NCBI RefSeq assembly: GCF_014930455.1
Contig: NZ_JAAIYO010000001.1
Span: forward strand, 992,001-1,056,000
Direction of reading: 5' to 3'
Source: Corallococcus soli
GTDB taxonomy: Bacteria; Myxococcota; Myxococcia; Myxococcales; Myxococcaceae
DNA: 64,000 nucleotides
Each line of letters begins with the position of its first letter. Position 1 is the stretch's first letter. Of the stretch, positions 1-64,000 are shown piece by piece. The notes beneath the pieces are model-generated. The model did no database searches, was not told the DNA's origin, and saw nothing but the letters and a program-made list of their open reading frames with translations. A program made the position numbers and the translations under genes.

Positions 1-437
1 GGCGCGTAGCCCCCGCGCTCCGCGGCCAGCGCCGCCGCGCGCGCGATGGCGCCACGGATGCCCTCCGAGCGCGGCACCAGCTCCACCTCGCCGCCGTACG
101 CGCGGATGGCGATGAGGCGCTCCTCCGTCACGCCCTCCGGCATCACCGCCGTGAAGCGGCACCCCATCTGCGCGCTGGCCAGCGCCATGGCGATGCTCGT
201 GGAGCCGCTGGACGCCTCCACCACGTCCCCCCCCGGGCTCAGGTCCCCCAGCCGCCACGCCTTCTCCAGCATGTACCGGGCGATGCGGTCCTTGGTGGAC
301 CCACTGGGGTTGAGGAATTCCAGTTTACACCAGATTGTCGGGCCTTCCGGGTCCAGCCGCAGGGGGACGAGCGGCGTGGGGCCCACGGCCTGGAGGAAGC
401 GACCATCGGCGGGGAGCGGGCGACAGGGAGCGCGCAT
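1..437 (-). CDS. Cysteine synthase-like PLP enzyme (partial, C-terminus beyond the left edge)
   Basis: The first 145 residues of a fold-type II pyridoxal-phosphate enzyme related to O-acetylserine sulfhydrylase and cystathionine beta-synthase; its C-terminal part lies outside the window. The internal-aldimine lysine is in PSGSTKDR (K49). The loop that normally reads TSGNTG and holds substrate and cofactor phosphate reads SSGSTS (76-81), so the usual Asn is Ser. The ATG start at 437 precedes VGPTPLVPL, the usual family opening. It is divergent from the histidine kinase gene, with 170 bases between them. The family is clear. Whether it makes cysteine, cystathionine or something else cannot be decided from this fragment, and the altered loop argues for caution. 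Confidence 0.8.
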   Translation of the reverse strand, partial: MRAPCRPLPADGRFLQAVGPTPLVPLRLDPEGPTIWCKLEFLNPSGSTKDRIARYMLEKAWRLGDLSPGGDVVEASSGSTSIAMALASAQMGCRFTAVMPEGVTEERLIAIRAYGGEVELVPRSEGIRGAIARAAALAAERGGYA

Positions 438-487
438 GGTCCATCCCTACCGCGAAACGCGCCACGGGGGGAGCCACCCTGACGCCC

Positions 488-503
488 GGCGAGCGTGCTC
501 GCC
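488..503. promoter_or_regulatory. Perfect dyad GGCGAGC-GT-GCTCGCC in a divergent intergenic region
   Basis: Seven-base arms with a two-base spacer form a perfect inverted repeat between the divergent cysteine-synthase-like and histidine kinase genes. It lies 50 bp upstream of the former start and about 105 bp upstream of the latter. The position suits an operator for one or both genes, but the high GC makes short palindromes fairly common, so this is only a candidate. Confidence 0.3.
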
Positions 504-607
504 CTCCTGTGCCTGGGTCCACTCCCCTTGAAACCGACATTCTCATATGCACGACACTTGGCGGGCTGTTCCCCAGCCATTACGAATGGGGTCCGCCCTT
601 CCCACGC

Positions 608-2071
608 ATGACTCCCTCCGCGCCCACCATCCTCAACGTCAACGACGACCTGGCCAGTCGCTACGTCACCACCCGCGTGCTGTCCCTGGCGGGCTTCCAG
701 ATCCTGGAGGCGGGCACCGGAGGGGAGACGCTGGCGCTCGCGGATGAGAACACCGACCTGGTCATCCTGGACGTCCGGCTGCCGGACATCAGCGGCCTGG
801 AGGTGTGTCGGCGCCTGAAGGCTTCGCCGCGCACGCGCAACGCGCTGGTGCTGCACCTGTCCGCGCAGGCGGTGGGGGCCGCGGACCGGGCGCAGGGGCT
901 GGAGCACGGCGCGGACGCGTACCTCGTCGCGCCGGTGGATCCGGAGGAGCTGGTGGCCCAGGTGCATGCGCTGCTGCGCCTGCGCCGCGCCGAGCGCGAG
1001 GTGCGCGTGCTCTCCGATCAGGTGCAGCAGCAGCGCCGGCTCCTGGACCTGGCCATGTCCGCGGCGGCGGACCCCATCGCGCTCTACGACGGGGACGGCA
1101 CGCTCATCTTCGCCAACCAGGCCGTGGCCGCGTCGCGCGGGTCGCACCACGTGCACGTGCCCGGCCGGAGCATGGACGCGCTGCGCGCGATGGATCCGCA
1201 GCTGGAGCCCTACGCCCGGTCGCTGGAGGAGGCCCGGCGCACGGGGCAGGTGCAGCGGGGCCGCGTCACGCTGTCCTCGGACCTGGGTCCCCGGCACTTC
1301 GAGTACACGATGTCCCCCGCGCCCGGGCCCACGGGCGCGGTGGAGGCCGTCATCGCCACCGGCCGCGACATCACGGAGGTGCGCAACGCGGAGGACTTCC
1401 GCGAGCAGTTCATCGGCATCCTGGGCCACGACCTGCGCAACCCCCTCAACGCGCTGTCCATGTCCGCGCAGCAACTGCAGCGGCAGGGGGAGATGACGGA
1501 GCGGCAGAAGGTCTTCACCGGGCGCATCCTCATCAGCGCGGAGCGGATGGACCGGATGATCCGCCAGCTGCTGGACTTCGCCCGCGCCCGGCTGGGCTCC
1601 GGGCTGCCGGTGATGCGCTCGCGGTGCGACCTGTTCGACGTGGTGCGCGGCGCGGTGGACGAATCGCGCGCGAGCCACCCCCACCGCGAGGTGCTGCTGG
1701 AGCTGATGGGGGACGGACGGGGCGCGTGGGACGTGGACCGGCTGGAGCAGGTGGTGGGCAACCTCCTGTCCAACGCGCTCAAGTTCAGTCCGCCGGAGAC
1801 CTCCGTGCGGGTGAGCGCCGAGGGCACGCCGACGGAGGCCGTCCTGCGGGTGCACAACCTGGGCACCCCCATCCCGGAGGATCAGCTCCCCCACCTCTTC
1901 GCCGCCTGGCGCCGCGCGGGCCGCAGCGAACGGGAGCAGGGCGTGTCCGCGGGGCTGGGGCTGGGGCTCTACATCACCGAACAGATTGTCCGGGCGCACG
2001 GCGGCACGGTGCAGGTGACCTCCACCCAGGCGCGCGGGACGACCTTCACGGTGAGGCTGCCGCGCGGCTGA
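608..2071 (+). CDS. Receiver-PAS histidine kinase with an atypical receiver
   Basis: A 487-residue soluble sensor kinase with no membrane segment. A response-regulator receiver covers roughly 5-125 with phospho-acceptor D55 in VILDVRLPD. A PAS/PAC region follows (about 140-260), then a HisKA domain with GHDLRNPL (H274) and an HATPase domain with N-box LLSNALKF and glycine box GLGLGLYI. The receiver is unusual. The conserved lysine before Pro is alanine (YLVAP, A108), and the acidic pocket reads NVNDD. Phosphotransfer to it may be altered or lost. I chose the ATG at 608 because the receiver fold begins directly after it; in-frame sequence upstream has no domain and overlaps the divergent gene's promoter region. 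Signal and partner regulator are unknown. Confidence 0.85.
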   Translation: MTPSAPTILNVNDDLASRYVTTRVLSLAGFQILEAGTGGETLALADENTDLVILDVRLPDISGLEVCRRLKASPRTRNALVLHLSAQAVGAADRAQGLEHGADAYLVAPVDPEELVAQVHALLRLRRAEREVRVLSDQVQQQRRLLDLAMSAAADPIALYDGDGTLIFANQAVAASRGSHHVHVPGRSMDALRAMDPQLEPYARSLEEARRTGQVQRGRVTLSSDLGPRHFEYTMSPAPGPTGAVEAVIATGRDITEVRNAEDFREQFIGILGHDLRNPLNALSMSAQQLQRQGEMTERQKVFTGRILISAERMDRMIRQLLDFARARLGSGLPVMRSRCDLFDVVRGAVDESRASHPHREVLLELMGDGRGAWDVDRLEQVVGNLLSNALKFSPPETSVRVSAEGTPTEAVLRVHNLGTPIPEDQLPHLFAAWRRAGRSEREQGVSAGLGLGLYITEQIVRAHGGTVQVTSTQARGTTFTVRLPRG

Positions 2072-2175
2072 CGCCGGGTGCGTCCCAAGGAAGTGGCCGC
2101 GGGATGTGATGATTCCTGGACGGATGCGTTGCGTCGTCCCTTCCGGATGCGCAGGGCCAACCCCACCCTGGGGGC

Positions 2176-2784
2176 ATGGTCCCATCCGAAAAGCGAATCT
2201 TCGCCCAGAGCGTGGAAGCCCTCTTCGTGCGTGCCCTGGGGCCGCACCTGTCGCGGGACGGGCGCCAGAAGCTGAAGGCCGCGGGCCTGGACCTGTCCGA
2301 ACCGCTGCGTCACAACTACGCGCTGGAGCAGTGGCGGGCCTTCCTGGAGGTGGCGGCGCGGGACGTGTTCCCGGGGCAGCCCTCGGAGGCGGCCTACCTG
2401 GAGCTGGGCGCGCGCTACCTGCAGGGCTTCCGGCAGACGTCCGTGGGGCGCGCGAGCATGCAGCTGGTGACGCACCTGGGCCCGGAGAAGACGCTGGAGC
2501 GCGTGCCGTACAACCTGCGCGCGGGCAACAACTTCAATGAAGTGCGCGTGGAGGAGCTGTCGCGGAACGCCGCCACCTTGTGGGTGAAGGACGTGCTGGC
2601 GGACAACCCCTTCTTCGCCTGCGGCTTCCTAGCGGAGACGCTGCGGGCGTCGGGGGCGGGCACGCTGGAGGTGAAGCCCATCGCCTTCGACGGGACGGCG
2701 GCCACCTTCCGCCTCACCTGGGTGGAGGCCAAGGGGCAGCGGCCGGCGGGCACGGTGGCGCCGGTCCGCCGGCTGTTCGGGTAG
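2176..2784 (+). CDS. DUF2378 (TIGR02265) family protein
   Basis: A 202-residue cytosolic protein of the paralogous family expanded in myxobacteria (TIGR02265/DUF2378). Family features visible are an N-terminal helix-rich region (EALFVRALG), an RYLQGFRQTSVG segment, and the central block VPYNLRAGNNFNEVRVEEL followed by a FACGFLAETL segment. No catalytic motif, signal peptide or transmembrane helix is visible. Members often sit beside signalling genes, as here, 104 bases downstream of a histidine kinase in the same direction; a functional link is an inference. The gene ends 4 bases before the convergent pirin gene. Biochemical function is unknown. Confidence 0.8.
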   Translation: MVPSEKRIFAQSVEALFVRALGPHLSRDGRQKLKAAGLDLSEPLRHNYALEQWRAFLEVAARDVFPGQPSEAAYLELGARYLQGFRQTSVGRASMQLVTHLGPEKTLERVPYNLRAGNNFNEVRVEELSRNAATLWVKDVLADNPFFACGFLAETLRASGAGTLEVKPIAFDGTAATFRLTWVEAKGQRPAGTVAPVRRLFG

Positions 2785-2788
2785 TCGC

Positions 2789-3724
2789 CTACGGGTAGCG
2801 CACGGGGGCCGGCGGGTCGTCCGGGGGCAGGGGGATGAACTCCGTCTCCTGCGGCACCTGGGCGAAGCGGCCCTCCTTCCAGTCCGCCTTGGCGACCTCC
2901 AGGCGCTCCTTGGAGGACGACACGAAGTTCCAGAACAGGTAGCGCGGGCCGTCCATGGGCTCGCCGCCCAGCAGCATCATCCGCGCGGGCCCTTCGCTGC
3001 CCAGGATGATTTCACTGCCCGGCTTGAACACCAGCAGCTCGCCGGGCTGGAAGCGGGTGCCCTCCACGTCCACGGTGCCTTCGACCAGGTACAGGCCGCG
3101 CTCCTCGTGTTCGGCGGGGAGCTTGAAGCGGGCTCCGGCCTCCAGGCGCGCGTCCGCGTAGAAGAGGTCGGAGTGCGTGCGCACCGGGGACTTCCCGCCG
3201 TGCATGGCGCCGGCGATGACGGTCAGGTGGACGCCTTCGCCTTCGACGATGGCGAGGGTGTCGTGGGGGTGGTGGACGAAGGAGGGGGCGGTCTCCTCGT
3301 GCTGGTGGGGGAGGGCGAGCCAGGCCTGGATGCCCAGGAGGCGGCCTCCGGCGGCGCGGGTGTCGGGGCCGGTGCGTTCGGAGTGGACGATGCCCTGGCC
3401 GGCGGTCATCCAGTTCACGGCGCCGGGGCGGATGGACTGCACGACGCCCAGCGAGTCCCGGTGGAGGATTTCGCCCTCGAAGAGGTAGGTGACGGTGGAC
3501 AGGCCGATGTGCGGGTGCGGGCGCACGTCCAGGCCCCGGCCGGGGTCGAAGTCCGCGGGGCCCATCTGATCCAGGAAGATGAACGGGCCCACCATGCGGC
3601 GGCGCGCGGAGGGCAGGGCCCGGCGCACGGTGAAGCCGTCACCCAGGTCGCGCACCCGGGGGACGATGAGCGTCTCCAGCGACGGTGGGGGCTCGCGCCC
3701 CTGCAGGTCCTCTTCCCAGCTCAT
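2789..3724 (-). CDS. Pirin family bicupin protein
   Basis: A 311-residue protein of the pirin family, iron-binding bicupins that in some bacteria have quercetin 2,3-dioxygenase activity. The N-terminal cupin carries the metal-binding histidines in [13 protein letters not shown] and ILHRDSLG, followed by [13 protein letters not shown], all typical of pirins. The second cupin has [18 protein letters not shown]. Length is normal for the longer pirins. The ATG at 3724 has a GAGGAG ribosome-binding site seven bases upstream. It is followed by nothing in the same operon and converges with the DUF2378 gene. The substrate is unknown; many pirins act as redox-sensing partners rather than enzymes. Confidence 0.9.
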
Positions 3725-3807
3725 GGTGTGGCTCCTCTTTCGGGTGGGGGCGGTGAGTCTGCCCCAGTTCCAACGCCGTCAGGCCTCTTTGGTGGGGATG
3801 TTGCTCG

Positions 3808-3822
3808 CCTGAACGCTTCAGG
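3808..3822 (-). terminator. Hairpin CCTGAA-CGC-TTCAGG downstream of the SitI-like gene
   Basis: A perfect 6-bp stem with a 3-base loop, extendable by an outer CGC/GCG pairing across a two-base bulge. It starts 25 bases after the stop of the immunity-like gene on its strand. Placement suits transcription termination of the toxin/immunity pair. There is no U-tract, as is usual for high-GC genomes, so this is tentative. Confidence 0.4.
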
Positions 3823-3846
3823 GGGCGTGTTGGAGGGGCGTTCGCT

Positions 3847-4593
3847 TCAGTGAATCAATCCGGAGCGGGACTGCGGCATCACACCGACTTCGCGGAAGAC
3901 CACGTCGCTGGGGCCCAGGGCGTGGACGGCTTCGACGAAGCGCTCGTTGACGAGGGTGTAGGTGGTCCCGTTCTCAGGGCGGAAGAGGTCCACCTCGTGA
4001 GGAAGGGCATCACCGTCCAGGCAGGGCTCGGGAGCGATCCGTGTCTCGTACCAACCACAGGTTTGGCACTTGGGTCCCGTCAGCACGGAGTCCCGGTGCA
4101 GGAGGCCTCGGATGGGCAGCTCCAGCTCATGCAGGGCGACGCCTGCTTCCAGGCCCTGAAGTTCCGTGCGCACCGGGACGAGGCCTCGGATGCCTGCATC
4201 TTGAAGGCCTTGTAGCGCCTCCTGGGTCACCAGCACTTCCCATCCGAACCGTGCACTCAAGGGCCCCCAGGTACCGTGGGCCATGCCTCGCAAGGGGCCG
4301 AATTGCATGCCCGGTTCGGTGCTCAGCCCTGGAGGCAGCAATGGCTGAACGAGGGCCGCGAGACGTGCGAATTCAGCATGCGGTTCGACACGGGGCTCCA
4401 CCAGGGAGCTCTGCTCGGGCAGCGAGGACAGGTCGACACCCGGCAGGGACAGTTGTCCGCTCCAGGTTTCGTGGCAGGTCGGGCACTCCACCCCGGGCAG
4501 CCTCCAGACATGCTCGGCGGAAAGGCTGCCGCTCCAGTGTCTCGCGACTTCTGGAGGCGGACGTTGGAGTTGATAGAAGCGCATCGGCATCAC
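3847..4593 (-). CDS. SitI6-like double-CXXCG immunity protein
   Basis: A soluble protein of up to 248 residues of the myxobacterial Gmx_para_CXXCG family (TIGR02264). It opens with MRFYQLQ and an early HVWRLPGVECPTCHETW block, and has a second cysteine pair CQTCGWYE (C176, C179), presumably a zinc knuckle. The first pair (C37, C40) is followed by His rather than the family Gly. Known members act as cytoplasmic immunity proteins for SitA toxins delivered by outer-membrane exchange. The start is ambiguous between GTG 4593, ATG 4590 and ATG 4584; all lie on the stop of the upstream toxin gene (GTGATG), so translation is coupled. Toxin-antidote specificity for the adjacent gene is inferred from position. 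Confidence 0.8.
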   Translation of the reverse strand: MMPMRFYQLQRPPPEVARHWSGSLSAEHVWRLPGVECPTCHETWSGQLSLPGVDLSSLPEQSSLVEPRVEPHAEFARLAALVQPLLPPGLSTEPGMQFGPLRGMAHGTWGPLSARFGWEVLVTQEALQGLQDAGIRGLVPVRTELQGLEAGVALHELELPIRGLLHRDSVLTGPKCQTCGWYETRIAPEPCLDGDALPHEVDLFRPENGTTYTLVNERFVEAVHALGPSDVVFREVGVMPQSRSGLIH

Positions 4594-5288
4594 GGTTCAG
4601 GACGCTGTTGGGGTGTCAGGTCGATGCCCTGCCAGTAGGTCATCGTCAAGCCGAAGATGTCGAACCGCTGGATCATCCACGAGGCCTGGTCGAAGTGCAT
4701 GAGCTTGGTGGCTCGTCCCCGGGTGCGTTCACGGAACGCCATCCATTCGGTGTTCCAGGGGCCGCTGTCCGCTTCACGATGGATGCGCCGATGGACCTCC
4801 GCGTCGATGGCGATGACGTAGTCATGGACGTTGATGCCCTTCGACTGAAAGTAGGCCTTCATGGCCTGCGGGAAGATGTGATGCCGCTCCTTGGGGCGTG
4901 ATGCCCACTCCTCCATGGCCTGTCGGCGCTTCACCTCGCTGGGAAGCGGCTCGCGTGGATGCCAGCGGAAGACGAAGACGGGAAGGGAGTTGCCCGGAAG
5001 CTCTTGCGCACTTCCCCAGTGACGCTGTGCCGAACCTCTTGGCGTGATGGGGGCGGGAGCACCGCTGAAGGTGTGGACCACGCGGCCTTGAGGTGATGCC
5101 GGGTCTTGATCCGCGTAGAGGCCACACGTGTCCCTGGCGCAGTGAAGCGCGAGGCACGCGTCCTCGTCGTGCCCTTCGTCCACATGTGTCTTCCCGGGAA
5201 GCTCGGTTCCGGATGCCCATCGGGAAGAGGGTGTGGTCGCACAGCCTCCTACCCAGAGGGCCAGCATCATCAGCGGCCACACGCGCAC
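4590..5288 (-). CDS. SitA6-like polymorphic toxin lipoprotein (TIGR02269/DUF2380)
   Basis: A 232-residue lipoprotein with signal MRVWPLMMLALWVGGC (lipidated C16, Ala at +2, compatible with outer-membrane sorting). It belongs to the myxobacterial TIGR02269/DUF2380 family. The C-terminal domain has RHHIFPQ (H136-H137) followed by H155, H166 and H170, an arrangement resembling HNH/AHH-type nuclease pockets. SitA toxins move between siblings by TraA/TraB outer-membrane exchange and kill cells lacking the matching SitI. I placed the start at GTG 5288, just before the signal peptide and preceded by AAGGGGAA; an upstream ATG at 5339 would add a non-signal extension. The immunity gene overlaps its stop. 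No SitB-like gene accompanies it. Nuclease activity is an inference. Confidence 0.78.
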   Translation of the reverse strand: MRVWPLMMLALWVGGCATTPSSRWASGTELPGKTHVDEGHDEDACLALHCARDTCGLYADQDPASPQGRVVHTFSGAPAPITPRGSAQRHWGSAQELPGNSLPVFVFRWHPREPLPSEVKRRQAMEEWASRPKERHHIFPQAMKAYFQSKGINVHDYVIAIDAEVHRRIHREADSGPWNTEWMAFRERTRGRATKLMHFDQASWMIQRFDIFGLTMTYWQGIDLTPQQRPEP

Positions 5289-5461
5289 GGCATTCCCCTT
5301 CGGGTGATTCGCTCCTGCGAGCCCGATGGAGCCTGCCATGGCATTCCACCTTTCGGTCCCGCCCGGCAGGAAGCCGAGCGGAAGGCACCACCCTGGTGAC
5401 ACCCGGGGCACGTTGACGGCGCGCTGTACCTGTGTTCAGGCTGGCCTGCTGGGAGCCCGCC

Positions 5462-9808
<4,347 letters not shown>

Positions 9809-9864
9809 CCTGCGCAGGACAGACGCGGGTCGTGGCTTGGCGATGCGAGAGGGGTCCTGGTGGA

Positions 9865-10380
9865 ATGCCTCTCATGGACCCTGGCGCTCGGCATGGACCT
9901 GGTTTCGGGACCTTACTCATCGCCCTGGTCGTGGCGGTATCCGCCTGCGGGCATGCCCAGCGGCCCGAGCGGAGGACCTATGTCGTCTCCGAGGATGCGC
10001 GAGGGGTAGGCACCGCCGAAGGGCCTGGCACGGGAGGCTCTGGCGCGGAGGCCTATTGCAATGAGCTGGAGAAACAGTGCTTCCAGAAGTGCTGGAGGCG
10101 CAAACCCGCCTACGACAGCATTCCGAAGCATTCTGGGAAGCATCATGAGCAGTGCACCGAGCAGTGCCTCGGTGTGTTCATGAAATGCATCAAGGAACAG
10201 GCGGCACTGGAGAAGCTGGACACGAAGCGGGAACTTCGATTCTCCGACATGGCGGTCGCGCTGGACTGGCTCCGGGAGCACAGGTCCGAGGTGGCGCTGG
10301 GAACCGTTGTTGTTGTCGCGGGCGTGGCGTTCTCGCTCGTCGTGGCACCGGCGGGCTTATTGGTGCTGAGCCCCATTTGA
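9865..10380 (+). CDS. SitA5-like polymorphic toxin lipoprotein
   Basis: A 171-residue lipoprotein, with signal TLLIALVVAVSAC and lipidated C28. The middle is cysteine-rich: YCNELEKQCFQKCW, then HHEQCTEQC and MKC, likely disulfide-bonded after export. A conserved-looking ALDWLREH precedes a long hydrophobic C-terminus (VALGTVVVVAGVAFSLVV and onwards). This layout matches my recollection of the myxobacterial SitA5 family of outer-membrane-exchange toxins. The hydrophobic end suggests a membrane-active rather than nuclease effector, but that is inference. The start may instead be ATG 9874, which has GGTGGA nine bases upstream. It is followed after 10 bases by a probable immunity gene. Base composition is visibly less GC-rich than in the neighbouring helicase gene, as expected for an exchangeable module. 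Confidence 0.7.
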   Translation: MPLMDPGARHGPGFGTLLIALVVAVSACGHAQRPERRTYVVSEDARGVGTAEGPGTGGSGAEAYCNELEKQCFQKCWRRKPAYDSIPKHSGKHHEQCTEQCLGVFMKCIKEQAALEKLDTKRELRFSDMAVALDWLREHRSEVALGTVVVVAGVAFSLVVAPAGLLVLSPI

Positions 10381-10390
10381 GGGAAAGGGC

Positions 10391-10783
10391 GTGGCCGTGA
10401 GCAGGGACAAGGACATCGATGTGGAGGACGTGCTGCAGGTCCTGAATGATGCAAGCAAGCACTACGCGCTGGGAACGCGGGAGTCGAACGCCTTCGAGGC
10501 TGCTGCGTTCTGCCTGCTCTACGTTCGCCACATCGACAAGCTCAAGGACTTCGCGGCCTATTACCAGGAGATGCTCGACCCCAACTTCAAGGTCAAGGTC
10601 GAGCGGGACTTCGCGACGCGAGCCGAAGCGGATGCCTGGGTCCAGGGTGGCAAGGCCGAGGACCGCATGCACATCCGGATCGACGGCAAGGGCTTCCTGG
10701 TCGTCCGGCTGCCAGGACGACTCACGCTCATGGTCGCCCCCCTGCCCGAGGAACTGAACGCGGAGGATGAGCCGGAGGCGTGA
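10391..10783 (+). CDS. Candidate immunity protein for the SitA5-like toxin
   Basis: A 130-residue soluble, acidic protein without signal peptide or membrane helix. It starts MAVSRDKDIDVEDVLQVLNDASKHY, continues with helical AAFCLLYVRHIDKLKDF, then ADAWVQGG and GKGFLVVRLPGRLTLM, and ends in an acidic tail. I recognise no enzymatic motif. Small cytoplasmic proteins encoded immediately after a SitA gene are the cognate immunity factors in studied myxobacteria. The 10-base spacing and same direction support that role here, but it is inferred from context. The start is GTG 10391, with GTG 10397 as an alternative. It has no CXXCG motif, so it is unrelated to the immunity-like protein of the first pair. 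Confidence 0.55.
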   Translation: MAVSRDKDIDVEDVLQVLNDASKHYALGTRESNAFEAAAFCLLYVRHIDKLKDFAAYYQEMLDPNFKVKVERDFATRAEADAWVQGGKAEDRMHIRIDGKGFLVVRLPGRLTLMVAPLPEELNAEDEPEA

Positions 10784-10803
10784 GCAGGCTCCAGTCCATT
10801 GCT

Positions 10804-10820
10804 CCCCAAACCTTCTGGGG
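10804..10820 (+). terminator. Hairpin CCCCA-N7-TGGGG after the SitA5-like pair
   Basis: A 5-bp GC stem 21 bases downstream of the candidate immunity gene, followed by TCGGTTTC, which is moderately T-rich. It is a plausible intrinsic terminator for the toxin/immunity pair. The short stem keeps confidence low. Confidence 0.35.
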
Positions 10821-10842
10821 TCGGTTTCTGGGGCTCAGTGTT

Positions 10843-10862
10843 GAGATTTTAGGTTAAATCTC
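10843..10862. promoter_or_regulatory. AT-rich perfect dyad GAGATTT-N6-AAATCTC upstream of amt
   Basis: Seven-base perfect arms with a six-base spacer in an unusually AT-rich patch, ending 23 bases before the proposed -35 of the ammonium transporter gene. It does not match the NtrC consensus. It could be an operator for amt or a second terminator for the preceding genes. Confidence 0.4.
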
Positions 10863-10884
10863 CGGGGAAATAGTCATCGCCGGA

Positions 10885-10913
10885 TTGAAATTAGCCAAAG
10901 TCGTATCTACACT
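10885..10913 (+). promoter_or_regulatory. Sigma70-like promoter for the ammonium transporter gene
   Basis: TTGAAA (10885-10890) and TACACT (10908-10913) are separated by exactly 17 bases, giving 5/6 and 4/6 matches to the vegetative consensus. Transcription would begin near 10920, leaving a leader of about 25 bases with GAGAGG as ribosome-binding site before the ATG at 10946. Confidence 0.45.
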
Positions 10914-10945
10914 GCATCGCGTCAGCTCTTGCGAGAGGTGCGTCG

Positions 10946-12313
10946 ATGCAGAAGTGGATGGCGATGGTCCTGCTGGTGGGGGTGGCGGTGGCGGGGCTGC
11001 TGGTGACTCCGGCGGCACAGGTGAAGCAGGGCGGTCCCATCAACGCCGCGGACACCGCCTGGCTGCTCACCGCCACGGCGCTGGTGCTGCTGATGACGCC
11101 CGGCCTGTCGTTCTTCTACGGCGGCATGGTGCGGCTGAAGAACGTCATCTCCACCCTGATGCAGAGCTTCATCGCCATGGCGGTCATCAGCGTGCTGTGG
11201 GTCGTCGTGGGCTTCAGCCTGTGCTTCGGCGACAGCTTCCACGGCCTCATCGGGGACCCGCGCACCTTCTTCATGTTCAGCGGCGTGGGCGGTGAGACGC
11301 ACCCGGACCTCGCGCCCACCGTGCCGCTGCTGCTGTTCGCGCTCTTCCAGCTCAAGTTCGCCATCATCACCCCGGCGCTCATCACCGGCGCGTTCGCGGA
11401 GCGCGTGCGCTTCAAGGCGTACCTGCTCTTCATGGTGCTCTTCAGCATCTTCATCTACGCGCCGCTCGCCCACTGGACCTGGCACCCGGAGGGCTTCCTG
11501 CGCCAGTGGGGCGTGCTCGACTTCGCGGGCGGCACCGTCGTGCACATGTCCGCGGGCTTCGCCGCGCTCGCCGGCGCCATCGTGCTGGGCCGCCGTCAGG
11601 TGCACCTGACGCACGCCACGCACGCTCCGGCCAACGTGCCCTTCGTGATGCTGGGCACGGGCATGCTGTGGTTCGGCTGGTTCGGCTTCAACGCGGGCTC
11701 CGCGCTGTCGGCCTCGTCGCTGGCCACGCTGGCCTTCGCCACCACCAACACCGCCTCCGCCGCCGCCATGCTCGGCTGGATTGCCTTCGACTGGCTTCGC
11801 GGTCGCAAGCCCAGCGCCATGGGCGCCTGCGTGGGCGCCGTGGTGGGGCTCGTCGCCGTCACGCCCGCAGCGGGCTTCATCACCGTGGGCCAGAGCCTCG
11901 TCGTGGGCCTCGTCGCCAGCTTCGTCAGCAACGCCGCCGTCCACTTCAAGAGCCGCACCGCCCTGGACGACACGCTGGACGTCTTCCCCTGCCATGGCCT
12001 GGGCGGCGTGGTGGGCATGGTCCTCACCGGCGTGCTCGCCAAGGACGTGGGCCTCATCCACGGCACCACCCGCACCTTCCTCATGCACCTGCTGGCCCTC
12101 GGCGTCGTTTCCGTCTTCTCCTTCGTGGGCTCGTGGCTCCTCTACAAGCTCGTCGACCGCATCGTTCCCCTGCGCGTCACCCGGGAGCAGGAGGAAGAGG
12201 GGCTGGACCTGAGCCAGCACGGCGAGACCGTGGGCGAGGTCCCCACCGCCGCCCGCGTGGAGACCCCGCCGGGTCCCGCCGCGGCCGCCTCGCCGGCGCC
12301 CGTGCCCGCGTAG
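10946..12313 (+). CDS. amt: Ammonium transporter (Amt/MEP/Rh family)
   Basis: A 455-residue inner-membrane channel for ammonium uptake. It has an N-terminal signal-like helix, then about eleven transmembrane segments. Family signatures include WLLTATALVLLMTPGLSFFYGG at the start of the channel domain and FAGGTVVHMSAG. The twin pore histidines are H200 (VHMSAG) and H350 (CHGLGG). The C-terminus is a charged, Pro/Ala-rich tail. The ATG at 10946 has GAGAGG seven bases upstream. No PII (GlnK/GlnB) gene is adjacent, which is less usual for amt loci. Glutamate synthase lies 2.5 kb away on the other strand, so assimilation genes are close but not in one operon. Confidence 0.92.
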   Translation: MQKWMAMVLLVGVAVAGLLVTPAAQVKQGGPINAADTAWLLTATALVLLMTPGLSFFYGGMVRLKNVISTLMQSFIAMAVISVLWVVVGFSLCFGDSFHGLIGDPRTFFMFSGVGGETHPDLAPTVPLLLFALFQLKFAIITPALITGAFAERVRFKAYLLFMVLFSIFIYAPLAHWTWHPEGFLRQWGVLDFAGGTVVHMSAGFAALAGAIVLGRRQVHLTHATHAPANVPFVMLGTGMLWFGWFGFNAGSALSASSLATLAFATTNTASAAAMLGWIAFDWLRGRKPSAMGACVGAVVGLVAVTPAAGFITVGQSLVVGLVASFVSNAAVHFKSRTALDDTLDVFPCHGLGGVVGMVLTGVLAKDVGLIHGTTRTFLMHLLALGVVSVFSFVGSWLLYKLVDRIVPLRVTREQEEEGLDLSQHGETVGEVPTAARVETPPGPAAAASPAPVPA

Positions 12314-12347
12314 GTCTCACCTCCGCCCACGCTGATTCCGGATGACT

Positions 12348-12379
12348 CGGGGCCCCTCACTTCACGTGGGTGGGCCCCG
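12348..12379 (+). terminator. Hairpin CGGGGCCC/GGGCCCCG after amt
   Basis: A perfect 8-bp GC stem with a 16-base loop, beginning 34 bases after the amt stop codon. No U-tract follows. It is the only obvious structure in the 260-base gap before the next gene; I see nothing else definite there apart from a short GGAAT/ATTCC repeat near 12430. Confidence 0.4.
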
Positions 12380-12573
12380 TGGCATCCAGGAAGCACGGCG
12401 CTCCGGCACCCCGAGGCCAGTCCCTGTTGGGAATGGGATTCCAGGTAATTCAGTAAATGGCAGCGGGAGTGAAACCTGTCCTGCGCCTGACTTCCTCCTG
12501 AGGGTGGGCCAAGGCGTCTGCCATTGGGCTGGGGCGGCGTGCGTCGTCTGGGGGCCAGTCCTCCGAAGGGAGG

Positions 12574-14796
12574 ATGGCTTCGACGGGGGCACTCATGACG
12601 CATGGATGCAAGGGATTGGGGGGGCTGCTGGGACTCCTGCTGGTGGTCGGGGGATGCTCGAAGGAGCTGGACCCCGCGCCACCGCCGGGGGCGGGACCCA
12701 CCCCGGCTGGCGCGGAGATCGGCACGTCCAGCCTCCGGGGCCTGCCCCTCGTGGAGGGCCCATCGGTCGTCAGCGTCTTCGTCCAGAAGCTGGAGCAGCC
12801 CACGTCCCTGGGAGAGACGACGGCCGTGCACGTGAAGCTGCCGCCTCCCGTCAACCGGGAGCTTGAGCAGAGCCTCGTGCGCGTGGTGGGGGATGCGAGC
12901 GCCCCCGTGGCCCTGTTCCGCTCCGACACCCTGGCCAGGCTCGGGGTCATTCCCCAGAGCCCGGGCCCGGGCTTCTTCACCCTCTTCTCGCAGGTGCCGG
13001 ACTCGGAGCTGCTGCGCCGGCTGGACGGCGAGAAGCGGGTGGCCCGGGGCGAGTTCGGAGAGGTCACCCGGGAGACCTTCCTGTTCAACGGCCGCCACCC
13101 GGTGGCGCGCGTCGAGGGCCAGCCGGTGGATGCCCCGGGGTTCCAGACGGGCGGCCTCGTGCCCCTGTCCTACTGTCCGACGGTTCCCGCCTCCACTCCG
13201 GCCGCCTGGGAGCGGACACTGATCATCCGGGATCCGGCCGTGGTGCTGGACCGGGCGCGCACGTGGGACCCCTGCACCGGCGCCGGCACGAAGGGCGGGG
13301 TGTGGACGTTCGCGCACCTCATGCGGCAGATGGCCCAGGGCTCGGGCGCGAGCCCGGAGGCCTTCGTGACGCATTGGCTGTCAGGCTGGCTCAATGACAT
13401 CACCCTCAACGGAGACACCGTGCCGGCGCGCCGGGCCATGTATGACGAAGTGATTGCCCCCTGGGCCACCGCCAGCGGGGCGCGGTCCTTGCTCGTGCTC
13501 AACGCCAGCACGGGCCGCTGGGAGGTGCAGTTCAACAAGCCCCTGGACCTGGGCATCGCGCCCTTCCGCCTGCTGGCCATCGTCAACCGCATGGACCTGG
13601 GCAACACCTCCGGGGGCTACGGCCGCCTGGCCAACGCGGGCGAGCTGCGCTTCGTGTTCGGCCTCACCCGGCCCTCGCCCTGGGGCGGTGGGACGGAAGC
13701 GACCTGCAACCTCAAGCCCTTCACCGCCATCTTCGAATACGGCGTGCCGGTCACGGGCTGCGGGGGCGTCATCGGCTGGGCCCGGCAGCTGACGCAGCTG
13801 GGCCTCTTTTCCTCCTTCGATTTGATCTACCGCGCGCGCCTCGCGACGATGACCGAGAGCGTCGTCCTGCACGGCAAAGCCCCCAACAAGGGCAACCGGA
13901 ACGCGCTCAACCAGCTCCGCACCAACGAGGCCGTCCTGGGCGCGACGCAGGGGCGGCCGTGGGAGCTGCGCGAGTTCCGGCTGACGGACGAAAACATCGT
14001 CAACGGCACCGACAAGCCCTCCCACGGCTTCCTGCGCCCCCATACGATGGGGCTGACGCCCGATGACGCCACCCATGACTCCCTGATGGATGCCGACATC
14101 GACCTCTTCGTGCGGACGCAGGTGAAGAGCGGCGTCGAGCAGCCGGCGCGGGTGCCCAACCAGTGCTCCGCGACGTTCAGCGCGCCCTACCGGTTCAATG
14201 GCAGGCCCTTCCTGGGCGGCAACGTGCTGGTGGCTCCTCCCACCCACTGGGCTGCCCGCAATGCCTCTCCCACCGACGCCGCGGAGGTCTGTGCGCGCAA
14301 GGAGTTCTCCCTCAACACCTGCAATGGCTGCCACTTCAAGGACACCGGCACCCACGACTTCTCAGGGACCGAAAACATGGCCTTCACGCACATCAGCCCG
14401 ACCTCCGGCATCCCGGCGAAGCTGTCGAAGTTCCTGACCGGCGGTGGCGCGGGCTCCATGTACAAGGTCCCGGACGCGCAGTTCGGCGCCGCGGTGGCAT
14501 CGTGGTCCTTCGCGGAGCTCCAGCGCCGCCACCAGCAGCTGTATGAACTCGCCACCTGCTCCACCTGCGGACGCTTCCAGGCGCTGGACGCGGACTTCCT
14601 GTCCCAACTGGAGTCGCTCGCCGGGGTGGTGCCCCTGGACGTGTCGCCCGGCTCGCTCCCGCCGCCGTTCAAGGTGGGGCCCATCCATGACGCCGCGATG
14701 GTGACGCGGCTGCTGGAGCTGCGCGCCGGATTCGCGCAGGACTTCTGGGAAGCGCCGCTCGGCTTCCTGCGGCCAGCGGAGGTCTTCGTCCACTGA
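12574..14796 (+). CDS. Lipoprotein with a single c-type haem motif (CNGCH)
   Basis: A protein of about 740 residues with lipoprotein signal GLGGLLGLLLVVGGC. Most of the sequence matches no family I can name. Near the C-terminus it has KEFSLNTCNGCHFKDTGTH, a CXXCH haem c attachment motif (C583, C586, H587), and later CSTCG. Similar lipoproteins with this FSL-TC-GCH block occur in other myxobacteria, to my knowledge uncharacterised. If haem is attached it would be an outer-membrane or surface monohaem protein. The start is ATG 12574 with GGGAGG abutting it, or ATG 12595, which leaves a shorter, more typical signal peptide. It is transcribed alone and converges with gltD across a strong hairpin. 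Confidence 0.75.
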   Translation: MASTGALMTHGCKGLGGLLGLLLVVGGCSKELDPAPPPGAGPTPAGAEIGTSSLRGLPLVEGPSVVSVFVQKLEQPTSLGETTAVHVKLPPPVNRELEQSLVRVVGDASAPVALFRSDTLARLGVIPQSPGPGFFTLFSQVPDSELLRRLDGEKRVARGEFGEVTRETFLFNGRHPVARVEGQPVDAPGFQTGGLVPLSYCPTVPASTPAAWERTLIIRDPAVVLDRARTWDPCTGAGTKGGVWTFAHLMRQMAQGSGASPEAFVTHWLSGWLNDITLNGDTVPARRAMYDEVIAPWATASGARSLLVLNASTGRWEVQFNKPLDLGIAPFRLLAIVNRMDLGNTSGGYGRLANAGELRFVFGLTRPSPWGGGTEATCNLKPFTAIFEYGVPVTGCGGVIGWARQLTQLGLFSSFDLIYRARLATMTESVVLHGKAPNKGNRNALNQLRTNEAVLGATQGRPWELREFRLTDENIVNGTDKPSHGFLRPHTMGLTPDDATHDSLMDADIDLFVRTQVKSGVEQPARVPNQCSATFSAPYRFNGRPFLGGNVLVAPPTHWAARNASPTDAAEVCARKEFSLNTCNGCHFKDTGTHDFSGTENMAFTHISPTSGIPAKLSKFLTGGGAGSMYKVPDAQFGAAVASWSFAELQRRHQQLYELATCSTCGRFQALDADFLSQLESLAGVVPLDVSPGSLPPPFKVGPIHDAAMVTRLLELRAGFAQDFWEAPLGFLRPAEVFVH

Positions 14797-14810
14797 CACG
14801 CTGTCGGGAC

Positions 14811-14849
14811 CCAAGGGCCCTCTCCCTCTCACGGGGGAGGGGGCCTTGG
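14811..14849. terminator. Bidirectional terminator between convergent genes
   Basis: Arms CCAAGG (14811-14816) and CCTTGG (14844-14849) pair perfectly and continue into a pyrimidine-rich arm (GCCCTCTCCC) opposite a purine-rich arm (GGGGGAGGGGG). The structure lies between the haem-motif lipoprotein stop and the gltD stop, exactly where a shared terminator is expected. Confidence 0.6.
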
Positions 14850-14860
14850 GGGCCGTGCCT

Positions 14861-16321
14861 TCAGAACGCGCAGTCCTGTCCGCGCGTGGGCAGGACGGAC
14901 GCGGAGCCGGACAGCCACGCGTCCAGCGCGCGCGCCGCCTCGCGTCCGTCCGCGAGCGCCCAGACGATGAGGCTCGCGCCCCGGCTGGCGTCGCCCGCGC
15001 AGTACACGCCCGGCGCGGACGTGGCGAACTTCGCGTCCACCTGCACCGTGCCGCGCGGCGACAGCTTCACGCCCAGCTCCTCCGCCAGCGGGCCCGTCTC
15101 CGGGCCGGTGAAGCCCATGGCGAGCACCAGCAGGTCCACGTCGAACACCTGCTCGGACCCCGGCACCTCCAGCAGCTTCATCGCGCCGCCCGGCTCGCGC
15201 TGCACCTCCACGCGCACCGCGTGCAGGCGCTTGAGCTGGCCGTCCTCGCCCTCCAGCCGCTTCGTCAGGAGCGCGAAGGCGCGCTCGCCGCCCTCCTCCT
15301 GGCTGGAGGACGTGCGGAACACCAGCGGCCAGCGCGGCCACGGGTTCTCCTTCGCGCGCACCGACGGCGGCGCGGGCAGCAGCTCCACCTGCGTCACGCT
15401 CGCCGCGCCCTGGCGCAGCGCCGTACCCAGGCAGTCCGAGCCCGTGTCGCCGCCGCCCAGGATGATGACCCGCTTGCCCCGCGCCTCCAGCCGCGCGTCC
15501 GGCGCCGCGCCCGCCGTCACCACCCGGTTCTGGTGCTCCAGGTAGTCCATGGCCTGGAGCACGCCGGACAGCTCACGGCCGGGGACGTCCAGCTCGCGGG
15601 CCCTCCGCGCGCCCAGGGCCAGCACCACGCCGTCGTACTGCTCGCGCAGCACGCGGTAGCCCGTCGTCGCGCCCACGTCCTCGCCGGTGCGGAAGACGAT
15701 GCCCTCCGCCTCCATCAGCGCGAGGCGCCGGTCCAGCACCGACTTCTCCAGCTTGAAGTCCGGGATGCCGTAGCGCAGCAGCCCTCCGGCGCGCGCGTCC
15801 TTCTCGTACACCGTCACGGTGTGCCCGGCCGCGTTGAGCTGGGAGGCCGCCGCGAGCCCGGCGGGGCCGGAGCCCACCACCGCCACGCGCCGGCCCGTCC
15901 TGCGCGCCGGAGGCCGGGGCTTCACCCAGCCCTCCGCGAAGGCGCGCTCGGAGATCTCCTTCTCAAGCTGCTCGATGGTCACCGCGTCCTGGTCGATGGC
16001 CAGCACGCACGCGGCCTCGCAAGGCGCGGGGCACAGGCGCCCGGTGAACTCCGGGAAGGTGTTGGTGCGGCTGAGCACCTGGTACGCCTCCTTCCACTGG
16101 CCCCGGTACACCGCGTCGTTGAAGTCCGGGATGAGGTTCCCCAGCGGACAGCCCTGGTGGCAGAAGGGCACGCCACAGTCCATGCAGCGCCCGGCCTGCC
16201 GCTTCGACTCCTCGGGCGCCAGTGCCAGGTGCAGCTCGCGCCAGTCCTCCAGCCGCTCCGCCTTGTCCCGCTTGGGGGCGGGGACGCGCGGCCACTCGAC
16301 GAAACCCGTGGGCTTGCCCAT
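14861..16321 (-). CDS. gltD: Glutamate synthase (NADPH) small subunit
   Basis: A 486-residue flavoprotein that passes electrons from NADPH through FAD and iron-sulfur centres to the large subunit. The N-terminal cysteine-rich region reads CMDCGVPFCHQGCPLGN and CPAPCEAAC. The FAD-binding Rossmann motif is VVGSGPAG, and the NADPH-binding motif is IILGGGDTGSD. A second FAD contact is GVYCAGDASRG near the C-terminus. Length and domain order are standard for GltD. It begins three bases after the gltB stop, so the two subunits are co-transcribed and probably translationally coupled. Confidence 0.95.
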   Translation of the reverse strand: MGKPTGFVEWPRVPAPKRDKAERLEDWRELHLALAPEESKRQAGRCMDCGVPFCHQGCPLGNLIPDFNDAVYRGQWKEAYQVLSRTNTFPEFTGRLCPAPCEAACVLAIDQDAVTIEQLEKEISERAFAEGWVKPRPPARRTGRRVAVVGSGPAGLAAASQLNAAGHTVTVYEKDARAGGLLRYGIPDFKLEKSVLDRRLALMEAEGIVFRTGEDVGATTGYRVLREQYDGVVLALGARRARELDVPGRELSGVLQAMDYLEHQNRVVTAGAAPDARLEARGKRVIILGGGDTGSDCLGTALRQGAASVTQVELLPAPPSVRAKENPWPRWPLVFRTSSSQEEGGERAFALLTKRLEGEDGQLKRLHAVRVEVQREPGGAMKLLEVPGSEQVFDVDLLVLAMGFTGPETGPLAEELGVKLSPRGTVQVDAKFATSAPGVYCAGDASRGASLIVWALADGREAARALDAWLSGSASVLPTRGQDCAF

Positions 16322-16324
16322 GGC

Positions 16325-20896
<4,572 letters not shown>

Positions 20897-20907
20897 GGGG
20901 GACCCCT

Positions 20908-20944
20908 TTCCCGCATGACACGGGAAGCCAAGCTGTGGAGCTTG
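20908..20944 (-). promoter_or_regulatory. Two adjacent hairpins in the gltB leader
   Basis: Two perfect 6-bp inverted repeats lie side by side. CAAGCT-N4-AGCTTG is at 20929-20944 and TTCCCG-N7-CGGGAA at 20908-20926, two bases apart. In gltB mRNA the second hairpin would end immediately before the AGGGG ribosome-binding region, 11 bases from the start codon. This could be a structured leader controlling translation, or a pair of DNA operators. The promoter position is not clear to me. Confidence 0.45.
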
Positions 20945-21086
20945 CAGGCTAACGCGCCGTGTCGGACCCCGTAAAGACAGGGTGATACGGGGGGTTGGCG
21001 CCTCAAGCGGAGTGGGACCGGGGGACCGGGCCGTGAAACACGCCCGCACGGCATGTTGGGTCAGGCCCGGCTGCCGGAGGAAACGG

Positions 21087-21764
21087 ATGACCTGCCAACA
21101 TTTGCGTCAGATGGTTGTTCCCCCATGTCGCGGCGCTTCACATCCTCGGGAGACCTTGGGACTGCTGCAGCGACTGAAGACGGAGACGCGCTCCCACCAC
21201 GAGCGCACGGAAGGGGTGGTGCGCCTGATGGACGCGCACCTGACCCCTGGCGACTACCAGCGTCACCTGGAGGACTTCTACGGCCTCTACGTGCCCCTGG
21301 AGGCGCGGCTCGCCGGCCCCCTGTCGGCGCTGGGGCCCGCGCTGGCGCTCGGGTCGCGCTGGAAGGCGCCGCTCCTGGAGGAGGACCTGCGCGCGCTGGG
21401 CCACGACGCGGCCTCGCTCGCACGGCTGCCGCGCGCCTCCCCGCTGCCGTCCATCCCGGGGCTCGCGGAGGCGCTGGGCTGCGCGTACGTGCTGGAGGGC
21501 TCCACGCTGGGGGGCCAGCTCATCCTGCGCCACCTGGCGCGCCACTTTGGAAGCGACGCCCGCGTGGGCACCTTCGCCTTCTTCCGGGCCTACGGTGAGC
21601 AGGTGGGCCCCATGTGGCGGGCCTTCGGTGACGTGCTCACCCAGGCGTCCGAACGGGCCGCCTCCGAAGCCTTCGACGCGGCCGTCGTCCAGGGTGCCCG
21701 CGACACCTTCGACGCCTTCGCCGCCTGGTTGATGCGGGAGAACGATGTCCCCGTCCGTCTCTGA
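21087..21764 (+). CDS. bphO: Biliverdin-producing haem oxygenase
   Basis: A 225-residue haem oxygenase that opens haem to biliverdin, the chromophore of the phytochrome encoded next. The proximal haem ligand lies in LKTETRSHHERTEGV (H37 or H38). The distal helix shows the glycine-rich YVLEGSTLGGQLI, typical of BphO/HmuO-like enzymes. I chose ATG 21087 because GGAGG lies exactly six bases upstream; the conserved fold starts about 24 residues later, so a shorter product from ATG 21111 is possible. The coding region overlaps bphP by 20 bases, which implies co-translation of pigment synthesis and photoreceptor. Confidence 0.88.
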   Translation: MTCQHLRQMVVPPCRGASHPRETLGLLQRLKTETRSHHERTEGVVRLMDAHLTPGDYQRHLEDFYGLYVPLEARLAGPLSALGPALALGSRWKAPLLEEDLRALGHDAASLARLPRASPLPSIPGLAEALGCAYVLEGSTLGGQLILRHLARHFGSDARVGTFAFFRAYGEQVGPMWRAFGDVLTQASERAASEAFDAAVVQGARDTFDAFAAWLMRENDVPVRL

Positions 21765-24024
21765 CGCCGACCTCACGGTCTGCGACCGTGAGCCCATCCA
21801 CCTGCTGGGCGGCATCCAGCCCCGGGGCGTGCTCGTCGCCTTCGAGCCGGCGGGCGGCACCATCGCCGTGGTGAGCGCCAACGCGGCCGGGCTGCTCGGC
21901 GCCGGGCCGGACGCGCTCGTGGGCCAGCCACTCACCCGGCTCCTCCCCCGTGACGCGCTGGCGCGTGTGGAGGCGGGCGTGGCCCTGGGGCCCGTCAACG
22001 TGGAGGTGGGCGGCCGCCGGTGCTCCGCGCTCCTGCACGAGAGCGACGGCCTGCGGGTGCTGGAGCTGGAGCCGCTGTCGGACGCGGACGAGGACAGGGC
22101 CGTGGACGAGAGCGCGCTGGGCGCGGTGCACCGGCTGGTGTCGCCGCTGGCGCGGGTGAAGGGCGCGCCCGCGCTGCTCCAGGAGGCCGCCAACGCGGTG
22201 CGCTCGCTCATCGGCTACGACCGGGTGATGGTGTACCGCTTCCACGCGGACTTCCACGGCGAGGTGGTGGCCGAAAGCGTGCGCGACGGCGTGGACCGCT
22301 TCATGGGCCTGCACTTCCCCGCGAGCGACATCCCGGTGCAGGCGCGCGCCCTCTACACGCGCAACACGCTGCGCCTCATCGCGGACGTGGACGCGGAGGT
22401 CGTGGGGCTGGTCCCCGCCACGCTGCCCGGCACCGGCCGCCCGCTGGACCTGTCCGGCGCCGCGCTCCGCAGCGTGTCGGAGATCCACCTGGAGTACCTG
22501 CGCAACATGGGGGTGGGCGCGTCCTTCAGCGTGTCGCTCCTGAAGGATGGACGGCTCTGGGGCCTGATGGCCTGCCACCACCTGTCGCCCCGGAGCGTGT
22601 CGGCCGCGCGGCGGCAGGCGTGCGAGGTGCTGGCGCGGCTGTTGTCGCTCCAGCTCGACGCCGAGGAGCGGGGCATGGAGGCCGCGGCCCAGGCGCGGCG
22701 CGCGTCGCTGCTCAACGTCCTCGTGGTGCCGGGCCTGGGCGAGCGCAGCCCCGTCCGGGTCCTGGAGGCGCAGGCCCCGCTGCTGATGGACCTCACCGGC
22801 GCCACGGGCGTGGCGCTGGTGCTGGGCGCGAGCGCGGGGCTCCCGGGCGGCGCCCCGCTGCTCCTGGGGGAGACGCCCACCGAAGCGGAGGTGCTCCGCC
22901 TGGTGTCGTGGCTGTCGGAGCAGGCGCTGCCGAACGACCTGTTCCACGTGGACCGCCTGGGGGACGTCTACGCGCCGCTGGCCGCCCGCGCGGAGGTGGC
23001 TGCGGGCCTGTTGGCCGTGCGCCTGGACCCCGCCGTGCCCCACTTCGCGCTGTGGTTCCGCCCGGAGGTGGCGCGCAGCGTGACGTGGGCTGGCAACCCC
23101 AACAAGCCCGTGCGCCCGGAGCCGGGACACGCGCGGCTGCGGCCCCGCGCGTCCTTCGACGTTTGGCGCGAGGAGGTGCGGGACGCGTCGCTGCCGTGGT
23201 CCGCGCAGGACCTGGAGGCGGCGCGCGCTCTCAAGGGCGCGCTCGTGGGCGTGATGCTGCGGCACGCGGAGGAGGTGGCCCGCCTGTCGCGCGAGCTGGC
23301 CCGCTCCAACGCGGAGCTGGACGCCTTTGGCGGCACCGTCGCGCACGACCTCAAGGAGCCGCTGCGCGGCATCCTCCAGTACAGCTCCTTCCTCCAGGAG
23401 GACTTCGGCCCCACGCTGGGCGACGCCGGGCGCTCGCAGCTGGACGCCCTCATGTGGCTGGCGAAGCGCACGCACGACCTGCTCGACAGCCTCTTCGAGT
23501 ACAGCCGCCTGGGCCGCCTGGAGCTGGCGTGGGAGGAGACGGACCACCAAGCCCTGGTGGGGGACGTGGTGCGCACGCTGGGCGCGCGGCTGGAGGAGGG
23601 GAGGGTGGAGCTGCGCCTGCCCCGCCGCCTGCCCACCGTGGCCTGCGACCCCGTCCGCATCCGTCAGGTGTGGGCCAACCTCATCTCCAACGCGGCCAAG
23701 TACCAGACAGCCGAGCCCCGCTGGGTGGAGGTGGGCTACTTCGGACCGGGTGAGGCCCGGCCGGAGGCGGCGCGGCACGTCACGGCGCCCTATCTTTTCT
23801 TCGTCAAGGACCCGGGCATCGGGATCGCGCCCCAGTTCCACGAGGCCATCTTCGAGCTGTTCCGTCGCCTGCACCCCGCGCAGGCGTTTGGGGGCGGCAG
23901 CGGCGCGGGGCTCGCCATCGCCCGGCGACTGGTGGCATTGCACGGGGGGATGTTGTGGGTGGACTCCGCGCCGGGATGTGGGTCGACCTTCTACTTCACG
24001 CTTGGCGAGGAACCCCGAGGATGA
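21745..24024 (+). CDS. bphP: Bacteriophytochrome histidine kinase
   Basis: A 759-residue red/far-red photoreceptor kinase with PAS-GAF-PHY-HisKA-HATPase order. The biliverdin-attachment cysteine is C13 in TVCDREPIH. The PAS lasso normally reads IQPHG but here is IQPRG (R27). The GAF domain has the chromophore-contact PASDIP (192-197) and ACHHLSPR (H278, H279). The PHY tongue has a WAGNPNKP-like segment. The kinase core has VAHDLKEPLRG (H534), N-box LISNAAKY and glycine box GGGSGAGLAIARR. It overlaps bphO upstream and the response-regulator gene downstream by ATGA. The likely output partner is that regulator. Confidence 0.93.
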   Translation: MSPSVSDADLTVCDREPIHLLGGIQPRGVLVAFEPAGGTIAVVSANAAGLLGAGPDALVGQPLTRLLPRDALARVEAGVALGPVNVEVGGRRCSALLHESDGLRVLELEPLSDADEDRAVDESALGAVHRLVSPLARVKGAPALLQEAANAVRSLIGYDRVMVYRFHADFHGEVVAESVRDGVDRFMGLHFPASDIPVQARALYTRNTLRLIADVDAEVVGLVPATLPGTGRPLDLSGAALRSVSEIHLEYLRNMGVGASFSVSLLKDGRLWGLMACHHLSPRSVSAARRQACEVLARLLSLQLDAEERGMEAAAQARRASLLNVLVVPGLGERSPVRVLEAQAPLLMDLTGATGVALVLGASAGLPGGAPLLLGETPTEAEVLRLVSWLSEQALPNDLFHVDRLGDVYAPLAARAEVAAGLLAVRLDPAVPHFALWFRPEVARSVTWAGNPNKPVRPEPGHARLRPRASFDVWREEVRDASLPWSAQDLEAARALKGALVGVMLRHAEEVARLSRELARSNAELDAFGGTVAHDLKEPLRGILQYSSFLQEDFGPTLGDAGRSQLDALMWLAKRTHDLLDSLFEYSRLGRLELAWEETDHQALVGDVVRTLGARLEEGRVELRLPRRLPTVACDPVRIRQVWANLISNAAKYQTAEPRWVEVGYFGPGEARPEAARHVTAPYLFFVKDPGIGIAPQFHEAIFELFRRLHPAQAFGGGSGAGLAIARRLVALHGGMLWVDSAPGCGSTFYFTLGEEPRG

Positions 24025-24458
24025 GCCCGCTGCTGCTGGTGGAGGACAGTGATCCAGACGCGGAGGCCCTGGAGCGCATCGCGCGCCGGATGCCGCTGCC
24101 CGTGCCGGTGGTGCGGGTGCGCGACGGGGAGAGCGCCCTGGACTACCTCTACCAGCGGGGCGCCTACGCGGAAGCGGCGCGGCCCGTGCTCATCCTGCTG
24201 GACATGCACATGCCCGGCATCAGCGGGCGCGACGTGCTGGCGCGGCTGAAGGCGGACCCCCACCTGCGCTCCATTCCGGTCATCATCTTCTCCAGCTCCC
24301 TGGCAGCGGAGGACGTGGACGGCGCCTACGCGGAGGGCGCCAACAGCTACCTCTTCAAGCCGGAGGTCGGTCCCCAGCTCCAGGCCACCGCGGAAGCGCT
24401 GCACGCCTTCTGGTTCAAGGCCGCGCGGCTGCCCACGGCAGAACAGCAGGGCGCATGA
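24021..24458 (+). CDS. Single-domain response regulator (BphR-like)
   Basis: A 145-residue stand-alone receiver with no output domain. It has the acidic pair VEDSDPD, phospho-acceptor D61 in LILLDMHMPG, the Ser switch residue in IIFSSS and the lysine in YLFKPEVG. Small regulators of this type, with an extended loop before the acceptor strand, are the usual partners of phytochrome kinases. The start overlaps the bphP stop (ATGA) and the stop overlaps the next gene (ATGA), so all are co-translated. With no effector domain it probably relays phosphate or acts by protein contact, possibly with the kinase that follows. Confidence 0.88.
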   Translation: MSPLLLVEDSDPDAEALERIARRMPLPVPVVRVRDGESALDYLYQRGAYAEAARPVLILLDMHMPGISGRDVLARLKADPHLRSIPVIIFSSSLAAEDVDGAYAEGANSYLFKPEVGPQLQATAEALHAFWFKAARLPTAEQQGA

Positions 24459-25672
24459 GGCTGCGCGTCCTGCTGGTCGACGACGGGATGTCGGACCGCA
24501 TCGCGGTCAGCCGCGCGCTGGCGAAGGACCCCGACATCCAGTGGGAGGTGGCGCAGGTGGCCTCCGCCGAGGAGGCGCTGGCGCACCTGACCGGCAACGC
24601 CGTGGACGCGATGCTGCTCGACTACCACCTGCCCGGCATGAACGGCGTGGCCCTGCTCCAGAAGCTCGCGGAGCTGGGCCTGCCCACCGTGCCCGCCGTC
24701 GTGGTGCTCACCGGCAGCGGCAACGAGCGCGTCGCCGTGGACGCCATGAAGTCCGGCGCCCAGGACTACCTGGTCAAGGATGCCTTCAGCCCGGAGCGCC
24801 TGCGCCGCAGCCTGCGCGCCGCCGTGGACTCCGTGCGCATGACGCGCGAGCTGGAGGAGCGCCGCCTGCGCGCCGAGCGCGCGGAGGCCGTGGCCCGGGA
24901 CGCCCTGGCCGTGCGCGACGAGCTCTTCGCCCTGGCGACGCACGACCTCAAGGGCCCGCTGCAGATCATGACGCTCAACGCCCAGGTGCTGCGCCGGCAG
25001 ATCCCCGCCGCCGCGATGACGCCCGCGCTGGAGACGCGCCTGGGCCACATCGTGCGCGCCGCGCACCGCATGGGCGAACTCATAGACCACTTCCTGGAGG
25101 TGACGCGCGGCCAGGAGCGCCCGCTCAAGCGCGAACGCATGGATCTGCTCGCCATGGTGCGCGGCAAGGTGCGCGAGCTGGAGGCCACCGCGTCGCGCCA
25201 CGTCTTCGTCCTGGAGGCGCCGGAGGGCCGTGACTTCGCGGGCGACTGGGACGCGCACGCCCTGGAGCGCGTGCTGGAGAACCTGCTGGGCAACGCGGTG
25301 AAGTACAGCGCCGCGGGCTCCACCGTCACCGTGCGCCTGGCGGTGGAGGAGCAGGATCCGCAGCAGGCCGTGCTGCTCTACGTGGTGGACCAGGGCATCG
25401 GCATCCCCGCGGCGGACCTGCCCTTCGTCTTCGAGCGCTTCCACCGCGGCAGCAACGTGTCCCAGGACGTGTCCGGCAGCGGCGTGGGGCTGGCCAGCGC
25501 GCGGCGCATGGTGGAGCTGCACGGCGGCACGCTGGCCGTGGAGAGCCAGGAGGCGCGGGGCTCCACCTTCATCATGCGCCTGCCCCGGGGCCTGGCGCTG
25601 GGCGCGCTCCCGACGACGCCCCCGCAGGCCGCGCCCCCGCCGCGGGGAGGCCCCTCGCACTCCGCGCCGTGA
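24455..25672 (+). CDS. Receiver-histidine kinase hybrid
   Basis: A 405-residue cytosolic protein with an N-terminal receiver (acidic VDDGMSD, acceptor D56 in LLDYHLPG, lysine in YLVKDAFS), a coiled-coil linker rich in Arg, Glu and Ala (about 130-152), a HisKA domain with THDLKGPLQ (H163) and an HATPase domain with N-box LLGNAVKYS and GSGVGLASARR. The tail is Pro/Ala-rich. It overlaps the preceding response-regulator gene by ATGA, making it the fourth member of the phytochrome operon. The arrangement suggests a phosphorelay in which light-driven phosphate reaches this receiver and modulates its own kinase. No DNA-binding output is encoded here, so the final target is elsewhere. Confidence 0.88.
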   Translation: MRLRVLLVDDGMSDRIAVSRALAKDPDIQWEVAQVASAEEALAHLTGNAVDAMLLDYHLPGMNGVALLQKLAELGLPTVPAVVVLTGSGNERVAVDAMKSGAQDYLVKDAFSPERLRRSLRAAVDSVRMTRELEERRLRAERAEAVARDALAVRDELFALATHDLKGPLQIMTLNAQVLRRQIPAAAMTPALETRLGHIVRAAHRMGELIDHFLEVTRGQERPLKRERMDLLAMVRGKVRELEATASRHVFVLEAPEGRDFAGDWDAHALERVLENLLGNAVKYSAAGSTVTVRLAVEEQDPQQAVLLYVVDQGIGIPAADLPFVFERFHRGSNVSQDVSGSGVGLASARRMVELHGGTLAVESQEARGSTFIMRLPRGLALGALPTTPPQAAPPPRGGPSHSAP

Positions 25673-25687
25673 CGCGCGGGGGGAAGC

Positions 25688-26257
25688 TCAGGACACGGCG
25701 GGGATGCCGCCGCGCAGCATGAAGAACACCACCACGCCCGTCACCGACACGTAGAGCCAGATGGGCGCCAGCCACCGCGTCACCTTGCGGTGGCGCTCGA
25801 ACTGCTGCCGCCAGGAGAAGTAGAAGGCGACGAGCGCCAGCGGCAACACCGGCATGGACAAGAGCACGTGGCTGGCCAGCAGCGTCAGGTACATGCCCCG
25901 GAAGTCGCCCACGTAGCGCGTGTCCCCGTGCACGTAGTGGTAGGCGAGGTAGCCCACCAGGAACAGCGCGGACGCCGCGAACGCGCTCACCATCAGGTTC
26001 TGGTGCACCCGCCGCGCGCCGCGCTTGATGGCGATCCACCCGCCCAGCAGCAGCGACGCCGCCGTCGCGTTGAGCACCGCGTTCACCGCCGGCATGAAGC
26101 GCAGGTTCACGCCCACCTCCGCGCCCCCGCGCCGGATGAGCAAGAGCCACGCCAACAGCGCCAGCGCCCCGGCGGACACCACGCCAATGGCGATGAAGAA
26201 GGACCGGTCGCGCGACGGCGACGAGGGGGGGGACATCCCGAACGCGGCGTTGGACAT
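25688..26257 (-). CDS. DUF420 family membrane protein
   Basis: A 189-residue integral membrane protein with about five hydrophobic segments. Features of the DUF420 (YozB-like) family are VNLRFMPAVNAVLNATAA, RRVHQNLMVSAF, LAYHYVHGDTRY and MYLTLLASHVLLSM, which include several membrane-embedded histidines. In other genomes such genes often accompany cytochrome oxidase assembly loci, which suggests a respiratory or haem/copper role, but no such neighbours are present here. The ATG at 26257 has AAGGGGGG just upstream. It converges with the phytochrome operon and is divergent from the DUF1549-like gene. Confidence 0.85.
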   Translation of the reverse strand: MSNAAFGMSPPSSPSRDRSFFIAIGVVSAGALALLAWLLLIRRGGAEVGVNLRFMPAVNAVLNATAASLLLGGWIAIKRGARRVHQNLMVSAFAASALFLVGYLAYHYVHGDTRYVGDFRGMYLTLLASHVLLSMPVLPLALVAFYFSWRQQFERHRKVTRWLAPIWLYVSVTGVVVFFMLRGGIPAVS

Positions 26258-26340
26258 GCCCCCCTTGTGACCCGCGTCCTGCCCCTGACGCAACCCTTCC
26301 CCAGAGGAGGGACCCACAGGAGCGCATATGTCGGTTGAAT

Positions 26341-26380
26341 GGAATCGGTTAGGTCAACTGGATCTCAAACCGGAAATTCC
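26341..26380. promoter_or_regulatory. Imperfect dyad GGAATCGGTT / AACCG-GAA-ATTCC
   Basis: Ten complementary bases on each side, with a three-base bulge in the right arm and 17 bases between, in the AT-richest part of the gap before the DUF1549-like gene. Position and composition suit a promoter/operator region for the five-gene surface locus. No clear -35/-10 pair is visible to me. Confidence 0.3.
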
Positions 26381-26426
26381 TTCATACTCTTGCGCGTCGC
26401 CCCCGACCCCCCTCTCGGAGGTTCCC

Positions 26427-28397
26427 GTGTTCAGCGTGCGTTGCCTTGCCCCCCTGGCGAGCGCCGCCCTCCTGCTCGCCCTGCCCGCAGCCGCTGAGGA
26501 AGCGGTGTGCGCGCCTGTGGCGAAAGTTCCCTTGGAGCGGCACCTCCGCCAGCTTTCTCTCGACCTGCTGGGGCGGCCACCCACCATCGAGGAGTACAAG
26601 ACCTTCCAGGCCAAGGGCTCCGTGAGCGCGGAGGACGTCCGCCAGATGATGGGCCAGGAGCCCTTCTACGCCCGGATGCGCGACTTCCACCGCGCCCTGC
26701 TGCGCTCCAACATCAACTCCAGCGTGAACGGCAACGGCGACTACCGCGTCTCCGGCACGCCGCTGAGCTTCGCGGGCAACAACGCCAACGCGCTGCGCGG
26801 TGGCCAGAGCCAGCGCTGTGACGGGGAGATCGCCCAGGACAACTGCAAGGTGAACCCGCAGGACGGGCACTCGCTGACGCCCACCACCTGCCGCGACCCG
26901 CAGGGCGTGCCGCTGCCGGTCAGCTACGACTACGACACGAACTTCTACGAGTGCCTCCCGCTGGACCCGGCCTCCACGGACGCGCGGCTGAAGTACGCCG
27001 ACTGCGACGCGCTGAAGGCCAGCGCGACGCACGGCATCTACGCGAACTTCTGCGACAACCGCTACAACAGCACCGCCGGCAGGTCCGTGCCCCACCTGTG
27101 CGTGCCGGACCCGGACAAGACGAGCACCAACGTCCTGAAGCCGTTCCCGGCCACGGGCGTCATCACGGCCTTCGTGCACCCCAACCCGGAGACGAAGCCG
27201 AACCTGGAGCGGCTGGAGCGCTGCACGTTCGACCTGAGCAAGCGCAACAACATCACCGGCACCTGGGTGCCCCAGCGCGGCTGCGTGCAGCGCGACGGCT
27301 ACGTGACGACCACCGTGCAGCCGTACTGGTCCACCGCCACGGAGCCGGTGAAGGTGTGCGCCGTGGAGGCGCAGAACCGCGCCACCAACCCGTACACGGG
27401 CGAGTCCTGCGAGACGGGCCGCTTCAACGGCGACCGCAGCTGCGGCTGCGGCGACAAGATGCGCCGCTGCGAAATCGGCGACGTGCACACCGCGCGCATC
27501 GCCGCCTTCAACGAGGAGCCGCTGCGCATCACCGACGCGGTGGTGCGCAACGACGAGCCCTACTTCAACATCCTCACCGCCCGCGACTCCTTCGTGAACG
27601 GCCCGCTGTCGGAGTTCTACCGGCAGAAGCAGGGTGTGGCCGTCTTCAGCGTGAAGGCGCCCGCGGACGTGGCCACGCTGCCCGCCGTGCCCTTCGAGGA
27701 CCGGACCACCTGGGCGTCCTACACGCGCGACAACACCCACTCCGGCGTGCTCACCACCCCGGCGTTCCTCTACCGCTTCCCCACGCAGCGCGCCCGCGTG
27801 AACCACTTCTACGAGGCGTTCCTCTGCAAGCACTTCTCCCCGGCCGCGGACGCCACGCTCCCGTCCCCGGACGACGCCTGCAACCGGGAGAACAACCTGG
27901 CCAAGCGCTGCGGCTGCGACTACTGCCACGCCACCATCGAGCCCACGGGCGCGCACTGGGGCCGGTACGCGGAGCGCTCCGCGTTGTTCCTGTCGCCGGA
28001 GCAGTTCCCCCGCCTGGACCCGAAGTGCCGCGACTGCGCCATCGCCGGTGACACCAACTGCGGCGGCGAGTGCCGCGAGTACGTCATGCAGGCCTTCGAC
28101 GGCGACGGCGCCAATTCGCTGGGCCTCCTGAAGACCTACCTCTACCGCACCGCGGACGAGGAGAAGAACATCGAGGGCGGTCCCCAGACGCTGGTGGCGC
28201 GGATGATGGAGACGGGCGAGCTGGAGCGCTGCACCGTCAAGCGCGTGTGGAACGAGTTCCTGGGCCGCGCGATGACGACCGAGGAGCAGCGGATGTACCT
28301 CCAGACGCTGTCGCAGGACTTCGCGAAGAACAATCACAGCATGAAGGGCCTCATCGAGCAGGTGGTGATGTCCGACGCGTACCGGAGGATCGACTGA
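26427..28397 (+). CDS. Exported DUF1549/DUF1585-like protein with a CXXCH motif
   Basis: A 656-residue secreted protein; the signal peptide is FSVRCLAPLASAALLLALPAAAEE. The N-terminal part (LRQLSLDLLGRPPTIEEYKTF) resembles DUF1549, and the C-terminal part (VWNEFLGRAMTTEEQRMY through MSDAYRRID) resembles DUF1585/DUF1588, families of planctomycete-type surface proteins that pair with DUF1501. It is very cysteine-rich, with a haem-type CDYCH at C497-H501 preceded by CGCD, and CRDC, CGGEC later. I chose GTG 26427 because GGAGG lies five bases upstream and the signal peptide starts there. It overlaps the next gene by one base (TGATG). A role in extracellular redox or surface degradation is a guess. 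Confidence 0.72.
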   Translation: MFSVRCLAPLASAALLLALPAAAEEAVCAPVAKVPLERHLRQLSLDLLGRPPTIEEYKTFQAKGSVSAEDVRQMMGQEPFYARMRDFHRALLRSNINSSVNGNGDYRVSGTPLSFAGNNANALRGGQSQRCDGEIAQDNCKVNPQDGHSLTPTTCRDPQGVPLPVSYDYDTNFYECLPLDPASTDARLKYADCDALKASATHGIYANFCDNRYNSTAGRSVPHLCVPDPDKTSTNVLKPFPATGVITAFVHPNPETKPNLERLERCTFDLSKRNNITGTWVPQRGCVQRDGYVTTTVQPYWSTATEPVKVCAVEAQNRATNPYTGESCETGRFNGDRSCGCGDKMRRCEIGDVHTARIAAFNEEPLRITDAVVRNDEPYFNILTARDSFVNGPLSEFYRQKQGVAVFSVKAPADVATLPAVPFEDRTTWASYTRDNTHSGVLTTPAFLYRFPTQRARVNHFYEAFLCKHFSPAADATLPSPDDACNRENNLAKRCGCDYCHATIEPTGAHWGRYAERSALFLSPEQFPRLDPKCRDCAIAGDTNCGGECREYVMQAFDGDGANSLGLLKTYLYRTADEEKNIEGGPQTLVARMMETGELERCTVKRVWNEFLGRAMTTEEQRMYLQTLSQDFAKNNHSMKGLIEQVVMSDAYRRID

Positions 28398-29068
28398 TGC
28401 GCCGCCTCGTGTTGACCGCGCTCCTCGCGCTCGCAGCGGGCTGCACCAGCGGCTCCGTGGATGCTCCCGGCAAGCCGGTCCCGCTGGATGCCCAGCTGGA
28501 CCCCATCCCGAACCCGCACGGCAACGGCACGCAGATTGATCCGCTGCCGGACCCGGAGGCCCAGGGCGGCAGCGTGGGCCGCGCCGCGCGCCGGCTCACC
28601 GTCGCGCAGCTCAAGGAGTCCATCCGGATCGCCGTGGGCATGGAGTGGGATGAGCTGGAGGCCCGCGCCCAGTCGCTGGGCCGCGCGGACTACGCGCTCA
28701 TCACCACGGAGAACACCGAGCCCAACCTCGTCTTCGCCCGCTTCCTGGACGACGGCGCGCGCAAGGTGTGCATCGCGCAGGCGCAGAAGGACATCGCGCA
28801 GCCGGACCTGTCGCTGCGCACGCTGGGCCGCACGCTGCCCACGCCCATGAGCGACCTGAACAAGCTCACGGACGCGCAGGTGAACGAGACCCTGGTCTAC
28901 CTGTCCACCCGCTTCTGGGGCGCGCCCCTGGCCGGGGACGAGCTGGCCCGCTACGCGACCTTCTTCCGCAAGGCCGCCACCCGTGCCGAAACCCTCAAGA
29001 AGCGGGACCAGGCGCTGGCGGTCGTGTGCATCGCCATGCTGACGGACTCGCGCTTCATCACCTACTGA
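28397..29068 (+). CDS. Small lipoprotein of the DUF1501 locus
   Basis: A 223-residue lipoprotein with signal MRRLVLTALLALAAGC (lipidated C16). After a Pro/Asp-rich spacer it is largely helical. I cannot assign a family, although segments such as ARRLTVAQLKESIRIA and a terminal LAVVCIAMLTDSRFITY resemble the ends of DUF1549/DUF1585-type proteins in which such segments precede the final SD-x-F motif. The ATG overlaps the upstream stop by one base, with GGAGG eight bases before it, so the two are translationally coupled and probably form one complex. The Tat-exported DUF1501 gene follows after 16 bases. Confidence 0.75.
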   Translation: MRRLVLTALLALAAGCTSGSVDAPGKPVPLDAQLDPIPNPHGNGTQIDPLPDPEAQGGSVGRAARRLTVAQLKESIRIAVGMEWDELEARAQSLGRADYALITTENTEPNLVFARFLDDGARKVCIAQAQKDIAQPDLSLRTLGRTLPTPMSDLNKLTDAQVNETLVYLSTRFWGAPLAGDELARYATFFRKAATRAETLKKRDQALAVVCIAMLTDSRFITY

Positions 29069-29084
29069 CCCTCTGGTGCCCGCG

Positions 29085-30506
29085 ATGAAGAAGACGCGCC
29101 AAGACAACCCCGTCGCCCCCGAGCGCCGTACCTTCCTCAAGGCCGGAGCCGGCTTCATGGGCTCCCTGCTGCTGGGAGGCATCCCCTTCAAGGCCGTGGC
29201 CCAGGCGACGAACCTGGCCCCCGCCGACCGCTGCTTCGTCTTCGTCTACTTCTCCGGGGGGTGGGACCAGCTGCTCGCGTTGGACCCCCGCGACCCGACC
29301 GTGTTCACCGACGACCGCGTCAGCGAGACGCGCATCGTGCCGGGCTACAACCAGCTCTCCACGGACGCGCGCTTCTCCACGCAGCCCATCGTCCCCAAGA
29401 CGCGTGCGGGCGCGGGCGCTCCGACGATGACGTTCGGCCCGGCCATCGGCGATGTCCGCAATGCGAACCTCTCCGACCACTACGACCTGATGACGGTGGT
29501 GCGCGGCATCAACATGAGCACGCTCACCCACGAGGTGGGCTACCGCTACTTCCTCACCGGGAAGATGCCCATCGGCAGCGCGGCGCGCGGCTCCTCCACG
29601 GCGACGGAGATCGTGGGACAGATGAAGCCTGCCGTGCCCATCCCGTCCATCGCGCAGAACGTGGAGTCGTACAACGACCGCTACGGCGGCTACGCCAACG
29701 CGCTGCGCGTCAGCGGCCTCACGGACCTGGTGCTCACGTTGGATCCGCCCTCGGCGGCCCGCCAACTGGACAGCGAGATCGAGAAGAGCCTCATCGACCT
29801 CAACGGCATGCCCATCACCTGCGAGGAGCAGGCGTTCGGCGCCCGGGGCGTGGGCACCACGTACGAGAACAGCCGCGAACAGATGCAGTCGGTGATGGCC
29901 AACAAGCTGTCGGACTCGTTCCGCTTCCAGCTGGCCGCCAACGAGCAGGTGCGCGCCACCTACGGCCTCAACGGGCAGTCCTACCCGTACAACAGCGCCA
30001 ACGGCCGCGCGGCCATGGTGGCCACCGCCCTGAAGAAGGGCATCAGCCAGTGCGTGTCCATCAACCTGGCGGGGGGCCTGGACACCCACTTCGGCACGCA
30101 GCTCACCCAGGCAGGCAACCAGCGCGCCGGCTTCGACGCGCTCAACCTGCTGGTCACGGACCTGCGCAACACGCCGCATCCGGGTGGCGGCGACTTCATG
30201 GACCACACGACCATCCTGGTGTTCAGCGAGTTCGCTCGCACGCCCACCATCAACGCCACGGGCGGCCGTGACCACCACCTGTCCAACAGCTGCCTGCTGA
30301 TGGGCGCGGGCATCAAGCACAACCAGGTGGTGGGGCGCAGCGGCGACATCGGCATGTCGCCCGGCAAGGTGGACATGCGCACCGGCGCCGATGATCCGAA
30401 TGGTTCCAACATCTTCCCCGAGCACATCATCGCGACGGTGCTGGCCTCGGCGAAGCTGGACTACAGCATCACGCGGGTGGACCCGCTGCGGTTCATCCTT
30501 GCCTGA
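29085..30506 (+). CDS. Tat-exported DUF1501 family protein
   Basis: A 473-residue protein with a twin-arginine signal: ERRTFLKAGAGFMGSLLLGG (R14-R15), then cleavage near AVAQA. DUF1501 has an alkaline-phosphatase/sulfatase-like fold. Signatures are FVYFSGGWDQL near the N-terminus, SINLAGGLDTHF in the middle, and VFSEFARTPTINATGGRDHH near the C-terminus, which carries likely metal ligands. Tat export implies folding, probably with a metal, before secretion. In other bacteria DUF1501 genes lie beside DUF1549/DUF1585 or DUF1800 genes, as here. ATG 29085 is chosen over GTG 29076. Substrate unknown. Confidence 0.87.
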   Translation: MKKTRQDNPVAPERRTFLKAGAGFMGSLLLGGIPFKAVAQATNLAPADRCFVFVYFSGGWDQLLALDPRDPTVFTDDRVSETRIVPGYNQLSTDARFSTQPIVPKTRAGAGAPTMTFGPAIGDVRNANLSDHYDLMTVVRGINMSTLTHEVGYRYFLTGKMPIGSAARGSSTATEIVGQMKPAVPIPSIAQNVESYNDRYGGYANALRVSGLTDLVLTLDPPSAARQLDSEIEKSLIDLNGMPITCEEQAFGARGVGTTYENSREQMQSVMANKLSDSFRFQLAANEQVRATYGLNGQSYPYNSANGRAAMVATALKKGISQCVSINLAGGLDTHFGTQLTQAGNQRAGFDALNLLVTDLRNTPHPGGGDFMDHTTILVFSEFARTPTINATGGRDHHLSNSCLLMGAGIKHNQVVGRSGDIGMSPGKVDMRTGADDPNGSNIFPEHIIATVLASAKLDYSITRVDPLRFILA

Positions 30507-30512
30507 GCCTTG

Positions 30513-32078
30513 ATGAGCACTCCCTCCTCGCGTCCCTGGCCGCGCCCCGGTTCCCCCACCGTGGCGCGTTTCATCCCCTCCTCGCTCCTGCTCTGCGCGG
30601 CGCTGCTGGTCGCCGCGTGTGGCGAGGACGCACCGCCGGGAAGCAACCCGGCGAAGCCCGCGCCGTTCACGGCCACCCAGGTCGCAAGCTCGCAGGGGCT
30701 GGCCCCGGCCCAGGGCTTCGCGCACCAGGCCGGCGGCGGCATCTTCGCCACCTCCTCGGGCGGCGTCGTGCGGCTGCGGCTGGACGGCAGCAAGGCGGCC
30801 CTGGCGCCGCACCCGAAGAACGTCGCCACGTTGGGCAACGTGCGCGCGACCTTCCGCCTGGGGCCGCACAGCGCCCTGGTGGAGACCGACACCGGCCTGT
30901 TCCTGGCGAACCAGGGCTGGCTCATCGAACCCTTGTGGCAGGAGGTGCTGGGCACGGGCATCGTCGCCACCGCGCAGACGGCGGACGGCGCGGCGTGGCT
31001 CGCGCACCCCACCGGCCTGTTCCAGATGCAGGGCGGCACGCTCGCGTCGCTGAAGCTGTCCGGACAGCCCCTGTCCGGCATCACCGCGATGACGGCGGCG
31101 CCCGCGGAGGACGGCCTGCCCGGCCTGTGGTTCGCGCGCCAGGGCAAGCTGAACGTGGTGGTGGCCTCCGCGCCGGGCGTCTATCAGGTGCGCGGCACGG
31201 ACGCGCCGCTCACCGCCGGTGAGACGGTGGTGGCGCTCGCCGGCCTGGAGCGCGGCACTGGCACCGCCGGCGAGGTGTGGGTGCTCACCAGCACCCGCGT
31301 GCTGCGCCGGAACACGGAGGGCTGGAAGACGGTGGAGCTGCCGTCGCTGCCCCAGCAGCTCATGGGCGCGGGGCGCTTCCTCTGGGCCCGCGCGGACGCG
31401 AAGCTCTTCGTCTTCGACGCGGACGCGGGCACCTGGGGCGTCGCCGAAGGCCTGCCGTCCGGGACGCCGACGCTGCTGGCGGTGGACGAGAGCGGCTGCG
31501 CGTGGGTGGAGCTGGGCGGCCAGGCGCTTTCGGTCAGCAAGGCCCCCGCGCCGCGCCTGACGGGCCTGCACCAGGGCATGCTGGTGGTGGAGGACGGCCT
31601 GGTGCTCCGGGCCGCGCTGCCGCCGGGCCCCGCGCCGAAGAGCGTCGCGTTCCAGTTGGACCAGGCGGAGGAGGTCTCCAGCGCCGGCCCCGACTACAGC
31701 ATGGGCGGCCTGGAGGCGGACGGGAGCACGCTCAAGCCGTTCTCCTTCGTCAACGTGACGCCGGGCGGCCACACGCTGTCCGTGGTGGCCCGCTTCGAGG
31801 ACGGCACGGAGGCGCGCCGCGCGGTGCCCTTCACCTACCAGCCGCTCACCAGCACGCCCGGCTACGCGCGCGACATCCGGCCCGTCCACGAGGCCCGGTG
31901 CGCCAAGTGCCACACCACGGGCCCTGGCAATCCGCTGAACACGTATGAACTGTGGAAGTCCAACGCCCAGCTCATCAACGCGGCGGTGCGCGACCTGCGC
32001 ATGCCGGCGGACGGGCCGTTGGATCCGCAGGGCATCGCCCTCATCAATCGCTGGGTCGCGTCCGGCATGCTGCCTTGA
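30513..32078 (+). CDS. Lipoprotein with propeller-like repeats and a C-terminal CXXCH motif
   Basis: A 521-residue lipoprotein, with signal FIPSSLLLCAALLVAAC. The body (about 60-350) consists of short repeated strands with GxxxVxxxxxDG and W-containing motifs, consistent with a beta-propeller sensor-type fold. An Ig-like stretch follows, and at the C-terminus YARDIRPVHEARCAKCHTTG provides a haem c site (C463, C466, H467), with MPADGPLDPQG after it as in small cytochrome domains. It begins 6 bases after the DUF1501 stop, so it is in the same operon. It may be the electron-accepting or surface-exposed partner of the exported DUF1549 and DUF1501 proteins, which is inference. Confidence 0.75.
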   Translation: MSTPSSRPWPRPGSPTVARFIPSSLLLCAALLVAACGEDAPPGSNPAKPAPFTATQVASSQGLAPAQGFAHQAGGGIFATSSGGVVRLRLDGSKAALAPHPKNVATLGNVRATFRLGPHSALVETDTGLFLANQGWLIEPLWQEVLGTGIVATAQTADGAAWLAHPTGLFQMQGGTLASLKLSGQPLSGITAMTAAPAEDGLPGLWFARQGKLNVVVASAPGVYQVRGTDAPLTAGETVVALAGLERGTGTAGEVWVLTSTRVLRRNTEGWKTVELPSLPQQLMGAGRFLWARADAKLFVFDADAGTWGVAEGLPSGTPTLLAVDESGCAWVELGGQALSVSKAPAPRLTGLHQGMLVVEDGLVLRAALPPGPAPKSVAFQLDQAEEVSSAGPDYSMGGLEADGSTLKPFSFVNVTPGGHTLSVVARFEDGTEARRAVPFTYQPLTSTPGYARDIRPVHEARCAKCHTTGPGNPLNTYELWKSNAQLINAAVRDLRMPADGPLDPQGIALINRWVASGMLP

Positions 32079-32124
32079 CGCTGTCGCGCGCCCTGCCCTG
32101 AAGTCTCCCGACGTTTCCTTCGAC

Positions 32125-32151
32125 GGCGTCCCTCCTCCCCGGGAGGGCGCC
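32125..32151 (+). terminator. GC hairpin between the haem lipoprotein and FG-GAP genes
   Basis: Arms GGCG-t-CCCTCC and GGAGGG-CGCC pair over 10 bp with a single bulged base and a six-base loop. It lies 47 bases after the upstream stop and 17 bases before the next ATG. It could terminate the four-gene operon or act as a processing site, leaving the FG-GAP gene at lower expression. Confidence 0.4.
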
Positions 32152-32167
32152 CCCCGAGGCCACCTCC

Positions 32168-35100
32168 ATGAAGCGTTTCACCCGCGCGCCCCCCCTCTTC
32201 GCGCTCCTGACCCTGGCCTGCCAGGGCGGGCAGGAGCCCGCCGTGGTGCTTCCCTACGTGGGCCCGTGTGAAGGCCTGGCGTCCCTGACGCTGTCCGCGG
32301 AGCCGGCGACGGTGCGCTCGGGCAGCGTGGCCACGCTGACGGCCACGGGCGGCAGCGGCCACTACGCTTTCAAGGCGCAGGCCGGCGGCTCCTCCGGCGA
32401 CGTTCGCGGCAACCGCTTCGTCGCGGGGGCCACGCCGGCGGAGGACACGCTGGTGGTGGAGGACGTGCAGTGCGGCGGCTCCGCCACGGTGCGCGTGCGG
32501 GTGCTGTCGCGCTTCGGCGTCGCGCCGGCCAAGGCGATGCTGAAGCCGGGCACCACCTTCCAGATCGTCGTCGACGGGCTGGTGGGCACGCCCACCTTCA
32601 CGCTCACCCAGAACGGCTCCGGTGGCTCGCTCACCGAAGGGGGCGTCTACACGGCGGGCAGCACGGAGGCGCAGGACGTCCTCACCGTGCGCGACCAGAA
32701 GACGGGCGACACGGAGCTGCTCCAGTACACCGTGAGCAAGGCCGCGAAGCTGGTGGGCGACCCGCCGTACCTGGGCGTGCCGTCGGGCGCGTCCGCGCCG
32801 CTGGGCACGGCGGGCGGCACGGACAGCGTGGTGTGGACGAAGAAGTCCGGCCCCGGCACGGTGACGAACGGCCGCATCGTGGTGGAGGCGGGCGCGGCCG
32901 GGCTCATCACCCTGGAGGCGAAGGACCGCTTCACCGGCGAGGTGGCCCCGGTGGCGGTGCGCGTGCTGGACGAGCTGTCGCGGCCCCTGCTGGCGCACGG
33001 CCGGCTGACGGACGTGGCCACCATGGTGACCGCGGACTTCGACGGCGACGGCATCCAGGACCTGGCGGTGGGCCAGCGCGAGAGCGAGCTGGCGCGGCCC
33101 ACCGGTGGCGCGGTGTTCGTTTACAAGGGCAGCGCGTCCGGCCTGCCCACGAAGCCCACCTGGGTGCTGGCGGGTGAGACGGAGGGCGCGCTCTTCGGGG
33201 ACATGCTGGCCGCAGGCGACCTGGACGGCGACGGACGCGCGGACCTGGCGGTGTCGTCGCCGGGCGCGGACGTCACCATCGGCGACTCGGGCGCCGTGTA
33301 CCTCTACACCTTCAAGGCGGGCCAGCAGCCCGCGCTCTTGCGGCCGGCGCTCACCGGCCTGGGCCGCGGCGGCTTCGGCACGGGCATGGCCATCGCGGAC
33401 GCGGATGGCGACGGGGACCTGGACCTGTTCGTGGGCTCGCCCGCGGGCGACCTGTCCAGCCTCCCTGGCGTGAGCCGGCGCGGCGTGGTGGACATCTTCA
33501 TCCTGACCAAGGGGCAGCCCGTCCCGGACCTCCCGGCGGTGCGCCTGGGCGGACAGGACCTGGCGGTGGACGGCAAGCCCGTCCCGCGCAGCAACACGGA
33601 GCTGGGGCGCGCCCTCGTGGTGGCGGACCTCAACGACGACGGCCGCCCGGACCTGGCGGCGCTCAGCAAGCTGACCCGCTACAAGGCGGACGGTTCCACC
33701 GACGGTCAGCAGATGGGCGTGGCGGTGTACTTCGCGCGCGACACGGCGCCGCGCTTCCGCCCCACCGCGGACCTGTACGTGCTGCCGTCCAACACCGCCG
33801 TGGAGCCCCTGAACAACGAGGGCGCGTGGCGGCTGGGCGCGATTCCCGGCGAGGCCAGCCGGCCTCCGCTGCTGCTGGTGATGGCGGACAAGGCGGACGC
33901 GCCGGACCTCAGGACGTCCGGTGGCGTGGCGGCGGCGCAGGACGCGGGCGGCGCGTACCTGTTCGACCTGCGCGGCAACCCGGCTTCGGGCGACCCGGCG
34001 GAGAAGCCCGTGAAGGTGCCGCTGGCGGACGCCTTCGGGCGGCTCTACGGCGACGCGCGCGGCATCACCGCGAGCCGCAGCTGGACGGTGATGGACGTGG
34101 ACGGCGTGGCGGGGCCGGAGCTGCTGCTGGGCGCGCCGTACGCGACGGCGACGGCGGGCACGACGCAGCTGGGCAACGCGGGCAAGGTGCTGGTGTTCCC
34201 GCTGGCCACGCTCTCCAAGGGCAGCGTGCTGAACAAGCCGCTGGTGGCGCTGGGCGGCGCGGCGAAGGCGGAGGTGCTGGGCGCGGGGCTCGCGGCGTGG
34301 CCGCTGCCGTCGGGCCCGGTGCTGGCGGGCTTCTCCGGCCGCGCGTCGTCCCCGCAGGGCGCCTTCACTGGCCGCGTGGACGTCTTCCAGAAGGCGGGCG
34401 GGACGCTGGCCGAGTGGACGCGCAGTGGCCTGGAGGTGACGACGAAGGCCAGCGTGGAGCGCTTCGGTGAGTCGGTGGCGGTGGCCCGGCTGTCCAACCG
34501 CGTGATGGCGGTGGTGGGCGCGCAGGGCTTCTCCGGCCCGGGTCCCAACGGCGACGGCAACGACCTCAACGTGGGCCGCGCGTACACGTTCGACACGGCG
34601 GAGCCCGCGAAGGCGACGGTGGCGGGCGAGGGCGCGAGCGCGCCGTGGGTGGGCGGACGCAACGTGGGCGTGGACGTGGCGTTCACGGACTTCAACGGCG
34701 ACGGCCGGCCGGACATGGTGGCGGGCGCCACGGCCCTGGTCATCCCCGGCACGGGCTCGCCCGCGGGGGACCGGGACGTCTACGCGTCGACCACCTGCAT
34801 GACGGCGGGCACGCAGTCGTTTGGCGGGCTCCTGGTGTCGCTGGGGCAGACGGACGGCACCTTCAAGCCGGGCTACCGCGTGTTCGGGCCGGCGACCATC
34901 GCCGGCTGCGCGGACCCCGCCGCCGCCAGCTGCAAGCGCTCCTTGATGGGCCGGGGCGTGGCGGGCGGCTTCGACTTCAACGGCGACAACAAGGAGGACC
35001 TGGCGGTGCTGCGCGACAGGGGCTTCGACCTGTTCCTGGGTCGCGCGCCGGAGGACGCCTCGCTGGCGAAGCTCACCCTGGCGTGCGACCCCGTCTACTC

Positions 35101-35872
35101 CTGGCCCACCTCCGCGCAGCAGACCACCGCGACCGCGTCGCTGGGCGACCTGAACGGGGACGGCTGCGACGAGGTGTCGTGGCGCTACTCGGACGGCACG
35201 CGCTCCGGCATCGTCGTGCTCTACGGCTACGACGCCGGGGGCACGCGGTGCGGTGGGCGGACCACCGCGTCGATGGTGCGCATCGCGGGGGACAACGAGG
35301 TGTCGCTCAACAACATCAACCTGGGCATGGCCAGCACGCGCGCGGGCCGCTTCCTGGGCGACACGCGGGACTTCATCGCGGTGACGGCCAACAACTACCT
35401 GGTGGACGGCGTGAGCCAGCCGGCGGTGCTGCTCTTCAACGTGGCGGAGATCAACGCGCTCCGGCCCGCCTCCGGTGAGCGGCTGGTGGCCGCCTTCGGC
35501 GCCGAGGGCCTGACGCCGCTGCCGGTGACGTACCGCGCGCGCGCGGTGGGCTTCGGCACGTCGCTGGCGGGCGGCAAGGACCTGACCGGCGACGGCGTGC
35601 CGGACCTGTGGGTGGGCGCGCCGGGCGCATCGGTGGCCTCGGATGGCGGCGGCGCGGCGTTCCTCTTCGCCGGAGGCCCGAAGTCACAGGGCGCGCTGTC
35701 CCCGTTCGTACTGGTGGTGGGCGACGGTACGGAGCGCAGCTCGCTGGGACAGTCGCTCGCGGTCGTCCCCGGCAGCGGAAGCTCTCCGCCCACCGTCGTC
35801 ATCGGCGCGCCGAGGAGCTACCGCACCGGCACGCAGAACGGCACCGCGTTCTCCCTGCCGCTGCCCTTCTGA
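32168..35872 (+). CDS. FG-GAP/VCBS-repeat (integrin-alpha-like) lipoprotein
   Basis: A 1234-residue lipoprotein; the signal FTRAPPLFALLTLAC gives lipidated C18. The first 280 residues are Ig-like beta-sandwich sequence (VRSGSVATLTATGGSGHY). The rest is a large propeller with at least nine calcium-type loops of DxDGDGxxDL form, among them DFDGDGIQDLAVG, DLDGDGRADLAVS, DADGDGDLDLFVG, DFNGDGRPDMVAG and DLTGDGVPDLWVG. Such proteins are surface adhesins or scaffolds that need calcium. It follows the DUF1549/DUF1501 operon after 89 bases with a hairpin between, so it may be partly co-expressed. It converges with the EamA gene, with 10 bases between. Confidence 0.88.
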   Translation: MKRFTRAPPLFALLTLACQGGQEPAVVLPYVGPCEGLASLTLSAEPATVRSGSVATLTATGGSGHYAFKAQAGGSSGDVRGNRFVAGATPAEDTLVVEDVQCGGSATVRVRVLSRFGVAPAKAMLKPGTTFQIVVDGLVGTPTFTLTQNGSGGSLTEGGVYTAGSTEAQDVLTVRDQKTGDTELLQYTVSKAAKLVGDPPYLGVPSGASAPLGTAGGTDSVVWTKKSGPGTVTNGRIVVEAGAAGLITLEAKDRFTGEVAPVAVRVLDELSRPLLAHGRLTDVATMVTADFDGDGIQDLAVGQRESELARPTGGAVFVYKGSASGLPTKPTWVLAGETEGALFGDMLAAGDLDGDGRADLAVSSPGADVTIGDSGAVYLYTFKAGQQPALLRPALTGLGRGGFGTGMAIADADGDGDLDLFVGSPAGDLSSLPGVSRRGVVDIFILTKGQPVPDLPAVRLGGQDLAVDGKPVPRSNTELGRALVVADLNDDGRPDLAALSKLTRYKADGSTDGQQMGVAVYFARDTAPRFRPTADLYVLPSNTAVEPLNNEGAWRLGAIPGEASRPPLLLVMADKADAPDLRTSGGVAAAQDAGGAYLFDLRGNPASGDPAEKPVKVPLADAFGRLYGDARGITASRSWTVMDVDGVAGPELLLGAPYATATAGTTQLGNAGKVLVFPLATLSKGSVLNKPLVALGGAAKAEVLGAGLAAWPLPSGPVLAGFSGRASSPQGAFTGRVDVFQKAGGTLAEWTRSGLEVTTKASVERFGESVAVARLSNRVMAVVGAQGFSGPGPNGDGNDLNVGRAYTFDTAEPAKATVAGEGASAPWVGGRNVGVDVAFTDFNGDGRPDMVAGATALVIPGTGSPAGDRDVYASTTCMTAGTQSFGGLLVSLGQTDGTFKPGYRVFGPATIAGCADPAAASCKRSLMGRGVAGGFDFNGDNKEDLAVLRDRGFDLFLGRAPEDASLAKLTLACDPVYSWPTSAQQTTATASLGDLNGDGCDEVSWRYSDGTRSGIVVLYGYDAGGTRCGGRTTASMVRIAGDNEVSLNNINLGMASTRAGRFLGDTRDFIAVTANNYLVDGVSQPAVLLFNVAEINALRPASGERLVAAFGAEGLTPLPVTYRARAVGFGTSLAGGKDLTGDGVPDLWVGAPGASVASDGGGAAFLFAGGPKSQGALSPFVLVVGDGTERSSLGQSLAVVPGSGSSPPTVVIGAPRSYRTGTQNGTAFSLPLPF

Positions 35873-35882
35873 GGCCGGGCCG

Positions 35883-36830
35883 TCACGCCGACGCTTCCGG
35901 AGGCACCTTCGCCTCCGGGGGCTCGTTGCGGTTGGCGATGGCCGCCGCCGTGAGGATGAGCACGCCGCCCGTCAAGAGCGCGGGCGTGAGCGGCTCTCCC
36001 AGCAGCGCCACGCCCAGCGTCACCGCGACCAGCGTGTCCAGCAGCGCCATCGCGCCCAGGGCCGCCAGCGAGATGCGCGGCAGCAGCCAGTACAGGCACT
36101 GGTAGGTGATGACCGTCCCGCCCAGCGCCAGGTACACCAGCGCCCCGATGGACCGGAGCGTCCAGTTCGCGGGCTGGTTCCACTCCAGCAGCGCGGAGGC
36201 GCCCAGCAGCAGCACCGCGCTGCTCAGCGTCTGCACCAGCGTGAGCAGGTGGGGCGGCACGTGCGTCATGTGCTGGCGCACCAGCACGTTGGCCACCGCC
36301 ACCACCGACGCCGCGAACAGCGTCATCCCGCAGCCCAGCAGCACCTGGGTGGACAGGCTCAGCGACACCAGCTCCTGGTGTTGGAGCGCCACCACCCCCG
36401 TCAGTCCCAGGACCGCCGCGAAGAGCTTGGTCGCGGTGAGCGGCTGGTCCGGCAGGAGCACGCGGCCCACCAGCAGCAGCCACACGGGGAAGGTGGAGAA
36501 GAGGAGCGCGGACCAGCTGGACGGAATCCACTGCTGCGCCACGAAGAGCAGCCCGAAGGGCACCGCCAGCTGGAGGATGCCGATGCCCGCGATGCGCCAC
36601 CCGGTGCCGCCGCCCAGCGCCGCGCCGCGCGAGCGGGCGAAGGGCAGCAGCGCCACCCCGGCGATGAGCATGCGCGTGCCCACGAACCGCAGCGGTGGCA
36701 GGTCCTCCAACCCCACCTTCACCACGGCCCAGGTGGAGCCCCAGGTGAGGAAGCAGACGGCGTAGGCGAAGGCAATCTTCCAACGCGGCGCGGGCGGCGC
36801 GGCGATGCGCACTGCGGAGACGGACGACAT
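35883..36830 (-). CDS. EamA/DMT-family transporter
   Basis: A 315-residue inner-membrane protein with ten predicted helices arranged as two EamA repeats. The first repeat starts AYAVCFLTWGSTWAVVKVGL, typical of the family (the WGS/T-x-x motif), and the second ends TPALLTGGVLILTAAAIA. Members export amino acids, nucleosides or other small metabolites; the substrate here is not predictable. The start is ATG 36830; an upstream ATG at 36875 would add 15 charged residues. It is monocistronic between the FG-GAP gene (convergent) and ligD (same strand, 76 bases upstream). Confidence 0.88.
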   Translation of the reverse strand: MSSVSAVRIAAPPAPRWKIAFAYAVCFLTWGSTWAVVKVGLEDLPPLRFVGTRMLIAGVALLPFARSRGAALGGGTGWRIAGIGILQLAVPFGLLFVAQQWIPSSWSALLFSTFPVWLLLVGRVLLPDQPLTATKLFAAVLGLTGVVALQHQELVSLSLSTQVLLGCGMTLFAASVVAVANVLVRQHMTHVPPHLLTLVQTLSSAVLLLGASALLEWNQPANWTLRSIGALVYLALGGTVITYQCLYWLLPRISLAALGAMALLDTLVAVTLGVALLGEPLTPALLTGGVLILTAAAIANRNEPPEAKVPPEASA

Positions 36831-36906
36831 GGCGGCGCGGGCAGTAGCACGCGCCGCCGGGCGTTGGCGAAACATCCCTTCAGGGCGCGACGCGTCAGCT
36901 GGCGGC

Positions 36907-39528
36907 TCACCCGGCAGGCAGCGTCTGCTTCACGCGGAGCATGGGCGCGAACAGGTCCCCCACGGCGTCCAGGCGCTTGCGCAGCGTCTTCAGGCGGAAG
37001 CGGTGGGGATCCAACCGGGCGGTCACCTCGCTCCAGTCGAGCGGCGCGGAGAAGGGCGCGCCCTCCACGGCGCGCAGGGAGTAGGGCGCCACCACCGTCT
37101 TGCCACGCACGTTCTGGCCCACGTCCAGGTAGAGCCGGCCGCCCCGCTTGTGGATGGAGCGCTCCGTGGTGGCGATGTCGCCCAGGGCCTCTTCCAGCTC
37201 GGCTGCCCGCGCGGTCGCGAACGCCATGGCGCGCGCATAGGTGTGTCCCGGGGCCAGCGGCACCAGCACGTGCAGGCCCCGCTTGCCGGACGTCTTCGGG
37301 AAGGACTGGAGGCCCAGCTCGTCCAGGCGGGCGTGCAGGCGCCTGGCCACCTTCACCAGGTCCTTCCAGCCGTTGTCGCCAGGGTCCAGGTCGAACACCA
37401 CGAAGTCCGGCTGCGCCAGCCGGGGCGCGTGGCTCAGCCACATGTGCAGCGTGAGCGCGGACTGGTTGGCGAGCCACAGGAGCGCCTCCGTGTCCTTCAC
37501 GTTGACGTGGCGCAGGGACTTGCCTTCGTGGCGCACGCACAGCGTGGGCAGCCAGGGCGGGATGCCGGACAGCTCGTGCCGGAAGAAGCCCGGGGCCGCG
37601 ATGCCCGCGGGCCACTGCTGGTGGGCCAGGGGGCGGTCCGCGAGCACGGGCGTCAGCCGCGGGGCCACGTCCCGGTAGTACGCGAACACGTCCGCCTTCG
37701 TGAGCCCGCTGTCGGGGAACAGCACGCGGTCGCCGTGCGTGAGGAGCGCTTCGGCGTCGGGCTTCGCGCGCGTCGGCCGAGCCTTGCCCGGAGCCTTGCC
37801 TGGAGCCTTGCCTGGAGCCTTGCCCGGAGCCTTGCCCGAAGTTCTGGAGGATGCTCCGCGCCGGGTCGCGGTGCGCGCGGAGGCCTGGGCCGGCGCGCGC
37901 CGGACGCCCCTGGTTGCCCGGGCGCCCTCGGTGGGGGCGGGCTGTTCGCGCACGACGTCCCGGGGACGCTTGTCGCTCCGGAGGCCCTGGAACACGGGGT
38001 GGCGCAGCCGCCCGTCCCGGGTCCACTCCGTGAAGCGCACCTGGGCCACGTACTTCGGCTTCACCCAGACGGTGTCCGTGTTTGTGGGCGCATCCACGGC
38101 GGCCGGCTTCTTCGTGCGCGTGGCGTCCAGCAGCCAGCGCAGCTCGCGGCGGTCCTGGGTGCTGTAGCCGGTGCCCACCTTGCCCACGTCGTGGAAGCCG
38201 TCCTGGCCCCGGACGCCCACGCGCAGCGCGCCAATCTCTGACTTCGCCCGCGCGTTCTTGATGGGCAGGTATCCCAGGATGACGACCTCCTGGCCCGCGA
38301 CCACCTTGAGCTTCAGCCAGTCCCCGGAGCGCGTGCCCGTGTAGGGCGAATCCTTGCGCTTGGCGATGATGCCCTCCCAGCCCCGGCGCCGCGCCTCGAC
38401 CAGCGCGCGCGACAGCGGCAGCCGCAGCCGCTCCGAACATTGGAGCGGCAGGTCCACGGACGCCATCAGCTTCTCCAGCCGCGCGCGGCGCTCCTCGTAG
38501 GGCAGCCCCCGCAGGTCCTCGCCGTTCAGCCACAGCAGGTCGAACACCACGAAGCGCTGCTCCGCGCCTTCCTCCGTGTGCTGGAGGCGCTGGAAGTTCG
38601 AGCGTCCCTTGTCGTCGAGCGCGATGATCTCCCCGTCCACCACCACGTCGGACACGGGCAGGGCGCGCAGCGACGCGGCGAGCCGGCCGAAGCGGCTGGA
38701 CAGGTCATTGCCCCGGCGGCTCTGGAAGGCGCTCTTGTCGTGCGTGAGCGCGAACACCGCGCGGAAGCCGTCGTACTTCACCTCGTAGGCGTGCGTGTCG
38801 TCGTGCGCCTCGTCGGGCACCGCCAGCCGCGCCAGCATGGGCGGCCACACCCGGTCGAGCAGCTCCTGTGGCTTCACGGGGGGCCGCCGCGCCTTCGCTG
38901 GCGCGCGACCCGTCCCGGGCTTCTTGCGCAGCACCCCGGGCTTGCGCGGTCCCCGCGTCTTGACCTGGCCGCTCTTGACGGACTCGGGGCGCTCGACGGT
39001 GACGTCGTAGTCGGTCCGGGCCTCCGCGTCCTTCGCCTTGAAGAAGAGCCACTGCGCCTTGCCGCCGCGCGGGCGGGTGCGGATGAGGTGCCAGCGCCCC
39101 TGGAGCTTCTGGCCGCTCAGCACGACCTCCAGGTGTCCGCGCGCGAGCTGCGCGTCGGCCTGTCCCGGGGGCACCGTGTCGAAGGTGCCCGACTCCCAGA
39201 GGAGCGAATCTCCTCCGCCGTACTGGTCGTCCGGGATGTGGCCCTCGAAGTCCGCGTAGGAGCGCGGGTGGTCCTCGGTCTGGACCGCGAGCCGCTTCTG
39301 CGCGGGGTCCAGGCTGGGCCCCTTCGGGATGGCCCAGCTCACCAGCACGCCGCCAATCTCCAGGCGCAGGTCGTAGTGCAGCCGGGTGGCGTCGTGCTTG
39401 TGCACCACGAAGATGGCCGCGTCCGCGGGCGTGGATGCCATCGCCTCCGGCGCCGGTTCGGGCGTGCGGAGGAAGTCGCGCTTCGTGCGATAGCGCTGCA
39501 AGCGCTTCTCTGTCTCGGAGGTCTTCAC
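36907..39528 (-). CDS. ligD: Multifunctional non-homologous end-joining DNA ligase D
   Basis: An 873-residue NHEJ enzyme. Domain order is 3'-phosphoesterase (HYDLRLEIGG, then HPRSYADFEGHIPDDQYGGG), ATP-dependent ligase (nucleotidyl lysine K251 in KYDGFRA; DGEIIALD; EGIIAKR), then primase-like polymerase (DRPLAHQQWPAG, DLDPGDNGWKD, GLHVLVPL). PE-Lig-Pol is one of several known orders. Linker 563-583 between ligase and polymerase contains five tandem 12-base repeats encoding GKAP units, giving a flexible basic spacer. The start is GTG 39528 with GGAGG abutting it, so the exact start is uncertain. LigD works with Ku to repair double-strand breaks; no ku gene is in this window. Confidence 0.93.
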   Translation of the reverse strand: MKTSETEKRLQRYRTKRDFLRTPEPAPEAMASTPADAAIFVVHKHDATRLHYDLRLEIGGVLVSWAIPKGPSLDPAQKRLAVQTEDHPRSYADFEGHIPDDQYGGGDSLLWESGTFDTVPPGQADAQLARGHLEVVLSGQKLQGRWHLIRTRPRGGKAQWLFFKAKDAEARTDYDVTVERPESVKSGQVKTRGPRKPGVLRKKPGTGRAPAKARRPPVKPQELLDRVWPPMLARLAVPDEAHDDTHAYEVKYDGFRAVFALTHDKSAFQSRRGNDLSSRFGRLAASLRALPVSDVVVDGEIIALDDKGRSNFQRLQHTEEGAEQRFVVFDLLWLNGEDLRGLPYEERRARLEKLMASVDLPLQCSERLRLPLSRALVEARRRGWEGIIAKRKDSPYTGTRSGDWLKLKVVAGQEVVILGYLPIKNARAKSEIGALRVGVRGQDGFHDVGKVGTGYSTQDRRELRWLLDATRTKKPAAVDAPTNTDTVWVKPKYVAQVRFTEWTRDGRLRHPVFQGLRSDKRPRDVVREQPAPTEGARATRGVRRAPAQASARTATRRGASSRTSGKAPGKAPGKAPGKAPGKARPTRAKPDAEALLTHGDRVLFPDSGLTKADVFAYYRDVAPRLTPVLADRPLAHQQWPAGIAAPGFFRHELSGIPPWLPTLCVRHEGKSLRHVNVKDTEALLWLANQSALTLHMWLSHAPRLAQPDFVVFDLDPGDNGWKDLVKVARRLHARLDELGLQSFPKTSGKRGLHVLVPLAPGHTYARAMAFATARAAELEEALGDIATTERSIHKRGGRLYLDVGQNVRGKTVVAPYSLRAVEGAPFSAPLDWSEVTARLDPHRFRLKTLRKRLDAVGDLFAPMLRVKQTLPAG
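37781..37840. repeat. Five 12-bp tandem repeats inside ligD
   Basis: Five near-identical copies of gccttgccyggr encode alternating Lys-Ala-Pro-Gly in the linker of LigD. The third position varies (c/t) between units, so they are old enough to have diverged slightly. The repeat is in frame with the gene, and loss or gain of a unit would lengthen or shorten the linker without a frameshift. Confidence 0.85.
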
Positions 39529-39545
39529 CCTCCAACGCTCGTCAC

Positions 39546-39626
39546 CGGACCTGGGAGGTGCAATTCCTCACGGTGGCTGGAGGGCGGCCAGGAGGGCAAC
39601 CGCTCAACCCCCGCGTCCCAGGTCCG
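39546..39626. promoter_or_regulatory. Long-spaced 11-bp inverted repeat between ligD and the DUF2383 gene
   Basis: CGGACCTGGGA at 39546-39556 and its exact complement TCCCAGGTCCG at 39616-39626, separated by 59 bases, in the 223-base divergent gap. Two identical sites in opposite orientation suit a regulator that loops DNA or controls each gene separately. Nothing else definite is visible in this gap apart from TGGAGG before the DUF2383 start. Confidence 0.4.
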
Positions 39627-39751
39627 TCCGCCTGCCCTGGGTGCGATGAGGCGATGGGCGCGCCGGAGGGCGGTTGGTTCCGGGGGGAGGCGTCCCCACA
39701 TTGTCCAAGCCTTTGCACTCACCTGCCCGCACCCGTCTGGAGGATGCGCCC

Positions 39752-40237
39752 ATGGCCGACAAGTCCGAAGTGGCCCGTCTGCACAGCCTGGCCCAGCTCG
39801 ACGCCGACGCCGTGGGTGCCTACGACGTGGCCATCTCACGCATCGGGCCGGCCCTGGTGCGCGAGCGCCTCAACAGCTTCCGCGCGGACCACCTGCGCCA
39901 CGTCCAGGACCTCAACACGCTCATCCGCGACCTGGGGGGGGAGCCGGTGGCGCTGCGCTCGGACCTCAAGGGCTCCGCGATGAAGGGCCTGACGGCGATG
40001 ACGGGCCTGATGGGCACGGAGGCCACGCTGTGGGCCATGCTCGGCAACGAGGAGCTCTTCGACCGGGCCTATGAGCTGGCGCTCCAGTTCGAGTGGACCC
40101 CGGCGGTGAAGGTCCTCATCCGGCAGCACCGCGAGGACGAGCGGCGCCACGGGACGTGGATCCGCGACGCGGTGCGCACCCGGCCCTGGGTGGAGGGCCG
40201 CGTGCCCCTGATGGAAGGCGCCGAGCTGGGGGCCTGA
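39752..40237 (+). CDS. DUF2383 ferritin-like four-helix protein
   Basis: A 161-residue, all-helical, soluble protein of the DUF2383/PA2169 family with a ferritin-like four-helix bundle. Candidate metal ligands are the acidic and histidine residues in QLDADAVGAYDVAI, FRADHLRHVQDLNTLI and IRQHREDERRHGTWIRD. Such proteins are generally stress-linked; the function is not established. The ATG at 39752 has TGGAGG eight bases upstream. It is divergent from ligD, and hutF follows after 46 bases in the same direction, which may be coincidental. Confidence 0.8.
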   Translation: MADKSEVARLHSLAQLDADAVGAYDVAISRIGPALVRERLNSFRADHLRHVQDLNTLIRDLGGEPVALRSDLKGSAMKGLTAMTGLMGTEATLWAMLGNEELFDRAYELALQFEWTPAVKVLIRQHREDERRHGTWIRDAVRTRPWVEGRVPLMEGAELGA

Positions 40238-40283
40238 GGGCTGCCGCGTGCGGTCCTCCAGGGCCTGACATACGCTGCCCCGC

Positions 40284-41666
40284 GTGAGCGACATCACTGT
40301 CTATCAACCCGACTTCCTCTACGTGGAGGATCGGTTCCAGGAAGGCCGCGCGCTGGCGGTGGGCGCGGACGGACGCGTGCTGGACGCGGTGCCCGAAGGC
40401 GCGCGCGTGGAGCGGCTGCCGGGACGCGCGCTGCTGCCGGGGCTCATCAACGGCCACTCGCATGCGTTCCAGCGGCTCATCCGGGGGCGCACCGAGTACG
40501 TGGCCCCCGGCAAGGGACAGGACGACTTCTGGTCCTGGCGCGAGGCGATGTACCGCGCCGCAGAGGCCCTGACGCCGGAGGGCGTCTACATCGCCTCCCG
40601 GCAGGTGTTCGTGGAGATGGTGCTCGCGGGCATCACCGCCGTGGGCGAGTTCCACTACCTGCACCACCAGTCGGATGGGACGCCGTACGCGGACCGCAAC
40701 GAGCTGGCGCACGCGGTCATCCGCGCGGCCACCGACGTGGGCCTGCGCATCTGCCTGCTGCGGGTGGGCTACACGCGGGCGGGCTTCAACGTGGCCGCGA
40801 ACCCGCGCCAGCGCCGCTTCATCGACCGGGACGTGGACGCCTTCCTGTCCACCACGGAGGCCCTGGCGCACGCGGTGCGCGGCGACGCGCGGGTGAGCGT
40901 GGGGCTGGCGCCGCACAGCGTGCGCGCGGTGTCGAAGGACTGGTTGGCCCGCGTGGAGCGCGACGCGCCCGCGGGCATGCCCATCCACATGCACGTGGCG
41001 GAGCAGCCCAAGGAGATTGAAGCGTGCCTGGCGGAGCACGGCCGCCGTCCGGTGGAGCTGCTGGCGGACCTGGGCCTGCTGGGGGGCCGCTTCACGGCTG
41101 TCCACGGCGTGCACCTGACGGAGCAGGAAGTGCAGTTGCTGGGCCGGTCGGAGTCCACGGTGTGCGCGTGTCCGTCCACGGAGCGCAACCTGGGGGACGG
41201 CATCGTGCCGGCGGACGCGCTGGTCCGGGCCGGGGCGCGGGTGAGCCTGGGCTCGGACAGCCAGACGGTGGTGGACCTGCTGGAGGAGGCGCGGCAGTTG
41301 GAGCAGCACCTGCGGCTGGTGCGGCTGCGCCGGGCGGTGCTGGACCCCGGGACGGGCACGCTGGACGGGCTGGCGGCGCGGCTCTTGGACATGGCCACGT
41401 TGCAGGGCGCGCACAGCCTGGGCCTGGAGACGGGCGCGCTGACGCCGGGGTCGCCCGCGGACTTCTTCACGGTGGACGTGGGGCACCGCTCGCTGGTGGG
41501 CGCGGGGCTCGCGTCGCTGCTGCCGGGCGTCGTCTTCGGGGCGACGGCGGGCGCGGTGAAGGATGTCGCGGTGGCGGGCAGGTGGGTCGTGCGGGACGGC
41601 CAGCACGCCCTGGCGGAGGAGAGCGGCAGGGCCTTCCAGCAGCTCGCGCACCGGCTGTACCCCTGA
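40284..41666 (+). CDS. hutF: Formimidoylglutamate deiminase
   Basis: A 460-residue amidohydrolase of histidine degradation that removes ammonia from N-formimidoyl-glutamate to give N-formylglutamate. Metal-binding motifs are NGHSHAFQ (H58, H60), HMHVAEQPKEIEA, VHGVHL and SLGSDSQ, with CPSTERNLGDG typical of HutF. Start GTG 40284, preceded by no strong ribosome-binding site. No other hut genes (hutH, hutU, hutI, hutG) are in the window, so either they are elsewhere or this enzyme feeds another route. Confidence 0.9.
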   Translation: MSDITVYQPDFLYVEDRFQEGRALAVGADGRVLDAVPEGARVERLPGRALLPGLINGHSHAFQRLIRGRTEYVAPGKGQDDFWSWREAMYRAAEALTPEGVYIASRQVFVEMVLAGITAVGEFHYLHHQSDGTPYADRNELAHAVIRAATDVGLRICLLRVGYTRAGFNVAANPRQRRFIDRDVDAFLSTTEALAHAVRGDARVSVGLAPHSVRAVSKDWLARVERDAPAGMPIHMHVAEQPKEIEACLAEHGRRPVELLADLGLLGGRFTAVHGVHLTEQEVQLLGRSESTVCACPSTERNLGDGIVPADALVRAGARVSLGSDSQTVVDLLEEARQLEQHLRLVRLRRAVLDPGTGTLDGLAARLLDMATLQGAHSLGLETGALTPGSPADFFTVDVGHRSLVGAGLASLLPGVVFGATAGAVKDVAVAGRWVVRDGQHALAEESGRAFQQLAHRLYP

Positions 41667-41743
41667 GGGAGCGCGGGGAGCGATATGGGCCAGCACCCGG
41701 GGCGTTGAATGGCCCCGGAAGCGGTTCGAGCAGGAGGTCGCGG

Positions 41744-43195
41744 ATGCGTTCGGGAATCGTGCTGTCGCTGGTGCTGCTGGGGTTGGCCGTGGGATGCGCG
41801 GGGCGTCAGGAGCCGGAGACCCCGGACTACGAAGCGGTCTACGACGCGCCCCTGGAAGAGATGTGGCCGTCGGTGCGCGAGTACTTCAAGGACGCGAACC
41901 TGCCGTTCCGCGAGGACCCGGGCAGCCGGGTGCTGGAGACGGACTGGAAGCAGGAGTTCGGCGGCTCGAAGATCGCGGGCTACTGGCACCGCTACCTCGT
42001 CATGGGCAAGCGGGAGACGCCCACGAAGAGCAAGCTGTGGATCATCCGCGTCACCAAGTCCGTGAACAAGACGCTGATGGCGCCTGGCCGGGAACTCGCC
42101 TGGGGGCAGAGCCTGGATCGGGACGATGAACAAGGGCTCAGCCCGGAGGACCTCGAGGCCCGGTTCGCGTTCCCGCAGGGGGAGAATGCCTTCTACGTGG
42201 ACTCGGCCCAGGGCCACCGGGACCTGCACATGGAGTGGCGGGTGTTCCGCGGCATCGCGCCCCACCTGGAGAAGAAGGCGCCCGTCTCCGCCGCGCAGAA
42301 GGTGGCCCGGGCCTCCGACGCGAAGTCGGCCGCGGCCGGCTTCACCGAGTGCGGCCAGGAGATCATCGGCCTGAAGCCCCGCGCGAAGGCGGGTGGGGTG
42401 ATGCTGCTGGGCGAACTGCATGGCACGCAGGAGGTGCCGCGCTTCATCGCGCAGGCGGTCTGCCAGCTCACCACGTCGGGCACGCCGGTGTCGCTGGGTC
42501 TGGAGCTGCCGGTGGAGAACGAGGCGCGCATCACCGCCTTCGTGAAGAGCGCGGGCACGGAGGAGGACTGGCTCAAGCTGATGGAGGCCCCCTTCTGGCG
42601 CAGCCCGTATCCGGACGGGCGCGGCAGCGAGGCGGTGGCGAACATGCTGGAGCAACTGCGGCAGTTGCGTGCGCGCGGCCTGGACGTGGAGGCCTTCTTC
42701 TATGACCACCCGAAGCTGTCGGGCCAGAAGCGCGAGGACGCGCTCACGGCGACGGTGCTCTCGCACGTGAAGGCGGGGCCCACGCGCTTCCACCTGGTGG
42801 TGAGCGGCAACATCCACCCGCGCACGGCGCAGGGGCTGCCGTGGGACAAGCAGTACCAGCCCATGGGGCGGCTCTTGAAGGCGCAGCTCAAGAGCGTCAT
42901 GTCCCTGGACATGGCGTACAACAGCGGGTCGGCGTGGATCTGCGCGGCGGATCAGCGGGCCGGCAAGCTGGACTGCGGCGTGAAGGAGACGAAGGGGAAG
43001 GACAACGGGGACCGCTTCTTCGTGCACGTCTGGGACTCGCCCAACAAGGACGGCTACCACGGGGTGTTCTACGTGGGGCGGGTGAGCGCGTCGGAGCCGG
43101 CCATTGAAAAGGGGCTGGGCCGGCCGGGCGCGGATGACAATTCGGCGGCCCCGGCGGCGGTGGACGCGGCCCCGGTGGCGGCCACGCGACGCTGA
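41744..43195 (+). CDS. Lipoprotein with BamC-like N-terminus and a Tiki/ChaN-like C-terminal domain
   Basis: A 483-residue lipoprotein, with signal IVLSLVLLGLAVGC. Residues 28-150 (YEAVYDAPLEEMWPSVREYF, then YWHRYLVMGKRETPTKSKLW) resemble BamC/NlpB-like assembly lipoproteins. The C-terminal part has a domain that opens VMLLGELHGTQEVPRFI, characteristic of the EreA/ChaN/Tiki superfamily, with an ELP (LGLELPVENE) and later SGNIHPRTAQGLPW, which supplies further histidines. Such domains bind haem or act as metal-dependent esterases or proteases. A tail of Pro/Ala is presumably disordered. GGAGG lies six bases upstream of the ATG. The combination is one I do not recognise as a named family. Confidence 0.68.
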   Translation: MRSGIVLSLVLLGLAVGCAGRQEPETPDYEAVYDAPLEEMWPSVREYFKDANLPFREDPGSRVLETDWKQEFGGSKIAGYWHRYLVMGKRETPTKSKLWIIRVTKSVNKTLMAPGRELAWGQSLDRDDEQGLSPEDLEARFAFPQGENAFYVDSAQGHRDLHMEWRVFRGIAPHLEKKAPVSAAQKVARASDAKSAAAGFTECGQEIIGLKPRAKAGGVMLLGELHGTQEVPRFIAQAVCQLTTSGTPVSLGLELPVENEARITAFVKSAGTEEDWLKLMEAPFWRSPYPDGRGSEAVANMLEQLRQLRARGLDVEAFFYDHPKLSGQKREDALTATVLSHVKAGPTRFHLVVSGNIHPRTAQGLPWDKQYQPMGRLLKAQLKSVMSLDMAYNSGSAWICAADQRAGKLDCGVKETKGKDNGDRFFVHVWDSPNKDGYHGVFYVGRVSASEPAIEKGLGRPGADDNSAAPAAVDAAPVAATRR

Positions 43196-43262
43196 CGGCT
43201 CGGCCAGGCTGGCGTCGCGGCGCGGGCGGTGGCATGCAGGTGGCCTGACTGGAGGCCATCCC

Positions 43263-44405
43263 ATGAGCGACACGCTGCCCGCGCTGCGGGCCACCCTGGC
43301 GGAACTGGTGGCGCTGGACACCACGTCCTCGCGCCCCAACGCGCCCCTCATCGACTACGCCCAGGCGCGGCTGGAGGCCGCGGGCTTCACCGCCGAGCGC
43401 CAGCACTACGCCGACGACGCGGGCGTGGCGAAGGTGAACCTGGTCGCGCGCAAGGGGGACGCGGACCGGGCGGCGCTGGCGCTGGTGGGCCACTCCGACT
43501 GCGTGCCCTACGACGCGGCCTGGACGGACGCGCTGCGCCTCACCGAGCGCGACGGCAGGCTGTACGGCCGTGGCGCGTGCGACACCAAGGGCTTCATCGC
43601 CTGCGCGCTGCACGCGGCCACGCGCCGGGATTTGCCGGCGCTGGAGTCCCCGCTGCTCGTCATCCTCACCGCCGACGAAGAGGTCGGCCTCGTGGGCGCG
43701 AAGAAGCTGGTGGCGGCGGGCCTGGGCCGCGCGCGGCACGCCATCGTGGGCGAGCCCACGCGCCTCATCCCGGTGCGCGCCAACAAGGGCTACTGCCTGG
43801 CGGAGGTGGAGGTGCTGGGCAAGGAAGGCCACAGCGCGTACCCGGAGCTGGGCGCGTCCGCCATCTTCCGCGCCGGCCGCTTCCTGCAACGGCTGGAGAC
43901 GCTGGCGAACACCGTGCTGCGCGAGGACCGCGACGAGGGCTTCCAGCCGCCCTTCACCACGGTGAACGTGGGCCTCATCCAGGGTGGCAAGGCGAAGAAC
44001 GTCCTGCCCGGCGCCTGCCGCTTCACCGTGGAGTGGCGCCCCATCCCCGGCCAGTCCACCGAGCGCGTCCCGGAGCTGCTGGAGCACATCCGCCAGGAGC
44101 TCACGCGCGACGAGCCCGCCTACGAGGCGCGCATCCAGGTGCTGCGCATGGACCGGGGCGTCCACACGCGCGGGGACGCGGACGTGGTGCGCTTCCTGGA
44201 GGAGGTCAGCGGCAACGCGTCCGAAACGGTGTCCTTCGGCACGGAGGCCCCGCAGCTCACGGAGCTGGGCGCGGAGGCCGTGGTGTTCGGCCCCGGCGAC
44301 ATCCGCGTCGCGCACCAGACGGGGGAGTTCGTCCCCATGGAGGACCTGGTGCGCTGCGAGGATGCCCTGACGCGCGCGGTGGCCCGCTTCTGCGCGCCGC
44401 GCTGA
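43263..44405 (+). CDS. argE: Acetylornithine deacetylase
   Basis: A 380-residue metallohydrolase of the M20 family that removes acetate from N-acetylornithine in arginine biosynthesis. Zinc ligands and catalysis are visible as GHSDCVPYD (H77), GACDTKGF, TADEEVGL and GEPTRL. The dimerisation domain between has GHSAYPELGASAI, and the GTEAPQ motif near the C-terminus fits ArgE/DapE. GGAGG is seven bases upstream of the ATG. It ends 4 bases from the convergent mfd. Related M20 deacetylases act on other substrates, so the arginine assignment rests on sequence resemblance alone. Confidence 0.85.
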   Translation: MSDTLPALRATLAELVALDTTSSRPNAPLIDYAQARLEAAGFTAERQHYADDAGVAKVNLVARKGDADRAALALVGHSDCVPYDAAWTDALRLTERDGRLYGRGACDTKGFIACALHAATRRDLPALESPLLVILTADEEVGLVGAKKLVAAGLGRARHAIVGEPTRLIPVRANKGYCLAEVEVLGKEGHSAYPELGASAIFRAGRFLQRLETLANTVLREDRDEGFQPPFTTVNVGLIQGGKAKNVLPGACRFTVEWRPIPGQSTERVPELLEHIRQELTRDEPAYEARIQVLRMDRGVHTRGDADVVRFLEEVSGNASETVSFGTEAPQLTELGAEAVVFGPGDIRVAHQTGEFVPMEDLVRCEDALTRAVARFCAPR

Positions 44406-44409
44406 AGCG

Positions 44410-47400
44410 TCAGTGCCGGGGCAGCGCGCAGGTGCCCAGGTCGCGCAGCATCTTGTGCGCCTCCGCCAGCATCGCGTGCCCCTTCGCCTCCGGGGGCAGC
44501 CGGGCGATGAGCTTCATGTCCGGCGTGAGCCGGTAGTAGCCCTTGGAGCGCTGCACCAGGGCGGCCACCTTCGCGCCGTCCAGCAGCGCGTCCGAGCCCA
44601 GCGCCATCGACAGGCGGTTGGGGCCGCCCTCCAGCGCGCGCAGCCGCAGCTCGCGCATGTCGATCTTCAGGAGCGTCACCTCGGAGAGGGCGTCCACCTC
44701 GTCGGGGGCCTCGCCGTAGCGGTCCACCAGCTCCGCCCGCAGGTCCGTGACTTCGTCCGGGTGGCCCGCCTGGCTGAAGCGCTTGTAGAACACCAGCCGC
44801 TGGTGCACGTCCGCCACGTAGTCGTCGGGGATGAGCGCCGGCATGGGCAGGTTGATGTCCGGCTCCACGTGCACCCTGGGCGGCTGGCCCTGCAGCTCCG
44901 CCACCGCCTCCTCCATCAGCTGCGCGTACAGGTCGAAGCCGATTTCGGCGATGGCGCCCGACTGCTTCTCGCCCAGCAGGTTGCCCGCGCCGCGGATCTC
45001 CAGGTCATGGCTGGCGATGGAGAAGCCCGCGCCCAGCTCGGTGAAGTTCTGGAGCACCTCCAGGCGGCGCTGCGCGTCCTTCGTCACCGGACGGCGGGTG
45101 GGCACCAGCAGGTACGCGTACGCGCGCTCCTTGCTGCGGCCCACGCGCCCGCGCAGCTGGTAGAGCTGCGCGAGCCCGAACTGGTCCGCGCGGTCGACGA
45201 TCATCGTGTTGGCGCTGGAGATGTCGATGCCGCTCTCGATGATGCTGGTGCACAGCAGCACCTGGTACTTGTGCTCGGTGAAGGCCAGCATCACCTTCTC
45301 CAGTTGCCCTTCGGGCATCTGCCCGTGCGCCACGCCGAGGGTGACGTGGGGCAGCAGCTTGCGCAGATCCCGCTCCATGGAGGCCAGCGACTCCACGCGG
45401 TTGTGCACGAAGAAGACCTGGCCGCCGCGGGCGATTTCGCGCTCCACGGCCTCCTTGATGAGGCCCTCGTCGTACTTCATCACGAAGGTGCGGATGGCCC
45501 GCCGGTCCTGCGGCGGCGTGGCGATGATGCTCATGTCGCGCACGCCGGACATGCTCATGTGCAGCGTGCGGGGGATGGGCGTGGCCGTCAGCGTCAGCAC
45601 GTCCACCTGCGTGCGCAGCCGCTTGAGGGCCTCCTTCTGCTTCACGCCGAAGCGCTGCTCCTCGTCCACGACGAGCAGCCCCAGGTCCTTGAAGGCCACC
45701 TCGCCCGCCAGCAGCTTGTGCGTGCCGATGACGATGTCGACCCGGCCCTCCTTGGCGCGCTTGAGGATGTCGCGCACCTCCGGCGGCTTGCGGATGCCGG
45801 AAATCACTTCCACCGTGACGGGGTAGTCCTTGAAGCGCTTCTTGAACGAGTGGAAGTGCTGCTGCGCCAGCACCGTGGTGGGCACCAGCACCGCCACCTG
45901 CTTGCGATCCAGGGTCGCCTTGAAGGCGGCGCGCATCGCCACCTCCGTCTTGCCATAGCCCACGTCGCCACAGACGAGCCGGTCCATGGGCTGCGCCTTC
46001 TGCATGTCCGCGAGCACGTCCTCGATGGCCTTCGCCTGGTCGGGCGTCTCCTCGAACTCGAAGTCCGCCTCGAACTGGGCGTAGTACCGGTCCGGGGGCT
46101 GGAACGCGTAGCCGGGGTGCGCCTTGCGCGCGGCGGCCATCTGGAGCAGCTCCGCCGCCATCTTGAGCAGCTGCTCCTTGACGCGCTTCTTCGTCTTCTC
46201 CCAGCTCGTCGTGCCCAGCTTGTCCAACTGGACCGTGGCCGGGTCGCCGCCGGTGAACTTCTGGATGAGCCGCATGCGGCCCACCGGCAGGTAGATTTTG
46301 TCGCGCCCCGCGTACTCCAGGACGAGGAAGTCCCCCGGGATGCCCTGCACCTCCATCTTCGTCAGGCCCGCGTAGCGGCCAATGCCGAAGTCGGTGTGGA
46401 CGATGAGGTCGCCTTCCTTCAGGTCCTTGAAGCCCGCGGCGAACGCGTCCAGCTTCTTGCTGCGCTTCACGCGGCGGCGGGAGCGGACGCCGAAGATCTC
46501 CTCGTCCGCCAGCACCACCAGCCGGCCCTCGGCGTCCACGAAGCCGTGGCTCACCTCGCCGGTGAACAGGTGCGCCCACACCGCGGGCTCATAGAGCTTC
46601 GCGGGGTCCCCCATCGGTTCGGTGTGCACCTTCACCATCACCGACCGGTCCAACAGGAGCCGCTTGAGCCGGTCCGCCTGGCTCAGCGTGCCGCACGCCA
46701 CCGCGCACGCCACGCCGGTATCGCGCCAGCGTTGCAGCCGCTCCACCAGCGGGGTGAGCGCGCCCTCCTCGCCGTGGTGCGCGAGGATGGCCTCGCGCAG
46801 GTCCTGCGTCGTGCCGAAGCTGAAGGCCACCGGGACGTCCGTCTGCGTGAGCGACAGCCCTCCGCCCTCCACCACGCGCAGGGCCTGAAGCTTCGCGGCC
46901 ACGTCGTCGCGCGACAGGAAGTGGTGCTCCGGCGGGTAGGTGAGGTCCTGCCGCGCGTCGGCCTCTTCCACGCCGCGCGCCAGTTCGCCCCAGAGCTCGT
47001 CCAGGGCGCGGTCCAGGCTCACCGGATCATCCAGGTAGACGACGGGCTCCGGGGCCCAGGCGCGCAGGTAGTCGAACACCGTGACGAGCCCGCCCTCGAA
47101 GAAGCCGGGCAGCAGGCCCTCCAGGCCGAAGCCGGGCAGGCCCTCGCGCAGCGCCTCCAGCCGCTCGCGCAGCTTGATGGTGGGCAGGTTGATGCGGTCG
47201 GCGACGGCGCGGGCGGCGGCCTCGGCGCGCGGGCGCGTGTCGTCGGTGAGGAGCAGCTCGCGCGCGGGGACCAGGTCCACCGACTTGAGCGCGTCCACCG
47301 TGCGCTGCGACTCCGGGTCGAAGACGCGGATGGACTCGATGGTGTCCCCGAAGAACTCCAGGCGCACCGGCCGCTCGTACAGGGGACTGAAGACGTCCAG

Positions 47401-47991
47401 CAGGCCGCCACGCACGCTGAAGGTGCCCTTGTCCTCCACCAGCGGGCTGTTCTGGTAGCCCATCAGCGACAGCTTGCGCGCCAGCGTGTCGCGGTCGAAG
47501 TCCTGGCCCACCTCCACGCGCTGGGCCAGCTGCGCCATCACCGCCAGGGGCAGCACGCGGCGGTGCAGCGCGCGCACGGACAGCACCAGTGCGGGGAAGG
47601 GCGTGCCGCGCGCCAGGTGGAACAGCGCGCCCAGCCGCTCCGTGATGGGGCCCGCCTCCGGCGACAGCTCGTCGTACGGCAGGACTTCGTCCGCGGGCAG
47701 CCGCAGCACGCGCGGCTCCAGCAGGCTGCCGGTGCCGCCCAGGAAGAAGGCCAGGTCGTGCGCCAGCGCGTCCGCCGCCTCCTCGTCCACGGCCACGCAC
47801 ACCAGCGGCGCCCTGAGTGAGCGGTGCAGCCGGGCGAGCAGGTGCCCGCGCGCCGCGCCCTTCACCCCCTGCGTGCGCGTGCGGCGCCCGACGTGGAGGG
47901 AGGACAGCAGCCGGGCGAAGGCGTCACCGGACGGAGGGGCGCCACCGGGCCACGGCGAGCCATCGGACTTGGGAGGAGGGGAGGTGTCCAT
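44410..47991 (-). CDS. mfd: Transcription-repair coupling factor
   Basis: A 1193-residue helicase/translocase that removes stalled RNA polymerase at DNA lesions and recruits UvrA. It shows the UvrB-homology region at the N-terminus ([30 protein letters not shown]), the RNA-polymerase interaction domain starting around [17 protein letters not shown], and the SF2 helicase motor with Walker A GDVGYGKT (about 676-683), DEEQRFG and [22 protein letters not shown] is motif VI. The TRCF domain is at the C-terminus. Length is standard. The ATG at 47991 has no visible ribosome-binding site, which is common here. The 176-base gap upstream holds the end of the pilus cluster's hairpin. Confidence 0.95.
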
Positions 47992-48118
47992 GCGTGGGCC
48001 CGGGGAGGGCCCTCGTGGCTAATTAGGGTGCTGCCTGCCCCAAATCAACGCCGGATGCTGAACGCCTGTCATGTGGCCATGAAACAGGACGGCCGCTGAC
48101 CGGGGAGGCGCACCCCAC

Positions 48119-48143
48119 GTCCGGAACCTGGAGGGTCCCGGAC
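48119..48143 (-). terminator. Hairpin at the end of the pilus cluster
   Basis: Arms GTCCGGAACC and GGTCCCGGAC pair at nine of ten positions with a five-base loop, 25 bases after the fimU stop on its strand. No U-tract follows. It is the best candidate for terminating the six-gene minor-pilin transcript. Confidence 0.5.
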
Positions 48144-48167
48144 ATGGAGCAGCCCGTCACCGCGGGG

Positions 48168-48875
48168 TTACGGCGCCGGCGCCGGCGCCGTGCAGGCCGC
48201 CGCCAGCCGCACGTCCTTCTTGGCCTCGACGTTGGTGGTCGCGGACTGCGAGTCGCAATCCATCACGCTGGACAGCCCCGTCAGCGGCTCCACCATCAGC
48301 ACGCTGGTGGGGCGGTCGGAGGTGAAGCGGAAGCGGATGGATTGGTCCTTGGGCGCCGCGTCGGCGACTGCCTGGGCCGAGCCAAGCGCCCCCTGCAGGC
48401 AGTCCATCCGGTTGAACGCCGGCCGGCCAGAGCCGGGCAGGAAGCACAGGTTGTTGATGTCCGTGGCGATCATGGAGGCCGGGATGACGATGTCCGGCCC
48501 CGTCTCATCGCAGCAGCCGGGGAAGTCGCGGCACGTCCGGTTCACGCAGGTCGGGCTGGGACAGCTGTCCACGGTCCACTCGTTCGGGTTGTTGAGGTCA
48601 GCCCCGCACTTCAACCGCTCCCAGCGGGCCACGGTGTAGCGCCGGCCGTCCGGCTGTTCGACGTCCGGCTCCACCACGATGCGCACGGGCTGGTTGGTGC
48701 TGATGGACAGCTGGCGCGCCCGCAGGGCCGAGGACCACAGCTCGCGCGTGGCCGAGGTCTCCCGCTGCCGGTCGATGCCGCCCTGCGTTCCCGCCACCGC
48801 CAGGGTGATGAGCACCGCCACCACCGCGACGGCCGTCATCAACTCCAGCAACGTCATGCCCTTCGTGTGCTTCAT
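48168..48875 (-). CDS. fimU: Minor pilin FimU/GspH-like
   Basis: A 235-residue type IV minor pilin. The prepilin site is KG/MTLLELM (Gly6, Met+1, Glu+5), followed by the hydrophobic helix. The body is cysteine-rich (CGADLNN, DSCPSPTCVNRTCRDFPGCC), suggesting several disulfides. The C-terminus ends in alternating Ala-Pro encoded by a GGCGCC triple repeat. FimU caps the priming complex in the pilus machine with PilV, PilW, PilX and PilY1. Its ATG overlaps the pilW stop (ATGA), and it is the last gene of the cluster. The naming follows cluster position and the FimT/GspH-like fold. Confidence 0.8.
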   Translation of the reverse strand: MKHTKGMTLLELMTAVAVVAVLITLAVAGTQGGIDRQRETSATRELWSSALRARQLSISTNQPVRIVVEPDVEQPDGRRYTVARWERLKCGADLNNPNEWTVDSCPSPTCVNRTCRDFPGCCDETGPDIVIPASMIATDINNLCFLPGSGRPAFNRMDCLQGALGSAQAVADAAPKDQSIRFRFTSDRPTSVLMVEPLTGLSSVMDCDSQSATTNVEAKKDVRLAAACTAPAPAP

Positions 48876-50134
48876 GGCGTCACCACCACTTCGTCATCAT
48901 CCTTGGGGGGCGGCCGCAGCAGTCCCACCGCCGCGAAGTTGCGCGAGAGGACGCGGAACGTCAGCCGGCGGCGCTTGTATCCATCCTGCTCGTGCCCCTC
49001 TTCATCCTGTCCGCCCAGGACGGCATCCTGGTTGATGCGGCGGGTGCGGACGACCAGCGTGATCTCCAGCTCGCGGACCCGCTGCCGCATGCGCTTCTGC
49101 AGCTCCTCGTCGGTGATCGGAAGCAGAAGGTCCTGATCGTCCGGCCCCTTGAGGTCGATGCGACAGGGCCCCGAGTTGAAATCCGCCAGCGTGCACTGGG
49201 AGATGTACGGGCGGGCGACGGTATCGTCAGGCCCGCTGGGGTACCAGTTCAGGGCGTTATGTCCGGCCGAAAGGTCGATGATCCCCTCGCGCACGGTCAT
49301 CCGCTCCACGTCGCGGCTCACCACGGACCAGGTCGGTTGACCGGGGGCGCGAGACTCCAGCGTGGGGATGTTGTCCCTCCAGTTCACCCGGTAGGCCGCG
49401 CCACCCAGGCGCAGGGCCAACCAGTTCTCCACGTCCGCCTTCACGCCGGTGGGCTTCCAGAACTCGGCGTCCAAGGCTCCGCTGCATGCGGGGGAGTACG
49501 GGACCTCGAGGTCCGGCCCGTGGACCGTGAGCCTCCCCGGGGTCCCGGCCATCACGCCGCTGACCTTCACGGGGCAGGCCACCTTGTTTCCACCGCTGAC
49601 CAGCACGGCGATGGTCGGCTGCGTGGGGTTCACCAGCTCATTGGAGGGATTCGTGGTCGTGCAGAACGTGCTCAGGTCGCTGGTGCGGTACCTGCCCACG
49701 TCCGGAGCGTCCGCGCACGGGGCCAGGGTGATCATCCCGCTCGTCTCCCCCCAGTAGAGCTGGAGCACGTCCGACGCCAGGGCCGCCGTGGGCGCCGGGG
49801 TGAAGCTCGCGTCCGGGCCCAGGGGCGTTTCATTGCCCGTCAGGTCGGGATTGGGCCAGACGGTGATGGCCGAGCGGTCATCATCGGGAGTGAGGCCGAA
49901 GGAGATGGGCGTGTTGCCCATGCCCGTGCCCGCCCGCGACAGGTCGGTGGTGAGCAGCTCCTTCACCGCCCGGCCCGTGACCTGCGCCATCATCGTCTGC
50001 TCTTCGAAGAGGGCGCGCTTCTGCATCTGCGTGCCCACCATCAGCCCCGTGGCCAACACGATGACCCCCAGGGCGCTGGCGATCATCACTTCCAGGAGCG
50101 TGAAGCCCCGCCGGTGCATGGATGCGGGGCTCAT
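48872..50134 (-). CDS. pilW: Minor pilin PilW-like
   Basis: A 420-residue minor pilin with prepilin site RRG/FTLLEVM (Glu+5 present) and a long C-terminal beta-rich domain (residues about 60-420), as in PilW proteins. The sequence ends with a Pro/Asp-rich tail. It is translationally coupled to pilV (ATGA) and fimU (ATGA). Start ATG 50134 has GAGGA upstream and places the prepilin leader at ten residues. It should sit within the tip/priming complex under PilY1. Confidence 0.82.
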   Translation of the reverse strand: MSPASMHRRGFTLLEVMIASALGVIVLATGLMVGTQMQKRALFEEQTMMAQVTGRAVKELLTTDLSRAGTGMGNTPISFGLTPDDDRSAITVWPNPDLTGNETPLGPDASFTPAPTAALASDVLQLYWGETSGMITLAPCADAPDVGRYRTSDLSTFCTTTNPSNELVNPTQPTIAVLVSGGNKVACPVKVSGVMAGTPGRLTVHGPDLEVPYSPACSGALDAEFWKPTGVKADVENWLALRLGGAAYRVNWRDNIPTLESRAPGQPTWSVVSRDVERMTVREGIIDLSAGHNALNWYPSGPDDTVARPYISQCTLADFNSGPCRIDLKGPDDQDLLLPITDEELQKRMRQRVRELEITLVVRTRRINQDAVLGGQDEEGHEQDGYKRRRLTFRVLSRNFAAVGLLRPPPKDDDEVVVTP

Positions 50135-50640
50135 TGCGCCATCCTCGTCTGGAGGACGACGACCTGCCGGCCGGAACGCACGCCCGGCTCTTCCCAGCTC
50201 ACGGACACCCGCACGTTCAAGAGATTGCCCGCTTCTCCTCCCACCAGCGGACGGTTCACGGGGGGATTGCCCCACTTGCCGCCCTCCGCGGAGATGGGAG
50301 ACATGACGTTGTCCACGTCCACGTCCACCGTGTACTCCCTGGCCAGGACCTTGGGGTCCGTGGGCGGCGTGTCCCGCAGGAGCCCCTCGGACGTCTGGTA
50401 GACCCGGAAGGTCTCGTTGATCCTCTCAGCGCAGTTCGGCAGCCCCTGGCATCCGGCTGTCAGGATGCTCTCCAGGGTCCGCTCCGCGATGATCTGCGCC
50501 TGGTTGGCGGTCAGCGTCCGCCGGTTGGCGAAACTGGTCTGGCTCACCACGGTCATCGCCGCCGACACGCCCAGCAGCATGACGGCCATGGTGGCCATGA
50601 CTTCCAGCAGGGTCACACCCCGTGAGGCACGCTGCATCAT
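50131..50640 (-). CDS. pilV: Minor pilin PilV-like
   Basis: A 169-residue minor pilin with leader MMQRASRG cleaved before VTLLEVM (Glu+5 present) and a hydrophobic helix MAVMLLGVSAAMTVV. It has a cysteine pair around GCQGLPNC. GGGAGG precedes the ATG. The gene overlaps the pilY1 stop and the pilW start by ATGA each, so PilY1, PilV, PilW and FimU are made together. It belongs to the priming complex. Confidence 0.82.
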   Translation of the reverse strand: MMQRASRGVTLLEVMATMAVMLLGVSAAMTVVSQTSFANRRTLTANQAQIIAERTLESILTAGCQGLPNCAERINETFRVYQTSEGLLRDTPPTDPKVLAREYTVDVDVDNVMSPISAEGGKWGNPPVNRPLVGGEAGNLLNVRVSVSWEEPGVRSGRQVVVLQTRMAQ

Positions 50641-53600
50641 CGCGGCAGCCTCCCGTCGGGCAGCGGTTCCCACAGCATGATCTGCGACTTGGGCACGCCG
50701 CTGGCCCCTGCCTTGTTGTTCCAGCTCTGTTTGCCCTTGATCTGCAGCTTCCCCGTCGCCGTGAGCACGAAGAGGTGCTCGTCGTGGACCACCGGCGCGG
50801 AGATGGCGTGGCCTTCCAGTTCGGAGCGGGTCATCGCGCCCGTGAGCTGGGTGGCGATGTACGAGGCGCCGTTCTGCGTGGTGCTCAGGTTGCAGATGTC
50901 CGCGGCCTTGCCCGCGGCGGTCGCCGCGAAGACGCTGTCGGCGCTGAGCGCGACACCGCCCCAGAGCTTCTCGCCCGGCCCCAGCTTCTGGACCCACAGG
51001 GGCTCCAACTGCTGGCACGGCTTGTCACCTTCGGGGTTCGGATCCTCGAACGCCAGCAGGTGGTACTGATACGTGGGCGACTGGGGGTTCGGTTCGTCGT
51101 AGCCGTCCGTGTACTGGTCCGGGTTGTCGCCGGTGCCGAAGTAGAAGCGCACCACCGAGCCGCTCTCCGTCCGCACGAGCTTCACCGCCAGGTTGGAGTA
51201 GAGCTGCTGCAGGTCCAGCTCCGTCTGGTTGGCGCCCGGGTGGTTCTGCAGCGCGGAGGACGCGCGCGCCACCATGCACTTCTGCACCTTGTCGCCCAGC
51301 TTCCGGGTCGTGCTCACGTTCTTGAGGTTGACGCGCCAGACGCTGCCGGAGGTGGTGGGCACGTACATGACGTCGTACGTCCCGTCCTGGTCCAGGTCCA
51401 GCATCGCGGACTCCGCCGCGATGCCCGAGCCCTTCTCGAAGGTGATGACGCCCGCGTACTTGCCACCCGCGCTGGTGCCGTAGTCGAGCGGCTTTCCCGT
51501 CTTCATGTCGAGCAGGAACACCGCGCCCGCGCGCTTGTCGCCCGGCTCGTAGTCGGTGCCCACCGCCGCCACCCAGCGTCGGTCCTGGGCGTTCGCCGAA
51601 CCCCAGGCCGCCCGGACCACGGAGGGCGCATGGCGCGAGCCGATGTTGTCCGGCAACAGCACGGTGTTGTCCGCGTTCACCGCGGCGGTGAAGTCGCTCG
51701 CCATGGTCAGGTCCTTGAAGCTGAACTCCCACAGGGGCAGCGGATACCAGCTGTCCGTGGGGTTGGTGATGTCGAGCGCGTAGACCACCGGCGTGGACTT
51801 GCCCGTCGCGGAGACGAGCACCGTCTTGGCGCCCCGCTGCTTCTGGGCCGTGGTCGCGGGCTTCCAGTCGTACTTGATGCTGGCGTTCCAGTCGCTGCGG
51901 TCACCCAGGTCCACGTTGGCGATGCTGGGTGAGGCGTCCATCTGGGGCCGCGTCAGGGTGCCCGAGTTGCGGAAGCGCACGTACTGGTTGCGGTACTGGC
52001 CCAGCAGCAGCTCGGGCATGTAGGCGAACTTCTCCTCGCCGGAGCCGTACGCGCGGGGAGCCGGAGAGTTCGGGGAGCCACAGCCCGTCGGCTTGAAGAA
52101 CCCGCGCTGCTGGTCCGCTTCGAGGCAGCCGTCATCCAGCGCGTTGCGGAAGTCTCCCGTGTCGAAGGCGTGGAGCACGCCGCTCATCGTGCCCACGTAG
52201 GCCACGGTCTTACGCTCCTCCAGGCCCTCCATGAAGTTCTTGCGGTAGAGGTCCCGCTCGGTCGGCTTCGCGTACTGGTACCAGTTGTCCTTGTAGGGAG
52301 GGACCGCCAGCGCCACGGTGGACAGGTTGATGCCACCCATGGGCCACGGCCGACGCGCGTCGGTGGCCTTGTTCTCGTAGCCGTACAGCCAGTCCACCAG
52401 GAAATCGCGTTCGGAGCCGGCGTTGCAGTTGCCGTCGTAGTTCAGGTCGTAGGGATAGCGCCGGTCGATCTCGCTGTACGTGTTGCAGAGGCTGCCCGGG
52501 AACAGATCGTTGCCCTTGCCCTTGACCTGCTTGTTGTTGCCGTTGCCGTCCGACATGGTGAACAGCTTGCGGTTGAGCGGATCTCCAATCGGCATGGACA
52601 GGGCCATCACGCGGCCCGCTTCCCAGCGCAGGGTCGGATTGGTCAGCTCCGGCTTCTCCGGGTCATAGAGCGACTGCAGGTACAGGCGACCGCGGATGGT
52701 GTAGTCCTTGGCGCCGTCGTACGTGCGGATGCCAGGGAGCGGGAGGCTGCCCGTGGCACCGCTCCAACCCTCACCCCACCTCTGGCCCGGCGTCTCGTTC
52801 ACGCCCCACACGGCCACGTTGCCCAGGGTGCTGGGGCTGGAGCGCGCGTAGGCGCCGGAGCGAACGGCCTGATAGCCGATGTCCACGTCGTCGATGATGG
52901 GACGGCACTGCTCGTTGGGGCTGCTGATGTCCACCTTCCAGCACAGCTGCGAACCCGTCAGGCCCAGCGCCAGGATGTCGATCTCCACTTCCTGGGCGGG
53001 GTACGTCCCGCCCGTGGGGAAGACCACCGGGACCCAGCCCGGCGAGGGGTTGGTCTTGTACTTGCCGTTCTCGTCCAGGACGCGGCAGTCCACCGCGATG
53101 GAATAGGTGATGGTGGGCCTGACGCCGCTCGGCGGCGTGCAGGCTCCCGCGGCTTCCTCGGTCCAGCAGGGCTGCCCGTTCCCCGGGCACGCGGTCACGG
53201 ATTCGCCCGGCTTCTGGACGCGGAGGCTGGAGGCCGGGGGCGGGGTGGCCGTCGATGAGTACGGCGCGACGTCGTCCTGCCGGCGGAAGCGGACCTTGGT
53301 GATGGTGAAGTCCGGACCGAGCCTGTCCCCCGTGTCACCCATGACGTCGGAGGTCACGGTGGTGGACTTGGCGCCACCGCCGTTCTCCTTGTTGATCATG
53401 AACACGATGTCGTTGAAGTCGCGGTCACCGCCGCCGTTGAGGTCCTCGAAGCCGAGGATCCACCGGAAGGGGTCCGTGGTGGGCGCGCCCACGATGACGT
53501 GGGGCATGTAGTTCATGCGGTCCACGGCCTGACTCAGGTTTCCCGGCTCCGTGCCAGGGCGCATGATGGTCACGCCCTCCGGGGGCATGGTCAGGCTGTT

Positions 53601-54932
53601 GTACGCAGGCGAGGCCAGGCGGTCGAGCGTGTCCTGCTCCAGCCAGCCGCAGGCCCGCTTGCCGCCGCTGTTCTCGATGACACAGGCCGTCGCGTCCGTC
53701 GGGGCATTGCAGCTCTCTTCGTAGCTGCAGCCGATGTTGCGCTCCGTCACCTTGTTGTCCGCGGGCGCCTTGAAGTTCTGGTCCAGGTTCCAGGTGGCCT
53801 TGGAGAAGAACACGGAGACGGACGTCTGCAGGTGCAGCAGGCACTTGCCGTCCTCGTTGGGGTCGTTCGAGTAGGGCTTGCGCTTGAGGCAGGGGGCGAC
53901 CGTGTCGTTGTCCGTGTTGTGGCGGACGTCGTAGTAGACGACGGCGAAAAAGACGATTTCCTTGCCACCCTCGACAAGGCCCAGGTTGACCCTGCGGTCC
54001 CCGGAGTTGATGTTCATGTAGTTGTTGTACTCGGGATCCGCGGGTCCGGGGATGGGCAGCTGGAGGCCGCGGAAGTCGTACCGGGAGACGTGATAGTCCG
54101 GGATGCCGTCGTAGGTGTCTTCAACATCCGCGACGGGGCCCAGGCCGCGGGTGACGGTATAATCGCTGTCGTCATCCACGAGCAGGAAGACCATTCTTCC
54201 GATGCCGTTGTAGCCGTTCTCGGGCGCAGCCGGCTCCAGCAGGTTGGGGATGTGCGGGAACAGGCCCTTGTCGGACGAGGTGTCGTTGCTGCTCCCCACC
54301 CAGTCGTTCGCGATGTTGAAGGCGCTGGAGTGCCCGCGGCCCGGGCGTGCGTCCGTGACGTCGGTCTTGTGGACGAAGGTCTTGGCGCATGCGCCCCCCA
54401 TCGCCAGCTCGGGCTCCATGTACGTCTTGCCGCCGGACGTGAAGGTCCGGTTGCAGCGCCTGGGCAACTGGCCGACGTACTTGACGGGCAGGACGGTGTC
54501 GTTGTCCGGCGTCAGGTTGTAGAGGGCCTCGTGCAGGTCGAGGATGCCGTTGTCGTTCTTGTCGACGAGGTTGCCATTGGCATCCGCGTAGCCCTTGAGC
54601 TTCACGTCATCCATGTACATGTAGCCGAGCGAGTGCGAAGCACCGGCGGACTCGTACACGTAGTCGATGGTGACGTTCTGGTCGAACGGGAAGGTGATGT
54701 TCTCCGAGTCCAGCTTCTTGAGGTTGGTGTTGAGCTGGAGGCGGTTGTCGTCGCGCAACACGATGGTGTTGTTGCTGACGGTCAGGCCATCCGGGCCCAA
54801 CTTGAAGGTGCCCTGCTTGTCGTTGGCCAGGTCGTCCTGGCAGAGCAGCTGGGGGCCGGCGACCTGGGCGGTGACGGGCGTGGCGCCCGTCACCAGCAGG
54901 GCCGCGAGGGCGTTCTTGAAAAGCGTCCGCAT
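50637..54932 (-). CDS. pilY1: Pilus tip adhesin PilY1
   Basis: A 1431-residue exported protein with signal MRTLFKNALAALLVTGATPVTA. An N-terminal variable region includes an EF-hand-like loop DKNDNGILDLHE (124-135). A DUF4114-type segment with GGGDRDFNDIVF follows in the middle third. The C-terminal part is the PilY1 beta-propeller with GTMSGVLHAFDTGDFRN, PSIANVDLGDRSDWN and the conserved calcium loop DLDQDGTYD (from D1179). PilY1 sits at the pilus tip, primes assembly with the minor pilins and needs calcium. It starts at ATG 54932, overlapping the tfcP stop (TGATG). The preceding cytochrome gene suggests TfcP-dependent calcium loading, as in M. xanthus PilY1.1. Confidence 0.9.
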   Translation of the reverse strand: MRTLFKNALAALLVTGATPVTAQVAGPQLLCQDDLANDKQGTFKLGPDGLTVSNNTIVLRDDNRLQLNTNLKKLDSENITFPFDQNVTIDYVYESAGASHSLGYMYMDDVKLKGYADANGNLVDKNDNGILDLHEALYNLTPDNDTVLPVKYVGQLPRRCNRTFTSGGKTYMEPELAMGGACAKTFVHKTDVTDARPGRGHSSAFNIANDWVGSSNDTSSDKGLFPHIPNLLEPAAPENGYNGIGRMVFLLVDDDSDYTVTRGLGPVADVEDTYDGIPDYHVSRYDFRGLQLPIPGPADPEYNNYMNINSGDRRVNLGLVEGGKEIVFFAVVYYDVRHNTDNDTVAPCLKRKPYSNDPNEDGKCLLHLQTSVSVFFSKATWNLDQNFKAPADNKVTERNIGCSYEESCNAPTDATACVIENSGGKRACGWLEQDTLDRLASPAYNSLTMPPEGVTIMRPGTEPGNLSQAVDRMNYMPHVIVGAPTTDPFRWILGFEDLNGGGDRDFNDIVFMINKENGGGAKSTTVTSDVMGDTGDRLGPDFTITKVRFRRQDDVAPYSSTATPPPASSLRVQKPGESVTACPGNGQPCWTEEAAGACTPPSGVRPTITYSIAVDCRVLDENGKYKTNPSPGWVPVVFPTGGTYPAQEVEIDILALGLTGSQLCWKVDISSPNEQCRPIIDDVDIGYQAVRSGAYARSSPSTLGNVAVWGVNETPGQRWGEGWSGATGSLPLPGIRTYDGAKDYTIRGRLYLQSLYDPEKPELTNPTLRWEAGRVMALSMPIGDPLNRKLFTMSDGNGNNKQVKGKGNDLFPGSLCNTYSEIDRRYPYDLNYDGNCNAGSERDFLVDWLYGYENKATDARRPWPMGGINLSTVALAVPPYKDNWYQYAKPTERDLYRKNFMEGLEERKTVAYVGTMSGVLHAFDTGDFRNALDDGCLEADQQRGFFKPTGCGSPNSPAPRAYGSGEEKFAYMPELLLGQYRNQYVRFRNSGTLTRPQMDASPSIANVDLGDRSDWNASIKYDWKPATTAQKQRGAKTVLVSATGKSTPVVYALDITNPTDSWYPLPLWEFSFKDLTMASDFTAAVNADNTVLLPDNIGSRHAPSVVRAAWGSANAQDRRWVAAVGTDYEPGDKRAGAVFLLDMKTGKPLDYGTSAGGKYAGVITFEKGSGIAAESAMLDLDQDGTYDVMYVPTTSGSVWRVNLKNVSTTRKLGDKVQKCMVARASSALQNHPGANQTELDLQQLYSNLAVKLVRTESGSVVRFYFGTGDNPDQYTDGYDEPNPQSPTYQYHLLAFEDPNPEGDKPCQQLEPLWVQKLGPGEKLWGGVALSADSVFAATAAGKAADICNLSTTQNGASYIATQLTGAMTRSELEGHAISAPVVHDEHLFVLTATGKLQIKGKQSWNNKAGASGVPKSQIMLWEPLPDGRLPR

Positions 54933-55384
54933 CACTTCTTCCCCTGGTTCGTCGACTGGGACTGCTTCGCCTTCGCTTCGGCTTCCGCCTTCTTGCGCCG
55001 CGTCCGCTCCACCACCTGCTGCTCCCGCTGCTGCTTCAGGAGCACCCGGCGCGGCGGCTCCGCCGGCACCGTCACGGTGGCCAGGAAGCTCATCAGCGAC
55101 TCCAGGTCATCCGGGGCCAGCAGCCGGGTGTCGCACGCCGTCTTGGCGTTGAACCGGTGAGGGGACTGCACCCACGCGTGGATCTGCGTCAGGCTCTTCT
55201 TGCGGACCACCTGGTCCATGGCGGGTGCCACCGGAGTGCGGATGCCCTTGACGGGCTTCGGGGGCCGGGTGGGGGCTTGGGCCTGGTGGCACTGCGTACA
55301 GGCCTTGTTGAAGGCCAGCTCGCCCCGGTCCTGGGCGCTGGCGAGCGCGGGGAGCAGGAGCAACAAGGGGATCAGGCGTTTCAT
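54932..55384 (-). CDS. tfcP: TfcP-like non-canonical cytochrome c
   Basis: A 150-residue exported protein with signal MKRLIPLLLLLPALASA and haem site CTQCH (C29, C32, H33). Instead of a distal methionine, a cysteine, C84 in AKTACDTRLLAPDDLES, sits where the sixth ligand is expected, matching the unusual His/Cys ligation described for M. xanthus TfcP. That protein stabilises PilY1.1 by promoting calcium binding rather than carrying electrons. The tail (115-150) is highly basic and glutamine-rich. The gene lies between pilX and pilY1 and overlaps pilY1, which fits that role. The name is assigned from position and ligand pattern. Confidence 0.82.
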   Translation of the reverse strand: MKRLIPLLLLLPALASAQDRGELAFNKACTQCHQAQAPTRPPKPVKGIRTPVAPAMDQVVRKKSLTQIHAWVQSPHRFNAKTACDTRLLAPDDLESLMSFLATVTVPAEPPRRVLLKQQREQQVVERTRRKKAEAEAKAKQSQSTNQGKK

Positions 55385-55407
55385 GGGGGGCTCGCGGGAA
55401 GGCGGGA

Positions 55408-56106
55408 TTACGGAATGGTGACGACCACGCCCACGGGCGCGGCGACGTCCGTGGGGTTGTCGTAGTTCATGTCCGGGCCGCATCCCTTGGAGATGCACCC
55501 CGGCGTGAAGATGGATTCGGTGTTGGAGTTGGTCACGAGCGCCTGCACGACAGCGCGGGTGGGCCGGCCGTTGGCGTTGGTGACCTCGCCCACGGAGATG
55601 ACCCAGAGCTGGCGGTTGGTGTCGATGCCGAACGCGTCGTCGGTCTCCACGTCGTCCCGCACGAAGACCCGGTAGCGCACGTTCTTCTGCTCCGGATAGT
55701 CCTCGACGCCGGCGTACTCGGAGGGGTCCAGGCTGTCCAGGGTGATGCTGTACTGGTTCCAGCCTTCCGGCCCGTCACCCGGCAGCAGTTCGAACCAGGG
55801 GTATTCGGGGGTGCCCATGCCGGGCAGCTCCACGCGATCCCTGCCCAGGGTGTCCCTGAGCGGGATCTGGCTGTTGAGGGCGTTGTCCATGATGATGCGC
55901 ACCGCCTCGCGTCCCTCCGCGAGGCCCGCCTCGGCGGCGAAGAACGCCTGCTTCTGGCGCCGGGTGTCGGCCTGGCTGTCCGCTTCGCGGCCTACCGTGC
56001 TGTAGCTGAGCATCACCGCCATCGTCACGACGGAGACCACGCCCAACGCGAGCAGGAGCGTGAAGCCTCGCGGCTGGCGGAGGTGGGGGCGGGTGCGCGA
56101 AACCAT
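55408..56106 (-). CDS. pilX: Minor pilin PilX-like, lacking the +5 glutamate
   Basis: A 232-residue minor pilin with leader ending RQPRG and mature N-terminus FTLLLALGVV, so +5 is Leu rather than the usual Glu, as in GspK-type tip pseudopilins. A charged segment (SQADTRRQKQAFFAAEAGLAEGREAV) of PilX character follows. A disulfide-prone CISKGC is near the C-terminus. First gene of the cluster; GGAG is a few bases upstream of the ATG at 56106. It ends 23 bases before the TfcP-like gene. Absence of Glu5 suggests insertion at the top of the priming complex. Confidence 0.82.
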   Translation of the reverse strand: MVSRTRPHLRQPRGFTLLLALGVVSVVTMAVMLSYSTVGREADSQADTRRQKQAFFAAEAGLAEGREAVRIIMDNALNSQIPLRDTLGRDRVELPGMGTPEYPWFELLPGDGPEGWNQYSITLDSLDPSEYAGVEDYPEQKNVRYRVFVRDDVETDDAFGIDTNRQLWVISVGEVTNANGRPTRAVVQALVTNSNTESIFTPGCISKGCGPDMNYDNPTDVAAPVGVVVTIP

Positions 56107-56232
56107 CAGGGACTCCTTCGCGCGCCCTGGGGGAGGCGCAGCGTGGGTCCAACAGAGAGCAATTCGCGTGCCGTGAAGCCTGACACCCAACCGGCCGGAA
56201 TGTGGGGTGTGCGCAAGCCGGGGGGTGCCGTT

Positions 56233-56266
56233 TGACGTCAGCGGGCTGCGCAAAGTTTGCGAGCCC
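56233..56266. promoter_or_regulatory. Two palindromes in the region upstream of pilX
   Basis: TGACGTCA (56233-56240) is a perfect octamer palindrome. Two bases away, CGCAAA-G-TTTGCG (56249-56261) is a perfect dyad, extended outside one bulged G by GGGCT (56243-56247) and AGCCC (56262-56266). They lie about 130-160 bp upstream of pilX in a 207-base gap and are the most symmetric sites there. A regulator of the pilus cluster could bind here; a large RNA hairpin in readthrough transcripts is the alternative. Confidence 0.45.
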
Positions 56267-56285
56267 GACAATCCTTGCGATGCCG

Positions 56286-56303
56286 CCGCCCTTGTCCGGG
56301 CGG
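56286..56303 (-). terminator. Hairpin CCGCCC-N6-GGGCGG after the small secreted gene
   Basis: A perfect six-base GC stem with a 6-base loop starting 11 bases after the stop of the small secreted protein gene on its strand. It is a probable terminator separating the cytochrome operon from the pilus cluster. No U-tract is present. Confidence 0.4.
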
Positions 56304-56313
56304 GGCGGTGCGG

Positions 56314-56628
56314 CTAGCGCGGGCCGCCGCGCAGGGCCGCGTGCAGGCGGAGCATGTCGTCCAGCGCGCCCGGGTCCACCAGCTCCAGGGCGGCCTTCTG
56401 GGAGAGTCCGCGCGGCGTCTGGCGGTACTCCTCCTCCTCCTCCTCGCCGCCACCCTTGCCGCCCTTGTCGTCGCCGCCGCCCTTGCCGTCGCCGCCCTTG
56501 GGCATCAACGACACGGGCTGGGAGATGCCCGCCTCCATGCGGGGGAAGGCGTTGGCGTCGGCGCGCACCGAGGCGAAGAGGCTGACCATGGACAGGCAGA
56601 ACACGATGGCGACAGTGAAGGTCTTCAT
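56314..56628 (-). CDS. Small secreted Gly/Lys/Glu-rich protein
   Basis: A 104-residue protein with signal peptide TVAIVFCLSMVSLFASVRA. The mature part has a low-complexity stretch of glycine, lysine, aspartate and glutamate (from about residue 44 to 68), then a short helical C-terminus (QKAALELVDPGALDDMLRLHAALRG). I recognise no family. GGAG is six bases before the ATG. It follows the cytochrome c gene after 62 bases in the same direction, so the two are probably co-transcribed, upstream of the pilus cluster. The acidic tract could bind calcium or a cationic partner; this is speculation. Confidence 0.65.
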   Translation of the reverse strand: MKTFTVAIVFCLSMVSLFASVRADANAFPRMEAGISQPVSLMPKGGDGKGGGDDKGGKGGGEEEEEEYRQTPRGLSQKAALELVDPGALDDMLRLHAALRGGPR

Positions 56629-56690
56629 GGGTGTCTCCGATTCTCCCACTTCCTCGACGCCTGGGGGCGAGGGGTTATTCACGACGTCCG

Positions 56691-57017
56691 CTACTTCGCC
56701 TTGAGGGTGCGGATGTATCGCACCAGCGCGTCCATCTGCTCCGGGGTGAGCCGGTCCTTGTAGCCCTTCATCTTCGTGTTGCGGGAGGAGCCATTGGCGA
56801 TGACGTCGCGCAGGGCCGCGTCCGTCTGGGCCTTCTGCCAGGCGGCCTGGCTCATGTCGGCGATGGCCTCCTTCTGGCCCAGGCGCGTCTGCGCGCGGCC
56901 GTCCGGGCCGTGGCAGGACTTGCAGCTCTTCCCCCAGAGGTCCGCGACGTCCTCGGCCCGGGCCTGGGGGGCGCACAGCAGCAGGGTGGATACCAGCAGG
57001 CACAGCCGCGTCGTCAT
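56691..57017 (-). CDS. Monohaem cytochrome c
   Basis: A 108-residue exported class I cytochrome c with signal RLCLLVSTLLLCAPQARA, haem site CKSCHGPDG (C32, C35, H36) and a distal methionine candidate M83 in NTKMKGYKD, followed by a normal C-terminal helix TPEQMDALVRYIRTL. Unlike the TfcP-like protein it has ordinary His/Met ligation, so it could be a genuine electron carrier. GGGAGACGG precedes the ATG. It is the first gene of a small unit with the Gly/Lys/Glu-rich protein, between the polysaccharide genes and the pilus genes. Confidence 0.88.
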   Translation of the reverse strand: MTTRLCLLVSTLLLCAPQARAEDVADLWGKSCKSCHGPDGRAQTRLGQKEAIADMSQAAWQKAQTDAALRDVIANGSSRNTKMKGYKDRLTPEQMDALVRYIRTLKAK

Positions 57018-57060
57018 GCACCGTCTCCCGAGCGAAGGCGGGGGCAGTATAGCGACGGTG

Positions 57061-58758
57061 TCAGGACCCCGCGCGGGGCCAGAAGGGCGTCGCGGCCCGC
57101 CCGGGGGGCTGCAACCAGACGGACTGGAGGAAGCGCACCGCGTTCTGGTCCGCGGTGTCATCGCGCGTGAACGCCGCCTGGGCGCCGCCGAGCAGCGCCA
57201 GCGTCACGAGCCCCGCCGCCCATGCCAGGGGCGGGGCGGGGCGGCCGGCCGCGTCGCGCCCCAGGGCGAGGAACACGCAGGCCGCCACGCCGACGAGCGC
57301 CGCCAGCAGCAGGGCGCCCGCGAGCGCCGTGGGGAGGCCCAGGAAGGCGAGGACGTTGGGCGGGTGGTAGCCGGCCTGGAGCAGCGGCCGCGCCAGCGCG
57401 AGCACCGGGGTGGAGACGTCGTCGGGGATGTAGTTGACGAAGGTGGCGAGGCCCGTGACGAGCACCGACGCCGCGCACAGCATGGCCGCGATGCCCGACA
57501 GCCACGGACGCCCGGCTTCGCGCAGCCGCTCCAGCACCAGCCCCGCGGGCAGCAGCAGGAAGGGCACGAGGCCGGTGAGGTGGCGCGGCCCCGTCGTCCA
57601 GCCCCAGGAGTCGTAGGTGAACGACGACGTGAAGTACGTGTAGCCGGCGAGCGTCACCGCGGTCAGCCAGAAGAGGGCGCGCGCCTCCGGGGACGTGCGG
57701 CCCTGGCGCTTCAAGAGGCCCAGGCCGGGCAGCGCGAGCAGCAGGAAGGGCGACAGCGTGAACAGCCCCCGCAGCGGGGAGAAGAACGACAGGAGGAAGG
57801 CGCGCGGATCCGGCGTGCGGATGCCCAGGAAGCCGCCCAGGTGCCACGGCTGGTAGGCCGCGTCGTTGAGGTGCTTGTAGCCGGTCTCCAGCGGGTGGCC
57901 GAAGGTGGCCTGGTGGTAGAGCATCAGCGCCGCGACGAAGGGCAGCGCGCCCAGGAAGGAGAGCCCCGTGGCCCGGCCCAGTCGCTGGAGCCGCGCGCTC
58001 CACGGCGCCTGCGTCCCCAGCAGGGTGAGGGCCGCGTAGAGGATGAGGCCCAGGACGCCCAGGGCGCCGGTGTACTCGGCGGCGACGGTGGCGCCCGCGC
58101 ACGCGCCCGCGACGACGTAGCCCCGCTCACGCCACTCGCCGCGCGACAGCCGCCACAGCGCGTAGAAGCCGGCGAAGAGCAGCACCGCCGTCGTCTGGTG
58201 GCTCATGAAGAGCAGCGAATAGCTGAACGCCAGCGAGCCCAGCGCGTACGTCACCGTCACCGCGTCCGCGACGGTGGGCGACAGCCACGCGCGCAGGAAG
58301 CGGCGCACGAGCCACAGCAGCAGCAACGTGGGCAGCACCGTGAGGACCAGCCGACTGAAGAAGACGAGCGGCACCTCCGGCACTGCGTAGCGGTGGCCTC
58401 CGCCCACGGCGCGCAGGGCCGCGTACACGGGCACCGCGGCGAAGGACAGCAGCGGCGCCTTGGACGGGTAGTACTTCCCGTTCATCACCGACAGGTCGCC
58501 CACGGGGCCGTAGTCGCGCAGGGCGCGGTTGATCTCCAGCGTGCCGTCCTCCACCAGCGCGCGTGTCTGCCACAGCCGGCACAGCTCGTTGGGCGAGCGC
58601 AGGCCCGGGTGGTACGGGAAGAGGAGCACGTAGAGCGCCGCCACCGTGGCCCACACCGCGCGGGGCAGTCCCGGGGCCCGGAGGGGCGCGGGCCCGGCGG
58701 TGGGCGCCGCCGGGGCCGGGCCTGAGGACGGCGGGGTGGGGTGGGGCGCGGCGCTCAA
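57061..58758 (-). CDS. Polytopic membrane protein, probable GT-C-type glycosyltransferase
   Basis: A 565-residue integral membrane protein with about twelve transmembrane helices. An early periplasmic loop holds LCRLWQTRALVEDGTLEINRAL and NGKYYPSKAPLLSFAAVP, a pattern common in GT-C-fold glycosyltransferases and related uncharacterised membrane proteins. A Pro/Ala-rich N-terminus precedes the first helix. The only upstream start in frame is TTG at 58758 and it has no ribosome-binding site, so translation may begin further in. It follows the GT2-methyltransferase gene by seven bases in the same operon, which supports a role in surface-glycan assembly. Confidence 0.68.
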   Translation of the reverse strand: MSAAPHPTPPSSGPAPAAPTAGPAPLRAPGLPRAVWATVAALYVLLFPYHPGLRSPNELCRLWQTRALVEDGTLEINRALRDYGPVGDLSVMNGKYYPSKAPLLSFAAVPVYAALRAVGGGHRYAVPEVPLVFFSRLVLTVLPTLLLLWLVRRFLRAWLSPTVADAVTVTYALGSLAFSYSLLFMSHQTTAVLLFAGFYALWRLSRGEWRERGYVVAGACAGATVAAEYTGALGVLGLILYAALTLLGTQAPWSARLQRLGRATGLSFLGALPFVAALMLYHQATFGHPLETGYKHLNDAAYQPWHLGGFLGIRTPDPRAFLLSFFSPLRGLFTLSPFLLLALPGLGLLKRQGRTSPEARALFWLTAVTLAGYTYFTSSFTYDSWGWTTGPRHLTGLVPFLLLPAGLVLERLREAGRPWLSGIAAMLCAASVLVTGLATFVNYIPDDVSTPVLALARPLLQAGYHPPNVLAFLGLPTALAGALLLAALVGVAACVFLALGRDAAGRPAPPLAWAAGLVTLALLGGAQAAFTRDDTADQNAVRFLQSVWLQPPGRAATPFWPRAGS

Positions 58759-58765
58759 GGGGGCG

Positions 58766-60097
58766 TCAGACGGCGCGGCCGACGGCGAACAGGCTCATGC
58801 CCACGGGCAGCTTCACGCGCTGTTCGGCCTGGGCGAACAGGGGCGCGAACGTGTCGTAGAGCTTCAGCTGGAGCTTGGGGACCGCGCGGCGGCGCAGCAG
58901 GCGGCTGTTGACGAACCAGCCCGGCAGGCCGACGAGGTTCATCCACTCCAGCGTGTCCACGCGGAAGCCGTTCTGCTCCAGCACCGCGCGCAGCGACGCG
59001 GGCGTGTAGCGGCGGTGGTGGCCCACCGCCTCGTCGATGGCGCCGAAGAGCTGCGGCAGCGCCGGCACGAGGATGAGCACGCGGCCGTCCGGCTGGAGGA
59101 TTTGACGGAAGCGGCGCACCGCGGACGCGTCGTCCGGGATGTGCTCCAGCACGTTGGACAGCACGATGGTGTCCAGCTTCTCCGCCTGGAGCGACTCCCA
59201 GTCCGCGAGCGCCACGTCGGACAGGTAGGGGCGCACGTGGGGCTTGCCGCGGAAGAGGTTCTTCAGGCGGTCCACGTAGAAGCGCTCCACCTCCAGCGCG
59301 ACGAGCAGGTCGCAGCCGGCCTCCAGCTCGCGGGTGATGGTGCCGATGCCGGCGCCAATCTCCAGCACGCGGCGGCCCAGGTGTTCGCGGAAGCGGCGGC
59401 CCAGCCACTGGTTGTAGTGGGTGGCGCCGTCCATGCGCTCCAGGGTGGAGTAGCCCTCGTGCTGGTTGTCCGCGTCGTCGCGCACGGTGGCGTAGCGCAC
59501 CAGGGTGCGCAGGCGGGCCAGGTGCGCGGAGGCCGGCCGGCGCGGCACGGCCTGCAGCGGGGGCAGCGACACCTCCGTGAGGCGGAAGAGCTGCGCGGCC
59601 ATCTTCACCACCAGCTCCGCGTCCACCGCGTCGTCGTCGCTGGTGAGCTGGATGGAGCGCAGCGCGTCCGTGCGGAAGGCGCGCAGGCCCGTGAGCGGAT
59701 CCGCCAGGGCCACGTCGGTGACGAAGCGGGTGATGCCGCCCAGGGCGCGCTCGGCCATCAGCTCCGCGGAGTTGCCGGGGCGCCGGCCGAAGACGGCGTC
59801 GGCCGTGTCGTCGCGCAGGGGCTGCACCAGCGCGGCGTAGCTGTCCGGCGAGTAGGCGGCGTCCGGATCCTGGAGCACCGTCATGCTGCCGGTGACGTGG
59901 GGGAGCGCGGCGCGGATGGCCGCTCCCTTGCCTCCCTGCGACGCGAGGACGTGGACGTTGGGGCCGGGGGAGACCTCCACCGGACCTTCCCCGGCGAGGA
60001 CGACCTGCGCCTGGCCCGCGAGGGCGTGGGCGAACCGGGCCGCCGCGGAGGCGGTCGCCGGCGTGTAGGGGAGGACCACGGAGAAGGCTGCAACCAT
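58766..60097 (-). CDS. Fusion of GT2-type glycosyltransferase and class I SAM methyltransferase
   Basis: A 443-residue protein with an N-terminal GT2-like domain (residues 1-200; nucleotide/metal contact in VLQDPDAAYSPDSY with D77 and D79; then DAELVVKMA) and a C-terminal SAM-dependent methyltransferase (VLEIGAGIGTITREL as motif I; IVLSNVLEHIPDD; HHRRYTPASLR as in methyltransferase_23 proteins). The two are joined by a basic linker. The start at ATG 60097 precedes FSVVLPYT. It is divergent from the BY-kinase gene across 218 bases that include an inverted repeat. It probably adds and methylates a sugar or lipid-linked intermediate of the neighbouring polysaccharide. Confidence 0.82.
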   Translation of the reverse strand: MVAAFSVVLPYTPATASAAARFAHALAGQAQVVLAGEGPVEVSPGPNVHVLASQGGKGAAIRAALPHVTGSMTVLQDPDAAYSPDSYAALVQPLRDDTADAVFGRRPGNSAELMAERALGGITRFVTDVALADPLTGLRAFRTDALRSIQLTSDDDAVDAELVVKMAAQLFRLTEVSLPPLQAVPRRPASAHLARLRTLVRYATVRDDADNQHEGYSTLERMDGATHYNQWLGRRFREHLGRRVLEIGAGIGTITRELEAGCDLLVALEVERFYVDRLKNLFRGKPHVRPYLSDVALADWESLQAEKLDTIVLSNVLEHIPDDASAVRRFRQILQPDGRVLILVPALPQLFGAIDEAVGHHRRYTPASLRAVLEQNGFRVDTLEWMNLVGLPGWFVNSRLLRRRAVPKLQLKLYDTFAPLFAQAEQRVKLPVGMSLFAVGRAV

Positions 60098-60186
60098 GGT
60101 GCGGCTCACTACCACAGGCGCCTGCGGGGCGCGCGTTCCCGACCCGGACCGGATGGACGAGGAGCATCCAGGCGGCGTCGGTGCGA

Positions 60187-60230
60187 TGGACAACCCGCCC
60201 GGGGCGATGCACGCTCGCTTTCGTTGTCCA
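60187..60230. promoter_or_regulatory. Inverted repeat TGGACAAC/GTTGTCCA in a divergent promoter region
   Basis: Eight-base perfect arms at 60187-60194 and 60223-60230 with 28 bases between. A direct repeat GTGCGATG overlaps and flanks them (60181-60188 and 60235-60242). It lies in the 218-base gap between the glycosyltransferase-methyltransferase and BY-kinase genes, so a shared regulator of both operons could bind here. Confidence 0.4.
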
Positions 60231-60315
60231 CCCTGTGCGATGTGGGTGCAGGTCGGGGTCCGGATGCCGGGCCGCTGAAGCCGCCCGCGGCAGCCCCCCT
60301 CTGGAGAGATGCGAC

Positions 60316-62517
60316 GTGGAAGGAACGGTGTTGGACCCGGCCGAGGGTGCTCCCGGCGCGACGTCCGCGAGCATGCTGCACCGGGCGCGGAGGCTGTGGC
60401 GCAGGCGCTGGGTGATGCTGGGGGTGGCGCTGGCGGTCACCGCGCTCACCGCGGCCTGGACGTTGCGGCAGCCGCGCATCTACGCGGCCAGCACGTCGCT
60501 CATCATCGACGTCACCGCGCCCCGCATCCTGGACGGCGAGGTGAAGGAGGTGATGGGGGAGGAGCGCAGCAACTACTGGTTCAACAAGGAATACACCGGC
60601 ACGCAGAGCGAGGTCATCCTGTCGCGCGCGGTGTCGAGCCGCGTGGTGGACCGGCTGGGGCTGGCCAATGATCCGGACTTCCTGGGCCTGCCCAAGAACC
60701 AGGATGAGAAGACGCGCGTGCAGGCGCTCCAGGGCGCGGACGCGGTGGGGGTGCTGCGCTCGCGCATCCAGGTGATGCCCGGCAAGGACTCGCGGGTGAT
60801 GAACATCGGGGTGGAGGACGTGGACCCCGCGCGAGCGGCGCTGCTCGCCAACGAGGTGGCCGCCGCGTACATGGCGGAGAACCAGGCGCTCAAGATGCGC
60901 GTCACGGAGGAGGCCCGGACGTGGCTGGAGATCCGCCGGGACGAACTGGGCCGCGAGGCGAAGGCCGGCGAGCTGGCCGTCTACGACTTGAAGAAGGACG
61001 CGGACATGCTGTCCACGTCGCTGGAGTCGCGGCTCTCCATCGTCAGCGAGCGGATCAACTCCTACAACCTGAAGCTCACCGACGTGCGCACGCGCATCGC
61101 GGCGCAGCAGGCGCGCGTGGACGCCATCCACCAGCTGCGCAAGGCCGCCGGCACCGACGAGACGTGGGCGGAGGCCGTGCCGGGCGCCAAGGACGGGCCC
61201 ATCCAGGACATGAAGATGCGCTACGGCGAGCAGAAGGTCGCGTGCGCGGAGCTGTCCGAGCGCTACCTGCCGGAGCACCCGAAGCTGCTGGAGTGCAACC
61301 GCAAGCTGGCCGTGGTGCGCGAGGACCTGCTCAAGAGCCTGGGCAACGTGGTGCGCGCGGCGGAGCTGCAGCTGCTGGAGGTGAAGGGCGAGGAGCGCAA
61401 CCTCAACAAGCTCCTGGATGAGACGAAGGCCGAGGCCTTCCTCGTGAACAAGAAGGCCATCGAGTACGGGCAGCTCCAGCGCGAGTCGGACGACAACCAG
61501 CGGCGGTACGAGGACGTGCTCAAGCGCCTCAAGGACGTGGAGCTGTCCAGCCTGCTGCGCACGAGCAACGTGCGCGTGCTGGACGCGGCGCGGCCGGCGC
61601 TGGTGCCGGTGCGCCCGCACACGCGGCGCAACCTGATGGTGGGCTGGGTGATGGGCCTGCTCCTGGGCCTGGGCGCGGCGGTGCTGCTGGAGTTCCTGGA
61701 GAACACCGTCACGTCGCAGGCGGACGTGGAGGAGGGGCTGGGGCTGGCGTTCCTGGGCGTGGTGCCGCGCATGGAGGGCGGAAGGGAGCAGGGCGAGCGC
61801 GACCTGTACGTGCACCGCGCGCCGCGCTCCGCGGTGGCGGAGTGCTGCCGCGCGGTGCGCACGAACCTGCTGTTCATGTCGCCGGATGAGCCCTTCAAGA
61901 CGCTGGTGGTGACGTCCAGCGGTCCCCAGGAGGGCAAGTCCACCACCTGCATCAACCTGGGTGTGGCCATGGCCCAGAGCGGCAACCGCGTGCTGCTGCT
62001 GGACACGGACATGCGCCGGCCCCGGCTGCACCGCGCGTTCGGCGTACCCAATGACGTGGGCATCAGCTCGCTGGTGGTGGGCGAGGGCTCGCTGGACAAG
62101 GCGGTGAAGAGCACGGAGGTGCCCAACCTCTTCGTGCTGCCGTGTGGCCCGCTGCCGCCGAACCCGGCGGAGCTGCTGCACACGCGCGCCTTCAAGGACC
62201 TGCTGCGCGCGGCGTCGGAGAAGTTCGACCGCGTCATCCTGGACAGCCCGCCGCTCAACGCCGTGGTGGACGCGGCGGTGCTGGCCACGCAGGCGGACGG
62301 CGTGGTGATGGTGTTCAAGGCGAACAAGACGGACCGGGGGGCCGCGAAGCGCGCCCTGCGCTCGCTGGCGGACGTGCAGGCGCGCATGTTCGGCGCCATC
62401 CTCAACGACGTGGACCTGCGTCAGCCGCGCTACGGCGACACGTACCTGGGCTACCAGGGCTACGGCCCGACCCAGGACGGGCCGAAGGGCGCGAAGGGCG
62501 GGGTGGCGCCGTCGTGA
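60316..62517 (+). CDS. Polysaccharide co-polymerase/BY-kinase (Wzz plus tyrosine kinase)
   Basis: A 733-residue inner-membrane protein with a Wzz chain-length domain (first helix WVMLGVALAVTALTAAWTL, periplasmic coiled coil, second helix LMVGWVMGLLLGLGAAVLL with its Pro-rich motif) fused to a cytosolic bacterial tyrosine kinase: Walker A GPQEGKST (536-543), Walker A' LLLDTDMRRP and Walker B VILDSPP. The C-terminus has a tyrosine cluster at Y706, Y710, Y713 and Y716, the usual autophosphorylation site. It sets polymer length and drives export of the polysaccharide. Start GTG 60316 with GGAGAG upstream. The next gene overlaps its stop (GTGA). Confidence 0.9.
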   Translation: MEGTVLDPAEGAPGATSASMLHRARRLWRRRWVMLGVALAVTALTAAWTLRQPRIYAASTSLIIDVTAPRILDGEVKEVMGEERSNYWFNKEYTGTQSEVILSRAVSSRVVDRLGLANDPDFLGLPKNQDEKTRVQALQGADAVGVLRSRIQVMPGKDSRVMNIGVEDVDPARAALLANEVAAAYMAENQALKMRVTEEARTWLEIRRDELGREAKAGELAVYDLKKDADMLSTSLESRLSIVSERINSYNLKLTDVRTRIAAQQARVDAIHQLRKAAGTDETWAEAVPGAKDGPIQDMKMRYGEQKVACAELSERYLPEHPKLLECNRKLAVVREDLLKSLGNVVRAAELQLLEVKGEERNLNKLLDETKAEAFLVNKKAIEYGQLQRESDDNQRRYEDVLKRLKDVELSSLLRTSNVRVLDAARPALVPVRPHTRRNLMVGWVMGLLLGLGAAVLLEFLENTVTSQADVEEGLGLAFLGVVPRMEGGREQGERDLYVHRAPRSAVAECCRAVRTNLLFMSPDEPFKTLVVTSSGPQEGKSTTCINLGVAMAQSGNRVLLLDTDMRRPRLHRAFGVPNDVGISSLVVGEGSLDKAVKSTEVPNLFVLPCGPLPPNPAELLHTRAFKDLLRAASEKFDRVILDSPPLNAVVDAAVLATQADGVVMVFKANKTDRGAAKRALRSLADVQARMFGAILNDVDLRQPRYGDTYLGYQGYGPTQDGPKGAKGGVAPS

Positions 62518-63755
62518 CGGGCGCGGGCCTGCGGGTGCTGCACCTGGGGAAGTTCTACCCTCCGGCCTCCGGCGGCATGGAGGCGCACGTGCGGACGCTG
62601 GCGCGCGCGCAGGCCGCGCTGGGCGCGCAGGTGGAGGTGCTGTGCGCGAACCACTCCGTGGACGGCACCGGCACCAGCCACGAGTTCCACGGCCGCAGCC
62701 CCACGCGCGAGGACTGGGACGGCCCGGTGCGCGTGGTGCGCCTGGGGCGGCTGGCCTCCGTGGCGCGCATGGACGTGATGCCGGCGCTGCCGCTGGCGCT
62801 GCGTCGCGCGCTGGCGCGGGGCGTGGACGTGGTGCACCTGCACGTGCCCAACCCGAGCATGGTGCTGGCGCTGGACGCCGTGCCGCGCCTGCCCGCGGTG
62901 GTGGTGACGCACCAGAGCGACATCATCCGCCAGAAGGTCGCGGGCGCGCTCTTCCGCCCCTTCGAGTGGATGCTGTACGCCCGCGCGGCGCGGCTGCTGG
63001 CCACGAGCGAGGCGTACGTGCGCGGCTCGTCGCTGCTCTCCACCTTCCGGGACAAGGTGAGGGTGCTGCCGCTGGGCATCGAGCTGGACGCGTACCTGCA
63101 CCCTTCGGCTGAAGCGCGCGAGGCCCAGGCGCGGTGGACGGCGGAGGCGGCGGGCGGCCCGCTGTGGCTGATGGTCGGGCGGCTCGTCTACTACAAGGGC
63201 CTGTTCACGGCGCTGGAGGCGCTGGTGCACGCGCCGGGGCGGCTGGTCGTCGTGGGCGAGGGGCCGCTGGCCGCCGAAGGGCGCGAGCGGGCGCGGGCGC
63301 TGGGCATCGAGGACCGCGTGACGTGGGCGGGCTACCTGTCGCCGGAGGCGCTCACGGGCGCGTTCCGGGCGGCCACCGCGCTGTGGTTCCCGAGCAACGC
63401 GCGCAGCGAGGCGTATGGCCTGTCGCAGGTGGAGGCCCTGGCGAGCGGCCTGCCCGTCCTCAACACCGCCATCCCGGACTCGGGCGTGGCGTGGGTGAGC
63501 GTGCACGAGCGCACCGGGCTGACGGTGCCGGTGGGGGATGCGCGGGCGCTGGCGGCGGCGGCGCGCCGGCTGGTGGAGGAGCCCGGGCTGCGCGAGCGGC
63601 TGGGCAGGGGCGCGCAGGAGCGCGCGCGGGCGGAGTTCGCCCATGACGTGATGGCGTCGCGCAGCCTGGACCTGTACGCGGAGGCGCTGGGACGCCCGCC
63701 CCTGGTGGAGGCCCGGCCTCCGGCGTCGGTCCGGCACATCGTGGGCGGAGGCTGA
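62514..63755 (+). CDS. GT4 family glycosyltransferase
   Basis: A 413-residue GT-B-fold, cytosolic or peripheral-membrane enzyme. The N-terminal acceptor domain starts LRVLHLGKFYPPASGGMEAHV; the nucleotide-sugar domain has MVGRLVYYKGL and EAYGLSQVEALASGLPVL with the conserved acidic residues of the EX7E motif. It probably adds a sugar during assembly of the polysaccharide polymerised by the preceding co-polymerase. The GTG start overlaps the co-polymerase stop by four bases. It is followed after 11 bases by another GT4 gene. Sugar and linkage are unknown. Confidence 0.88.
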   Translation: MTGAGLRVLHLGKFYPPASGGMEAHVRTLARAQAALGAQVEVLCANHSVDGTGTSHEFHGRSPTREDWDGPVRVVRLGRLASVARMDVMPALPLALRRALARGVDVVHLHVPNPSMVLALDAVPRLPAVVVTHQSDIIRQKVAGALFRPFEWMLYARAARLLATSEAYVRGSSLLSTFRDKVRVLPLGIELDAYLHPSAEAREAQARWTAEAAGGPLWLMVGRLVYYKGLFTALEALVHAPGRLVVVGEGPLAAEGRERARALGIEDRVTWAGYLSPEALTGAFRAATALWFPSNARSEAYGLSQVEALASGLPVLNTAIPDSGVAWVSVHERTGLTVPVGDARALAAAARRLVEEPGLRERLGRGAQERARAEFAHDVMASRSLDLYAEALGRPPLVEARPPASVRHIVGGG

Positions 63756-63766
63756 GGTCCGACTCC

Positions 63767-64000
63767 ATGCGCGTGCTGCACGTGTCCAGCGGCAACCTGT
63801 ACGGCGGCATCGAGACGTTCCTGCGCACGCTGGCGCTCGCGGGCGCACGGCGGGGCGGGGGCGCGGAGCACGCGTTCGCGCTGTGCTTCGAGGGCCGCAT
63901 CGCGCAGGAGCTGCGTGAGGCGGGCGCCGCGTTGCACCTGCTGGGGCCCGCGAAGGTGAGCCGTCCCTGGTTGGTGTGGGAGGCGCGCCGCGCGCTGATG
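63767..64000 (+). CDS. GT4-like glycosyltransferase (partial, C-terminus beyond the right edge)
   Basis: The first 78 residues (MRVLHVSSGNLYGGIETFLR) show the GT-B N-terminal fold, with a glycine-rich loop GNLYGGIE that normally contacts the acceptor. It is cut by the window end. The start lies 11 bases after the previous stop, so it is in the same operon. The family call is based on this N-terminal motif alone. Confidence 0.7.
   Translation, partial: MRVLHVSSGNLYGGIETFLRTLALAGARRGGGAEHAFALCFEGRIAQELREAGAALHLLGPAKVSRPWLVWEARRALM

Follow-up and report, generated by a model that had tools for sequence, protein, structure and literature searches.

The noncanonical cytochrome c TfcP of Myxococcus xanthus (MXAN_0363), encoded in cluster_1, has demonstrated His/Cys ligation of its heme and has been shown to keep PilY1.1 stable at low calcium (Herfurth et al. 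2022, PMC8833165). It is a periplasmic protein that helps PilY1.1 to bind calcium when calcium is low, by which PilY1.1 and then the minor pilins are stabilised; a role in electron transport is unlikely, and calcium alone bypasses TfcP (PMC8833165). TfcP itself is stable only if it binds heme and has the Cys ligand, the exchange of Cys91 for His or Met lowers the TfcP level and abolishes function, and the charged C-terminal extension, said to be present in 'most' homologues, is also needed for the stability of the protein (Herfurth et al. 2022, PMC8833165). The same work reported that tfcP and the distal Cys are conserved in other Myxococcales and that the only minor-pilin/PilY1 cluster of Corallococcus coralloides encodes a TfcP orthologue (Herfurth et al. 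2022, Discussion, PMC8833165). More recently, tfcP was described as conserved in clusters of the pilY1.1 type and in no others, and mainly vertical inheritance was favoured for both PilY1.1 and PilY1.2 (Mahanta et al. 2026, PMC13190605); neither Corallococcus nor Citreicoccus is mentioned in the main text of that paper.

In this study, we analysed a 64,000-nt stretch of the 9.44 Mb genome of Corallococcus soli (G000:C1:992001-1056000; hereafter, the window). It contains, between positions 56106 and 48168 on the minus strand, a pilus-tip operon with the gene order pilX, tfcP, pilY1, pilV, pilW and fimU (Table 1). The genes and coordinates given in a preliminary description of this DNA proved exact to the base. 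That description also took the six genes for one overlapping unit: they are indeed adjacent and 1 or 4 nt are shared at four of the five junctions, but a gap of 23 nt lies between pilX and the cytochrome gene, which thus do not overlap. The PilY1 closest to the window copy is that of C. praedator (86% identical). No match to PF05567 (T4P_PilY1) was obtained in the genome of the window, a result that is uninformative as the control genomes gave none either, and pilX had no Pfam match at 0.01.

Table 1. Positions in the window of the genes of the pilus-tip operon and of motifs in their products
Feature	Position	Strand	Basis
pilX, minor pilin, 232 aa	55408..56106	-	first gene of the operon; ORF; same-position homologues in all related clusters
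tfcP, noncanonical cytochrome c, 150 aa	54932..55384	-	ATG at 55384; stop shares 1 nt with the pilY1 ATG; PF00034 and AF2 fold
Heme attachment motif C29-T-Q-C32-H33 of TfcP	55286..55300	-	sequence; invariant in the 47-sequence alignment
Cys84 of TfcP, candidate distal heme ligand (Met80 position)	55133..55135	-	invariant; aligned to horse cytochrome c
pilY1, PilY1.1-type tip adhesin, 1431 aa	50637..54932	-	DUF4114 PF13448, E=1.1e-8, residues 488-514; tree placement
EF-hand-like calcium motif D1179-L-D-Q-D-G-T-Y-D1187 in the C-terminal part of PilY1	51372..51398	-	sequence
pilV, minor pilin, 169 aa	50131..50640	-	N_methyl PF07963; weak TIGR02523 PilV
pilW, minor pilin, 420 aa	48872..50134	-	N_methyl PF07963; position and homology
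fimU, minor pilin, 235 aa	48168..48875	-	N_methyl PF07963; weak GspH/FimT-like matches

The cytochrome of the window contains a single CxxCH motif and, as had been noted before, lacks a distal Met: besides H33, its only Met and His residues are M1, M56, H69, H76 and M98. An alignment of 47 sequences revealed only seven invariant columns (C29, C32, H33, W71, P75, C84 and L101), while M56, H69, H76 and M98 vary and no conserved Met or His is found near the distal Cys. C84, previously proposed as the candidate sixth ligand, falls on Met80 of horse cytochrome c in a PDB-profile alignment, and its invariance rules out that it is a chance cysteine. The protein matches Cytochrom_C (PF00034, E=5e-4), as do 42 of the 47 aligned relatives, and an AF2 model built from these relatives (mean pLDDT 82) comprises a cytochrome c domain followed by a long C-terminal helix (residues 112-146). 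Each of the 50 best PDB fold matches listed was either a c-type cytochrome or a c-heme subunit of an oxidase or related complex, although these matches are modest, the best having E = 8e-3. The helix corresponds to a charged C-terminal extension (43 aa, 42% charged) that follows a Pro-rich linker, and the N-terminus (MKRLIPLLLLLPALASAQD) looks, from sequence alone, like a type I signal peptide. The preliminary assignment of the cytochrome to the TfcP type thus stands on the CxxCH motif, the distal Cys, the fold and the place of the gene between pilX and pilY1.

Homologues were sought in 145 genomes of the order and then, with a TfcP profile, in 195 genomes of the phylum. TfcP is very divergent family-wide (the window protein shares only about 40% identity with those of Myxococcus), and PilY1 was used as the query in the search for related loci. 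Proteins scoring over 80 bits were taken as true TfcP homologues, well separated from the following matches (about 53 bits), and in both searches they were confined to the family of the window. The set analysed comprises 56 intact tfcP copies from 49 genomes in eight genus-level groups of this one family. The distal Cys, whose absence from homologues would have spoken against a ligand role, is present in all 56, mostly within TxCDTR, and so is CxxCH. Two copies (L079/L080, in G116 and G117) have the exact M. xanthus geometry (C31xxCH, C91, 153 aa). A charged C-terminal extension was found in 47 of the 52 copies measured, and the five copies lacking it (L043, L044, L050, L051 and L053, from groups g3 and g6) form one clade. 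In the phylum, the strongest match to the profile outside TfcP, at about 50 bits, was the third heme domain of a tetraheme cytochrome encoded in the same genomes (e.g., L204, G059:C1:5780000-5786000), which differs from TfcP in having four CxxCH motifs and a Met (PDTEMPTF) where TfcP has the Cys (KTACDTRL). A canonical Met-ligated cytochrome c, here called cytc2, is encoded 0.6 kb before pilX (57017-56691, minus strand), with a small secreted-looking protein, MKTF, encoded between it and the operon (56628-56314, minus strand). A derivation of TfcP from this neighbour is unsupported, since cytc2 reaches only about 29-34 bits in profile scoring versus about 50 for the third tetraheme domain.

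The association of tfcP with one type of PilY1 is strict. The gene lies directly downstream of pilX in 56 of 56 cases, and pilY1 follows it wherever the contig continues. The family comprises 96 genomes, 56 of which carry a PilY1 of this broad kind, 49 of them with TfcP. All 49 TfcP genomes also carry the PilY1.1 type, and the genomes with only the PilY1.2 type (G094, G104, G109 and G114) have no intact tfcP, in agreement with the earlier suggestion that the accessory factor travels with this PilY1 type; in G104 a tfcP fragment remains, with pilin genes absent around it. Two further genomes (G125 and G126) have a more distant PilY1 type, and in G123 a PilY1.1-like gene is cut by the contig end, so that tfcP status is unreadable there. 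A PilY1-like gene without tfcP occurs in G108:C56 (L206), but this gene contains an internal stop and is not surrounded by pilin genes. In a PilY1 tree, the window PilY1 groups with the tfcP-linked PilY1 proteins, apart from PilY1.2 (SH-aLRT 100); this is a gene tree alone, made with a quick method and rooted on Citreicoccus PilY1.2, in which G071 and L058 have long branches. In a mirror-tree comparison, the pairwise distances of TfcP correlate with those of PilY1 (r=0.90, 52 pairs, with 0 of 2000 permutations as high), a value that partly reflects shared species history and gene adjacency and is supportive rather than proof of contact. Among 53 readable calcium loops of the linked PilY1 proteins, 45 have the form DxD/NxDGxxD, seven end in E and one (L058, G090:C314) is broken by a seven-residue insertion. 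A loss of calcium binding in the PilY1 proteins of second clusters was considered and rejected, as the alignment shows only a D-to-E change at the last loop position. We also observed stand-alone proteins of about 620-740 aa that resemble the N-terminal half of PilY1.1 (DUF4114 region) and lack the C-terminal propeller (L203, G059:C1:872000-887000); similar ones occur in G058, G068, G071 and G105, sometimes three in a row, and are possibly free adhesins.

Given the conservation of the ligand position, the neighbourhood, the co-divergence and the co-occurrence with the PilY1.1 type, all of which were observed here together with the gene order and the fold, the cytochrome is an orthologous-type TfcP, and we consider it highly probable that it serves as the TfcP of a minor-pilin operon of the PilY1.1 type and acts as a calcium-loading helper of PilY1. 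The window appears to encode all the sequence features needed for an action of the M. xanthus type. By analogy with M. xanthus, TfcP would most likely be exported to the periplasm and carry one heme attached to C29 and C32, with H33 and C84 as the predicted axial ligands; the resulting heme would be of low potential, inert in electron transfer and serve mainly to hold the fold of the protein. TfcP may then associate transiently with the PilY1 encoded next to it and, when calcium is scarce, promote calcium loading of the EF-hand loop D1179-D1187 of this PilY1. The loaded PilY1 would be stable, stabilise the four minor pilins, and prime and tip the type IVa pilus; a pilus phenotype like that of M. 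xanthus is likewise predicted for Corallococcus. The mechanism may differ between members of the family, because the extension is missing in five homologues and the calcium loop of L058 is broken.

His/Cys hemes usually have a very low potential and are common among heme sensors, and both properties bear on what else the protein might do. It could be a working redox protein, for example as an electron donor or acceptor in disulfide formation in the Cys-rich PilY1 or in a periplasmic electron chain, with the Cys only tuning its potential; the real cytochrome c fold, the intact heme motif and the many conserved cysteines of PilY1 would suit such a role, which nevertheless seems unlikely to us given that the distal Met is replaced in all 56 copies, that hemes so ligated are mostly of very low potential, and that M. 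xanthus TfcP is unlikely to act in electron transport and is bypassed by calcium alone (Herfurth et al. 2022, PMC8833165). Rather than being a constitutive calcium helper, the cytochrome could also sense redox state, NO, CO or heme availability and gate the assembly of PilY1, with a signal displacing Cys84. The absolute conservation of the distal ligand and the frequency of His/Cys ligation among sensors agree with this, but the operon of the window encodes neither a sensor domain nor a regulator, and the low level and lost function of the M. xanthus Cys91-to-His/Met variants fit a structural role, which makes sensing quite improbable. That an ordinary cytochrome is hitch-hiking in a pilin operon without any functional link is strongly disfavoured and hardly credible, for although a canonical cytochrome, cytc2, does lie close to pilX and is conserved regardless of pilin clusters, tfcP remains in the cluster at every address and is absent without the PilY1.1 type, G104 retaining only a fragment and no pilin genes.

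The chromosomal position of the operon differs between genera. The order in Corallococcus is UP57061 - cytc2 - MKTF - [pilX-tfcP-pilY1.1-pilV-pilW-fimU] - mfd, and in the same neighbourhood Myxococcus has UP57061 - [pilX-pilY1.2-pilV-pilW-fimU] - cytc2 - MKTF - mfd, without tfcP. The Myxococcus tfcP cluster lies instead between lspA-lspA and ileS, the address of M. xanthus cluster_1; the window cluster is beside the Myxococcus cluster_2 site, and nuclease-like and xanthine-dehydrogenase-like genes occupy the lspA/ileS site in its genome. In Citreicoccus (L074, L075 and L216), the cytc2-MKTF pair is flanked by a PilY1.2-type cluster on one side and a PilY1.1-type cluster on the other; this layout may be ancestral or have arisen by double insertion. 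Neither type is present at the cytc2-MKTF site in g3 (G043), g6 (G074) and one Myxococcus (G101). Pilin clusters thus occur on either flank of the cytc2-MKTF pair, and cytc2 is kept widely in the family whether or not they are present.

In four Corallococcus genomes there is a second tfcP cluster. Judged by flanking genes, these second clusters are spread over no fewer than three other addresses, and their PilY1 proteins group as a single clade, separate from the Corallococcus, Citreicoccus and Myxococcus clusters. C. terminator (G071, L078) has a strongly divergent block (PilY1 about 56%, TfcP about 40%), whereas both of its flanks are 90-97% identical to the window; the whole minor-pilin/tfcP/pilY1 block has therefore likely been replaced. 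In one Myxococcus (G120; L036, G120:C1:1032000-1051900), two complete clusters with tfcP lie in tandem, the second of them extending past the stretch examined. A Myxococcus-like tfcP cluster was also seen in the record BNCN01000008.1 (L128), titled Comamonas sp. KCTC 72670; the title is probably wrong. In view of these several addresses, it seems that cytochrome, PilY1 and minor pilins change place together, as one cassette. We somewhat favour the view that the tfcP-pilY1.1-minor-pilin operon is a relocatable cassette, with cytochrome, adhesin and four pilins moving, being duplicated or being replaced as a block in the Myxococcaceae, and that the Corallococcus operon is a separate placement and not a direct positional descendant of cluster_1; the partners would then have remained linked because the adhesin needs a heme-protein helper of its own. 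Part of the address pattern can be accounted for without transfer, by duplication and differential loss.

The conclusion that Corallococcus has a TfcP is correct but largely known, and the suggestion that the factor is not species-specific, made from the window alone, holds and was already published (PMC8833165; PMC13190605). What this study adds is the size of the survey, the pattern of loss and retention, a clade that lacks the extension, calcium loops with a D-to-E change, and the varying address of the cluster. We found no description of these changing addresses in the literature, although the supplementary figures of the Herfurth and Mahanta papers may show part of them. The published case of a cytochrome c that helps in calcium binding is thereby extended to a quantified family-wide pattern, in which the Cys is invariant, the neighbourhood obligate and the co-occurrence with a single PilY1 type strict. 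The behaviour of the cassette provides natural experiments, namely genomes with two sets, a swapped set, no C-terminal helix or an altered calcium loop, and such variants can be used to find which part of TfcP acts on PilY1.

Compared with M. xanthus, the TfcP of the window has the same CxxCH motif, a distal Cys at the Met position and a cytochrome c domain with a charged C-terminal helix, and, as in cluster_1, its gene lies between pilX and pilY1.1 and is coupled to pilY1, whose product has an EF-hand and DUF4114. It differs in sequence (about 40% identity) and in the spacing from His to Cys (51 versus 56 residues), its operon is at another address, and its ligation and calcium effect are predicted from homology. 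The likeness to C. coralloides, drawn from the published description, is one of the same genus and the same kind of cluster, although four other Corallococcus genomes have a second tfcP cluster where C. coralloides is reported to have a single one. The window PilY1 conforms to the PilY1.1 class of Mahanta et al. 2026 (PMC13190605) in being Cys-rich, in having DUF4114 and in having tfcP immediately upstream of its gene; in contrast to the mainly vertical inheritance favoured there for PilY1.1, the addresses recorded here indicate that relocation of the whole cluster has occurred as well.
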